Origin: Cynocephalus volans
Lineage: Eukaryota > Chordata > Mammalia > Dermoptera > Cynocephalidae
Assembly: GCF_027409185.1 (NCBI RefSeq)
Contig: NC_084475.1
Coordinates: 15,024,130-15,088,129 of the forward strand
Reading direction: 5' to 3'
DNA: 64,000 bases
The notes beneath the pieces were generated by a model. It worked only from the letters and a program-made list of their open reading frames with translations, made no database searches and was not told the DNA's origin. This document shows positions 1 through 64,000 of the stretch, piece after piece. The position numbers were made by a program, and so were the translations under genes. The stretch's first letter is position 1, and each line of letters begins with the position of its first letter.

Positions 1-1596
1 CCCCACCAACATCGGCTCTCTGGGCTGCAGCAGGAAAGAACAGAGCACAGCATGAGAAGGCACCCGGGCCCTGAGGCCTCAATCTAGAGGTGTGGAGCGA
101 CCAGTGGGAGACAAGCGTGCACAGGTGTGGGCAGAGGGCAGGTGGGTCTAGGGAGGCTGCGTATGAACATCTGTTTGTGCCCATGAGGTGCATGGATGCA
201 TGTGTGTGCCACAAGTGCATCCTGGTGGGAAGGCTGTGCCCATACAGACCCTGAAAAGGATGCTCCTGGAAAAGGGGTGGATTCAGGCAGGGAAGGGTCA
301 TGAACCAGGTACAGGACAACATGCCTATGGGTTCCATGATGCCAGACTCCCAGGCAAGGGTTGAAGAAACTCTGGGTCCCCACTCTTCTCATCTCTGGAA
401 GAATTGTCCACCTAACCCCTCAGAAGAGTTGTCCGAAACTGTGCACTCACTAACAAATACTTGCTGAGCACCTACTATGTGCCAGGCACTCTTCTAAGAG
501 CTTGGAATATGGCAGTGGTCAAAACAAGCCAGGTCCTTACACTCAGAAGAGCACAAATGAGCATATTAGACAGATGATGAGTACACCAATAAGCACTCTA
601 GTTTAAAGGAGCCGGCCAGGGAATGAGTGAGTGTCAAGGCAGAAAAGCAGCCCTGAAAAGGCCCTTGGAGGGCTGGGCTTGGTGTGCTGGGAGCGGAGAG
701 AAGGCTGGGGCGGCCGGAGCAGTGAGCGGGAGGAGGTGGCGCCTGACACCAGGCTGCGGGCCTGGAAGGGAAGCTGTTCTCCAGGCTCAGCCCTGCCCTC
801 TTGGGTCCTATCTGTGATCTCTGGATCCACTTTAGGAGGTGGCCTGTGGGGAACCAGAGAAAGTACAGAGGGCGAGCTGGAGCTGGAATGGGACTCCCTG
901 GTGACTGAGTGTGAAGGGCGGCATCCCCCTTCCTCGTCCACCAGGCTGGGCCTTTCTCTTGCGCTTCCAGAGACGCCATGACAGTCAGATGGGTCGTGCC
1001 CTCAGTTACAGAAAACACTGTCCACAGCTTTCCTAAGCCAGGAACTGCGCGAGGAGCCTTGCAGAAGGAGGCAGGGAGGGTGTCTGGCGGCAGCAGATGG
1101 GCACCAGCCACACACAGCCACACACACATGCACACACACAGGCCCGTGGTGCATGTGGACTCTAGGAGAGAAGGCTCACACCAGAGCAGAGCATCTGTGT
1201 GTAAGAGAGAGAGACCCAGGGGGGAACCGGAGGGTGAGAGAGAAGCGGGTGGTCAATTTCCCAGCCCCGCCTCCCCCAGCTGTTACTCTGAAGGACCTGA
1301 ATGCTGATGGCGTCCCCCTTCAGCCTCTGCCTGGGCCCAACTGCCCGAGACAATGCACAATGGAGGGTCTTCTTGTTGTTAAGACCCCTGCCTGCCTGCC
1401 CAGCCCCTCATCCCCTCCAAGGCAATCTGCCTTTCCCCCTTCAGGGAGATGTGTCCACGGAGCTGTCAGATCCACTCTCTGCTCTCCGTGGCTGGCTGGA
1501 CACCGCCCCCTCCCGGCCGGCCATGCACAGCTAGGCCTGGAGGGTCCTGCCCCTCCACCCTGCCCCGCACCCTCACCCCGCCCACTGCTCACTCAC
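1..1596 (-). other. BTBD17: BTBD17 intron 1 (partial, runs off the window)
   Basis: This stretch lies downstream (minus strand) of the BTBD17 exon 1 donor at 1596/1597, so it should be intron 1. I looked on the minus strand for the BTB-domain exon that follows the signal-peptide exon and did not find it. The stretch is GC-rich, with a short CA-rich run at 1108-1141 and an old L2/MIR-like fragment at about 455-560. Several reading frames of 60-190 codons are open on both strands, but none resembles a known protein; they are what GC-rich DNA gives by chance. Confidence 0.65.
1108..1141. repeat. short CA-rich simple repeat
   Basis: Interrupted CA dinucleotide run of about 34 bases inside the presumed BTBD17 intron. 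Confidence 0.8.
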
Positions 1597-1681
1597 CTGC
1601 GCGAGAGGCCAGGCCCACCAAGGTCAGGATGACCCAGAAGCTGCCCCAGGACCCAGGCCTGGAGGAGCCTATCCTAAGCAT
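1597..1681 (-). CDS. BTBD17: BTBD17 first coding exon (signal peptide), partial gene
   Basis: BTBD17 (BTB/POZ domain containing 17) is a predicted secreted BTB-BACK-TRAF-like protein. On the minus strand an ATG at 1681-1679 opens 28 codons plus one base, ending at a consensus donor (GCAG|GTGAGT). The residues include PGSWGSFW followed by LTLVGLA. As I remember it, human BTBD17 has the same PGSWGSFW and LTLVGL block at the same distance from its start, and an exon of the same length and phase. The basic start, hydrophobic core and small residues before the donor are a typical signal peptide. The BTB, BACK and C-terminal exons would lie beyond base 1. The order BTBD17 (minus) then GPR142 (plus) is the human one, which supports the call. 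Confidence 0.88.
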
Positions 1682-1751
1682 CTTTGTGCCCCACCTCCAA
1701 GTCCACTGGAGGGACGGCAAAGCCCAGACCACTCCGCTCACCTCCCTCCTC

Positions 1752-1759
1752 CTTATATA
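1752..1759 (-). promoter_or_regulatory. BTBD17: TATA box of BTBD17
   Basis: On the minus strand the sequence reads TATATAAG in a purine-rich setting, about 70 bases upstream of the BTBD17 ATG. Transcription would start near 1725-1730 and give a 5' leader of about 45 bases with no intervening ATG. The TATA box suggests focused, tissue-restricted transcription. The site itself is seen; its use is inferred. Confidence 0.55.
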
Positions 1760-2740
1760 GGACCCAGCATAAGGGGACAGGGCCCCCCTTCCTAGCCTCC
1801 CTCCCCCAACCCAGCCTCTGCCATGGATTGGTGGAAACCGGCCCCAGCTGTCGCCCAGGCAACCACTTAAGCCAGAGCGTGGCAGCCCCAGGGGCTATTG
1901 TGCTACCCGTGGGCCCCCGAGGGGAACAGATCCGGCGCCCTCCTCTCCATCCCTCCTTACCACCCAGCAGGACTAGGCTCTCTGAAGGTCAGGCAAGGGG
2001 GCTGCAGGACCACTGGCAGCCAATGGCCCCAAGGGTCCCCAGCCCTCTCCCCAAGTCCCCAGGCACAGCCTCCACCCTGGCACAGAGCACACTTGGCAGC
2101 TTCGTGGCTGGAGCGCCACGATGAGCCAGCTGCACAGGAAGGCCTGGAAGAGGACAGGGAAGAGGCGCCTCAGCTCCTACCCCTCCCCCGCTCCCATTTT
2201 GGGGTGGGCTGGCCCTCCAGAGAGGAGGGCAAGGATCTCTAGTAGGGGACCTGGGGTAACTAGTATCATTCCATGCTCTTTGTTGAAGAAAGTTCCTGGC
2301 ATGCCCTGGGGAGGGTGGTGGGCCTGTAGGAAAGCTCTGCGGGGGACTGTGACTATCCTGCCACACATACACAGGGTCAAGGTGAACCAAGATGGCAGGG
2401 CTTGGCATACAGCCACTGCATGGGGAGCTCCAGCCAGGACGTGGGGTTGGAGCTGCTGAGGCTGGGCACCTGTCTGCCCCACCACTCCCTTCCTTTAACT
2501 CACCTTCCCTAAGTGGCTTCAGGTCTTAGGTTCATCTGCTTGCAAGGCTTCTTTTACCAGCTTCTGTCTAATTTCCAACTATAATTTTTCCTTTTCCAGA
2601 GTTTCAAGGAGACATGCAGCAGACCTGGCAGCACACTGTGACTGTAGAGAAACTGAGGCAGAGAGCTAAGTTGCAGTGTCATTTGGGCTAGTGCAGAGGA
2701 GTGCTCTTCTGAGGAGGGTGAGGTCCGGAGCCCAGTGGGA

Positions 2741-2831
2741 GTGTGTGCATGTGTGTGCATGTGTACGCGTGTGTGCACATGTGTATGTATGTGTATGTGT
2801 GTGTATGTGTGTGCATGTGTGTGTGTGCATG
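2741..2831. repeat. GT-rich microsatellite
   Basis: About 90 bases of GT with GCAT and TATG interruptions. Such alternating purine-pyrimidine DNA can form Z-DNA and varies in length between individuals. The long frames read across it on either strand are repeat artefacts. Confidence 0.92.
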
Positions 2832-3439
2832 GAGGGAGGTGGGTGCTTGTGAGGCCTCACCTTTGCAGGGAGCAAGCAAGGCCTGCCCCAGCTCTTCATG
2901 GGGGCTCCTTTGAGGCTGATGAACTGAAGTATGTGGCTCCTAAAGACCCAGCTCTGACTTTCTCCCGAGGCAGGGTCCCGGATTGGAGATGGGTTGGATC
3001 TTCCTGTCCCTTCCTCTCTGGATCCCAGCGACCAGCTCAATGCATTGATTTCTGCCCCTGGCTGGCACAGATAGACCCAACAGCTCCACCCCCTCTCTGG
3101 AGCCACAGAGAGAGCAAGAATTGGGTCTGGCACCTGCCTTATCCGGGTTGGCAGAGTCAGAGCTGTCCAGCCCAGCGGAAACCCGTCCCGGCTGCCCTGA
3201 CTTTCACGCCTGGCTCCCCTCGTCCAGATCCACCATCCCTTCCCACTGGCTGCCTGCCTGCCCTTCCTGTGGGCTGCACCACGTCCTGGCTCAACCCAGC
3301 AAGTCAGAGCCTCCATGTAACAGGGCAGCTGGGCCCCCGAGCAACACACTTCAGTAGGAATGCTGCTGATGTTTAGAGAACCCACTACTTCAGGAAACTC
3401 ATTAGGTAGGCACGCTTCTTACCTCCAGCCTCCTTGAGG

Positions 3440-3590
3440 CCCTGCACCAGTCTTTCTGGAAGGGTAGCCCACCTGCATCAGAGTCTCCGATAACCCATCA
3501 AGGAGCCAGAATTCCCAGGGGCAGGGCCTGGGCATCTGTATTTTCTAAGCATTCCAGATGGTGATTGTTACATGCATCCCGAGCACATAA
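3440..3590. repeat. MER5-like DNA-transposon relic
   Basis: Phrases such as 'ccaggggcagggcctgggcatctgtatttt' spread over this stretch match the MER5 (hAT-Charlie) consensus as I remember it. The copy is strongly decayed and its edges are uncertain. Confidence 0.4.
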
Positions 3591-3828
3591 TCATCATCAT
3601 CTACCTACTAGAGTTAGATTGGTGGCATTTCAAGTGTGAAGGGAGACAGGAGGCCCCAGGTTACCAAGAAGCCCCAGGAGAGTCACCTCTGATTCCCCAC
3701 CTCTGAGTGGCCCCACCTTCCTCTATTTCTAACTTCCCTTATCCCTGACCCTCCTCTAATGATGTAGAAACTGCTTTGCACATAGAGGCATTCTCTGTCC
3801 TCATTTTCTTAGTCCAAGGGTTGCTGGA

Positions 3829-4018
3829 GTGTGAGTGTGTGTGAGTGTGCGGTGTGTATGCATGAGTGTGTGTGCGTGCATACATGTATGTGAGGCGTAT
3901 GTGCATACACGTGTGGGATGTGTATGCATGTGTGGTGTAGGTGCATACATGTGTGTGGTGTGTGTGTGCATGTGTGTAGGTACTTGTGTGTGTGCTGTGT
4001 GCATGTATATGTGGGGGG
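3829..4018. repeat. GT-rich microsatellite
   Basis: About 190 bases of GT, GTAT and GCAT units, the second such array in the BTBD17-GPR142 interval. The frames through it (Cys/Val-rich on plus, His/Thr-rich on minus) are artefacts. Confidence 0.92.
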
Positions 4019-4911
4019 TTGTCTTGGGGTGGAAGAGAAGAAGCAGAGCATTTGCCCTGCACTGTCTTCGCGGTGGAGGAGCTGGAGCACTACATTTTAT
4101 TCTGCCCTGTGGATCCGAAGCTCTGTAATTCCTTGAGAGCAAGTCTGATAAGCTCACAAGCAAGAACAGCTCCCAGAGAAGAGCTACTTCCTGCCTGAGT
4201 CGGGAGTGCTTATAACCTCAGTGACTGGTCTGAGGTCTGACAGCCAAGAACTGGCAGAGCCAAGATTCACATGTCTCTTTTCTGCTCAACTTTTCTTCCC
4301 ACAACCCCAATACTGTCTTTTCTGGGCAGCTATTTCAATTGCAATAAATGATCCCCATTGGGCAGGGAATCTCTAGCACCGCAAAAGTAACTGAAAACTT
4401 GCAAGCTCGGGGCAGGATGGAGAGTTTCTGAATCTGCAGAGAGGCTGATCAGACACTGGACTGCGTAACACCATAGAAGGGTGGGCCCCAGACCCAGCCC
4501 TGCCCCAACTTGGCCACCTCCCTTAAATCTGTAACGTCTCTTGTCCAGAGTTAGAGTTCCGCAAGTGACCTGGACGCTTAGATTGGGGAACAGGGAATCA
4601 TGAGTTTAGGTTCTAGGATCGTGTACTTAAGAGGACACACTGAAGATAAACAAGAAGGAATCTGTCCCTGAAGTAACTTACACACTTTCAAAAGCCCCTC
4701 CTTAGGCCAGGCTGTCCCGTCACAGTGGCACATCTGCCATCCTGCTCAGCACCCTTGATCCTGCTGTCCGCTCTCTGAGCGCCGTGCATCTGCCCACAGC
4801 CCACTTCCTCCACGAAGCTGGGCTTGCAGGGCTTCTCCCTTCCCAAGAAGGCTGTGAGGGAGTGAAAAGTGAACAGCTTTGGGGGAAGGACAGGAGGTAG
4901 AGGCAGTGGGG

Positions 4912-5060
4912 ACAAACCTGAGTTCAAATTCCATCTGCCACATACCAGCTCTGTAACCTTAGCTGAGTTGCTTAACTTCTCTGAGCCTCAGTCTCCTCTC
5001 GTGTAAAATAGAAGTGACCAGAGTTAGCTCACGGGGCTGCGGTGAGAAGCACAGGGGCAG
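4912..5060 (+). repeat. MIR element
   Basis: It contains the MIR core in plus orientation: 'gagttcaaattccatctgcca', then 'tgtaacctt' and 'cttctctgagcctcag', ending with a 'gtaaaatag' tail region. This is an ancient mammalian tRNA-derived SINE. Confidence 0.75.
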
Positions 5061-5138
5061 GCATTTTTCATCCCTTTGCAGTGAAAACATTCAAAAGCCT
5101 CCCCTCTAGCTATGATGCAATATATGAAACTTAACTGT

Positions 5139-5210
5139 TAAGATCAAGGTCAAGGGTTCGGATCCCCATACCGGCCAGCCACCAAAAAAATAAATAAATA
5201 AAAAGAAAAC
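5139..5210 (+). repeat. tRNA-Ile-like SINE, 3' part only
   Basis: The stretch holds the B-box/T-arm half of the lineage SINE ('aaggtcaagggttcggatcc', then 'ccggccagccacc') and an A-rich tail of AAAT units. The 5' half is missing. It sits next to an L1 3' end. Confidence 0.7.
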
Positions 5211-5224
5211 CCAGAGAAAAACTG

Positions 5225-5640
5225 TTAACCATAGTGACCCTCCTGTGCCATAGAACACCAGGACTTACTCCTCCTATCTAATTGTAATTTTATGCTCTTT
5301 GGCCAACCTGTCCCTGTTTTCCCTTCCGCCCTCCCCTGCCCAGTCCCTGGTAACCAGGGTTCTACTCTCTGTCTCTATAATATCAACTTTTTTGTTTTTT
5401 TAGAATCCACATATGAGAGAGATCATGTGATATTTGTCTTTCTGTGCCTGGCTTACTGCACTTAACATAATGACCTCCAAGTCTATCCATGTTGCTGCAA
5501 ATGACAGGAATTCGTTCCTTTTTATGGCTGAATAGTATTCCGTTGTGTATATATACCACACTTTTTTTTATCCGTTCATCCATAGTTGGACACTTGGGTT
5601 ATATTAACTACCCTAACCTGATCATTATATAATATGTGAT
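5225..5640 (-). repeat. L1 3' end (minus orientation)
   Basis: Read on the minus strand, this is the end of L1 ORF2 and the adjoining 3' sequence. Typical phrases are 'gaatactattcagccataaa' (decayed), 'catttgcagcaacatggat' and 'agccaggcacagaaagac'. It is a decayed fragment about 100 bases upstream of the ATP5F1B retrocopy. Confidence 0.85.
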
Positions 5641-6123
5641 TGTACTCCGTGCACATGTATAATTACAATGTGTCCATTAACATAAATTAACTAATTAAAA
5701 AATAAATTAACTAACTAAAGTGTAGGGACAGGCAAATGAATTACCCACCTGGTGCTCATGCCCGGATACTTGGGCTGGACTGACTGTGGCTGAAGACTTT
5801 AGAGACCAAGCAGGTCAAGGTGCGCTGCTGTGTACCTGTAGCACCTCGTGCTGCACCTAGGCTGGCTCAGAGATACCTGCCCTGTTGGGCAGAACAGCAC
5901 AGGCTATCAGCCTGCCCTGGCCACTGACACAGGCTCCATGCAGGAAAGAATCGCCACCACCAGGAGAGGCCTCTCAGCTCTGTGCGGGCTATCTATGTGC
6001 CAACTAATGACAACCTCTGTCCCTGCCACCACCTTTGCCCATTTGGATGCTACCACTGTCCTGTCTGCAGCTATGATCCTACAGACTCCACGTCTTGAAT
6101 CCTGGGTCCCAACAGTACTGGCA

Positions 6124-6333
6124 ATGAGAATTATTATGTGCATTATGGGGTGCAAAGTATCCTTTCGTACTACACATCCCTGCAGGACATTATTGCCATC
6201 TTGGGTATGGAGACACTTTCTGAGCAAGACAAGAGCACTGTGTCCTGTGCATGGAAAAGACAGGGTTTGTGGTCTCAGCCATGCCAGGTGGCTGAGGTCT
6301 TCACAAGTCCTACAGGGAAGCCAGTACCTCTGA
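6124..6333 (+). other. GPR142: 69-codon upstream frame at the human-type GPR142 start
   Basis: ATG at 6124 sits where, from memory, the human GPR142 start lies in the same ATP5F1B-derived sequence. Here the frame begins MRIIMC, later reads [10 protein letters not shown] (human has a very similar SRWLRSPQV block), and stops at TGA 6331-6333, before the exon donor. It therefore cannot reach the receptor. If transcripts include it, it is an upstream ORF that overlaps the ATG at 6207 in another frame and could lower its translation. Confidence 0.5.
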
Positions 6334-6369
6334 AGGAGACCATCAAAGGATTCCAGCAGATTCTGGCAG
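6207..6369 (+). CDS. GPR142: GPR142 coding exon 1 (ATP5F1B-derived)
   Basis: ATG at 6207 is the first in-frame start after the TGA at 6096-6098 and has a strong context (G at -3, G at +4). The residues run [10 protein letters not shown] to GFQQILA, which is the C-terminal part of ATP synthase beta in its own frame. The exon ends CTGGCAG|GTGAAT, a usable donor native to the ATP synthase coding sequence. The last base is the first of a Gly codon completed by exon 2. Human GPR142 exon 1 (from memory) comes from the same retrocopy and ends at the same donor, but switches frame inside it. Confidence 0.6.
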
Positions 6370-9300
6370 GTGAATCTGACCACCTCCCAGAACAGGCCTT
6401 CTATAAGGTGGGACCTGTGGAGGATACTGTGACAAAAGCTGCTAAGCTGGCCAAAGGGCATGTGTGAGGGGTCGTTTTGGCAAATTTAGCACCACTAGTC
6501 CATCATCCTTCTCCTTGCCCCTAATCCCAAGGCTCTGTGCAGGCCACACAAGAGGCTTGGTTTAAGACGTCATGTTCTGTCTAAAGAGTATTTACGGTTT
6601 TCAATAAAATGTACATTCTTATCCTAAAAAAAAAAAAAATGTAGGGACAGGGTAGGTGCTCAGCAAATGTGGGCAGAACCCCTCCTTGCCCCTCACATAC
6701 GGCTGGTCTTTCCACTTCGACTGTAAGCTCCTCCTGGATGGGGCTGTGCCTCTTACCCCTAGTCTTGGGGCGCAGGGAAGTGGCGGTCTGGGGCTGGGGT
6801 CCTAACACTCTACTTGGGGCCCCGTCCTCAGCGGGTAGTCTCGAGCTGGTAGTGCCTGCTCTGGTCCCTCTCTGCCACCCAGGGGACCTGACCAAAGCCA
6901 GTGGACACTCAGCAGCTGGCAGGGTCAGAATGTGGCCACCGGGGGGCGGCAAGACCTAGGTTGTGAGTACCTGGGGTGGGCATGGGGGTCAGGGTGAGGT
7001 GGCTCCAGCTCCAGACACTGTATCTAACTTAGAGAAGCCCCCTACATTCCCTGCTGCATTTTCTGCTCCATTCCCAGAGGGTGGGACGTGGAAAGCCATT
7101 CCTGGCTGGGCCTCAGTTGTCCTCCAGAGGCTATCCACTGGGTGCCTGTGCCCCGGGTGCCCACTGTGGCCTGCCATGGTCACTCCTCTGCCAGGGGAGG
7201 GGAGCTGGCTGGGCACAGATTCTGGCCTCTTCAGAGTGCTCAACAGCACCAGCTGATGCCAAGGACTGATATTCTTGAGGGATGGTTTGTTTCCCCAGGG
7301 CCAGGAAAACAACAGCTTGTGGGGGCCACCAGGGCTTGGTGTCCCAGGGCTGGCTGCTGCAGCCTGGTCACGGTTCTCCCCCATGGTTGCCACCGCCATG
7401 CACATGGCCTCCTGCCACCCTTCCCAGCCAGCAGCCCCCTAGCAGTAGCCTCGACCGCTTCCTACCCCCTGCAGCCTCTGCAGGACTGACCCCTTCAAAT
7501 CTGTCCCTTAGGCTTTTCTCAGGATCTGAGCCCTGCAGAACTGCCGTTCTCTCCTCCCTGCCAGCAAATGCCTTTCGGAGTGTCGCTGCCCATAGATAGT
7601 ATCACCTCCCCAAATCCTTCTGCCTTTCCCCAAAGTCCTCACCCCCAGGATGTGATCACCCCCACTGAGCCTAGGCCAGCTTCCAGGGTGCCCAGGAGCA
7701 GGAGACAGTCCACCCGGAGCCCAGCCTGAGCCCTGATCCTGCCATCCTGACTCTTTCCCTCTCTTCCGCATCCCCAAGGCACAGACATACCAGTTAACCC
7801 AACCCCACTCGGCCTTTCTTGAAGCCTTTCCCCCAGCCTGACCCCCTTCCCTGCCTGTGCACCCTAGGGGACCCTGGTCTGCTCCAGGCAGCATCTACTA
7901 GAGGCTCGTTCTCCTGTGTCTCCGCCCACCCTTTCCTTCCTCCTCCTGCGTCCTCCTCACCACCCCGCTCTCTGCACTAACAGGCTCAGTGCCGCTGGAG
8001 GAATCGTGGGGCAAACAACCACTTGGAGAGCCGGGGGTGGGCGGTGCAGCTGGTGATGCTGGGAGGGAGCTGCGGGGACCCCAAGGAAAAGGCACAGGTG
8101 ACCCAGGACTCGGGACCCAGGAGCATGGGGCTTGAAGGACAAGAGACAGGTAAAGTATCTTGAAACGGGGTGTGTGTACAGCAGGGCAAGGTAGAAGGGC
8201 AGGAAGGAACAAGAGTCAGTAAGGGCCCCAGAGTCTGGGGGTGGGGAGGGTGACGCTGATAATGAATGGGCAGTGAGATGGGAAACTAGGCTTAGCGGGG
8301 GGCTCCTAGCAGGAAATCAAAAGCTGGACGTTTTAACCTAAGGAGACTTCAAGTGTGGTTTGAGGGGAGCAGGGGCCGGAGCATATGGATGGATGGTCCT
8401 CATCCCAGACCAGCCACAAGCCAACTGTGCCCCTTACCCCTGTGGACTCAGTTTCCCCATCTGAAAACCAAGGCCATTGCATCTTCAGTGCACCTATGAA
8501 GAGGGTGCTCTTCAGCTTAGAAAAGAGGGGGACCTAGTAACAGCTTCTCCGTAGAGGGAGCGGTAGTTAAGGACAGCCCTGCTGCTGCTGTGAATCTGTG
8601 GCTGGAATCACCCAGGACGCTTATTACAAACACAGCTGATCCCACAAGGCAGGGTGACCAAAAACACCCACGGCTGCTCAAGCCCCCCCAGACCCTCTGG
8701 CTCTGCCTGCCTGGAGCGAGGCCCAAGAACCTGTATTCCCACCAGTGCCCCCGGTGATCCTGAATCGCAGCCTGTTTCGGAGGCTCTGCCACTACCAGTG
8801 AAGCCCCGCAGGGACAATGCAGGGAGCAGTGGCCTCTACAGCAGCAGTGACACGCCACCGAGGACCTCTTCCCATCAGCGGGGGAGCCAGGCCACGTGGG
8901 TGGGCTGCGGTGGGGGTGGACTCGGCAAGAAGTTTTGTGACAATAGAGATTGCCGCTCGGCTGGGTCTGACCAGGGGGTCTGCACAGAGCAGGGGTGACA
9001 AGAAAGACCTCAGGATCAGGGCAGGGCTGCTGCTGAGCCAGGTCGGAAGAGACTGAACCCTCTAACCCTGCCTGCCCTCCCGTCCTTTCTAGCCAGCCAG
9101 CTACCAGTGACCCTGCTGCCCACACCCAACGGCAGTGGGCCCAGCCAGGAGTTGGAAGGCCACTTGTCCCCATGTGTGGCTGGTGTCATCCCTGTCATCT
9201 ATTACAGTGTCCTACTGGGCCTGGGGCTGCCTGGTGAGTGGGGAGCTGGGGTCTGCAGGTTTGGGCCTGGCCAGAAATTGGGGTCCTCCTTCAGCAGATG

Positions 9301-10999
9301 CAAATCCTCTGTGCTGACCTCTGAAACCCAGGATCATCGACCCCAGGCCTCCCGTTGCCTTTGTGGGGATGTTCTGGGTCACTGGAGAGCAAAGGTAGAA
9401 GGGAGTAAAAGAGAGGCTAGGATTTGGGGTGCCCAAAGCTAAACCCAAGGTTCCACCCAGAGCAGGCAGTCCCCTTCCACCCAGCATTGGGCACTTTCCT
9501 AGGAGGACTAAATTCATGTAGGACCATGCTCAGCCCAGTCCTCCCTGTACCATCCACTGCCTTCAGACAGCAGAGCATAGGGCAGGGGTGGGTGCACGTA
9601 CAGAAGAAAGGATAGGGCGGTCTCAGCCTTTGGGATTTCCTGAAGTCCAGTAAATAAACCTATCCCTGTGTCCAGGGAAGCCTGTGCCCCAGAGGACACA
9701 GAATAACTAAAAAGGACCTAGAGGGCATTTCCACTGGACAGGTGGCTTCTGAGTACACCCTGCCACATGAGCTTCCCTGTGTGTAATGCGTGAAGTCAGT
9801 GGCCTGCAGTGTGCGGATAGACAGGGCAGGGCTGGCCTGATTAGCCTTCTTGGCAACGTGGGTTTTTAGAAGGATCTGGATGGCTGCCCAGTTAGCTCAG
9901 GTGGTTAGAGCGTGGTGCTGATAACACTAAGGTCCAGGTTAACATCCCTGTACTGGCCAGCCGCCAAAAAAAAAAAAAAAAAGATTTGAAAAGAGAAAGA
10001 ACAGGAGCCAGCACAGCCTCCAGCACAAGCCAGTGGGGAGGGATGTGATAACACTGTAGAAAGGAAAGTCTGAACAGCACTTCTGATGCCTCTGATCTCT
10101 CCCCTCCATGACCTCGGTTGCCATCAGTCAACCTCCTGACCGCAGTGGCCCTGGCCCGCCTTGCCACCAAGAACAGGAAGCCCTCCTACTGCTACCTTCT
10201 GGCGCTCACAGCCTCGGATATTGTCACCCAGGTGGTCATCGTGTTCGTGGGCTTCCTCCTGCAGGGGGCTGCGATGGCCCGCCGGGTGCCCCAGGCCATG
10301 GTGCGCACGGCTAACATCCTGGAGTTTGCAGCCAACCATGCCTCCATCTGGATCGCTGTCCTGCTCACCATCGACCGCTACAGTGCCCTGTGCCACCCCC
10401 TACACCATCGGGCCACCTCGTCCCAAGGCAGGACCTGCCGGGCCATTGCCGCCGTCCTCAGTGCTGCCCTGCTAACAGGCATCCCCTTCTACTGGTGGCT
10501 GGATATGTGGAGGGGCGCCGACCCCCCCAGCACTTTGGATGAAGTCCTCATGTGGGCCCACTGCCTCATCGTCTATTTCATCCCTTGTGGTGTTTTCCTG
10601 GTCACCAACTCAGCCATCGTCCTCCGGCTACAGAAGAGGGGCCAGAGGGGGCTGCGGCCCTGGGTGGGCAAGAGCACAGCCATCCTCCTGAGTGTCACCA
10701 TGCTCTTCGCCCTCCTTTGGGCACCCCGGATCTTTGTCATGCTCTACCACCTGTACGTGGCTCCTGTCCACCGGGACTGGAGGGTCCACCTGGCCTTGGA
10801 TGTGGCCAACATGGTGGCCATGCTCAACACAGCAGTCAACTTTGGTCTCTATTGCTTCGTAAGCAAGACTTTCAGGGCCACTGTCCGACAGGTTATCCAC
10901 GATGCCCACCTGCCCTGCACCCAGAGGTTACGGACAAAGGGCATGGTGGTGGAGCCTGTGCTGAAGCCTCCAAGACTCCCCAAAGGGGTGGAATTGTAG
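6207..10999 (+). CDS. GPR142: GPR142, orphan class A G protein-coupled receptor (4 coding exons)
   Basis: GPR142 is a Gq-coupled plasma-membrane receptor reported to respond to aromatic amino acids such as L-tryptophan and to be enriched in pancreatic islets and gut. My model joins 6207-6369, 7984-8097, 9093-9233 and 10128-10999: 1290 bases, 429 residues plus TAG. All three introns are GT-AG and the frame closes. The extracellular N-terminus is about 120 residues and has no signal peptide. TM1 spans about 121-146, with Asn141 at the 1.50 position. Asp170 is the TM2 Asp (LALTASD), DRY is at 222-224, TM6 has a WAP motif, and TM7 has NFGLY in place of NPxxY. Human GPR142 is 462 residues; exons 3 and 4 match it closely. 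The N-terminus is the uncertain part: exon 1 is read in the ATP synthase frame, and a second start at 8125 is also possible. A poly-A signal follows at 11071. Confidence 0.72.
6370..7983 (+). other. GPR142: GPR142 intron 1
   Basis: It begins GTGAAT and ends in a long pyrimidine tract (about 7929-7975) and AACAG. It contains the rest of the ATP5F1B retrocopy, with its 3'UTR and poly-A tail, and a possible CTCF-type motif at 6936-6951. No other coding exon is seen. Confidence 0.65.
6936..6951 (+). promoter_or_regulatory. possible CTCF-type motif
   Basis: CCACCGGGGGGCGGCA differs by a few bases from the CTCF core CCACCAGGGGGCGCTA. It lies in GPR142 intron 1. Binding cannot be judged from sequence alone. 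Confidence 0.3.
7984..8097 (+). CDS. GPR142: GPR142 coding exon 2
   Basis: The acceptor is a strong pyrimidine tract plus CTAACAG. The donor is weak: CACAG|GTGACC. The reading frame linked to the receptor gives [10 protein letters not shown], then [12 protein letters not shown]; the second block matches the human extracellular segment (TAGDADRELRGP, from memory). In the other frame the first part reads AQC...[11 protein letters not shown], matching human AQC...[11 protein letters not shown]. So relative to human a one-base shift occurs near 8032-8041 in a run of Gs. The exon codes for a low-complexity extracellular linker. Confidence 0.65.
8125..8149 (+). CDS. GPR142: alternative GPR142 start in extended exon 2
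   Basis: ATG at 8125 has A at -3 and G at +4. It encodes MGLEGQET plus one base before a good donor at 8150 (GACAG|GTAAAG), then joins exon 3 at 9093 in the receptor frame (ALA-SER-GLN-LEU follows). This would give a 345-residue receptor without the ATP5F1B-derived part. Mouse Gpr142 is shorter than human (about 365 residues, from memory), so a downstream start is plausible. The 429-residue model needs the weaker donor at 8098 instead: read-through to 8149 in that frame meets a TGA. Confidence 0.4.
8600..8795 (-). repeat. MER5-type DNA-transposon relic
   Basis: Phrases such as 'ctggaatcacccaggacgct' and the 'ctgattcaggatcacc'-like end (reverse strand) recall MER5A/B of the hAT-Charlie group. 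The copy is decayed, with approximate edges. Confidence 0.45.
9093..9233 (+). CDS. GPR142: GPR142 coding exon 3 (N-terminus end and TM1)
   Basis: The branch-point-like TCTAACC and pyrimidine tract lead to TTCTAG at 9092; the donor is CTG|GTGAGT at 9234. It codes for [15 protein letters not shown], then [12 protein letters not shown] and SVLLGLGLP, which match human GPR142 nearly residue for residue from the PCVAGVIP block on. One likely N-glycosylation sequon (Asn-Gly-Ser) is present. Both ends are phase 1. Confidence 0.92.
9234..10127 (+). other. GPR142: GPR142 intron 3
   Basis: It runs from GTGAGT to TTGCCATCAG. It carries one tRNA-Ile-like SINE (9882-9982) and otherwise unique sequence. 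Confidence 0.85.
9882..9982 (+). repeat. tRNA-Ile-like SINE, monomer
   Basis: The A-box region (GTTAGCTCAGGTGGTTAGAG), the anticodon-like GTGCTGATAACAC and an altered B box are followed by an A18-type tail. It lies inside GPR142 intron 3 in the sense direction. It is not a tRNA gene: there is no intact acceptor stem. Confidence 0.9.
10128..10999 (+). CDS. GPR142: GPR142 terminal coding exon (TM2-TM7)
   Basis: The acceptor is GCCATCAG at 10127. The frame runs to TAG at 10997-10999. It starts inside TM1 ([15 protein letters not shown]) and contains YLLALTASD of TM2, [15 protein letters not shown] at the end of TM3, [11 protein letters not shown] of TM4/ECL2, [10 protein letters not shown] of TM5, [11 protein letters not shown] of TM6 and [12 protein letters not shown] of TM7. 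The cytoplasmic tail is about 40 residues and ends GVEL. The usual disulfide Cys at the top of TM3 (3.25) is Val. All of this matches human GPR142 as I remember it. No frameshift or stop is present. Confidence 0.96.
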
Positions 11000-11070
11000 A
11001 GGAAAGGGCCCAGCCAGGGAGTTTGCGGTAGTTCAGGACTACATGTGCTGGGGCCTTTGTGGTTGTGCCC

Positions 11071-11076
11071 AATAAA
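11071..11076 (+). terminator. GPR142: GPR142 polyadenylation signal
   Basis: AATAAA lies 72 bases after the TAG stop, with a GT-rich stretch (TTTGTTTGGGTGG) about 20 bases downstream. This gives a 3'UTR of about 90 bases. Confidence 0.8.
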
Positions 11077-11677
11077 ACTCCATCAACACCCTAGTTTGTT
11101 TGGGTGGAGGTAGAGGCTCCTCTCTAGGGGGTGGCTCCCAGGTAGCAAAGAGGACAATTTAGCCAACTAGTATGTTAGCTTCACCAACAATTCCCATATC
11201 CTGGGGAAAAGAAAGGGCTCTTAGAGAGTTCTCTAAGAAAGGGTTCTTAGAGACTGGGGGTGCCTGCAAGTGGAGGCCGTGGGAAGCTCACTCGTAGCCA
11301 GCGCTTGTGGAGCTGCAGAGTTTGCCGTCTTCTCCATTCCTGCTCTCAGGACAGATGGGGCATGGAGCAGGTGTACCCAGGACAGTTCTCGGGAGTATAA
11401 GGTGCACGTACACATAGAAACTGGTGTCTGCTACCCACCTGGGGCATGCTGAGGGCAAGAATCTGGCTGGAGCAGCTGGTCGTGGCTGGGCAAGTAGCTA
11501 CTGTGGTGCAATTGTCCAGGAAGAAAGACCAGGGTATCGCCCCCATATCTCTATAGCATGTAGAAGGCATCGTAGACGTCCTCATAATTTCCTGTGGCTC
11601 CATGTGTATAACCATGGCATTGAGGAGAGGCAGGAGACGTGGACTGCCCAGGCTGCCCTCAAGTGGGGGACACTGCC

Positions 11678-12045
11678 ATGGTTTGAATAACTGTCCCCTC
11701 CAAAACTCATGTTAAAATTTAATTGCCATTGTAACAGTATTATGAGGTGGGACCTGTAAGAGGCGATCGGGCCGTGAGGGCTCTGCCCTCAGGAATGGAT
11801 TCATGCTGTTACCATGAGACTGGGTTTGTTATGATCAAAGGGGGAGCTTGGCCCCCTTTTCTTTCTCTCTCTCTCGTCCTTCTGCCTCCTGCCATGGGAC
11901 GATCCAACAAGAAGGAAGGCCCTTGCCAGTCCCTTGATCTTGGACTTTCCAGCCCCCAGACCCATGAGCCAAAAAATTCCTGTTCATTAGAAATTACCCA
12001 GCCTCGGGTATTCGTTACAGCAGCAAAAACACACTGAGACGGACA
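11678..12045 (+). repeat. MaLR-type LTR
   Basis: The stretch opens 'ggtttgaataactgtcccct', holds the 'gaggtgggacctgtaagagg' and 'cttgatcttggactttccag' phrases, and ends near 'attacccagcctcgggtatt'. This is the layout of MST/MLT LTRs of the ERVL-MaLR group. It is a solo, decayed copy. Confidence 0.75.
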
Positions 12046-12645
12046 CCTGACCCAGAGAAAGTGTTAAGGGCTTGGGCCACCACTGGTGAGGCTTGAAGGG
12101 AGATGTGTGCATCCCTTTGTGAAGGCGTCCTCGGTAACAGAGATGTCCAGAGTGAGTCTGAAATCACCCTAAGAAACACGGGGGGAGGGAGAGATGGGAA
12201 CACGACCTCCACGGAGGCCAGCTTGAGAGCAGACACTACCTGGGGCAGATGGAAACAGACCAAGTCAGAGAGAGATGGGCAGCCCTTCCCATGCCTGTCT
12301 CACAGCTGCAGCTGGGCTGGTGCAGGGAAGGGGACCCGAGAGCTGGGAATCAGACATGAAGTTGTAGTTTAAAACTGGAAGGATTTTAAAAACTGCAAAT
12401 GATCAGAAAAAAACTGTGGGACCTGCTGAGACGTCAGTTGGAGACGGAAAGCAGAACTTGACAGAGCAGGGCTGAGGGCGCTGATGAGAGGAAATACAAA
12501 ACCATTTTATGTCCACACTCCTGAGTCTGAGGCAGCGCAACAAAGCAATGAGACTCTGATTACAGTCCCCGCTCTCTCCCTCCACCCATCGCTCCAGCTC
12601 CCCTGCCACAGGGGAGGGGTTGCAAGCTGGGTTCACCCTTCCCAG

Positions 12646-12823
12646 GTAGGGAGGGAGGCAGGGAAGGAAGGAAGGAGGGAAGGAAGGAGGGAAGGAAGGA
12701 AGGAGGGAGGGAAGGAGGGAAGGAAGGAAGGAAGGAAGGAAGGAAGGAAGGAAGGAAGGAAGGAAGGAAGGAAGGAAGGAAGGAAGGAAGGAAGGAAGGA
12801 AGGAAGGAGAAGAGAGAGAGAGT
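12646..12823. repeat. GGAA (GGAAGGAGG-type) microsatellite
   Basis: More than 25 near-perfect GGAA units, preceded by GGAGG variants and followed by an AGAG run. GGAA arrays can bind ETS-family factors. The Pro-Ser-Phe-Leu and Lys-Glu-Gly-Arg frames across it are artefacts. Confidence 0.95.
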
Positions 12824-13249
12824 AGAGCCCACCGCGACGGCCACCTGCGAGGACCCCAGGCCCGGTGCGCCCCGATTGTTTCTGGAACCCCCTTGGGTCA
12901 GGTGACAGCACCGCCGCGGGGCGACTTCCCTTCAGGTCGGTGGAGTTTGGTCGGGTCTCCCCGGGCTACAGAACCATAAACACGCCTAGAAAGAGCTCAA
13001 AGGCACCAGCACTTCCTGCTCCTCCGGGGCCTTCCCTGCTCGTCACCGCCTCTTGCTTCTGCCGTTTCACCATGTGACACCTTGAGTCTCTGGAGTCCCA
13101 CCAAGCATAAGGCCGTCCCCAGCGCGGCCTTGACCCTGTAGGTGAGGAGGGCAGGGGAGGGGAGGTCAGATCTCCGTGCTGCAGACACCGGGCACCACGC
13201 AGACCCCGACCCCAGGGCAGCCACTGTCCCGTCCCGTAGAACTGACACT

Positions 13250-13262
13250 GGGGGGGGGGGGG
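13250..13262. repeat. poly-G tract (13 G)
   Basis: Uninterrupted run of 13 G. Similar runs occur at 20508-20520, 29466-29475 and 40151-40163. Confidence 0.9.
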
Positions 13263-15239
13263 TCAGGGCTGATCAGGGCCCCGAAAGCCCCACCTGCCGG
13301 GATGGCGTCTGCAGGTGGGACACAGAGTGACCAGGGAGAAGAGGATGTGAAGCCAGACACATGTCCCCTAGACACCGTCCCACCTGGAGCAGGGGCTCTC
13401 TGATGAGAACCCAGCAAGGGAGGTGACTTCAACCTGGGCTGCTGAAAGTCCTCCTGGAGACTGTCATAGGTCAACGGCTGTCACACTGATATTGCAGCTC
13501 TAACAGTGGGTTCCCAGAGTAATGACAGCCTGGCTGGTCGCGTGACACGGTGGAGCGAGATGCAACTGCTGTACATGAGGGAAGAGATGAAGGGTCACAT
13601 GACACCTGCCCCAGAGACACTCTCTGTTTCCTTGGCTTGGGCAGTGGCCTTGCAGGACACACGTCTAATCCATGGGTGACACCTTGCTTGATGGGACACC
13701 AAGTGCAATCCGTGTAAACTTTTTGTTTACTGTCTGTCCATCCCCGGACAGTTTGGGTTCCACGAAGGCAGGGAAGAGTTTTTTGAAAACATATTATATC
13801 CCTGGTCGTTAGGGCAGGGCCAGGCAGAGAGTGACACCGAAGTTTTTTTGAATGAATGAAGAAAGGTACGAGTCATGGTGACCGTGACTGCGTCTACAGG
13901 CATCACAAAGCATTGCTATCCCGACGCGTTTGCTACGTGCTGCTGCACAGATGCCACAGCTTGGGACCCCCTCTCCATGGACCACGGCACTGCCTGGGAC
14001 CTTTGTCCCCACCCGCCCACACAGCAGAGGCAGCCTCTGAGGTCCCGGGAGCTCCGCCCATCCCTGAGGCTGACTGTCGCCCTCCCCCGCCAAATTCTTC
14101 TTAAAATCTCCTTAGCTCAGTTTTGGGGGCAGATATGAGTGGACAGGGAAAGTTTATCCCCCAGGCCCTCCCATTCTGCGTTTAAAAGTTTCAAAGGAAA
14201 AGGAACTTCTTAAGCCAGAGCTCTGAGGCTGGCTTCACAGATGCCAGTGATCAGGGGCGAGCGACAACACAAACACAGCCCTGGCGCTGAAGGAGCCAGC
14301 GGTGCCTGGGAAGGGAGTGAGGGCCGCGTGCAGCCGCCGGTGCATGAAGTGCACTTGGGCCCGTGGCGACTTCCCGCCCTTCAGCTCCTCTGCTTTCGGG
14401 AGGCGGCAGGGGTGGGGACAGAGGGTGGCAGACAGGCCTTTCTGCACAGGCCTCTGCACCTCCCACCTGCTTCCTGCCACGCCCTGTTGGTGTCCCCCAA
14501 CACCAGGTATGCATAATGGCCACGACAGCTTGTACTAGAGCCACAGGACGGGCCGGAAAGGCGTTTATCAGCCCCAAGCACTCCAGTCACTGGCATGTTT
14601 TATGGGATTCCCAAACCATGGCGAGCGAGGGAATGTTCTCCTAAGCTTTCCTCAGGACAGAGAGAGAGAAAATGAGGAACGGGAGAGATGAAAAGGCCTT
14701 TTCTTCCAAAAATTGGGACCACACTTCAGACAAAAATAAAGTGTCTTGAAGGTTGTGACAAGACAGAAGAGGAAATTGCCGTAGAAATGTCGAAGACTGT
14801 GTCTTCCACTTATCTCTTTGTGCCCCTGTCAATTGGAGACAACGCAGAGTAAAAAACAAAAGCTGTCTTAAAAAGCGCTTTTTTAAAGTGTTTAATTCCA
14901 CAGCTTCCACATGTGCAGGTGTCTCACGATTCCTCGAGTCAGCTGCGGGGAGGAAACCGAACGTCGCTGCCGCTCAAGCTGTGTCTTGCTCGCCTGTCCA
15001 ACTGCTCCATCTATTGTTCAGCCATAAATGCATTTTTCCAGGCCACTTGGCTTCTCGGATGCTGTGTATGAAATTTGCCTGGAACATTCTCGCAGATCAG
15101 CATTTCATGAGAACCTCGTGTGACAGCACAGGGAGGGGACACGGCCCTTCCGCCTGTCTGACGGCGTGGCACTCAGCTCAGCGGGCAGCTCTGCACCTTC
15201 CTGGCTGGCTTCCATCAGAGAAAAGGTGTCCCTTGCTGT

Positions 15240-15635
15240 TAGGGGTTGAATTCAGTCACCACCGCAATGCGCCAAAATTATGTTGAAGTCCTTACCCCCA
15301 ATATGTCAGAATGTGACCTTATTGGTAATAGGGTCTTTGTAGAGATAATCAAGTGAAGATGAGGTCATTAGGGTGGGCCCTAATCCAGTGACTAGTGTCC
15401 TTATGCAAAGGGTAATTTGGACACAGAGACATGCATAGAGGGAAAACGACGCGAAGAGACACAAGGGGAAGACAGCCGTTTGCAAAGCCAGGAGGGAGGC
15501 CTGGGGCAGATCTCACAGCCTCAGAAGAAACCAGCCCTGCCACCACCTTGATCTTAGACTTCTGGCCTCCAGGACAGTGAGAGAACAGACTTTTAAGCCA
15601 CCCCAGTGCTGTTTGTTATCACAGTCCCAGGAGAC
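15240..15635 (+). repeat. MLT1-like MaLR LTR
   Basis: Diagnostic phrases are 'atgttgaagtccttaccccc', 'gtgaccttattggtaatagg', 'gtgggccctaatccagtgac' and 'ttctggcctccaggacagtg'. It is a solo LTR in plus orientation. Confidence 0.85.
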
Positions 15636-16254
15636 AAATACAAGGGCCTCCTGTACACAAGGCCTTCTCATCCATTTCCAGCAGGTCCTGGGGACAGCCA
15701 GGAGGTGGACAGTGGCTCTGTTTTCCATATGAGGAAACATGCTCTGAGGGTCAGGGTCTGAGCCCTGGTTACCTGACTCCTCAGAGGGACAGCCCAGGGC
15801 TTGGGTCATTGGTCGGTCACCTGCCAGGTACCTCTGCCCTTCTCTCACCAGGACGTAGACACCTCCAATGTCTCTTCCTCTGTGACATCTTTATCCTCCT
15901 GGGCAGGGCCAGCCCTGTCCGTCTGCATGCCCCCCTTTGCTCTGACCGCACACTGGCCCCTACACAGTCTGGCCTCTAGTGGCAAAGAGTGGAGCCCAGA
16001 TGCCAGCAGGAAGGACATGCCAACCACTCAAGGCTGAAAACCTTCCTCCACAGGTGGATGGCAAGTGCCCGTGGGTCTAGGTCCCTGGCAGGATGTCCAG
16101 CCATGGCCACCTACTGCCCTGTACAGGCCACTCCAGGGCCACAGTGAGCCCCAGTGCTTTCCTGCAGTCTGGCCCCTGGGTGTGCACAGTGGAGAGCTTG
16201 AGGCTGGTCCAGGCTTTGACGGTGGGAACGGAAAAATCAAAGGAAAGTTTGGGG

Positions 16255-16430
16255 GAGTTGGTTAAGTACAAGCCCATCAGGTCCAGCCACACAATGGAAT
16301 TCTAAGCTGCCTTCAAAATGATGCTGGAGCATTTAGTTATATATTCATTGACACAGAAAAATATTCATAATACAGTGCTTGGTGACAGTAGCACGATATA
16401 CAGTTATGTACAGTCTCCCTTACATCTGGT
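16255..16430 (+). repeat. L1 3' fragment (decayed)
   Basis: Phrases such as 'cacaatggaattctaagctg' and 'acagaaaaatattcataata' resemble the L1 ORF2 end. The assignment is by resemblance only. Confidence 0.4.
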
Positions 16431-18935
16431 GACGCTGTGTGGTTAGTCCTCAGCAATGGAACTTCACAGAAATGATTCCCCCAGGTGAGCCTCCTCCACA
16501 CCCTCTGTCCCCTTCTTGGGTGGGATGGCTTTGCCAGTAGCAATGGCAGCCTGCAAGGCAGATGGAGCCTGAGCCCCAGAATCACCTCGTGGAAGCGAGC
16601 TGCCCTCCAACCAGAGCTGGCTTGGGCTGTCACACGAGTGATGAATTCATGCATATTATGTTTGAGCCATTACACCTTTCGGGCCTAGTTGTTAATGCAA
16701 ACTAGCCTTAAGCACTCACCTTTACCTCCAACACCCCACCCTGCTGTAGAGCCTCCTCACGCTGCATTGACCATTTGTGGACACATCTGTCTTCCCCACT
16801 AAGCTAACAATCTGCCAAAGGGCAGGGGCCATGTTTTATTTTTCTTCATGGCCCTGGCATCCAGCCCAATGCTTGGCAAAGAGGGTTTAATATATTTTGA
16901 ATGAATGAATGTATGAATGGTTCGGTAAACTCTCCAGCTCCCAAATACATTTCTTTTGCGTGGGAATGGGACTGAGACCATGTTCTTCCTGGGATGAGTT
17001 CAATTTAAAAAAATCGAGACTATGGCACTGTGGTCAAGAAAATGGAACGAATAACATGGGGTTGCACAGGGAGAGCGCGTCCTTCCTTTAACGCCCTGTG
17101 CAGGGGTCCCACAGCCTGGGCCACGACAGAGTGGGAGAGCTCGTGCTGGAAACTCCCACAACGGAGTTAACCACTCTTACTGGGAGCCCGAACCCTAGTT
17201 CCCTTCTCTCCCCAGAGGCTCCCACATACCGCTTCCCAAGGCCTTTCTCTAGAGAATTCCCTGAGTCTTCTCCAAAATGTACATCCTCCCTTCACAGTGA
17301 CCTTCTTCCTAAGGCTCTGGACGATTATTCCACTTCGAGGTAAGAAGAAGGTGAGCATCTTTCAGAGAACAGGTGAGACATCGAGAGTTGGCCCTCAACT
17401 CTAATGAGGTTGTCCAGCAAGCTTGAAACCCTCCCTGCTGTTCTGGAACACTCCTCCCTGTAGGGAGTCTTGGAGCCACTAGATGGCAGTAAAGACCGAG
17501 ACTGGCTCAAATCTAAACCTCAGAGGGGGTGGCCACAGTAGAGGGCGGGAGAAAGGCCCAGGAGACACATGGGGGGCAGGGGCAGTGTGGTCCTTTGGGA
17601 GGGGAGAAGGGAGGACGCCACAGACAGCGAGGCTCGTGAGAGACCCGGGTGGGGGACCAGAGGGTCAGCACGCGGTGAAGATGGGCTGGGAGCCTCCTCT
17701 GAGGTTTGAAAGCTCAGGAGCATCTTAGCTGGTTCTGACCGTGAGGAAGACGGTCCCCTTGGGGACTCCATCTGTAGACTCTCCGTTCTGAAGCAGGCGG
17801 CTTTCCAGAGCCCCAGGCGTTCCTCATGGGCCTTACCAGGCCAGAGGCTGCTCAGTCACATAGTGCTCACCTGCATGTCAGATCAGCAGGACCTGGGGAG
17901 ATGGGTTGGGGAGCCACAGCAGCAGGTCAGAGTGGGTTCTCTGAGAGGGGGACATGCTTGTGGGTTAGGTCAGGGGCCTGTGTGTTCCTTCCATGGGCAG
18001 CTTTCTACATAGCATCCACTCTCTATAAATGCAGAGAGAGAGAGAAAGAACCAGTAAGTGAGGCCTCCTGGTCGCTTTGAGCGTAGTGTCCTTTATTTAG
18101 ACAGAATCCTTCTGGGTTAGTTCATCCAGATTTTTGTAAACTTTGGGAGAATCACTGTTTGTCATTTGCCTGCAAACCTGGCAGCGTTCAGCTTCCCTGA
18201 GCCAAAATCACAACCATCCTGTAAGATGCTTCATGGGCTTTTGGTGCCTGGTGTTGACAGTGATGAAAAGGCAACGGGGAAGGTTAGTGGAGACTTTGTA
18301 GTTCTTAAGAAAAATTACTATAATAATAGCTACCATTCATCAGGAGTATGTGACACGCCAAGCACTACCTAATTTACTTCTCACAACAACCCTCTGAGAT
18401 AGGAAACGAAGAAACCGAGGTTGAGAGAGGCTCAGATACCTATCCAGTGTCACAAATCAGAAAGTCCCGGAGTCAGGGCTCCAAGCAGGCCTGGGCTCTG
18501 TTGGGCCAGCGCTGTGCAAGAGAGGTGCTTGCCAAGTATGTGAAAGCTCAGTGCTAGGACAGGAGGAGGAGTTAGAATCGTCGTGGGGAAGAGCTTGGAG
18601 GAAAGACTGAACTACTGGGGGCCACAGACTGCACAGGCCCCAGCTCTACCTTCCCCAGAATGTCTTTTGTGGAACCTTAGGAAAGATTGCACGAAAAGAG
18701 GGCTCCGTGGCTGCAACAGTCGGGGAAACGCTGGGTTAAGTCAAGTGCGACAGGGTTCTTTGTGGAAGGGCTTCCTCGGGCCTCCGTTCAAGGCCACATG
18801 AGTCTCTGAGAGAGGGGGCTGCCGAGAGCTGTTTGACCACAGAACCCTCCTCGCCATCACGCATCTGATGAGACTTGGGTTCCAAAGACACACTTTGGGA
18901 AACCTGCTCCACTAGAACCTGGAAGACCCACACTG
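16431..18935. other. intergenic, mostly unique sequence
   Basis: It contains the CTCF-type motif at 17476 and an old L2/MIR-like fragment at about 18330-18480. No coding exon is recognised. Confidence 0.5.
17476..17491 (+). promoter_or_regulatory. CTCF-type motif
   Basis: CCACTAGATGGCAGTA matches the CTCF core (CCACTAGRKGGCAG form) at every core position I can recall. A site in this orientation downstream of GPR142 could act as a loop anchor. Confidence 0.5.
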
Positions 18936-19027
18936 TGGTTGGCAAAATAATGTCCCCCTACAAAGATGTGAAGATGTCGACTCCCTAATTCCCAGAACCT
19001 GTGAGTGTGTTAGTTACACAGCATGCA
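18936..19027 (+). repeat. MLT1-like LTR, 5' part
   Basis: It reads 'gcaaaataatgtccccctac' to 'cccagaacctgtgagtgtgt', the start of an MLT1 LTR. The element is broken by an inserted sequence and resumes at about 19598. Confidence 0.75.
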
Positions 19028-19597
19028 GTAAGGGATTAACTTTGCTCAAAGAAAGGTTTGGCCTTTGCTCGCAGCTCCTGGGAGTCACCTCTAAGCCTTT
19101 GGAATGTCCTGCCTGATAAGACGGTCTTCGTTTACCTGGGGACCTTTGGCTTCCCCAGATAGTGTATGCTTCAGTGTGATTTGTGGTGGGGACCATGGGC
19201 CACATGGTATCAGCGTGACCTCTGGAGGGGCCGGGGACTAAGGTCAGCCACATGGGTGGTCAGTCAAGTCTATGCGATCAACCTGCAATAAAAATCTCTG
19301 GATTTCAAGGCTCGGGGAGCTTCCCTGGTTGGCAGCACTCCATGCGTGTTGTCCCACGTCATTGAGGGGAGAGTTAGCACCGTCCACACAGCTCCATGGG
19401 AGGGGGTGTGGAAGCTCCCGCGGGTATCCGCAGACCCTACCCCATGTGTCTCTGCCCTTGGGTGGTTTTAAACTGCTCCCTTTCTCTATAATAAAGCATA
19501 ACTGTGAGTGCATCAGTTTTTTTTCTGAGTTTGGTGAGTCTTTTTGGCAAATTATCAAACTTGAAGGTGGTCTTGGGGACTCCCGAACTTTGCTTAT
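19028..19597 (+). repeat. LTR-like insertion inside the MLT1 element
   Basis: About 570 bases separate the two MLT1 halves. Near its end is an LTR-style end: a 'tctataataaagcataact' poly-A signal region, then 'cagttttttttctgagtttg' and 'ggtcttggggactcccgaac'. This fits a solo retroviral LTR whose family I cannot name. I found no clear target-site duplication. Confidence 0.55.
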
Positions 19598-20036
19598 AGT
19601 AAAAGGGACTTTATAAATATAATGAAGGTTAGAGACCTTAAAATATGGAGATTATTTAGAATTATTGGTGGGGAACCTAATCACATGAGGCACCCTTAAA
19701 AACAGAACTTTTTTCCAGGGACGTCAGAGAGATTTGCAGTGTGACAGGGACTCGCCCTGTCACTGCTGGAGGGGGGTCCCCGGCCTACAGCCAGCACGGG
19801 AGGGGGAATCTCAGTCCTACGACGTCAAGGAACTGAATTTGGTAATAACCCGATGACGTTGGTACCTCCCAATAAGAGCCCTAGAACCTCCCAATGAGAC
19901 CCCAACCAGGCTGACACTCTGATTTTGTCCTTGTGAAACCTGGATCAGAGGAACCAGCTCACGTGTGTTGTTTTCAGCTGCTAACATTGTGGCAATCTGT
20001 TACAGCAGCAAGAGGAAATTAATACAATTTCGTGGA
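19598..20036 (+). repeat. MLT1-like LTR, 3' part
   Basis: It continues 'agtaaaagggactttataaa', 'gaacctaatcacatgaggca' and 'ctgttacagcagcaagagga', the rest of the interrupted MLT1 LTR. Confidence 0.75.
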
Positions 20037-20369
20037 CTGCAGACTCCATTCCTGTTTCCTAAACAACACTGCATGACCTCCAGCCTCTGGTTGCAGTGAC
20101 TCATCCTGGGTGTCTCCAGGGACCGTCATTTTCTGCTCCAGTAACAAGGGTGAGGCCTGAGGGTCAAAGTTCAGAGGTCCTTTTGAACTTCTCTGTACAA
20201 CAGGGTCTTTGAAACCTGAAGGGAGAGGAAGAAAGGCAGGAAAGACTTGCTCCACCAAACAAAAACTATTTTGAATTCCAACATCATGATTCCAAACTAG
20301 AAGCCTTCTGCAACACACACACTGCATGGGAAATTTAAATTGCTTAAAAATAATTATTGGCCTTTATGC

Positions 20370-20790
20370 CAAGTTAAAGAAGCCAGACACAAAAGGGTAT
20401 ATTTAGTGTGATTCCGTTTCTGTGAAGCTCTAGAATAGACAGAACTAATCTGTGATGACAAAAATTGGAATAGCGGTTGCCTCTGGGGAGGGGCAGGATG
20501 GATTTTCGGGGGGGGGGGGGATGTCCTATATTTGATAGGGGTATGGGATATACAGCATATAAATTTGTCAAAGCTCATTGAATTATATACTTAAGGGGAG
20601 GGGGGTGAGGGAGAACATGGTAAAGGAACACAAAAAATGTTTATATTGTGTAAAGATAAAAAAATTTTTTTAAGTTACAGGAAAAAAATATTAAATGTTT
20701 TCTTCACTGTCAAAAAAAATTATATACTTAAGATAGGGATATTTCAATGTATGTAAATAATACTTCAATAGGAAAAAATTAAAATAATTG
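20370..20790 (+). repeat. L1 3' fragment
   Basis: It opens 'gaagccagacacaaaagggt', with 'gattccgtttctgtgaagct' and 'aactaatctgtgatgacaaa', the usual end of an old L1. It includes a G13 run at 20508-20520. Confidence 0.7.
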
Positions 20791-20799
20791 TCTAGAAAA

Positions 20800-22615
20800 A
20801 AATAATTTGCTATTGTGAACAATCTTCTGTCGTTTAGAGGAACGATGCGCCAGCTTTACAGATAAAGAAAACAAATTTCTCTCCAGCATTCGAATAACAC
20901 ACACTTCAACAGGCAGGCTCGACCCTGGGCTTCAACGGCGATGGACCCTACTTCTGCCGTTCTCTGTCCACAGTGGGTCCTGATTGTATAAGACGTCTGT
21001 CAAGGTGTCACCAGCTGAGGAAGGTTGGGTCATGTTCGTACTTGATGTGGGTCTGCCCAAAGCAGAGGTTTTGAGGTGCCCGTCAGGTGGGTTTGTGGCA
21101 CTCACCACGGGTCTGCCATTTGTGTGCAGGAGAGGCTGCGGCCAGTAATCCAGAGCGGTAAGTGCTCAGAGGGTTAACCGAGTGTTAGGAAAACACTTCC
21201 TGGACCACTGAGGCTTTTCCTGGAGTGCTGCAGTCTGAGATGCTCTCTGCTGGGATTAACGATTGGGTCAGAGTTGGCTCTGTTAGCTTGCCAGGGGGAG
21301 GGCGTCCCTCCAAGGGCAGGGGGAGAGCTGTGGTGGCCTGGCCGCAGTTCCTTCATGTGCTAGTTGTACCTGCATGCAGGGGGAGGGATAGAGCTGGCAA
21401 TCCTTGCCAGACACGCAGAAAGCTGAGCTCTGGCCAGGCCTGGGGGCTGAAGCAGGGTCTCGATAAAGGTGTATGGATTCCGGGGAGGTCTGGCTCAAGG
21501 CTGCACGATGTGGTGTCCAGCAGAACCCAAGATCCCAGGGCAGACTGGGGCAGCAGGGCCATGCGGTCATCAGTCCTCAGGGCTCAAGGTTGGGGACTCA
21601 AAGTAGAGGGCTGTACTGAAAACGAGCAGGAAGGAGTAGGGGACTTGGTGGCTGGGACTGAAAGGGTTCCTGAACTCATGGAGCCACCTGGAGGAGCTGC
21701 TGAGATGTTGTGGGTGGACGGGGCCTACAAAGGGCACTTGAACCTGGTCAAATGTGAGTTTCCTACTGAGAAGAACCAGTTTCAGGGTGGACTCTGTGTT
21801 CCTAAGGAACACAGGGCTGGCATTTGACATTATTATTTTTTTATTCATTAGACCTAAGGGTGCATTGGTAAATTTTAACAACTGGCTTTCTGGTGAGAAA
21901 AAAGCCATTATTTATAATATTTACCAATTTTCCTTATCTAAATACTCCCACAGTGGCTAATTTCAAGCTACCAAGATGACATCACTGAGTGCAGCCATAC
22001 CATTATCTAGTATTTACACCGCATAAAAGCAATAGATGTAAATAAACTAACGAGCACAGACAGCAGTAAGACATAGTAAAATCAGGAAGTGATGAGTACT
22101 AAGTATTTATTATCTTTTAATATAATATATGTAACTGTATGTTTACATAACTTATTTTTTAATAATGGCCCTGTGTAACAATTGATTTGCCAAAATCCTG
22201 AAAATGTAACAATCTTGTGAGCTGGTATGAGCCGACTCCTGAACCTCACTGTTTAGACCAAATCTGAGAAAAAGACAAGCCAGGGCAGCTCCTGGCGAGG
22301 GGCTGGGGCAGGAGCCAAGCCATCGAGAGGTTCCTTTTGCAAGAATGAGGTTCTTCTCAGGAACGCCCCCCACTGTCATGAACAGAATAGGCCCTTAGCG
22401 AGTGGTGGTCCGGGGAGCAGGCACGACCCTTCCTCAGCTGCATCCCCACTTTTGTGCATGATTTTAATACCTTGTGTCTTTCTGCCCTGATGTGCAGTTT
22501 TGGCTGATCTGCTTGCCCTTTTTGGTGGTTCCTATTGGTTTCCGTGTCCTCTCAATGGATATCAGCGTCTAAATGTTACTCTGAGATTTTAAACTCCTGG
22601 ACGCTCAGTTCTATT
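20800..22615. other. intergenic stretch with one long open frame of no known relation
   Basis: A 200-codon frame at 21225-21827 (plus) is open, but its residues match nothing I know and it has no splice or repeat support. The rest is unique or unrecognised. I do not call a gene here. Confidence 0.4.
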
Positions 22616-22617
22616 TG

Positions 22618-22790
22618 CGGGTGGTTCCCAACCTTGGCCAAACATTGAGATCACCCGGGAGGTTTTTAGAAAGGCTGAGGCCTGGGTACCACTCCTACCT
22701 CCAGATTCAGAATTCATTGCCTTTAGGTGCAGTCAGCCCTGAGCAGTGTGAAAACTCCTCAGGTGATTCTAATGTGCAGCCGAGCTCCAG
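22618..22790 (+). repeat. MER5A DNA transposon (hAT-Charlie)
   Basis: It opens 'gtggttcccaaccttggcca' and closes 'gtgattctaatgtgcagccg', with the terminal inverted repeats of MER5A still visible at each end. Confidence 0.8.
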
Positions 22791-24404
22791 ACGTGATTCA
22801 CATCAGCTAATTAATTCAGACAATCATCCATTCATTTGATACTGACAGGGCTTCATTCATTCCTTCAACACTGACCAGGTTCCTCCTGTGTGCCAAGTCC
22901 GTCACAGGACCCAGGCACTGGGGAAACACTGGGGAAGTCGCTGTCCAAGCTCTGGAGGAGCTCACAGTGGAAATCTGGTGAGGAAGACAACAGGCCACCA
23001 ATTCGAACAGTCTTGGTGCTTGATTCCCCCATGTCACTGCAAAAAGTGGTGCCAAGTCCCCCCATCCCTACGTGTGACCCTTTGTAACATGACTTTGCAA
23101 ATCCTTCCATCAGGAGTTGGATTCTCCTCTGCACCCCCCGGACTGGGTCTGGACTGTGACTTTGGCCAGTAGAAGGTGGTGGAAGTGACATGTCATGGAG
23201 TTTAGGCAGTTGGCTGAAGAGCTTCTAGGAAAGGTGTTCATGACTCTTTTCTTCCTTTGGATACTGCCAGGTCTGAATTCAATGCCTGGAACTGCCTCAG
23301 CCATCTAGCAGCCTTGAGAGGAGCCAGCCTGGGGACAGCTGAGCTGGGAGACACTGCGGATCAGCTGATACCAGCCGGCTCCCTGCCGTCCCTCCACAGC
23401 TCCTGCCTTGTGAGCTAGCAAAGCCCCTTGTGGATACAGCCAAACTGACTCAGGGTCTGGGTTACTGTGGCCCAGAGCACCTAGACGGCTCCACCAACAA
23501 GCAATCGCCGAAACAGTGTGACAGGTGCTCGGGTGGAGCTGTGGAAGCTTTCACAGATGGAGCCGGGGGTGACGTTGGGATGCAGAGACTGGGCGTGAGG
23601 GTGGGAGAGAACGCCGGCCTTCCTTGTGTCCGAGTTTCAAGGTCAGAATGATGGGGCACAAGAAGCCAAGGGACAGCCAACCTTAGACATAACCAAAGCC
23701 TGTGCCGTGGCGCCCCTGAAGGTACAGCAGTCGGACTGTGCAGAGGTTTAAGTCCTGCTCAGTAACGGATGCCCCTGAGTTATTAGGGGACTGCAGCGGT
23801 GGCATGGGTGGACAGAGGGACTCTCCAAGCTCTGACAAGCTCCCATGGAGTGGCGTGGAGGAAGGGGGCTGCTTCCCGACTGACCTCATGTCGGGGGACT
23901 GCTTGACGGTCTCCAAGGAGAATTAAAAGGGATTTTCATTCCTTGCTGTGGCTTAAAGAGACAAACCCTCGGTCACTGGATCAGCCCCGCAGAGGCAGGA
24001 CTGAACCTGCTCCTTCCGGCGCTGTGTGAGCAGAACAGCAGGATCGCCAAGGAGCTCGGCCACTGTCCAAACCCTGCCGTGGGGCTGTTTGAGCTTTTTG
24101 TTTCTTTTGGACATGGTCTAAAAATAAAAATAAAATCCGAAGTCCTCCTCAAAGGCCATTCAGATCCCACATCGTGACTGAAGCTCTTTCTCTGACAAAT
24201 ACAGGTCCGGGAACAAAGCAAGGGAAGGAGCGCAGGACAATGACAGCACATGCACACAGCGACTTCGGTCTACACTGCACAAAGCCGGAGTCCTGGAGGC
24301 CGCGCTCTGAGAAACGGGCCGTGAAACAGGAAGAAATAATTGATCGTAAAGGGATCGTTTGTGTGAAGCCTGGCTTGAGAAGAGCCATTAGTGTGGCTTC
24401 TTTT
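22791..24404. other. intergenic, no gene seen
   Basis: Unique sequence with short open frames on both strands and no recognisable domain, RNA or repeat family. Confidence 0.45.
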
Positions 24405-24915
24405 TTTAATTGAGGTGAAACTCACATAACATCACGACTCTTCTTGAAGTGAGCAGTTTAGTGCTATTTTGTACCTTCACAGTGTTGCACAATCATCTCT
24501 TCTATCTGGCTCCAAAACATCTTCATCACCCCGGAAGGAAACCCCAAACCCATTAAGCAGGCAGTCCCTGTTCCTCCCTTCCCCCAGCAACCGCTAATCT
24601 TCTGCCCCTATGGACTTCCCTATGCTGGAATGTCATATACATGGAATCATACATGTGGCCTTTTGTGTCTGGCTTCTTTCACTCAGCATCATGTTTTCAT
24701 TCATCTGTGCTGTAACATGTATCAGTAGTTCACTCCTTTTTACAGATGAATAATATTCCGTTGCGGACATACCACCCGGTGCTTATCTGTTGATCCCTCG
24801 ATGGACATTTGGGCTGTTTCCACCTTTTGGCTACTGTGAATACTGCTGCTATGAGCATTCATGTATGTGTTTCCACTGTTTTCAATTTTTTTGGACAGAT
24901 TCCTAGGAAGTAGGG
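24405..24915 (-). repeat. L1 3' end (minus orientation)
   Basis: On plus it reads as the complement of an L1 end: 'attgaggtgaaactcacata', 'acatggaatcatacatgtgg', 'ggcttctttcactcagcatc' and 'gatgaataatattccgttgc'. It is an old subfamily. Confidence 0.85.
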
Positions 24916-26001
24916 GTTCTTAGAGGGCAAGTCTAAGCATGGGGGCACACACGTGTAAACACACACACCTGAGATACCCAAACACGGGGTTTGGGGTAGG
25001 TGTTGCTGCTCTTACACCACATCAACATACAAGCAGGCTAAAGGGCTGGTGTGAAATGAGCCCCCCCGAGTTCCCATCCCACATCCACATTTAGTAAAAG
25101 CGGGATTTTCCCCCTCAGAATGGACAGACAGATGACAGCACCCTCAGAAAACGGAATACAATGAAGCCATTAAGAGTGTTTTCAAAGACTAATGACCTCA
25201 GATCTTGAGATTTTACTGAGCAGAAAAGGCAGAAAGCAGAAGTGTGACATGCAGTGTGATCACTGTATTGTCAAAACTCCTCAGGCACAGATGAAGAACT
25301 GGAAGGAAATTCATGACAAGACTATGGGCTTTCTTTTCCTTCCTTGTATTTTTGTATTTTACAAAATGTCCCCCACTGAAAATGTTAGGAGGATCAAGTG
25401 AGTTAATGCACCTAAAAGACTTAGAACAGGGCTTCTGGCACAGTAGGTACATAGAGGTATTTGTTCTCATTATAATGATTTCTGCTTCTAATCAGAAAAT
25501 TTTTAAAGAAAAAAAAAATACTTCTTTCTTTCTGCCTTTCCACAAGATTGGAGCATGCTGCCTCTGAGAGAGCAGAGAGGGTCCACCAGGGCCTAGGAAG
25601 ACAGGGGCTGGCTGCAGGGACTTGTGGATAACATTTTTTGTCCCTGGCAACTGCCCTGGATGGGGTGATAAGACCCCCTCCACCCCACAAGATCTCCATC
25701 CAATCTAAACATTCTGCAAAGATGGCTTCGAGGTATCCCTGGAGGATTGTTGCTATGAAAGGCACAGCCCAAGCCTGAAGATGGGGCGTATTTTGTTTCC
25801 AGGTATCTAAGGGGCTCTGCCTGGTGAAAAGCATCCAAATACAGGTTTCTCCCCTCCGCACCCAGGACTGTGGGAGGAGGAGGAGGAGGGTCGGCAGGGG
25901 ACAGCAGGGGTGAACTTTTGCCCCCACTCCCATCCCCCTTTCAGGTGTTGGGAAGGCACCTGGACCCCCGGTGTCCCAGACGCTGTGCCTGCGCGGCTTT
26001 G
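24916..26001. other. intergenic, partly L1-like
   Basis: A further L1-like stretch lies at about 25085-25250. A 194-codon minus-strand frame (25421-26005) has no similarity I can recognise. Confidence 0.4.
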
Positions 26002-26016
26002 CCACAAGGGGGCGCC
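26002..26016 (+). promoter_or_regulatory. CTCF-type motif
   Basis: CCACAAGGGGGCGCC is almost exactly the CTCF core CCACNAGGGGGCGC, in a GC-rich setting (GCCTGCGCGGC just upstream). It is the best such match I see in the window. Confidence 0.6.
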
Positions 26017-26198
26017 CCGGGCACCGCTAGACCCCTCAATGTGCAGCGTGGAAAAGAAAAAGGAAGAAAATCATTTTCTTCTTCTGGTGAGGGTGGCGAT
26101 CATTTCTATCACCGGGTGGTGCGGGCAGGGCTGAGGAGGGGGTGAGGGGCGGGTCTGGAATCATTTCTGTCTGCTTGCACCCGAGGGGTGGTGGGCAG

Positions 26199-26286
26199 AC
26201 ATCTGATCTCCCTGGCGGAGCAGCCGGCCTGCGGGATGGCGGACATCTGATCTCCCTGGCGGAGCAGCCGGCCTGCGGGATGACGG
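26199..26286. repeat. 44-bp tandem duplication
   Basis: Two head-to-tail copies (26199-26242 and 26243-26286) of a GC-rich unit beginning ACATCTGATCTCCCTGGCGG, differing by one base near the end. This is a recent local duplication. Confidence 0.9.
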
Positions 26287-26474
26287 GTGCTGGGAGGCAG
26301 GAAGCAGATACGAGGGGCACCTCGGGTTGGCCCCCCAGCCCGGCTGCCTGGGGGCTCCCTGAGGACAGCCAGCGAGGAGGGGCTGGCAGAGCAGCTCCTT
26401 TTGGGGCTCACAAGAAGGCTTGGTGCCTGTGGGCTGGGGCTCTGCAGGCCTCCGGCCTCACAGCAGCGGAACAC

Positions 26475-26516
26475 CCGAGTGTGTGTGCGCGCGCATGTGC
26501 AAACGGGCACTCAGGC

Positions 26517-26569
<53 letters not shown>

Positions 26570-26754
26570 CGCGCGCCTCTGTGCATAACCGCGTGTGCAT
26601 GCCCTGTGTTCTGACCATCCACAGAAGGCCGAGTGTGTGTGCGCGCGCATGTGCAAACGGGCACTCAGGCGCGTGTGTGTGTGTGTGTGCGCGCGCGCGC
26701 CTCTGTGCATAACCGCGTGTGCATGCCCTGTGTTCTGACCATCCACAGAAGGCC
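26475..26754. repeat. tandem duplication containing GT and GC runs
   Basis: Two copies, starting at 26475 and 26629, share CCGAGTGTGTGTGCGCGCGC, then 'catgtgcaaacgggcactca', a GT-then-GC run and 'tgccctgtgttctgaccatc'. Copy 1 is about 154 bases; copy 2 is shorter because its GT run has fewer units. The frames across it are artefacts. Confidence 0.9.
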
Positions 26755-26857
26755 TCGAGGGAGGACAGGGGAACTTTCCTGCCCTGGACTTTCTGGGGTG
26801 AAATGGGATCTCATCCCTGCTCTCAGACACGAGGGCTTATGCCCAGAGCTTGGGAAC

Positions 26858-27392
26858 ACACATGTACACACACACACACACAGAGGCATGCACAGATGCA
26901 CAGACACACAAAAAGATGCACAGACACACACAGGCACACACACAGAGGCACGTGCACACACTCATACACAGGCATGCACACACACCTGAACGGACACAGA
27001 GAGATGGACACAGGCACACACACAGAGGCAGGTGCGCACATGCATGCACAGACATGCATAGACACACACACAGAGGCACGTGCACACACTCATACACAGG
27101 CATGCACACACACCTGAACAGACACACAGAGATGAACAGACACAGGCACACACACAGAGGCACGTGCGCACATGCATGCACAGACATGCAGACACATAGC
27201 TGTACACACAGACGTGTGCAGACACATGCACATGGATGTATACACACAGATATGCACACATGAACACACACAGGCACACAGACATGCACACACATGTACA
27301 CACACAGATGCACATAGACACAGAGACACAGGCAGATGTGAGCACAAAGACATATGCACCCATTTGTGCAAACACACACACACACACAGCTC
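26858..27392. repeat. CA-rich minisatellite with higher-order units
   Basis: About 535 bases of CA-rich DNA with a longer unit (AGAGGCACGTGCACACACTC, then CATACACAGGCATGCACACA) recurring two to three times. His/Thr-rich frames on plus and Cys/Val-rich frames on minus, up to 200 codons, are artefacts. Confidence 0.92.
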
Positions 27393-30300
27393 CCTCTACC
27401 AGTCAGAGATAATGTAACAAGACACTCCAGGATTAACAAAAAAGTTTAGATGGTGGCACAAGCCAAACCTCCAGGCTCCTGGTTACCTGTTATTACCTTT
27501 ACCGAGTTGTGACTGAAGCAGGAAACTGGCGATTTGCCCGTTGATGGGAAGTGCCCCTCGTGCCAACTGCTGCCTATGGGGCTGGCTGTGCTTTTCTGGA
27601 AGCTCACAAAGGCAGGGCAGGGGTCCCTGGGGGAAGGAGGTGCTGAGGAGTCTGGCACAGCTAAGAGCAATCTGGGCGGCTAACCAGGGAGGTGGCAGAG
27701 AGGGAGGGTGATGTCACCCAGGAGACCTGCAGAGCTGTGGCCTCAGCCTGGCTCTGCTCTGTGACCTTTTGACCGTGGAAAGATTGCTGGGGGGTTGTTT
27801 CCATCCTGGCTGTTGTGAGGCCACCACCCCGGCCTAGGGAAGCAGCTGCGCTCACCAGCTTCCTTGTTTTGGAGACAGTCTCCTCTGCTTCCAGCCAGAG
27901 CTGTCACCAGCCTATGAGTTTTCCACCTTTGTCCCCCTCTTCTCTACCCTCAGATTCTGCTCTCCAGCCCCTGAATCTACCTAGTCCTGCCCCATCCCGG
28001 GCTTTGTGCTCACAAGTGTGCACGTGCACACGTGCACACACACACCCATCCCAGTGTCCGCCCCCTCCTCTGCCCCTCAGAATGCCACCTCTGAACATGG
28101 TTAGCTATCCCAGTGGCTCGCACACTTTTTTTGGTCTCACTAAATTTGCCCTTTTCTTCTCTCCTTCTGCCCACCCCATCCTGGGAGGGGCCTCCTGGTA
28201 CGAAGGAGGAAGGGGAGACTTCCTCTGCATGTTCTGTAGCTAAGTCCAGCTGGGAGAGGATGAATGTCTGCAGGTGACAGAGTTGGATTTCTCCTGAACC
28301 ACCAGCGGGAGTGAAGCCTCCTGCAGGATCTAACTCCACGATGGAGCTGGGCTCCCAGGACAGGGAGGAGAGTGGAGGCAGGAGGAATGGGGTGGGGTGG
28401 GGGTGTCAGGGGAGACAGGGAAGGAGGCCAGAGGGGAGGGCCTCCCGGTGGATGTGGACTCGAGATGGATGGCACATGGCCGACGGGGACAAGAGGTAGT
28501 ACTGGCGCTATCCTCTGGACTCTGTGTGCTGGGCTGGCCAACAGTAGGACTTCCTCTCCCCAGAGTCTCTTCATACCACACTGTCCTGGATGCCACAGTA
28601 ATGGCCAGGGGTTCGAATGCAGATGAAGAGCTGAGTGCTTGACCTGGGCCGGGGGTCTGAATCTCTGCTCAGCTGGCCTCCTGAGGAGCCAAAGGATCCC
28701 CCGGGGCTCCCCTCATCCCAGATAACTGTAAGGGGTCCCCTAGGTTTTTCCTGTATCCCAGGGCAGGAGGAGAGGGTGTGCACGGCAGCACCACGCTGAT
28801 TTCAGGGACCTGAGAGGGCAGATAGGGAACCCAGTGGGTGGAGCCGCGCCTGAGATGGCAGGACAGCGCAGCCTCCAGAGCTGCCACTCCAGGCACCAGC
28901 TAGTGGGTGGAAAGGTCCCCAGCCGCCCAGTGAGAGGCCTGCATGGCGGCCCAAGCCCTCCTCCCCAAGTTCCCTGATGGCACTCAGGGACTGTCCCCAT
29001 GGTAAGGCTGGTCTCTCAGCAGACCTTCTGTGCGTTTCTGTGGCCAAGTCCACATGACCAGTAAGAGAAGGGTCAGGACTTGAACGTGGGCCTCTGTGAC
29101 TCCAAAGCCCAGTCCTGGCCCATGTCACTGTGACAAGATGGTGACCGTCAATGATGGGGGCACAGGGTCACAGGGTGCTTAGCGTGCTGGCTCTGTTGAG
29201 TGTGTCCTCTGTTTCGCTGCTCTGGGCCTCACCAGACCGGCGAGCCAGGAGCTATTTGCATCACTGTTTCATGGACGAGGAAACTGAGATGTTCCGATGG
29301 AGGATTGGAAAGAGTGTTTCAGGCTGAGGGAGGAACGATGAGACACTGTGAAGGCGTTCCCTCGGCAGACACTCACCCAGGGCCGGACTGCTGGGAACTG
29401 CGCAAGGAGAGCCCAAGGAACCCCTGGCACAGAAGGGCCGGTGTGGCACGTGCCTGGCAAGACAAGGGGGGGGGGAGGGGCTGCCAGCGGGGAGGACTCA
29501 GGTGTCACGCTGAGGAATCTGGACATTTGCTGTGAGCCCTGGGGAGCCATCCAAGCAGGGGAGGGACAGCGCCAGACGGACACTCTCTCCCCAGGCCCTC
29601 CCGCCTTAGCACCTTGGAGACAGCATGCTCCTTCTGTAGTGGGAAAAACAAAATTGATCCTTAAACCAAACATTAAAAAGAACCCTGAGTGCACCTGCTG
29701 TATCTCTGGAAGGAGGCATAATCCATCTCTGGGCCAGGGAGGGGCTGTAAGGCCTGAAATTAAGGCCCAATATTACATGCTGCCTTGATGTCTGGGGCAC
29801 CTCTTCTAGTAGCTTCCATAGGAGTGAGTAGGAGGTGATGTCCTGGTGAATCTGAAATCCTGCTATGTAGAGTGCCTGCTCTGCTCAGTCCTCTGGAGAC
29901 AAAGTCATCCAGAACCAAATGCCAGGCCACAGCAGGCAGGAGCTCTGAAGCTGTGGAGCTCCAGGTTGTCACCAGAGGAGAACACGCCATGGTCACCAGC
30001 CTCCAGAGGAGCCCTACCTCCTGCCCCTGTCTGGGGTCCACCCCAAGGCAAACCCCTGCCCCAATCTTATGTGTGTAATCCCTGCAGGAAATTCTGCAAG
30101 AGGCTCCTGCCTTGGGTACTGGCCCAGGTGTCCAGCCCTAAGGGAGCTTTACCCTCACAGTGGCCACAAATTTTTCCCAATCCTTGATGTTCTTTTTCTG
30201 CCAAAAAAAACACCACCTCCTGCTCCCATGCAGCCTACATTCCTTCCCGGACCTGACTCTGGTGTGTATCATAAGGCAGTTAAGTTGGGAAGGCCCTGAG

Positions 30301-33300
30301 CTTGGAGCCAGAGGCCTGGATTCAAATCCTGATTTCCCCAAAACCCAGCAACCACAGCAACCACTTGGCTCCATTTTACAGATGAGGAAATTGAAGCTCA
30401 GAGATCAACAAATACTTTCCCCTGGCACTAGTGGTGCTCAAGTGAAAACGTATATGAAGGGGGTTATGTGATGTTTAAACACCACACAGAGTTTGGGATC
30501 ATTATTACACATGAAGGAAATAAAGTCATTCCCAGGGGTCCAGTCTATGGGTTAATCTGCCAACTTGCTGAGGTTTTCAGGGTCAGTTTTACCTGTATAC
30601 AGATCCTACATGGAATTGAGTGACTTTCTCAAAGCCAGCGGGACCCCGAGTCTCCAGGAGCTCGTTTTACAGCAAAAGAATAAAAGCACGAGATCAGCAG
30701 CTCAACCCTGGCTTACAGCAGGCTCACCGGGGCCTTTCCCAGATCCTGCTGCCCAGTCTGCACCCGGCCATGAAACCAGGATCTGTGGAGTGGGGTCCTG
30801 CCATCAGTGTTGCCTAAAAACAGAGAATTCCGACGTGCACCAGGGTTGAGAAACCCCTGCATCGGGGCTCCCCTATGGAGATGAGTCTCGGCTCTGGCTG
30901 GACATGCAAATTCCCCAGGGGTGGGGGACATGTTAAAAAGCAGTGACACCAGAACCTCCCCACAGAGAGTTGATTTACTTGCTCTGGGGCAAAAGCAGCC
31001 CAGGTGAGTCACAGGTGCAGGCAGATAGAAGACCTTTGCTCTAAGGCCTTCGTATCCTTCCCTGAAGTTCCTGGCACCTTGTGATCCATGGAGCTTTAGG
31101 ATGTAAAACTTCTTTCACCTGTTGGAGCCAAGGGGAGCCGATGTCACGTCCCAGCTGGTCCTCCTGCCTCTGCGGCTGCTGCTGGTGTTTCTTTCCAAAC
31201 CATTTCCTCTGCTGTCATCCCTGCCGATGCACCAGACCTTGCAGACAGGGGGGTGACAACAGACAGCCTTCCAGCTCAGCAGGAAACCTCTTCGTTGGCA
31301 AAGTGGGAGGGGCTGGGGAGGAAGGGTGGGTTTCCTGGATGGGTACCTGCAAAAGAAACTGCCACCATGGCCAAGAGGTCAGCCTGGAATCCGGGGACAG
31401 GTGATGATGGAGCATGGATTGTCTCATGACTTATGAATACATCATGATGGGGGTGGAGGGGACATTCAGAGTGGAAGACATGTCTTCCCCCGAGAGAGAT
31501 TAAGCAAGCCGGATTTGCCCTCCTGGAAGCAGCTTGGTCCTGTCTCCAGGTGTATGGAGCACTCTCATGAAAGGGATGCAAATCCGGTCACCTCCAGGTT
31601 CGCAGAGGACTGAGGCTTGCAGCAAAGCAGCAGGGTTTGGGTTTCACTCTCTGACCATCAAGATGACAGTACCCCAGGGTGGTCCTCCTCTCAAGTGGTT
31701 GGATTTGGTCTTGCTGAATTAATGGTGTGCCAGGCACTGCTGAGCTGCCTTGATTCCTGTTTGAAGGCTAGTCCTGCCCTTAGCACCTCCCAGCAGTGCC
31801 ACGCGGCTGGAGCCTGGACCAGAGGCTCAGAGTGGAGGTGGATGGATTCTGCATTGTCTTTGTCACTCACTCACTGTTGACCGCAGACTTTAGATGGTGG
31901 TTTTCTAACCTGTCAAATGGGATAATAACTGTTCTACTTAACAGGATTTTGTGAGGCTTAAACACGATGGTGTGAGTGAGTTGGCTTTGAAAAGCACTTC
32001 CGAGGCATATACACACAAAGCTTTATATAGAGGACAGGGTGCCCCTGGCTCGGTGGTGCTATGAAGCTGTGTGCACAGCCCAGGATCCCCGGTGGAATTG
32101 AGAACTGTGGAATTAATTGCCTTTGGAAGTTCAATTTGCTGTGTGTGCACACAGTGAAGAGGAACGGGGGAGCCTGGCCTTTGCCTTTTATGGCAGTCTT
32201 GGAACTTGAAACACTCAAACCCATCATTCTCAAAAAGCTTTTTATAGTCCTTCAGAAGCTTATGTCTCCGCAGATCCACATATTACAGGTACACGACTAG
32301 ACGGGGCTCATTAAATCATTAGCTAATGCAGGGCTAATTAAACGCTTCTGACACTTGCTACCATCTGCTAAGGCTGGAGTGAAGTTTGAAAGTTCTGTGT
32401 GTTTTCTTAAAGGCTTGAGTCACCACCACCTCGTGGGGCTGAGGGCTCGTGGTTTGAGCCCCAGAACTAGAGAAACACTGTCGGAAGATGGATTCGATCT
32501 TTAACTGATTTCCATTTTAAGACACAAGCTGTGGGGATTATTACAAAATTACTTCAGTTAATTAAAAAAGAAAAGCTTTGAAGTCATTTCCTAGTGTTTA
32601 TGCATTTTGTCCCAGAGTGGTCTCTGAGGATATGCTAAATTCCGGGACTCTGTGGCTTTCCCTTCTCACTGACTGCAACAAGGAGACACTGTGAAATTAA
32701 TTATTGACATTGATTTTTTCTGTCACCAGATGAATCCCTCAGCAACTCAAGAATCTTGATTAGTCAGGCTTGGAAAATTGATCAACTGGTTCCCACAAAG
32801 TGTCCCTTCTCTTCCTCCAGTAAACATGGGACTCGGTCATTTGGGTGGTGGAGGTGAGTGGTGATGTGTCGTCACGTCTCTCCACGTTCCCTCTCCTCCC
32901 AAATGCAGTCTAAGCCTTCTCTGTTCATTGATTTTCATGCCCAGAATCAGTTGTAAGAGAAAAGGATTAGAAACTTTTTATTCAAAAAGATCAGTTTATC
33001 TCCCCTAGTGGGGTGTTTACCTTTTCCTTAATGACTTATAAGGGTTCTTGACATATCCTGGATACAATTCCTTTGTGAAATACATGTATTGCACATGTCT
33101 CCTTTGACTCTATGGGTTGCCAGCCCCTAATAAAAAAACAAACAGCTGCTCACCTTACAAAAAAGAGACAGCCAGGCATTGCAGACCACTGACAAAGATG
33201 ACTGAGAAAGTCTCCAGCGCATCGAACCTGAGTCAGACAGGCTGCTCAAATCCAACTTCCAATCCACAGGAAACGGGATAGAGGAAGGGGACAAACCTGC

Positions 33301-33579
33301 CCACAGGGCATAAGATTCGGGCTGTGGGGTTTCCTACAGGACAAATGGTCTGCCTTTTCAACAAATACGCTGCAAGGAAAACTAGCAGATTGAAAGAAAC
33401 TTAAGAAACATACCAACCAAGTACAGTATTTGAAACTCGTTTGGATCCTGATTAAAATAAAACTGTAAAACACTAAGACATTCAGGGAAATTTGAACATT
33501 GAGTGGATTTTTGATATTATGAAGAAACTAAGATGAGTTTCTTGAAAGTGTGGTAATTGTGTTTCTCGTTTGCTTTTTA
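27393..33579. other. long gene-free stretch
   Basis: Mostly unique sequence. I see a short CA run (28019-28045), a G10 run (29466-29475), a MIR (30295-30420), a MER5-like relic near 30820-30950 and an old unnamed repeat from about 33240 up to the SINE at 33580. No frame shows a recognisable domain and I see no conserved splice-bounded exon. Confidence 0.45.
30295..30420 (+). repeat. MIR element
   Basis: It contains 'ggagccagaggcctggattc', then 'aaatcctg' and 'ttttacagatgaggaaattg', the MIR core in plus orientation. Confidence 0.65.
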
Positions 33580-33804
33580 TTTATTTATTTTATTTATTTA
33601 TTTATTTATTTAAAGATGACCGGTAAGGGGATCTTTTTTTTTTTTTTTTAAAAGATGACCGGTAAGGGGATCTTAACCCTTGACTTGGTGTTGTGAGCAC
33701 CACGCTCAGCCAGTGAGCGAACCGGCCATCCGTATATGGGATCCGAACCCGGGGCCTTGGTGTTCTCAGCACCGCACTCTCCTGAGTGAGCCACGGGCCG
33801 GCCC
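33580..33804 (-). repeat. dimeric tRNA-Ile-like SINE
   Basis: On the minus strand it reads GGGCCGGCCCGTGGCTCACT, two tRNA-like units, 'gatccccttaccggtcatct' and an A-rich tail with TAAA units. A 15-base target-site duplication (CTCGTTTGCTTTTTA) flanks it at 33565-33579 and 33805-33819. The tail junction 'agatgaccggtaaggggatc' is present twice, about 37 bases apart, an internal duplication. It lies inside an older repeat. Confidence 0.95.
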
Positions 33805-33819
33805 CTCGTTTGCTTTTTA

Positions 33820-34984
33820 AGATTTCTTCTCTTTCAGAGACACATTGAAATTCCCATGAATGACATTGAGGATTTGCTTAAATATAATCAGATGGGGGTG
33901 GTGTGGGTAGGGAATAGAACGAAACTGAATTCACCAGCAGCTGGTAATTATTAAAGCTAGGTGATGAGTACATGGGTATTTAGTATAGTATCTCTCTGTG
34001 CAAATATTTGAAAATTTCTACAATAAAAGGGATTTTTAAGCAAGTGTTTTGCTTCAAGCCAGGGTTTTGGAGGAAATATCACTTAGGTCTTGAAAGCAGC
34101 AGGTCCCTTTGCCCTGTGGATCCCTGGCATCACATGCCGCTGTTCCTCAAGAATGGTCTCCACAGTGCTGTCCCCTTCATGGGGATTCTCGTTGGATGAG
34201 GATGGTGTGAAAGTTTCCGGTTGCCTAGCAATGGCTGGCAGCAAATCGATCCCCCGCTCTGCAGCACAGTAGTCGAATATTGACCATCTGGGTGATTTGA
34301 GGATTCAACTCTCTAAATGAACAAAATATTTTTTCTTGGATAATTGATCAGGACCACAACAGGTGCTAAACTGAGGCAAGAGACACTGAAGAGAAGGGTC
34401 GGGATCAGGTGAGGAGATATGCAAAGAAAGAGAGGGATCAGGGCAGGGGTGGGGAGCAGCTGACTGAAGTTGGGAAAGCCAGGGATGTCCCTGAGTACTC
34501 AGCCCTGAGCTCTGCTCTCCAAGACCTTTCAGAAGAACCCGCTCTCGATTCAGCACCTCTGCAGCTGGACAGCACCTCTGAAGGCCAGGTTTCAAGGGTG
34601 GACTGTGACGCTGCATTCCCTGAGTGTGCTGGGATGGTCTCTGCTACCAGCTGGTTAGCACATGGTGTTAAGGAGGCCAAGGCCCTGGCCTTGAGCCTGG
34701 CATTGACCAATTAGCTTCAGCAGCTGAACTGGCTTTGCTTGACTTATAACCGTATTGGTAAGTAAATAAGGGGTGGCTGTTGCTAGGTAGCCTGGACAAG
34801 ATAATGGGTATGGGTTCATGGAATGCGACCCCCATTCCTGGCAAAGCTACTCAAGTTCATGCTCGTCTTTGGGGAGGATCATAATGCCAATTGCTGCCAA
34901 TTTCATATTCAAAAGAACAGCTAGGGAGAATGTGAAAGAAAAGGAAGCCCGCCCCCTTGAATTAGTCAACTGCTATTGTTTAAC
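33820..34984. other. intergenic, no gene seen
   Basis: The first about 200 bases continue the old repeat that the SINE at 33580 broke ('ggtgatgagtacatgggtat', then 'tacaataaaa'). The rest is unrecognised. Confidence 0.4.
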
Positions 34985-35395
34985 AAACAATTCCAGAACT
35001 CAGTAGCAGACAAGAGTGAGCACTTATTTCTCATCCAGTTGTCTGTGGGTCAGTAGGGGTTTGGTTGATCTTCTCTGGGCTCAGCTGGAGGAGGCTCCGA
35101 GGTGCACGTGGGGTCCAGACCTGCTCTACATGCTTCCGTCCTCATCAGGCCTGGGGTTACCCATGGCACATCCTACTCATAGCGGAAGGCAGGTGGGCAC
35201 GAGGGCAAGAGCATTCACACAAGCACTCTTTAAACTACTGCTCATATCATGCCTGCTAACCTCTCACTCGCCAAACAAGTCCCAAGACCAAGCTCATTAT
35301 CAGTGGGGCAGGGAAGTACACTCTGTCCACAATGTATGCAGTGAACATTTGCTGAACAATAGTCTGTCACACCTCCACACCTGAAATTTGGTCTG
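34985..35395 (+). repeat. old interspersed repeat, family A (not named)
   Basis: It reads 'acttatttctcatccagttg', then 'tctgtgggtcagtagggg', and a region resembling 'cccatggcacatcctactca'. The same family appears at about 36480, 40765 and 45405, always in this direction. It resembles a common old LTR or DNA-transposon consensus that I cannot name safely. Confidence 0.5.
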
Positions 35396-35892
35396 TATTC
35401 TAGCTTGACTAGTCCTGCGAGAAGCATTGACGGGAGGGAAGAAAACCAACAGTGCCTACAGTCCAGGTAGCAATTGCACAGGCAGGCTCTGGCTCTGGCC
35501 CTCCTGCCTTCCATGGGACCTGAAGGTGGTAGGAAGTGAGTAACTGATGTAGGAACCCACTAGCTGCTGGCCACCATGATGGAGGCCAAGGGAACTGCTG
35601 GAGGCTGGGAAAATGTGCCTGCTGCTGTTTTAAGCTGAGCAGTTTTGCAGCATTGAAAGTTCTCGCAAGTGTGTGTAAGTGTGTGTTGTGTGCGCGTGTG
35701 TGGACATCTCTCCCTCTATTTATAGGTTCCTGAAAGGGGGCAGGGATAAGTAAGGCCTCCATCACCACCAGGCAAGGAAGGCAAAGGGACTGTTGACTCT
35801 GTCAAAGATGCAGACATGTTTGCACAGAAATCTCTGGCACGTAATAAAGGCTGGGAAGAGCAGAGATCGGAATTAAAACACAGGCTGGCTAG

Positions 35893-35964
35893 CTTAAAAA
35901 CACTATGCTTAATTAAAACACTATGCTTAATTAAAACACTATGCTTAATTAAAACACTATGCTT
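35893..35964. repeat. 18-bp minisatellite, 4 copies
   Basis: Four head-to-tail copies of AATTAAAACACTATGCTT (35893-35910, 35911-35928, 35929-35946, 35947-35964). The last three are identical; the first differs at its 5' end. The unit is a multiple of three, so one frame repeats Cys-Leu-Ile-Lys-Thr-Leu. Confidence 0.95.
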
Positions 35965-36479
35965 CCTGGGAGGTGTTAGCAGCTGTTTAAATTTCAGAGC
36001 ATGGAATAGTGTGTAATTCTGTCTTATGTAGCAACCACGCAGGGCTCTGGCTGAGAACTGACAAAGCATAACTGGGATGGCAAATGCATCCCACAGATTC
36101 CTAGGTTGGTGCAATTAGCAGGTGGGCCCAGAGAGCTGCTGGTTTGTTCCCATGGCTGAACCCCAGAGAGTGGGAGATGTTCTCTCTCCTTCTTGGAAAG
36201 ATGTGAGGATAAATGCCCTCAGCCCTGGGAGACAGAGGAGCCATGGGCCCCTTCTCTGCCTCGCAGCTGCCCTGATACTTTATCTCCAAATGCAGATAGA
36301 GACAGGATGATGGCATTTCTGGAAATGGTGGAGGAGACCCCTGCAGAATGTAACAATGAACGGAGTTCTGAAACATATTTAGGCCAAGGGGTGTGTGTAA
36401 GAGCATTCCAGGCTAAGGAAAAAGCAAGAGAAAGCAAGAAATAAAAAACCAAAAGCAACATTATAGTATCTGTATCCAG

Positions 36480-36895
36480 CAACTATTGTCACAATAATGT
36501 TACGCAAAAAACATCCTAAAACACAACTGCTTAATACAACATTCCCTTATTCTTGCTCAGGCCTGTGAGGGACTGGGGGTCCGTACTCCATGTATGTTCA
36601 TCTGGGGACCCAGACATAGCAGCTCCTCACAGCAAGCCCCTCTCCTGGCCGTGGCAGAAATGCAAGAGGCAAACTCAGATGCATGGTGCACTTATGCCTC
36701 TGCTTGAGTCGCACCTACTGGCGCATGTCCCATGGGCCAAGAGTGAGTTGCATGGCCAAGCCTAAAGTCAAGGAACAGGGAAGTACACCTTGCCTCTCGA
36801 AGGAAGAACTGTAAGTTCCCATGATATGAGGCATGGCACAGGGAGGGTGATGAATTGGGGTGGATACTTCCATTTACCACAGGACCCGAGGGGTA
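36480..36895 (+). repeat. old interspersed repeat, family A
   Basis: It shares the layout of the 34985 copy: 'aaaacacaactgcttaatac', then a 'ctgtgagggactgggggtcc' block and 'cccatgggccaagagtgagt'. Confidence 0.45.
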
Positions 36896-39539
36896 TCTGC
36901 AAGCAACTGAGACATCTGCTGGAATATTGCATGAGAGACACAGGGTGAGCAGAAGACATTGGTGAGACAAGACACTGCAACCACTGGAGACTTCAGGTGC
37001 TGTGCCAAGGAACGTGGGCTTTTCCTACGGGCAATAAGGAGCCTGTGAGGGACTCTGAGCTGTGGTGGGACATGAACAGATTTGTGTTTTGAAAAGTCAC
37101 CCTAGTGACTATGCAGGAGGGGTTCAAGGTGGTAAGTCTGGTTGTGATATAGGGAGGAGACAGCAGAGTTCTCATGCGTGTGTGCGTGCATGTGTGTTTG
37201 TGTGTGTGTGCGTGTGCATGTGTGCGTACGCGCGCAAACGCATCTCTCTATGTGAACAGGTTTGAACCAGCCTGTTCAGGCAGTAAATGCCAAACATGGC
37301 AACCGGTGGGGGTGGCAGATCAGGGCACGAGAGCAGCCAGGGCGGACCACCTGGGCTTCTGGTTTAGGGACTGCCAGTGCCAAATTCCTTCTGAGGCTTC
37401 TGGAGGAGATGCCAGTCTGAAGAGGAAGAACAAGGAGGCATCTCAGTGGGAACATGCCCAGGCATCGCAGACGTCCCTCTAGTGAGCCAAGCTGTCAGAA
37501 GAGGTGCCACAGGGGCAGGACCTGATCTGGTTTATTCACCACCAGACCCTCAGTGCTTCATACTGCGCCTGGAACCCCACGAGCACTCGGGAAGTGAGTG
37601 CTGACTGCAGTCTTCCTGGGCACTTGAGTCTGGAATTCAGGGAAAACCTGGCTTGGAATCACAATTTCGGGTCATCCAGATTCAGTGGTCCTGCAACGTC
37701 TGGGGACCAACTTCTCTGCAATAGTCCTTCATAGACTATCACATGTGGTTGCTGTTTCTTCTAAGTCTCTTCTTCTCCACACTGAAGAATTCCCATTCCT
37801 CCAGCGTGGCACTGCTGGTCCTCTGTCCCCTCCCACCTTCCTGTCCCTTCACTACCACCCCTCCCTGTACCCAACACCCCTGCCTCACCGCAGACTCTGT
37901 GTCCCTCTCTCAAACCTGCACTTTTTCATGCCTCTGTGCTCACTCTGCAGTTTGAAGGCCTTGCTCTCATTTTCCATGTCCTCAAATGCCACTTACCCTT
38001 TAAGGCCAAACTCAAATGCCACCGGCTTTGGGACACCTGGAGCTCCCTCCCCATCGTTACCACCTCACCACATCTCCTACCGTGTAAGGCCCCAAATCAA
38101 GATGCGGTATTATTTCTGCCTTGACATCTTTGAGCCTCACAAGGCCCCAAAGGCCGAACTATGAGCCCCCTGCTCTCACCCAATATGCCCCCACCCAGTG
38201 GGACAGGCTCCCTCCCGGCTAGATGCCCTGGCGGCCAGACCAGCTGCAGCCCACCCATCCTGAACGTAACAGGTTCCTCTCCCTGCCAGCCAGCAGAATT
38301 ATTCAAACAAGCTGATCACAGCCTCTTGTCCCACCCTCTTGTCACTACACAGGCTGACTCCCACTCTCCCTGCTGGTCACGCTGCTCCCAAGTGCACCCT
38401 GCATGTGGCCCTGTGGGGTGAGCACGTGGTGACCAGAACCCCTCCCTTCCTGCTAGTGTCAGGCCTTGGCTTTGGTTAGGTGCATGTGTGTCCCCGCCCC
38501 TCTTTCCCTCAAGATCAGGGACTGTGTAGCCCCATCTTGGTACCTTGCTTGGCCCATGAAGGGGCTCAGGAAATGTGTGGACCAGATGGTTCCTTCACAT
38601 TCTTCTGCTCCCACCAACCCACACCCCCAGATGACCCTCCTCCAAGTTCTCCACATCCCTCTAAGGTTCATGGCACCCCGTAAATGCTTGCAACCAGAGG
38701 CCACATCTTGCTTTCTAAGTCTTCTTTGCCCACACTTAAACTGAGTTGGGGAATTTTGGACAAAAGTGTAGACCATCATGAGTCCCTGCAAAGATTGCCT
38801 CCAGAATCAATACCCCGAGGCCATTTAAATATTGTCTGAAACCGAGCCAGTCAGCTCATCTCCCTTGCTCAGCTCCAAATGATGTTTAATTTTTCTATAA
38901 ATAAACTTGCACGATGTCATACCACATTACTGCACCTTGAAACATTCCTATTCCGATCTGTGAGCAGACGACATGCTGAGCCATGCCGAACATTTTCTCC
39001 AGGGACATTTTCCAGTAATGTAACTGATTAAAATGTAGCTGACTGCAGGAGAAGCCATGGCGCTGCAGGCGGCCTTGGGTAAGCCAGTGACACCCAGAGA
39101 TAGTCAATAACGGTTTGTGGCAAAACCGATAATGCACCCGCTATTCTATCGACTGGGGCTGTGGCTTCAGGTAATCGTGCTAAATTGCCAGGCTGGAGCT
39201 GCGTTCCACTGGGCTTGGCCGCAGCCTTCCTCTTTTGAAAATTTCCATTGGTTTGAAGTTGGGTTCTTGTTTCTTCCTCCTGTAACTCCATTCTAATGAG
39301 ATGGCTATTTCTGCTGGTGACTGCCTGTGGGAGAGTTTGGAATGCATTAGAGACACAGACTCCATCTGTGAGCGTGTGTGCACACCTTCCCATGTTAGCA
39401 TGAGCCCTGTGCCCATACCGCGCTGGGTGTTGCGTGCTGAGAGTATGGTCAGGCAGCTGTGTGCCCTCCAGAAGCTTGTTGTCCAGGGGAGAGACAGACC
39501 CTGTTCCCGGAATTTCAGTGCCACCTGTCAAGGGTTCTG
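36896..39539. other. intergenic, no gene seen
   Basis: A short GT run lies at 37168-37240. The remainder is unique, with a pyrimidine-rich stretch at about 37740-38440. Open frames here show no domain I know. Confidence 0.4.
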
Positions 39540-39740
39540 TGTCAGCTGGAGTCAGAAGAGGAGTCGGTTCAAATCCTACCCGCTCCACGTTCTAGCCACA
39601 TGACCTTGAGCCTCAGCTCCTAGTCTATAAAGAGGTGATCCCCATGTGCCTACATCAGAGTGTTGTCACATTAAATGGGTCACCTAAGCAGACTGCTGAC
39701 CACTGTGCTTGGCACACAGTGAGTGCCCAATAAAATGGTC
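39540..39740 (+). repeat. MIR element
   Basis: It contains 'gtcggttcaaatcctacccg', 'catgaccttgagcctcagct', 'cttggcacacagtgagtgcc' and a CAATAAA end. Read on minus it gives RVGFEPTPL, a known translation artefact of MIR. Confidence 0.8.
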
Positions 39741-40150
39741 CTTTGTCCTCATGATCGAGGCCTGTGCAAAGGGCCACAGGACACAGAGGAAGGAGTGACC
39801 GTCTACCTAGAAGGTCAGGGCAGCTTCACAGAGGAGGTGACACAGGAGTTAAGTTCTGTAGGGCAGAGAAGAGGCACACAGAAGAGCCTGGGTGAAGGTA
39901 TGGGGCCTGGCACGTCTAGAGAGGGCAGAGGGAGGCTGGGCTGGAGCGGAGGATGGGGCTGGTCCCCGGGAGAGGTAGCAGATACTCGGCTGGCCTTCGA
40001 TTTCAGCCAAGGTTATAGGAGCGATGGAGGGTCGTCCTTGTCCACTGCCAGGCGCTGCCTCCCCCATCAGCCCATGCTCAGGGCAGCCCCAAAATGCAGA
40101 GGTGCCAACGTCCCCAGAGAAAAGCCTGGAGTCGCAGCCTCTGGTCCTCT

Positions 40151-40163
40151 GGGGGGGGGGGGG
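40151..40163. repeat. poly-G tract (13 G)
   Basis: Uninterrupted run of 13 G. Confidence 0.9.
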
Positions 40164-40764
40164 ACGCAGTGATTCTAGGGCACATCCCATGCGGTTTCTA
40201 GGGGTCCCCAGTAGGTTTGAGCCTGGGCCCCTGACATGTTCTTCATTGGCTTGTCCTTTATTCCTGCTTCCTGGGGTCACCTCCAAATAAACTATCCCCA
40301 TCCATATGCCTCCCTCAGGATCTGCTTTCAGGGGAGCCCAACTAAGGGAGGAAGGCACACACTTCACCATCCTAAGCCCACCAAGCCCACCCTGCCCCAG
40401 CCAAATCTTGAGAGTGGGGAACACGAGACCCAAGGCCCCCTCTGTGATGCCCACAGTAGGTGGTCTGGGGCGTGAGAAGCTGTGTCTAAGAGGGTCACTG
40501 GGCAAGCAATTACGGAGCAATTTCTGCACATCCTCCCACTCCTACCCCTAAGAGAAGCGTGGCTGGGGGCTCTGAGCTGCCTGGAGAGTAACTGAGGTCT
40601 CTCTGCAACCCACCCTCTACCTCACCACAGACCTCAGCACCAGAGGGTTGGTGAGAAGGCTGGTCACCAGCCCACTAGAAAGTGCCCATGTACAAGAGCC
40701 AGTCACTCGCAGTCAAACCAGGTAACTCCCCAAGACAGACGCCGGTTCCAGTCAGTCCAAGTGT

Positions 40765-41045
40765 ATCAGTTATCGATCACCACAGCAATGTGGCATTGCA
40801 ACCCGACCCCCAGCGGCATTCAGCACAACTGCTTCTTTTTGCTCACAGGGAGTCTGTGGGTAGACAGGACGGTTCTGCTGCTCTGGGCTAAGCAAAGCGA
40901 AACTCTGCTGGGCTCTAGTGTGCATCTGCCATTAGCTGGCAGTTGGCTGGGGACTGGCTGGTCTAGGACAACCACATCTGGGTTCCACATCTCTGCCATC
41001 CTCCCCCAGGCCCACCTGGGCTTGCTCTCATGGTGGGGTCAGGGT
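40765..41045 (+). repeat. old interspersed repeat, family A
   Basis: It opens 'cagttatcgatcaccacagc', then 'ttctttttgctcacagggag' and 'tctgtgggtagacaggacgg', as in the 34985 copy. Confidence 0.5.
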
Positions 41046-41399
41046 CCCGGGAGGAAGGAAGTATGGGCTGGAGCTGGCATGCCGTCCCTTGGACAAAGCA
41101 AGTTACGGGGCCAGCCCAGGTTCAAGGGGTGGGGAATGGACGCCAGATGGGACACGTTGCATTGTCACATTGCAGAGGGTGTGGGTGAAGAGAAGGGCAG
41201 AGGATTGGGGCCATGTTTGCAATCAGCCAACCCCACCAAAGTGTGGAGCAGCATCTTAAGGGGGAAGAACCGGCTCCCACACTCGCTGCGCTCCTCCTTG
41301 CTGTGTGGCCTTGTGCTGGGTGCTGAACTCCTCTGAGCCTCACTTTCATCATCTGTGAAAGGACATTATCCCCATTGTGAGGGCTCCTGCATGGACTAG

Positions 41400-41900
41400 G
41401 GCAATCCATTCATTTAAGCAGTATGTGCTGAGGGTGTTCTGTGTGCTAAGCATGCTCCAGGCGCTGGGCTGTACCAGTGAACGGAAAGATGAAGACCCCT
41501 GCCTCCTGTAGCTAACACTGCTGCAGCGGGAGCCAGACGAGCGAGAGGTGCAGCAAGTGGATCAAACAGAATGCTCGACGGTATAAGTGCTGCAGCAAAG
41601 TAAGGCAGAGAGGAGCGTGGGAAGTGCGGGGTGCCGGGGGGGATGCTGTAGGCTGAGAAGGTGGCATTGATCCCAGTCATAAAGCTGACAATGAGGTTAG
41701 CCATGTGGATATCTGGGGACAGAGCATTCCAGGTGGATAGAACAGCCAGTGCAAAGGCCCCGAGGCAGGGGTGTGGCTGGAGCAGAGAACATGAGGGGAG
41801 CAAGGGCAAGCGCACGGAGGAGAGGGGCCAGACCTGGATAGTGCAGAGCCTGGAGGCCACTGTAAGGAGCCCCTGGAGAGCCCTGAGCATATGACCACCA
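41400..41900 (+). repeat. old interspersed repeat (L2-like)
   Basis: It reads 'gtgtgctaagcatgctccag', 'ggacagagcattccaggtgg' and 'cagtgcaaaggccccgaggc'. These phrases belong to a very common old mammalian repeat, probably L2-related. The family name is uncertain. Confidence 0.45.
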
Positions 41901-42044
41901 TGTCTTGCTTCCTGTGCAGAACGCACTATGGGGGTGGGGAGCAGTGGGAGTGGGGGGAGGTGTAGGGATGGAGGATCCCACTCTGGGCAAATTCATAGAG
42001 AGAGGAAGTAGCACAAGGCTTCAGTATAGGGCCACGAGGTGACT

Positions 42045-42260
42045 ACCAGCATAGGTGCTGAGTCATGTGGGCCTGGGTTTGAGTCCCACCTCCATTGCTG
42101 ACAAGCTGTGTGGCCTTGGTCAAGTCAATGCCTTCCCTGTGACTCTTTGCAAAACGAAGGATTCATAACGGCATCCACCTCATGCGCATGCCCTGAGTTC
42201 AAAATGAACTAAAGTCTGCAGCTCCAGGAAGAGGGCCAGGCACCCGGTAAATGTTCAAAC
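42045..42260 (+). repeat. MIR element
   Basis: It contains 'tgggcctgggtttgagtccc', 'caagctgtgtggccttggtc' and a tail with 'ggccaggcacccggtaaatg'. Confidence 0.75.
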
Positions 42261-43554
42261 ACGTGAGCTGGGATTGATGGTGGATGTGATGCTGTGGCCA
42301 TGGTGGTGGGTGCCGACTGACTCCCCCGGCCTCTGCTGCCTCGTCTCCGCACAGCACACGGTGGCAGGAGGCACCAAGCAGGTGCCTGGACAGGGCCTCC
42401 TCCGTGGGGACACCCCTTTGAGTTCTGCTGGGGGCTCCCCATCAGTCTTCTCCCAGATCTGCCGTGTGGGGTAATGGCTTGGAGTGAAGAACCAGCTGCC
42501 GGGTGCTGACGATTTCCCCCGAGTCTTTGGCAATTGTTTATCACCTTCACAGCCCAGTGATTCACTATCTCCAGCCAACTGTGCAGGCAGGGTTGCAAAT
42601 GGCAGTCCTGAGCTTCCTGACCCCAGGTCTGAGCCTGGATGGAGCTGGTGCCCTGGGGATCACTCCTCTGGAGATCCTACCCTGGGCTCCCCTTTTGGGA
42701 CCTCCACCCCACCCTCTTCTCCCTGCCCTACACTCCCCACCCTGGCAGCCTAGCATCCCACAGTGGTTGGGACTTAATTCTGCTCCTTAAAGGACATTCA
42801 TTCAATGGACAATCAAATGCGAATTGGCATGCACACTTTTTGTAAGGCTTTTTATAAGTAAATGGCTAAATCAGGAAAACATCTCTAGGCACACCATCTG
42901 TCTCAATTTGAGCTTTGAGACATATGGTCACCTAGCAATGTTCCCGTGTCAGTTTCTAAAAAACCAGAAACTGGGTAGGCAAGTGAACATCACTCACACT
43001 TTGAAAGCAGGTTGTGAGTCACGGGAGCCTTCCTTCTGGCCACAGCTGGCTGTGGCCAGTGCTGCGGGAGGGGCTGGGGCCATTTGTGGGGTGTCTGGGG
43101 GTGAGCAGCAGCCCATCTGCCTCTAGGACCTCCGTCTGTCCACAGCTGGCCATGCTCACACATACTTGAGGTTTTATCAGTGCATCTCTGTGAGTCTCAC
43201 TTTAGCCAGACAAGACTGGCCTTTGGGGCACATGGTGGGTCACAGCAAAGCCACCTCTAAGCGGCACCGCACCTCCGCAACCCACCTGGCCCTGCTGGTG
43301 CAGAAAGCCAGTGCGGCAGCTCCAGAGTGGATGGGGGCAGTGCAGGTGTGTGTGGATTCTATGTATGGGTGCACATATATAGAGGATATCTCTAGAAATG
43401 TATGCAAGGAAGATGTTCTCTTGGGGTGAAGGTAGAGACCCCCAAGGTGGCCCACCTCTTGGTGTCCGTGACCTTGTGTGCTCCCCACCCCTCGTAGCAG
43501 TAGGGTTAGCCTGTGAACCCAGAAAATGCAGCAGGTGTGTATCTCTTCTGAGGC
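42261..43554. other. intergenic, no gene seen
   Basis: Unique sequence. Two imperfect copies of CACAGCTGGC(C/T) flank about 100 bases near 43043-43150. Nothing else is recognised. Confidence 0.4.
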
Positions 43555-43935
43555 TCTTTTATGGGCTGAAGTGGACCCCCCCCTGCAAATTCATATGTTG
43601 AGGTCCTACCACCCAGTACCTCGGATTGTGTATGTGGAGACAGGGCCTTCAAAGTGGTAATTAAGGTAATATGAGGTTAGATAGGTGGACTCTAATCCAT
43701 TCTCACTAGTGTTCCTATAAGAAGAGGAATTTAGGACACAGACAGGTACAGAGGAAAGACCATGTGAAAACACAGAGAGAAGACAGCCACCTGCAAGTCA
43801 AGAAAAGAGGCCTCAGAAGAAACCAATCTTATTGATACCTTGACCTCAGACTTCTGGCCTCCAGAATTGTGAAAAACAATATTTCTGTTGGGTAAGCCAC
43901 CCAGTCTGTGGTACTATGTTATGGCCTGCACCTTG
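43555..43935 (+). repeat. MLT1-like MaLR LTR
   Basis: It reads 'ttcatatgttgaggtcctac', 'ctcactagtgttcctataag', 'agacttctggcctccagaat' and 'aagccacccagtctgtggta', a nearly full LTR in plus orientation. Confidence 0.85.
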
Positions 43936-44349
43936 CTTTCTTCACTTAGCCCGAAACAAAAGACAGCAAGAGTCTTCTGTTATTTTTAGCATTCCACTGT
44001 ATAAATTGCTGCCATTTATTTAAGCAACCCCCTGGATGTCTACATTGTTTCCAGTATTTTGCCATTGCACATAATGCTGCAACATGCACCCCCATGCGTG
44101 CAGCACCCCTTGTGTGTGCTGGCATATTTGCAGGATAAACACCCGCTGTGGAACTGCTGGGGCAGAGGCTATGAGCCTGCGACAGACGCCAGTGGACGCT
44201 GAGCTGCTCTCCTGGAGGCTCTTCCCGTTCACGCTCCTGTGACCTATGTACACGTGGGCCTGTCCCACGGCCTCGCTGACACAGCCTGCACTCACCCCTT
44301 TCACTCTTGTCAATCTGATGGGGGGAAGGTGGCATCTCGGTGCAGTTTT

Positions 44350-44880
44350 AAAAAATGCTTTTTTCTTTTTATTGAGGTGAGATTTCCATCACATAAAATT
44401 AACTACTTTAAAGTGAACAAATCAGGCACTAAGTACATTCACGGTGCTGTGTGACCACCACCTCTATCTAGTTCCAGAACATTTTCACCATCCCAAAGTA
44501 AAAGCCCGTGTTCATCCAGCATCGCTCTCCACTCCCCGCATCCCAACCCCTGGTGACCACCAACCTGCACCTGCGTCTGTGGATTTGGCTACTCTGGGCA
44601 TTTCGTATAAATGCCATCACACCCTGTGTGTCCCTTTGTAGATGGCTTCTTTCACTGAGCACAACGTTTCTGCAATGCGTCTGTGTTGTGGCATGTGCAG
44701 TCCTTCCTTTATTTTTATGGCTGAATAATAGTCCCCTGCATGGTCAGACCACACAGAACCGTACTGTGTCTCTCCAGTCGTCTGCTGATGGACGTTTGAG
44801 TTGATTCCTCCTCGGTGTGGTTTTAACTCGTATTTCCCTAACTATGGGTGAGGTTGAATTTCTTTTCACATATTAGATGC
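44350..44880 (-). repeat. L1 3' end (minus orientation)
   Basis: It is the complement of an old L1 end: 'ttttattgaggtgagatttc', 'cacataaaattaactacttt', 'gatggcttctttcactgagc' and 'tttatggctgaataatagtc'. About 400 bases before it (43940-44200) look L1-derived too. Confidence 0.85.
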
Positions 44881-45404
44881 TCTTTAGGGTCTCTTCCAAA
44901 CCAGGGGCAGGATGAGCTGGGGACAGGATGAATTGGTGCGGCACTGAAATGTCCCGTCCCCAGGCTGGTGCTTCCTTTGGGCTCCAGGGCCTTTCCGGTG
45001 TCAGAGCTTCCCTCACGGGTGGCCACCCCTGGGCGTATGGGCCTGGGGGTGGAGGGAGCCGCCACTGACTGAGCACTTTCTGTGTGCCTGGCACTCTTGT
45101 GGGCACTGAATGTATTACTGTCACCTCCTTGAGCCTTGCAGCAGCTCTAGGCTGAGGTTTTACTCCCCTTTATAGATGAGGAGACAGACCCTAGAGGCGT
45201 CTTGTGACACGCCCTTGCACAGCAGACGCACAGCACAGGCAGGACCCTCGGCAGGGCTGCTGGATGTGTGCACCGAGGGGGCCCCAGAGAATCGCTCTGG
45301 GGTAACTCATCCTGCCCTCCCCTTCCCTAGCACCTCACCCAGCAGCCCTCCTAAAGAGGAACAAGATTTCTCCTTTTCACACTTCTTGTATCGGAGTTGA
45401 CTGC

Positions 45405-45850
45405 TACTTAACAAAATACTCCAAAATTTAGCAGCTTAAAACAACAAACACTTATCTCAGTTTCTGAGGGCCAGGAATCTGGGGGTGGCTTCCCTAGGGC
45501 TGCTTCTGACTCAGGTTGTCTCTCGAGGTTGTAACAAGCTGTATGCTGAGGCTGCAGTCAGTGGAAGGTTCCACTGGGGCTGGAGGATGTTTCCGAGCAG
45601 GGCTGCCTCACATGTCTGTCAACCAGAGGCCTCAGTCGTCCCTGGCTGTTAGCAGGACGCCTTAGTCCCTCACCATGTGGATGTCTTTACAGGGTTAGCT
45701 GAGTGTCCTCACAACATGGTGGCTGATGTCCCCAGAGCGAGCCATCTGAGGGAAAAGCAAGGGGGAAGTCACAGGCAGACGTGTTACACTCATTGTACCC
45801 CGTTTGTTAGAAGTCTCAAAGTCCAGCCCACACTCAGAGGGAGAGAATTA
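45405..45850 (+). repeat. old interspersed repeat, family A (longest copy)
   Basis: It reads 'gcagcttaaaacaacaaaca', 'ctcagtttctgagggccagg', 'cacaacatggtggctgatgt' and 'agccatctgagggaaaagca'. This is the fullest of the four copies in the window. Confidence 0.6.
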
Positions 45851-46289
45851 AGCTCTGCTTCTTGAAGGCAGGAGTGCAGAAGCATTTGTGGGCATATTTT
45901 TGTTCCTTTGTCTTGCACCAGGTCTTGGGTCTCTTTGGTCAGGTGTGCAGCATCTGGTTATGTGCAGAAGTGGTGGACATGGCCCAGGGATAGTGGGTGG
46001 AGGTTTCAGACCCCGTGATGGGGTAAGATAGGCAACCATTACCTCACTTATCTGGAAGTGGGAGTGGGTGGCAGATCTCCCTTGATCTCAACGCATTCCC
46101 TTCTCTTATTTTGCTTTCAATTAAAGGAAGTAAAAGTCTGTGACAGAGAGAGGGAAGCCCCTCGTCCTGCTCCCAGCCCCTCCTCTGAAGACAGTCTGAG
46201 GAGAGTCACGGGAAGGCAGAGGGGAGGGTTAATGGTGGAGAGCTGGGGTTTTGAACGTGGCCTGCAAGGACCCAAAGGGATTTTTGGAT

Positions 46290-46740
46290 AGAATTTAGGG
46301 AGTCCATAAACTTGAATGGGGAAAAAAATCATTTATTTTCACAAACCTCTACCTGAAATTTAATATTTCCTTCGATTACAGATATACTCAACAAAACTGC
46401 ACTAGTATTAGACATACTTTTGACTTTGTCACCAAAAAACAATTACAGATATTTTCATATCCCCTCACAGTTGTTGCAGAAATCTTGAAACATCATTTAC
46501 ACTTAGGCCATCCACTGGGTTGTGCTATTTAATGTGTTAATAAAGAAGGACATAGCTTTCTACATCATAAATTTGGGTTTTTAGTATTTTGATATATTTC
46601 AATATATTTCAATATAGCTGGCTTTCTTGTGATTCCATGGACTTATTCTGGGTATTTAAAAGTGTTACTCTGAGAAGGGACCAAAAAGGCTTCACTAGAC
46701 TGCAAAGAGATCTACGGTACACAAAGATCTCCAGCTGCTG
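46290..46740. repeat. old interspersed repeat (DNA-transposon-like)
   Basis: 'catttattttcacaaacctc', 'gatattttcatatcccctca', 'gtgttaataaagaaggacat' and 'aggcttcactagactgcaaa' follow a frequent old repeat consensus that I cannot name with certainty. Confidence 0.5.
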
Positions 46741-48569
46741 CGGTAGAGGGAGGGTTTGGGGGAAGACTGGAACCAATCGAAATCATGGGATTTGACCATT
46801 AAAAGCTGCTGGTGTCTTTGATAGAGCTAGCGTGGCAGAGGGAACGGAGTGATGGACTTGGGACTGCTGCCCAGTAAGGGAAGGCGAGGCTTCTCCCCAT
46901 AGAAGGTTGTCTGTCGCATGGGGCACTGGAAGTAAACCAATCATTCCTACTGTCCCTCAGTGGAAGCCCAGGCATCTAGCCACCTGCCACCTCTCTCTCT
47001 GTGGGCATGGTGCCAGGGAACTCAGCTCACTACCCCACCTTGCTCCCCCACTCCATTCTCCAAACTTGATGCACCTGTTTGCTGTTGTTTCTTGTTCCAG
47101 AAACAATCTTTTCCCCTTCCCTACCAGGAGACTCCTACTCAGCCCTCAAAACCTGCTCGCACAGGACTGACGATGCCCCCAGACAGCGCTGTTCACTCCC
47201 ATGATCTGTTGTCCATGTGCACATTGTGATGGTTATTTCACAGCCACACCATTTCCCTCAAGAGGCCGGGGGCTCCCCAGGTGCCTTGGTTTACTCATTT
47301 TTGAAATTCCAATCCTTGATACACCGTCTGACACCTACAGAGCAAATGCTACTGGAGGCGTTTGAGTAGTAGATTAACACGATACCCATCTACATCAAAA
47401 AAGCCCACGGAGGGCAATGTCTGCTCTTCCCTTCCCCAGACAAATGCACCCTGTTTAATGCATATGCCACTCATTTGGAGCCTAAGAAAATTAGAGAGGG
47501 CTAGTTGGGTAATTCCTTTGGAACTGTCTACACTAAATGACTTAAATTCTCTAATTCTTAGAGTCTCCATCTGTAAAATCAGAGCACGAGTAATAAGCAT
47601 CTGCAGAGAGTCGGTGTAAGGATCAAAAGGGATGATGTGGGCAAAGTACTTGGTCGGTAGGAAGAGCGCAGTAAAGAGAGTTGTTATTCTTAATCCCACA
47701 AGGCAGCAAGAAATCCTGGGCAGAAGCTGCTGTCAGTGGAGTTCTGTGAGAACTCAGAGGAGAGGGAAATCTGACAGAGGGACAGGTGACACGTGGGAAG
47801 GACCTTGGGTCTGGGTCAGGAGGCATGGCGGGGGGTGCCTGGTGGAGACAGGAAGGCCCTTTCCAGGGAAAATCAGGGCACATTCTGGGGTCTCGACTGG
47901 CATGGACGGTACCAGGGGTAAGAAGCATTAACTGTCTGATCAGCCTCAAGCATTTCATTCATACACGATGGATATGCTGATTGCAAATTGTCTCTTTCCA
48001 TTCATTCCAACAGCCAGCAAGAAATTTGACTAGGCAAATTCTATTTTATTAGCTATGTTGAAGGGTGTATTTTAAAGTTCTTTGAAAAACTGTCCGACAA
48101 CTTATATACTTGGTCTTTTGCCTTAGTAAGACAGAGCGAGACCTGTTAATCTAAATTAGGATGGATTTTGGAAGTTTGAAGCTGACAGCCCCCGATGGGG
48201 ACCACTGTTGTCCCTGCCCCCTCTTCAGAGATGACCTGGGGAGCACATGGGACGATGCCAACCTCTCTCCAGGTGTAGGTGCTAGGACTCCGTGGACAAG
48301 CTCTGGTCTCTCCAGACAAAGGCTCTCCATAAGGCTCAATTATTCATCTTCATTCCTTTTATGAATTTTCTATGAGCTGAACACAATTCCAGGTAGCAGG
48401 GTTACAAAGGTGTTCACAGTTGGGACCTTGCCTCCAGAGCTGGTGGTCTGTGACTGGCTCTAGACCCCAGACTGATGGTCCCCTCCCCCCCAGCCCACCC
48501 TCTGCACCGTGGTGCTGGAAACTTGGGCAATGTTAATGCCCACTGGGCAGTGGGATGTGGTGGTGTAGA
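46741..48569. other. intergenic, no gene seen
   Basis: Unique sequence with an old MIR/L2-like relic at about 47540-47680. No coding exon is recognised. Confidence 0.4.
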
Positions 48570-48800
48570 GCAGAGGGTCAGCAGCCTGGTTCTAGTCCTG
48601 GCCTCTACCCCCTATTGGCTGTGGGAACTTGAACAAGTCTCTTAGCCTCTGTGCCTCAGTTTCCCCATCTGTAAAATGATTATAATGATGGCACCAGCTC
48701 CACAAGGTAGTTATGAGCATTTGTTGAATTAATAATTGTATATTTCTGAGAACAGTGCCTGGCCCAGGCAAAGCTCTGTCCAAATGTTTGTTAAATTATA
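48570..48800 (+). repeat. MIR element
   Basis: It holds 'gggaacttgaacaagtctct', 'gtgcctcagtttccccatct', 'gtaaaatgattataatgatg' and 'gaacagtgcctggcccaggc', a well-preserved MIR. Confidence 0.85.
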
Positions 48801-49539
48801 CTCGTTTACTGTTCATGTATCCATTATTTTTTAATATTACCCCATTTTTTTCACTCATGACTTTTTCACTTATTATTTTTCAATTATTACTATCCATTTA
48901 TTCCATTGACACTGAGCACCTGGGATACCCAGGCCCTGACTTCAATCATGGGGACACCACGGTGAACTAGGCAGCCTTGGCTCCTGCCAGCAGCTCTATC
49001 AAGGGACACTCACACACACATTAAATCTGCATCATCTTGCAGGAAATGTCACTGCCATCTGGGGCTTTGTCTTGGTTAAGTGACTGGTCCAGGCCTCGTG
49101 GCTGGAGGGTGGCAGAGCTAGAGTCTGAGTCTGGAGGCATCCCACCTTGTTAGCCCCCAGGCCTCCTGGGTGCATCGGACATTTCCCATCAAGTGGCAGC
49201 CTGAGGGAGCGATCCTCAGGCAGAGGGTGCTTAGCCCACCTGCTGGGCCCTGAGATGTTCACATCCCATCTGGAAAACACAGAAGGGGCAAGTGTTGCAG
49301 GAAAGCTGGAGTAGCTCACAGAGCTGTTCCTGGAGTCTGTCCCCAAGCTCTGGATTCCAGAGAGGCAGCTGGGGAAGCCACCCACTCTGCACTTCTGGAG
49401 CAGCCTGGTGGGCATTAACGGTGAAAACACTCGACAGCGTGTGGGAAGATTCACTGCCATCCCTTTAGTCTTCAACACTGATTGCTTTGCAGAATTTTCC
49501 CTCTGTGGAGAGCGGGGGAGCCAACATCCATCAGAATAA

Positions 49540-49900
49540 TGCTATAGATAATTTACATATTCTCCAAAATTCACACCTTGAAACCTAATCCCCAAGGTGA
49601 TGGCATTACAAGGTGGGGGCTGGAGGAGGTGATTAGGTCACTAGGCACAGCCCCTGTGTATGGGATTAGTGCCCTTATGACAGAGGCCGCAGAGAGCTCC
49701 CTCTTCCCTTCTGCCATCTGATGACACAGCAACAGGTGCCATCTATGAACTAGGAGGCAGGCCCCTGCCAGACACCAAATCTGCCAGAGCCTTGATCTTG
49801 GACTTTCCAACCTCCAGAGCTCTGAAAAATAAATTCCTGTGGTTTATAAGCCACCCAGTTTACAGTATTTTGTTATAGCAGCCCAGATGGACTAAGACAC
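49540..49900 (+). repeat. MaLR-type LTR
   Basis: It reads 'ccttgaaacctaatccccaa', 'gtatgggattagtgccctta', 'ccttgatcttggactttcca' and 'gccacccagtttacagtatt', ending 'cagatggactaagaca'. Confidence 0.85.
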
Positions 49901-50489
49901 CCCAAATCCAGGAGGCCATTCCCAACGAGTGGGCTGTTCTCATGGGGGGACTCCTAGTCCCCAAATTACTCCCCAACCAAGCTGGCTGGAACCCCAGGTT
50001 TCCTGGCAACTCTTGTCCTGGGTGGATGCCAATACCCCGGGAGGCAGCGCTGCTCAGATTCTGGGTCCTCAGAGTGAGCAGCATGTCCAGCTCCACCGCC
50101 CCACCCCCAGGATTCCGGGTTGAGACTGAGGAGGGGAATGTGGAGGGCCCCAGAGCTGTGCCCGGAAAAGTCAAGACTGAAGATGCTGGAGATAGTGGAT
50201 CTGATTCCTAGTCCTGCGGGCCCCGGTTTGTCCTTAGTGTGGGGGGCTCTGAGGTATGGCTGAGCCTCAGGGACCTGGGGAGTTCCAGCCCCCATCACGT
50301 GGAATGTCGGGGTTGGAGCAGAATCTTCTTTGCTCTTCGTGCTGACCCTATGAGGCAGATGACGTCTGATCCCATTTAGTAGACAGAGAAACTGAGGCTT
50401 AGAAAGGAAAGTAATCATGCCAAGATGACACAGTTGGCAAGTGGCAGGGGCAAGGTTCAACCTGTGTTCTGGTCTCTACCCCCGACTTT

Positions 50490-50690
50490 TTTTGTAAATT
50501 TATTTATTTATTTATTCTTAATCAAAACGTAATTGATTGTACATACCTGTGGGGTGTGAATATCAATACCCATGTGCAACACGTGATCCTCAAATCATGA
50601 TAATGACCATATTTATCATTACACAATGTAATCATTTTTTGTGGCCCTTTACCAATTTCTTGCTAACCCCTTTCCCTCTTTCCCACCTGG
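50490..50690. repeat. old repeat with ATTT run
   Basis: An ATTT microsatellite (about 50500-50518) leads into 'gattgtacatacctgtgggg', 'atcattacacaatgtaatca' and 'ccctttaccaatttcttgct'. The last part recurs at 61205-61258, so this is an interspersed element, probably L1-related. Confidence 0.5.
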
Positions 50691-52219
50691 GGCCCTGAAG
50701 ACTCGGAAGAAACAAGACATGCTTCCTGCTCCCAAGAAACCTCCCCTAGTATGTTAATGTCAGGGCAAGCATTACACTTAAAGGGACTAAGGTAAGATAA
50801 TGTTTAAAAAAAAAATGAGGGTGGAGGAAGAGTGGTGGCTTCCTGGAAGAGGTGGCACTAGAGTTGGTCTTGAAGGACAGGAAGGATTCAGGAAGACGGA
50901 ACTGGAAGCACATGGTGTGTTGACGGGGCCACTTTGGAGAGTAAAGGGTTCAGACTGAAGGGTGGGGAGGAGGCTTCTGGGGGAGGGGAGGCAGAAAACA
51001 GTGACCCTCTGGGCGCTGGTAGAAATGGCTGGTTCCCTCTGGCTATGGACAGAGCCTGTGTGCTCTGGATATCACTGGGCCTGAGCTCAGGGTATCAGTC
51101 CCGGAGATCACTGGAGGCGAGGCTGTTGATTCTGGAGGAGAGGTCAGGGCTAGAGTTGTGGATTTGGGAGCTACCCACATAGAGGTAAAATATAGGATTC
51201 TGTGGCCTTGTCCACCTGCAGGGCCCACGTCCTGGGTAAAGGAGTTCTCTTTTAAGATCCAGTGAAGATGAGAGAGATCTCCTATCTGTTTCAGCCAGTG
51301 TCCCTCCTGCTCCTGGGTACATCTTTCCATAAATTTGATATTTATTTTCATTAAGCCTTGAACAACAATAAGAACCTAATTAACATTGATTTCTACATGA
51401 TTTAAAACATTCTAGTTTTTTGCAATTTTGATGGCTGTGCATATGTACACTTTTAAAATAAATGAGATTAGTAGAAGTATATTCCTGGCACATGGATAAA
51501 GGCAGATTATACATGATTTTATCTAAATATTCCTATATATGCACATGGAGTGTGTGTTTGGATTTTTTATCTCTGTGCCGAGTTCCAGCAGGCTAAATTA
51601 CCATAATTTGCTTAGGTGTTGCCCAAATTTGGGCTAATGCTCTTTTCAAAGATCTTTCTGCATTGCCCGGAACATGAATTCCAAAGGAATATGCACAAAT
51701 GACAGTGGGACACACAACACCCCAGGCAGAAACTGGCGTGGGACCGTGTTAACTGGTTAGTGATCAGAAAGCAGCTCCAACAAGAAATGGCAAACCCATT
51801 TCCAGGACAAACACTGGCATACAATAGCTCCATGATCACCCGGCCCTCTGTGAACTAATTAGCTTCTGCTTTCCATTATCACTTCTGCACAGGAGATCTG
51901 GCATTTCAGCGGGTTTTGACTTAGCCTTCTCTAGCCCCTCACCTGGTATCTGGGCTCTTGAAGACCATGGTCAGGGGTGAGCGGTAAGTAGTTAACAGCG
52001 GACTGAGCAGCTGGCCTCAGAGCGCTAGGGGACACATCTCTCCCCATCAAGGGGTAAAGGCCACAAGCTGGGACAACTCACAGACCCAGGGAAAGCACCC
52101 AAATGCCACTGTTGGTGGGGTAGGTGAGAGTGGCCCCTAGAAGGGAGCCTGAGGCAGGGGGTGGGGGTGGAACTATATGAAATTTATGCCAAAGGTCAGA
52201 AAAAGTCTTTGGTAGGCAG
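50691..52219. other. intergenic, no gene seen
   Basis: Unique sequence in which base composition starts to turn AT-rich (from about 51350). No exon is recognised on either strand. Confidence 0.4.
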
Positions 52220-52425
52220 GTATGGTGGGCTGCATGTATCCCCCCAAATTCATATATTGAAGTCCTAACCCCCAGTACCTCAGAATGTGACTGTATTTGG
52301 AGGTTGGGTCGTTACAGAGGTTTAAGGTAAAATGAGGTCATTAGGGTGAGCCCTAACCCAAAATGACTGGTGTCCTTATAAGAAAGGGTAATTACAACAG
52401 AGACACACTCCTGAGGAAAGAGAAG
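52220..52425 (+). repeat. MLT1-like LTR, 5' half
   Basis: It reads 'ttcatatattgaagtcctaa', 'cccccagtacctcagaatgt' and 'gactggtgtccttataagaa', then stops: the 3' half is missing. Confidence 0.85.
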
Positions 52426-55400
52426 ACTATAAGAAATGATGGTAAATACAGAAATATATTCGTAATTTAATCAACATTGATTATGAAAAGCAATAACTAA
52501 TTTCACAAGTTAAAAAAAGTGCAACTGAAATTCTAAAATGATAACAAAGATTATGGGGACTACATCCAGTGGAAAGTTCAAGCTTGTTAAGGGGGATAGA
52601 AATACTGAACAATGTTCAACTTTGCTAAAAAATGTACGATTAAATATCTATATTTAAATATCTACCAAAAGAATACATCCTACAGCTTCCAAACCAAGAA
52701 AGAAAAGGAGAATGTTGAAACACTTATCAACCCAACAGAAGACAGGAAAGGGAGACAGGTATGGTAAATAGAAAACATAAAATCATATGGCAGAAAAAAG
52801 TCCAAGTACATCAGTTGTGCAGAATGATTAACACACACTCCAATTCTAGGTATTGCTCATGGATATTTATACATGTAAAATAATATTTATAAACGTAAAG
52901 ACACAACAACTGGCCGGTTAGTACCAACAGCTGAGGGAACCAGAGATATACCAGACAAAGTTACCGCCTTGGAGCAACACAGAAAACGGACAGCAACACT
53001 CGCAAATCTTTGAGAATAAAAGAAACTCCAGTTACAAGCAAAAGGACCTAACACTGACTACAACATTAACAATGTGTCAGCGGAAAGGGAGAGACACATG
53101 AATGGCATCTTCAGAGGCAGCAGGGAAGCAGCACAGGAAGAATGAGGTCTGAAGAGACAGGTGGGACAGACATCTGAGGCAGAGAAGTGTACAAAGAAGT
53201 GGGTGGGGGCAGGAAAAGACACTGAGCAAACAGGGACAGTACAGAAACAGATTTTAAAGTTCGTATTGGGAAGTTTGCATAATTTATGAAATAAAGTTAA
53301 ACACATAGGGTAGGCCACAGTCATGAAGGGCTGTGTCGTAAAAGCAAAGGAAGTTAGAAGAGAGATGACAATAACAGGAAATCACTTAAACAGAGGACTG
53401 ATGAAAAGGAAAGCGTGGCAGGAGAATGCAGGATGACCAAAAGTGACAAAAGACGTCAGTATGAGAATGAGCAAGTAACCTCTGGTCTCTCCCTCCAAAG
53501 AAACAAGGACTTAGACAGGAACAACAGCAGTGGCTGGGAGAGGAAGGGACAATCGAAAGGAGGTGTCTGCTGGGGGACAGAGATGATGAGGGGCTCTGGG
53601 AGAAGGAGAGCACTATTGAAAGAACAGGGAAACTGGGATGTGTGGCGGGTGAAGAGAGCAGAGAATGAGGTGACCAAATGTGTTACAATAATGGAAAGTC
53701 CAGGAAGAAATGGGACTGGACAAGGTTACAGTTTCTGGGATGTACAGAAACTAGTGGAGCCTCTTCTATCAAGTGTTCTCATCAGTCCAAACAGCAGCTG
53801 TCCTCAGCAGGAAAAAGAGACCAAGCCATTACCTCACCTGTGGCTGGACTGTCATCTTCTTCCTTCTCAAGGGCACCCTACCCGTCCCCCTCCCACACCG
53901 CCCTCCTATACCACCCACCCTCCCACCTCCCTCATTTTTCCTTTGTATCCTTTATTAAGGAGCTATCAACATGGGGGTGGGAAGGAGCTGCATTTGAACA
54001 CGCTTAAGTTTTAAAACATGTTTTATCTTAGAAATTTCAAAATGAAACACTCCAACCCAAGCATCTTGGAATTACACCTCCCATTCTAAATTCCTAATCT
54101 GTGGGATCATATCACTATGCCCATGTGAGACATAAATCCTTTAAGGCACAATCAATTGGAGTGTCCTTCGCTGATTCATTTCTCCTCCCCAAAAGCCAGG
54201 CAAATTAGCCCCAGGAAAAGTTTCTGGCTGAGACTAGAAGATTTAAAGACATCTTCATGGACAAGAAACTTCATAAAATATTTGAGGATACGAGTTATTG
54301 AGAGGGGAGGAAAAACATGGTATGATTAAAAAAAAAAAAGGAATACTAAACTCAAGAATGAGATCTCTGCCACTAACTGTGTGGGCTTAAATGTCTCTGA
54401 GTCTCAGATTCCTCACCCTTAAAGGGAGGCTGAACTAGGTAATTTCTCCAACTAACTGAAACTATAACATTCTGCTTCTGTGCTAATATCTAAAAAAAGA
54501 CCACTACCAAAATGCTGCAAATACCTACTGAAAAACCTTCACTTCAATTTTGCTTGGTTTAAACACCATTTTTTAATTCAAATGAGTTAATGGGAACTTT
54601 AACATGATTTTTTAATGCTATCAACCTCAAAACAAATGGTAAATTTTCATTAAATCGTTCGAAATGCAATTAACATAATTGATTCTCACTGTGTATCTAT
54701 TTACAGTGGGTAACTTCTACCTAAACAATTCTCTGGCAATACTAAATTACAATTAAACTATTGATTAAAATAAACAGGGGCATTACATTGAGTGAGTGGC
54801 ATTTTCTCCCAGTCTTTCTCCTCCCAGGACCCACATAAGTCAGGACTCAGATCCACCCATCCATCACCGCACACCCTCCACCTGCCAATCTCTTTTGACG
54901 CATCAAGTACTATATACTTTTTGAGGTTCTCACAAATACTCCAGTTGAAGCTATAGTTCTGTCCCCACCTTAACTGTATACCTCTTTCCTCACTCTGAAT
55001 AATGAACTGACAAGATCATTTTCAGAGTAACTCTACTACTCTTTTTCCTCAACGAGAAAAAAAAAAAATACTAAGGATTGTATACCATACAATTACAGTT
55101 AGAAAAAGGGGCAAATGGCACCGTACAAAATCACTAATGACTTAAACATTCTAGTTTCAGTAAGAAAAAGATAACATATTTCATTTTCAGATTTAAAATA
55201 TTTTCTGACAATTCAAGAAAAAATTAACCACTGCCTGAAAACAAAAGAAATTTAAAAATGACTTAATTTTAAGAGATTGGGAGAGGCTCAGTGAATTTTG
55301 AGTTCTTCTGTAAATTCACACAATTGCCAAGGCAAATTTCACAATTTTGAAAATAATAAAGCAAGAGAAATAACCAAGTTTGAACATTAGACAATCAAAG

Positions 55401-55459
55401 TACCTCTTTATTAAATCTAACGTCTGGAGATCAGTCTTTCCCTCAGACTATCAGGGTTG
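52426..55459. other. AT-rich intergenic stretch, no gene supported
   Basis: The first about 600 bases look like decayed L1. A 199-codon plus-strand frame (53415-54014) is open but shows no domain and ends in a pyrimidine-rich tract. I looked here for further SEC14L1 exons on the minus strand and saw none. Confidence 0.4.
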
Positions 55460-55467
55460 CATCCAGC

Positions 55468-55578
55468 CGGTTTTGTTTTTTTTGAGGGGATGTGGTGGCT
55501 GGCCTGTACAGGGAACTGAACTCTTGACCTTGGTGTCACAAGGCTGCACTCTAACCAACTGATCTATCCAGGCAGTCC
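55468..55578 (-). repeat. tRNA-Ile-like SINE, monomer
   Basis: It is the minus-strand unit with a B-box-like 'ggtcaagagttcagttccct' and a short T-rich end on plus. An 8-base target-site duplication (CATCCAGC) lies at 55460-55467 and 55579-55586. Confidence 0.9.
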
Positions 55579-56700
55579 CATCCAGCTTTTTAAACGATAC
55601 TTAATGTTTTGGAAAACGTAACTCCCCATCATGGTGCATGTCCCACCTCACCCTCTGCCTGCAGTCCCCCAGGCAGTGGGGCAGACACTCTGCTTTCCAC
55701 CACATGAACCCCCACACCTCTTCCCCCAACTCCAACAGCCCAGCTAGGTGAACCAGGGTCAGGCAACCCACCCAGGGCAGAAAATCCACAGGCTGGCCAG
55801 TAACCTGTATCCTAGGTCCAGGGGGGGAAATGAACCAGATCAAGTTTCTCTCAAGAATGTGTCCTACGAAATGTGACAAGAATTGGTCAATTAGAAACTA
55901 AAAGAATGAGACAAGAAATGCCACAAAATTGAACTAGGGCTAGAAGGGTTCTGGCCAACCGAGAAAGCATGTGAGCTGAGGCCACAGGTGAGGGAAAACC
56001 AGGAGAGTGCAAGGGTGGCAGAAGGAAAGAAAGGCTCTAGCATACGGAGGGATGCAGGGTCCCATGGGGGCAAGTTCTAGGGACAACGGCTGCCAAGGCC
56101 CTCAGAGCTGCCAGGAACCACTATCCAACACTCAGCTCTTGGAGCTCACCCTCCAGTTCAAATTCCTGGAATTCTGTGCAATTCCTATCACACCATATGT
56201 TCTCCCACTATCAAAACTCCTTCTCTAGCTGGCTGGAGTGGGTCTTTGCTCCGTACAACCAAACAACGTGCAAATAGGAGACAGCCTTTCTGATAAGTCA
56301 ATAACACAGAACTTTTTAAGGAAACGCTCACTCTCACACCTGCAAACAAAAGTCTCACATGTGACAGAGAAGGGGCACAAGGGAACCCTCTGAGGTAATG
56401 GGTGCAAATATTCTGTGTCTTCTCAGAGGTGTGACTGACTCTTGTGTTAAAACTGATTAAACTGTACACCTAATGTGACATTTCACTGTATGCAAATTAT
56501 ACCTCAATCAAAAAACCCCAAAGAACAAAAGCACCTCCCCTAATCTAAATTGTTCCCTGGAGAAGACTTGCGTTTTTGTTTTTCAAAACTGTATTGATCT
56601 ACATAAATCTCACAAACAAAATACTGAGCAGAGGCAGCCAGATGCAAAAACACCTGAGTTTTTATTTATACAAAGAACAGAAACAGGTAATAGTCACCTA

Positions 56701-56804
56701 ACAGGGGCTGGCCAGTTGCTCAGTTGGTTAGTGCATGGTGCTCATTACACTAAGGTCCAGGGTTCCATCCCTATACTGGCCAGCTGCCAAAAAAAAAAAA
56801 GAAA
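56701..56804 (+). repeat. tRNA-Ile-like SINE, monomer
   Basis: GGGCTGGCCAGTTGCTCAGT, then 'ggttagtgcatggtgctcat', a B box and an A tail. A 9-base target-site duplication (AGTCACCTA) lies at 56692-56700 and 56805-56813. Confidence 0.93.
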
Positions 56805-57093
56805 AGTCACCTATGACGTTAGAAGCCAAGATGGTGGCTAACTTTGAGAGGATTGGACAGTGGGGACCAAAAGGAGCCGAGCGAGACTTCTTACTGGGCC
56901 ACTTACATTCTGGTGCTTGAGCTTGGTGCCAGTAACACAGGTGTGTTCAGTTTGACATATGTTTATTAGGGTGTATGTTCATGATAGATGCATTTTCTTG
57001 CACATACAGAATTTTTCTGTATGTATACCATAATAACAACATAAAAAAAAAAAGAAAGAGAAGGAATACTCTATAGTAATTTAAAAGTGAATG

Positions 57094-57270
57094 TAAGGGC
57101 CAGCCCATGGCTCACTTGGGAGAGTGTGGTGCTGATAACGCCAAGGCCATGGGTTCAGATCCCTACATAGGGATGGCTGGTTAGCTCACTTGGGAGAGTG
57201 TGGTGCTGACAAAACCAAGTCAAGGATTAAGATGCCCTTACCAGTCACCTTTAAAAAAAAAAAAAAAAAA
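57094..57270 (+). repeat. tRNA-Ile-like SINE, dimer
   Basis: Two tRNA-like units: the left opens GGGCCAGCCCATGGCTCACT, the right 'ggatggctggttagctcact'. The end is 'gcccttaccagtcacctt' plus an A21-type tail. The target-site duplication AAAAGTGAATG is at 57083-57093 and 57271-57281. It lies about 650 bases downstream (on the minus strand) of the SEC14L1-like exon. Confidence 0.95.
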
Positions 57271-57925
57271 AAAAGTGAATGGAAAAGATTTGTTTTGTTT
57301 CACATGTAGTAAAATGCTTATTTTCCTTGAAGCCAAACTCTTTCTCTTCCTTGAAGCCAAACTCTTCAGGTAAATAACAAAAAAATTAAGACTTTATTTA
57401 CCCCCTTCATGGAATTCTAATTTGACTCTTGGATTTGATATTGGGGGAAAAACTCACTCAATGGAGTAATTTGAATAAGTAACATAAGTAAAACTCCATC
57501 CTATAGTGCTTAGTTCTAAGACTACCTAAAGTGAATTCACCCATAACCAGAGCACTCCTCCAAAGCAGTAGCAGAAGGAAGAAACCACACTCCACATCCC
57601 TTTCCTACTTAAAGTAAAAAAAGAGCAAAATCCACAGGAAGAAGTATTTAGTCAGAATCCCACTTCTGAGTTTTCAAAGGGAGAATTAACTCAAATTCAC
57701 ACATTACCCTGATGTGCATTTTTTAAAAACATGCAGATTTTGATTTTCAGAGGCTTGTATTTTAAAATCATTTTACAGACACTAGATACAGTTCATAAGG
57801 ATAAAAACAGAATATGTAAAAGTGAAGCAATATAGACAAACAATAAACACTAAGTTTACAGATCATCAAATTCTAATACTTAAAAATAAGTAGCCAAATA
57901 GTAAATTGAAATGTGAAGTACTTAC

Positions 57926-58018
57926 AGCCATAACTAATTCAAAGGGGTGTTTATACACCTTCACTGGTGACTGGTATTTTTGCACCATGATTGTAGTACA
58001 ACAGCAATCCTCTCACTC
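57926..58018 (-). CDS. SEC14L1: SEC14L1-like first coding exon (PRELI domain start)
   Basis: SEC14L1 is a cytosolic/Golgi-associated PRELI-SEC14-GOLD protein. On the minus strand the acceptor (TTATGTTTTGCAG) is followed by 30 bases of 5'UTR, ATG at 57988-57986, and 21 codons ending ATGGCT|GTAAGT. The coding part is 57926-57988. The residues read [21 protein letters not shown]; from memory human SEC14L1 starts [21 protein letters not shown], and the paralogue SEC14L5 is slightly further away. The exon ends in phase 0. No stop, frameshift, poly-A tail or target-site duplication is present, so this is a genuine exon with introns on both sides and not a retrocopy. I found no other SEC14L1 exon: transcription would run left, toward GPR142. 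In human the two genes are megabases apart and on the same strand. Confidence 0.8.
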
Positions 58019-60540
58019 CTGCAAAACATAAACATACGTGATAAATAACCATGATACAGAAAAAAATTAAATCTGCACTGACACATCATATTCCATTCTA
58101 AAGGTAGAAAGGGACCACAATAGATCATAACTCTATGCACGCAAAAATCAAAAGTTTAAGTATACCTTGTATACTTAAATATACAAGGTAGGGGGAGATA
58201 ATAAGAAAAGGCAAAGAAAGCCCCACTGGAATGAGGTAAACAGCACTGGTCTGAGGATGGAGGACTCCATTCCCCTTATCAGCATCACTGGGCCCCCGCA
58301 TTGGGTTAGATGATCTGAGTCATTTCCAACAATGAAAAGTTACGTTTCAATTATTCTAATAACCGATAGAATGAGTGCTTGAATCATTTTCTCTTGAACA
58401 ACTTCTAGCAGCAGCCAAATGAAATGGTAACATGTTAAGATATTAGCTCTGGGGAAATACAAAAATAAAAGTGGAAAAAAATACAATTTTATCTCAAATT
58501 ATGGAATACTCCTCGAAAGCCAACTTCAAAGGAAACTTTTGTCGATTCCTTTTTCCTAACTGTGTCCACTACAATTTCAGGGACCTGTCTTCAAAATGGC
58601 AGAGATGCCAAGTACTCTGGCTAAAGAGGCTCCACTGAAATCTCCAGCCTCAAATAGCTGTGATATCTGCAAGTAATCGATACTCAAGCCTAATACACAT
58701 GTCAAAGAACCCTCCTGCCAGGTACATACTCTCGTCACATTCCAGGTCGCACTTGAGTGTCAGCCTATGTGGATTTTTCTGAAAACACGCTTGTATTCAG
58801 AATCCTCTGTGACTCTTTACTTCCTTACCTAAAAGGAAGAAAAATAAATGCAATATGCCTACCTATCCTGCTGAGGATAATCATCAAGAGTGTTATTTTA
58901 TGCTGAATATGGTGAGAGTATATTCAAAAGTACAAAACTGAATATCCTCAAGGAGCCCAAAGTCTGGCTGTAAAAAAAAAAAAAATACATATATATATAT
59001 AAATAATTTCAGAAAATTCCTATCGATATTATCACATTTAAACAGGTCTGGAGCTTTCTCTGATATGTTTGTTTGGCATACTTCTCAGAAGGAGCAGGTT
59101 ATGGTGGAAAACAGCACCATCTGACAAAACTGCTAAGAAATAACCCTGAGCGACCTCAAGCAAGGCACCCGACTCCCCTGGGACTCAGTTATACCTCTAT
59201 AAAACGAGGTTTGAGGGGAGGTGATCTTGAAAGACGTCCAGCTCTAACATCATGAGAATCAGAGCCAAACTCCCAAGTTCTCCAAACTCAACGTGAGCCT
59301 TCATTAATCTTGATTTTCTGGGACTGACAAGTCCTGGTGCTGGGACCTCGTTCTATTTAGTTTTCTAGACCTCACAATGCCAGTGCACAGCGAGAATCTA
59401 ATAACCTTTTTAAAACTTATTTTAAGATATTTTAAAACTAATCCTAGATAAGGGGAGGATTGTGGCTGCAGTTCTAGCAGTTCTAATGTGGCACTGCATG
59501 ACCATCATATAATTCTCACAGCTGAAAGTCTGGGGACATGTGACCTTCCAGTGACTTACATGGATCTACTTTCATTACATTTGCAATAAAAGAAGTAGTT
59601 TGCTGCTACAGCTGTATAACTGAGCTGAAAAAAAATCAGAACAGATCATTGTTTTAAATGCTTTCTGTGTAAACACGTAAAACCCAAATGGGCTTCTTAC
59701 TTGTAAAGATTATAGGACAATATACTTTTAGTAGTCTTCTTGATAACAATTTAAAAAACACTCTTTGTTGCAAAATCAAATAAGTACAGGCTTCCCTCCC
59801 TCAAGGAGGCAGTGCAGAGGTGGACACAGACAAGAAAACAGTTATAAGACAGGAGGATGGATTCCCCGATGGAGATGTGCACCCTGAGACAGGCGGTCAC
59901 TGGCCTCAGCAACACAGCAAAGGGCACGGGGTCTTTAAGTGAAAGTCTGCTGTTCTGGGAACTTTACCTGTCATGTCCAAATGTCTTTTTCCACATCACT
60001 CCCTCAGGACATGTGGTTCAACACAAGCCAAGAGTGAGCCTCCTACAGCTGCCGAAGAGAAAGATAATGGTCCCTATGCAAAGATCTGGGATCCTCTCAG
60101 TGGGCAAATTTGTTAGCACAAGAACAGGAAACACTTCTAAAGTAAACTACTTTATTAGGGGAAAAAGACGTCCCTAAAAGATGTGTAGAGGAAAGTGTGA
60201 ACTACTGACACAGCTCAGAGGAAAAGCTGAAGTCCCACACTCTCCTACAGGAAAGGACCTACAGGCCCTGGCACCACCCCTGCTTGGGATGCCCTCCCCA
60301 GCAGTCCGGTGACTTACTCCTTTACCTTGGGATTTTGCTGAAGGTCACCTCCCTCACCACCATATCTAAAACTGCAAACCACTCCTCCTTAGCCCAGTTG
60401 CTTTCTTTTTCTCCATAGCACTTATCTGTCATCCCACATATTCCAATGACTTATTATTTCCTGTTGTCTCTGTACTTGAATGCAAGTTCCCTGAAAGCAG
60501 CGAGCTTGATTCACTTCCACTGTACCCTAATGTAGTCAGC
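58019..60540. other. sequence upstream of the SEC14L1-like exon (presumed 5' intron)
   Basis: The acceptor at 58019 implies intron in this interval. It is AT-rich and mostly unique, with a short AT/TA run at 58981-59000. No CpG island or 5'UTR exon is visible. Confidence 0.4.
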
Positions 60541-60850
60541 AGTGAGTGCTCAGTTAAACATTTAATCTACCAAAGAGCTGTTAACCAGGTTCATAAACCA
60601 AAGAACACACAGTACTCTACTTAAGATTCCTTACCAAAGGGCCGACCCCGTGGCTCACTCGGGAGAGTGCAGCGCTGGGAGCGCAGCAGCGCTCCTGCCG
60701 CAGGTTCAGATCAATTCTCTCACTGGCTGAGCGCGGTCACAAAAAAGGACAAAAAAAAAAAAAAAATTCCTTACCAAAGAAAATCTTCCTGAGGAAATGC
60801 CCACTGGTTGGCACTGGGAGTTAACTGGAAAGAGAGAAGCATTAGAAGAG
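60541..60850. repeat. local repeat, copy 1 (carries a SINE)
   Basis: It shares 'gttaaccaggttcataaacc', 'aaaatcttcctgaggaaatg' and 'cccactggttggcactggga' with 61968-62080. A SINE (60640-60765) sits inside this copy only. Confidence 0.8.
60640..60765 (+). repeat. tRNA-derived SINE, variant with GC-rich middle
   Basis: It begins GGCCGACCCCGTGGCTCACT, has an unusual GC-rich centre ('gcgctgggagcgcagcagcg'), lacks a normal right unit, and ends 'ggtcacaaaaaaggac' plus an A15-type tail. A perfect 14-base target-site duplication (ATTCCTTACCAAAG) lies at 60626-60639 and 60766-60779. Confidence 0.95.
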
Positions 60851-61194
60851 CTCTTATCCCAAGCGGGAGTACCCAGGCTTGGTTCAGTTGGTCCATGACG
60901 TAATAAACACTTCCCAGGAAGTGTACACAACCAGGACACACTGGCAGATTCTACGCGAAAGCCCCACTCTGCAGGTGAATCTTCTGCATAACTTTCTGGT
61001 AAAAGAAGGTCTTGACTAAATTACAAAAAAACAAAACCCAAACTTGGCACCAAGTTCCAAAAGAGAACGCAATTTGGTATAGGATAACATCCTCTAGTGG
61101 ACAGAGGGAGAAGTTCAAAACTGTGAACTACTATGATTGTTCCTTAGTTCGGTTTCTACTTTTTCATAGACCTTTAGTGTCCTGCAGGGATTTG

Positions 61195-61262
61195 TTTTTG
61201 TTTCATTTTTTAATCATTACACAACATGTGACCCTTTACCAATTTCTCCCTAACCCACAGGG
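61195..61262. repeat. old repeat fragment shared with 50.6 kb
   Basis: 'aatcattacacaacatgtga' and 'ccctttaccaatttctccct' repeat the phrase order at about 50600-50670. Confidence 0.55.
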
Positions 61263-61290
61263 ATTTTTAACATTGAAAAATGACTTCTTA

Positions 61291-61468
61291 GGGCTGGTCC
61301 ATGGCTCACTTGGGAGAGTGTGGTGCTGATAACACCAAGGCCACGGGTTTGGATCCCTTTATAGCGATGGCCGGTTAGCTCACTTGGGAGAGCGTGGTGC
61401 TGACAACACCAAGTCAAGGGTTAAGATCCCCTTACCGGTCATCTTAAAAAAAAAAAAAAAAAAGAAAA
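61291..61468 (+). repeat. tRNA-Ile-like SINE, dimer
   Basis: Left unit GGGCTGGTCCATGGCTCACT, right unit 'ggccggttagctcacttggg', end 'gatccccttaccggtcatct' plus an A-rich tail. A 16-base target-site duplication (GAAAAATGACTTCTTA) lies at 61275-61290 and 61469-61484. Confidence 0.96.
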
Positions 61469-61484
61469 GAAAAATGACTTCTTA

Positions 61485-61967
61485 AAGATCACAGATTGCA
61501 TTATCCAGCGCTACTATTGAAAGTACCACCTCTGAAAGACAGGACTCCTGCCCACTGCAGTCCTCTCTTACATAATCCAGAGGAACTTAATCCATAAGTC
61601 AGAAATGCTAAGGCCCATGCGTGACACATTGCAACCTATGTTAAAGGTGTGCCTGCTCTTTGGGGAAAACAAGTCTGCCGTCACCACATCCAGGCAGACA
61701 GGGGCCGACTCCCTGAAGGAGCTGGAACTGAATGATAGAGCAGGAGGCAACTGGGGAAGATTCCAGGTGGCCGCACAAACCTTCTCAAGTCTCCTCCTGT
61801 GGATTCGAGGCTTCCTGGCTTCCCTCCCATCACCCACAAAAGTGCCCAGTGCACTGCAGCCCAATACTGTCTTCATTAATGAAGACTGCTCTCTTGGGCT
61901 GCAGTCACATGAAAAAAAGGGGAGGAGGTTCAATGGTAAGGAGCCGCCTTAGGACAGTATTTCAGCA
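61485..61967. other. unique sequence, no gene seen
   Basis: Two overlapping frames of about 115-120 codons (61605-61952 plus and 61568-61933 minus) are open, but neither resembles a known protein nor has splice or start support. Confidence 0.4.
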
Positions 61968-62080
61968 GACCCAAGCAGGACATTTAAATGTCTAATCTAG
62001 CACAGAGCTGGTTAACCAGGTTCATAAACCAAAGAAAATCTTCCTGATGAAATGCCCACCGGTTGGCACTGGGAACAAAA
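61968..62080. repeat. local repeat, copy 2 (no SINE)
   Basis: It pairs with 60541-60850, about 1.4 kb away in the same direction. Relative to copy 1 it lacks the roughly 35 bases between two CCAAAG words as well as the SINE. Confidence 0.8.
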
Positions 62081-62943
62081 GACTAGCAGGCATCTTGAGG
62101 GGCAGGGCGTTTCCGGTGAGGGTGCAGTATCTCAGCTCATGGCACTCTGCCTTGGGATCATCACTCTCATCTTGTCCTTATTCTCTTGTTCTGTTCTTGG
62201 CAGACTTTTCCACTCTAAGAAACCCAAGACCAACCAAAGTGGATTGACAGGGACACCCTCCTTGAGTGGTTTAAGAGGAAAGCACTCGCAAGTCATGAAT
62301 GACTCTTCTGGTAATGAACTGTATTCGTGTTAGCACTTTCCATGCTATAAGTAAGATGTTACCACTCCCAGGGGCCTAGGATCTAATGCTTCCAATTAAA
62401 CTACCAAACTAAGACTGAACCAACTCAAGGACCTGGGCACAGAGGAAGCCACAGATGCTTGATCAGACTTCCATTCTGAGGACGGACGGCACTGCCTTAC
62501 ACTGTGAGGAAGCTAACACTCTGCATGCAGGAGAAGCTCTACACTTAAGAGTGAGTCAGAAACTGGACATCCACATGGCTTATTCCAGAAATATCAATAC
62601 ACATTGTTTGGTTCAGTATATATCACATCTTAACACAGTACTTTAATTTAGGCAACTAATACATGTCCTCTTCCCTCTAAAGAACACAGGTAATTGTTTA
62701 CTATGAGGTGTAGGCTATTCTGAGTGGCCTAAATGTGAAAACCGAACATAGTTAAAAAATCAAGAGCCTACAATAAACTCTCACCTCAGCTCTCCAGCCT
62801 TGGTATCATACAGGCATCTTCCTGTTGCAAACTGCATGTGTTAAGACCACAGAGAATCTCACAGCTGGAAATACTGAAAATGCTCTGAAAATTGAAGGAA
62901 AAAAGTTCATAGAAAAACAGAATTAAAAGATGGCAGGAATCAG
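62081..62943. other. unique sequence, no gene seen
   Basis: I recognise no exon, RNA gene or repeat here. Confidence 0.4.
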
Positions 62944-63044
62944 AGGCTGGCCAGTTAGCTCACTTGGAGAGAGCATGATGCTGATAACACCATGGTCAAG
63001 AGTTCAGATCCCTGTACCGGCAAAAGGAAAATAAAAAAAAAAAA
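62944..63044 (+). repeat. tRNA-Ile-like SINE, monomer
   Basis: AGGCTGGCCAGTTAGCTCAC, anticodon-like 'gatgctgataacaccatggt', B box 'gagttcagatccctgtaccg' and an A-rich tail. Confidence 0.92.
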
Positions 63045-63119
63045 GATGATACAAATCTCTTCATGACCTTTCTGAAGCACTCGTGTAAATGATGGTACTG
63101 ATTACAAGACTAACCCATC

Positions 63120-63300
63120 TGAAGTGCTTCTGGGCCCCAGGCTTCTCCTGCACTTTATAGGGTTTCCTCATTTAACCCTCCCCCAGGCACCAATCTGGTA
63201 GAGTCATCGGCGCTGTCCTCATTGTATTGAGAAGAAATCAAAGTGCAAACAGAGCAGTAACCTGCCCAAAGTAACACACCAGGCTGGTGGTGAAGCTAGG
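63120..63300 (-). repeat. MIR-like element
   Basis: On plus it reads as the reverse of a MIR/MIR3: 'gggtttcctcatttaaccct', 'gcagtaacctgcccaaagta' and 'ggtgaagctaggattcaaa'. Confidence 0.6.
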
Positions 63301-63317
63301 ATTCAAAACGCAATGTG

Positions 63318-63498
63318 AGGGCCGGCCCATGGCTCACTCGGTAGAGTGCGGTGCTGATAACACCAAGGCCACGGGTTCGGATCCTATATAGGGATGGCCG
63401 GTTTGCTCACTGGCTGAGCGTGGTGCTGACAACACCAAGCCAAGGGTTGAGATCCCCTTACCGGTCATCTTTTAAAAAACAAACAAACAAACAAACAA
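63318..63498 (+). repeat. tRNA-Ile-like SINE, dimer
   Basis: Left unit AGGGCCGGCCCATGGCTCAC, right unit 'ggccggtttgctcactggct', end 'gatccccttaccggtcatct' and a tail of CAAA units. A 13-base target-site duplication (AAAACGCAATGTG) lies at 63305-63317 and 63499-63511. It is inserted next to the MIR-like element. Confidence 0.96.
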
Positions 63499-63511
63499 AA
63501 AACGCAATGTG

Positions 63512-64000
63512 GAAAACATGGATGCTTCTGCCTCCCAGTGCTGAAGAGGTACCTTCTGGTCCATGTGAACCAAAGTGCTGCTACGCTCTGGAAACTTCCC
63601 ACAGTGGCCAGGCCTCCCCTCTGCAGCTGTAGTTCCTTCAGATCATGGGTCAATTATATATCCAACTAAGGCTTACCCCACCATACTGAAATTACATTCT
63701 TGGCTTTAAGCAGACACTTAGCTGGGCCAGATGCTCTGGGACTTGGGATGGACGAGATGAGGGCTGGGCTAGAGACCACCAAGTCAGGAGGTCCTATGAG
63801 CATGTCCAAAAACAAATACAAGCAAGGAGGACAGGCAGGCACTTTGGGTCTGGCATGAATAGGTCAGAAGTCCAAGATGGCCTTTCCATACCACATAAAA
63901 AGCGTGCATCTCTAATGCCCCAACCATAATGTGACAAAAGCATGAGACGGTCAGCTGTTTGCACTACATGGACAGCCACAAACATGACAGGTAAAAACAC
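63512..64000. other. window end, no gene seen
   Basis: Unique sequence. A 68-codon minus-strand frame runs off the end (63794-64000) without recognisable similarity. Confidence 0.4.

Follow-up and report, generated by a model that had tools for sequence, protein, structure and literature searches.

Gain of a coding exon from an ATP synthase retrocopy is already known for the amino-acid receptor gene GPR142 in humans. Table 2 of Baertsch et al. (2008) places "ATP5/GPR142" among the exon acquisitions (Type I, category 6), supported by 2 spliced mRNAs and 2 spliced ESTs; the paper gives a protein of 462 aa in human and rhesus and reports that the copy is frameshifted early in chimpanzee, orangutan and marmoset (PMC2584115). 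The table entry reads 'C-terminal portion', whereas Figure 1A-6 and the text on category 6 describe an N-terminal exon (PMC2584115). According to the methods section, the traces of orangutan and marmoset served to examine recent events, defined by presence in human and rhesus and absence from mouse and dog; by implication, unstated for GPR142 itself, the ATP5/GPR142 copy was not found in mouse and dog (PMC2584115). The words colugo, flying lemur, dermopter, lemur and tree shrew are absent from the main text of that paper (PMC2584115), and we found no report of a GPR142 retrocopy insertion in colugos in the open-licence literature searched.

Here we describe the GPR142 locus of the colugo Cynocephalus volans in a window of 64,000 nucleotides (NC_084475.1, positions 15,024,130 to 15,088,129 of the forward strand). 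A taste-receptor protein encoded on contig C20 of this genome has 100% identity with C. volans TAS2R10, and Galeopterus variegatus follows at 92%. A first-pass annotation, made from the letters of this window, had proposed that the first coding exon of GPR142 was born from an ATP5F1B retrocopy and had suggested that such an origin was undescribed, although it was in fact listed in Table 2 of Baertsch et al. (2008) (PMC2584115). The colugo locus is like their ATP5/GPR142 in parent family, host gene and kind of event, in which part of an ATP synthase retrocopy gives a new N-terminal exon, but the known reading frame is closed in colugo. What seems to be new is the presence of the insertion in colugos, together with the finding of the retro-derived N-terminus in four protein clusters only, all of them represented by Old World monkeys or apes.

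Results

An ATP5F1B retrocopy upstream of colugo GPR142

A 5'-truncated and intronless retrocopy of ATP5F1B, ending in an A-tail and flanked by 12-base duplications, lies just upstream of GPR142, as the first-pass annotation had described (Table 1). Within it, the frame at 6138-6464 matches ATP synthase beta chains of solved structures without gaps over 105 residues (best 6j5i_D, E 3.4e-40). The intron-bearing parent ATP5F1B of the colugo genome is on contig C20 (L009), and further copies were found on C10, C20 and C1. The alignment of 5733-6639 to ATP5F1B that the annotation had proposed was made against the readable exons of this parent, and the copy spans three exon joins without any intron. 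The two sequences differ at 102 of 456 sites (K2P 0.272) with five deletions, and the differences are about equal among the codon positions (36/151, 29/153 and 37/152).

Table 1. Features of the retrocopy and of GPR142, numbered from the first letter of the window
Feature	Position	Strand	Basis
5' target-site duplication, AAAG+TGTAGGGACAGG, 12-base core 5721-5732	5717..5732	+	exact 12-mer, 15/16 over 16 nt
ATP5F1B retrocopy including 3'UTR and A-tail	5733..6639	+	structure-chain matches, comparison with genomic parent
Residual ATP5F1B-frame ORF, 109 aa, extending past the putative donor	6138..6467	+	ORF list, structure-chain match
Putative coding exon 1 of the first-pass annotation, ATG 6207, donor CAG/GTGAAT after 6369	6207..6369	+	donor is that of the orangutan GPR142 exon
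TGA closing the frame of the ape/monkey retro-exon	6331..6333	+	sequence, frame comparison with orangutan
AATAAA polyadenylation signal of the retrocopy	6603..6608	+	sequence
A-tail, 14 A	6626..6639	+	sequence
3' target-site duplication, 12-base core 6640-6651	6636..6651	+	exact 12-mer, 15/16 over 16 nt
Homologous to an upstream exon of the goat and takin GPR142 models; region of the probable native first exon, 3' of the retrocopy	6890..6979	+	tblastn: goat P0012 E 2.8e-7; takin P0023 E 0.008 (part only)
GPR142 exon 2, native form, donor CAG/GTAAAG after 8149; short form of the first-pass annotation ends at 8097 (CAG/GTGACC)	7984..8149	+	splice sites, homology
Probable native GPR142 start codon, A at -3, G at +4; in-frame upstream ATG at 8056	8125..8127	+	comparison with placental N-termini
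GPR142 exon 3	9093..9233	+	gene model
GPR142 exon 4, most of the seven-helix domain and stop	10128..10999	+	gene model, 7tm_1

The 12-base core of the duplication occurs twice on the plus strand of the window, at the two edges of the copy, and never on the minus strand, and the match lengthens from 12 exact bases to 16 nt at 15/16 identity. Matching repeats placed so precisely at both edges are not due to chance. Target-site duplications of L1-mobilised retrocopies range from 7 to 20 bp, and the 12-16 nt found here fall inside this range. The insertion site, CT/AAAG, departs at two positions from the consensus TT/AAAA of the L1 endonuclease. The segment 5373-5716, whose A-rich tail borders the insertion site, resembles what we take to be the 3' end of an old L1, to which an inverted 5' part may be joined. 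The idea that the duplication belongs to this neighbouring LINE-like sequence was rejected, because the 12-mer was found nowhere else in the window. The copy is like other processed pseudogenes, that is, L1-mobilised mRNA retrocopies, in its lack of introns, A-tail, target-site duplication and 5' truncation, with no notable difference from them, and it is unusual only in its position adjoining an exon.

Other retroposed sequences were also seen in the colugo genome. One ATP5F1B copy (L011, C20:75076800-75079800) is intronless and identical to the parent over the 516 coding bases compared, which marks it as a very recent retrocopy by sequence, and a second retrocopy (L010, C10:48271000-48273500) differs from the parent at 59 of 514 sites and is younger than the window copy. 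The mitochondrial ND2 C-terminal family (PF06444) gave 34 matches on several contigs at positions of millions of bases, apparently many nuclear mitochondrial copies. ARAGORN called three tRNA-Val and one tRNA-Ile in the window (33654-33728, 61368-61443, 62950-63022 and 63395-63469). These calls, and repeats near 5150-5190 and 9890-9965, are presumably tRNA-derived SINEs of colugo. The literature searched, including passages of PMC9141288, gave nothing usable on colugo SINEs.

The GPR142 gene and its probable native start

The receptor encoded downstream is GPR142, judging from the 7tm_1 domain (E 3.9e-22) and from the top informatively named matches of a protein search. It has one locus in the colugo genome, the next match being 51% identical. 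GPR142 itself is absent among the best 60 of 95 solved-structure matches, the top one being a GPR139 chimera, and no colugo-named protein is among the best 120 of the 376 matches of the GPR142 search. In the protein tree, colugo GPR142 falls weakly within Euarchontoglires (85/91) and is contained in no starred group. Its terminal branch is 0.12 in length, compared with a median of 0.068.

Two models of the start are to be considered. The four exons of the first-pass annotation (6207-6369, 7984-8097, 9093-9233 and 10128-10999) were rebuilt with the same donor and acceptors, and they sum to 1290 nt with a single terminal stop, just as had been claimed, and encode 429 aa; at 6207, the ATG is flanked by G at -3 and +4. 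In the native model, the ATG at 8125 is intact in colugo, and the long form of exon 2 gives a receptor of 345 aa. Starting from the ATG at 8056 in the same frame gives 368 aa, and a comparable longer form is annotated in several mammals, for example hippopotamus and gibbon. Exon 2 of colugo switches frame midway: two of its stretches lie in different frames and are continuous in orangutan.

Many GPR142 proteins of placentals begin with M[GRT]LEGQETAGQ or a similar sequence, about 41 residues before the CVAG motif. In a tally of the first 90 of 120 listed matches (376 were found), a Met precedes CVAG by 31-43 residues in 48 proteins. By eye, 45 of them resemble M..EG..TAGQ, and the other three (P0019, P0022 and P0066) have the Met at that distance without this motif. 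The retro-derived N-terminus is found in 4 of the 90, and neither N-terminus in 38 (12 without the CVAG anchor, 26 with other or shorter N-termini). Among those with the native start are elephant, armadillo, anteater, tree shrew, tarsier, mouse lemur and marmoset. Its spread in the database is in part a matter of annotation, since many of the models there are computational predictions. One protein of 351 aa with the native N-terminus (P0011) derives from contigs of at most 1530 bases, and such short contigs may point to spliced RNA carrying the native N-terminus in some mammal. Passages of a paper on GPR142 in mouse say nothing about the N-terminus (PMC5995358). Compared with other placentals, colugo shares the receptor, the structure of exons 3-4 and the native N-terminal motif, but it lacks six residues in the WPEIPER region just before CVAG (window 9155-9175) and has the retrocopy upstream.

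With regard to exons further upstream, the takin GPR142 model (P0023) has an upstream exon that matches the window at 3143-3268 (E 1.3e-8). Together with the homologue of the bovid upstream exon at 6890-6979, this places predicted bovid exons on both sides of the retrocopy site.

The retro-derived exon of some Old World monkeys and apes

Residues 1-38 of orangutan GPR142 isoform 3 (P0002) match ATP synthase beta (E 1.7e-8 against that single segment), and alignment E-values led us to reject chance similarity. The same residues match the window copy in the native ATP synthase frame, residues 42-73 match it in the +1 frame and end exactly at 6369, and the following residues resume in exon 2 at 7981-7984. 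Thus, the donor and acceptor nucleotides of orangutan are those that the first-pass annotation had proposed. The annotation had also described for the human protein the order of ATP synthase followed by another frame, and this order is what we saw in orangutan. From these alignments, a coding exon of GPR142 was born from an ATP5F1B retrocopy in some Old World monkeys and apes. The open orangutan form is now in the database, in contrast to the frameshift reported for this species by Baertsch et al. (2008).

When residues 1-100 of P0002 were used as the query of a search that requires shared 5-residue words, the retro-derived N-terminus was found in 4 clusters of 58 candidates, represented by Pongo, Cercocebus (a model marked as low quality), Rhinopithecus and Piliocolobus. 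Since each cluster is named by its representative alone, additional species within the four are invisible. Two Nomascus matches (P0035 and P0072) and one of Pygathrix (P0088) have the native start instead, so use of the retro-exon is not uniform among apes and Old World monkeys. In the six pairs of these four Old World models, the retro-derived part is 54-74% identical compared with 95-98% for the receptor, a difference that is partly model error.

Frame and constraint in the colugo copy

The donor inside the retrocopy and an open frame leading into GPR142 over 1290 nt are both present in colugo. On the other hand, the colugo copy is not read like the known ape/monkey exon, because of the TGA at 6331 and the frame change in exon 2. 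This TGA overlaps CTG AAG (6330-6335), Leu-Lys codons whose residues are unchanged from ATP synthase, so that it is most simply ancestral and would have been lost later in the Old World lineage. The open frame of the first-pass model is the inherited frame of ATP5F1B itself, and not the one used by the ape/monkey exon. If the copy decayed neutrally to the measured divergence, 54 codons would have no stop with a probability of about 0.51 and 163 bp no indel with a probability of about 0.19. An open frame through exon 1 is therefore unsurprising, since it is ATP5F1B's own and its chance of having no stop is about one half.

Amino-acid-changing codons number 4 of 20 before the ATG, 15 of 54 in exon 1 (scored against the solved-structure protein, not the colugo parent), 9 of 31 past the donor and 51 of 148 upstream, where 2 of the 51 are stops. 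Compared with the upstream part, Fisher's p is 0.40 for exon 1, 0.68 past the donor and 0.22 for the combined 28/105. Clear purifying selection on the ATP synthase frame was thus rejected, changing codons being not significantly reduced in exon 1. Over 315 bp, the ATP5F1B-frame ORF is free of indels, whereas about three would be predicted from the upstream rate (P about 0.04); this gives a weak hint of constraint, in a stretch that also covers sequence beyond the putative exon.

Discussion

We compared changed residues with ATP synthase beta (6j5i_D) as the reference. Among the 11 changes of colugo at 38 positions, three are identical new residues in Rhinopithecus (9 K>T, 21 D>E and 29 L>S), and orangutan shares two of the 11. 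These shared residues fit one common insertion, in a comparison made without a null model. An insertion common to colugo and Old World primates would predate the colugo-primate split, about 80 million years ago. At parent codon positions 1+2, 65 of 304 sites differ, which a Jukes-Cantor correction by hand raises to about 0.25 substitutions per site, and at rates of 2.2-3e-9 per site per year the retrocopy would be about 84-115 million years old. We infer that the insertion is older than the split, and likewise the order and timing of the events that follow.

Our joint reading, to which we give a probability of about 0.85, consists of insertion before the split, neutral decay, exonisation in the Old World lineage and translation of colugo GPR142 from its native start. 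An ATP5F1B mRNA would have been reverse-transcribed and inserted just 5' of the native first exon of GPR142 before colugos and primates separated, and the copy would then have decayed as a processed pseudogene with no visible constraint. By chance, the codons for Ala-Gly-Glu in its coding sequence would have provided a usable donor, CAG/GTGAAT. Splicing from this donor to GPR142 exon 2 would then have arisen in the lineage of Old World monkeys and apes and turned the copy into an alternative first coding exon, part of it in the ATP synthase frame and part one base off. In colugo, the copy has most likely stayed a pseudogene or contributes, at most, untranslated RNA at the 5' end, and GPR142 would be translated from the placental start at 8125 (or from 8056 in the same frame). 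The anatomy of the retrocopy, the intact native start, the identical donor and acceptor in orangutan and the closed ape/monkey frame in colugo are direct observations, and from the sequence we infer that the retrocopy has no coding use in colugo.

The first-pass annotation read the locus differently, with the colugo retrocopy supplying the translated start of GPR142 through the ATG at 6207, a splice from 6369 to 7984 and the short exon 2 ending at 8097. This start is unproven and, in our judgement, unlikely. Its frame is open over 1290 nt, its donor is also used in orangutan and its ATG has G at both -3 and +4, and no indel was found over 315 bp (P about 0.04), the strongest point against a reading in which colugo uses the native start only. 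However, the native start is intact in colugo and widespread in placentals, the open frame is simply inherited from ATP5F1B, and amino-acid-changing codons are not significantly fewer (15/54 versus 51/148). Moreover, the colugo model, orangutan and the red deer models do not agree on the frame of the early part of exon 2, so that this part does not resemble conserved coding sequence. A start in the ATP5F1B retrocopy thus holds, by the P0002 alignment, for some Old World monkeys and apes, but probably not for colugo, with its intact native start, its TGA at 6331 and substitutions free of visible constraint. That colugo exonised the same retrocopy independently in the other frame, so that a C-terminal peptide of ATP synthase beta (METLSEQDK...FQQILAG) would form the extracellular N-terminus of GPR142, seems to us decidedly unlikely.

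A milder use of the copy would make it an alternative 5' untranslated exon that is spliced to the long exon 2, translation starting at 8056 or 8125; we consider this doubtful. Donor and acceptor are both there and the long exon 2 holds the native ATGs, but the bovid upstream-exon homologue at 6890-6979, between the retrocopy and exon 2, could itself be the first exon. Separate ATP5F1B insertions at one place in Old World primates and colugo are another alternative, and this mRNA is indeed readily retroposed, with three other copies in the colugo genome; the same position relative to exon 2, the same donor nucleotide and the shared changed residues make such a coincidence hardly credible. A single insertion before the split, with later exonisation in the Old World lineage, remains our preferred reading.

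The commonest N-terminus among the 90 inspected GPR142 matches starts about 40 residues before CVAG, and the long N-terminus of some Old World primate forms is suggested to be a young, loosely conserved addition. The locus is a clean case in which an unrelated gene's mRNA, once retrotransposed, gave rise to a coding exon, and apparently did so long after it had been inserted. The sharing of the insertion by colugo separates the raw material, that is, the insertion itself, from its later use as an exon.
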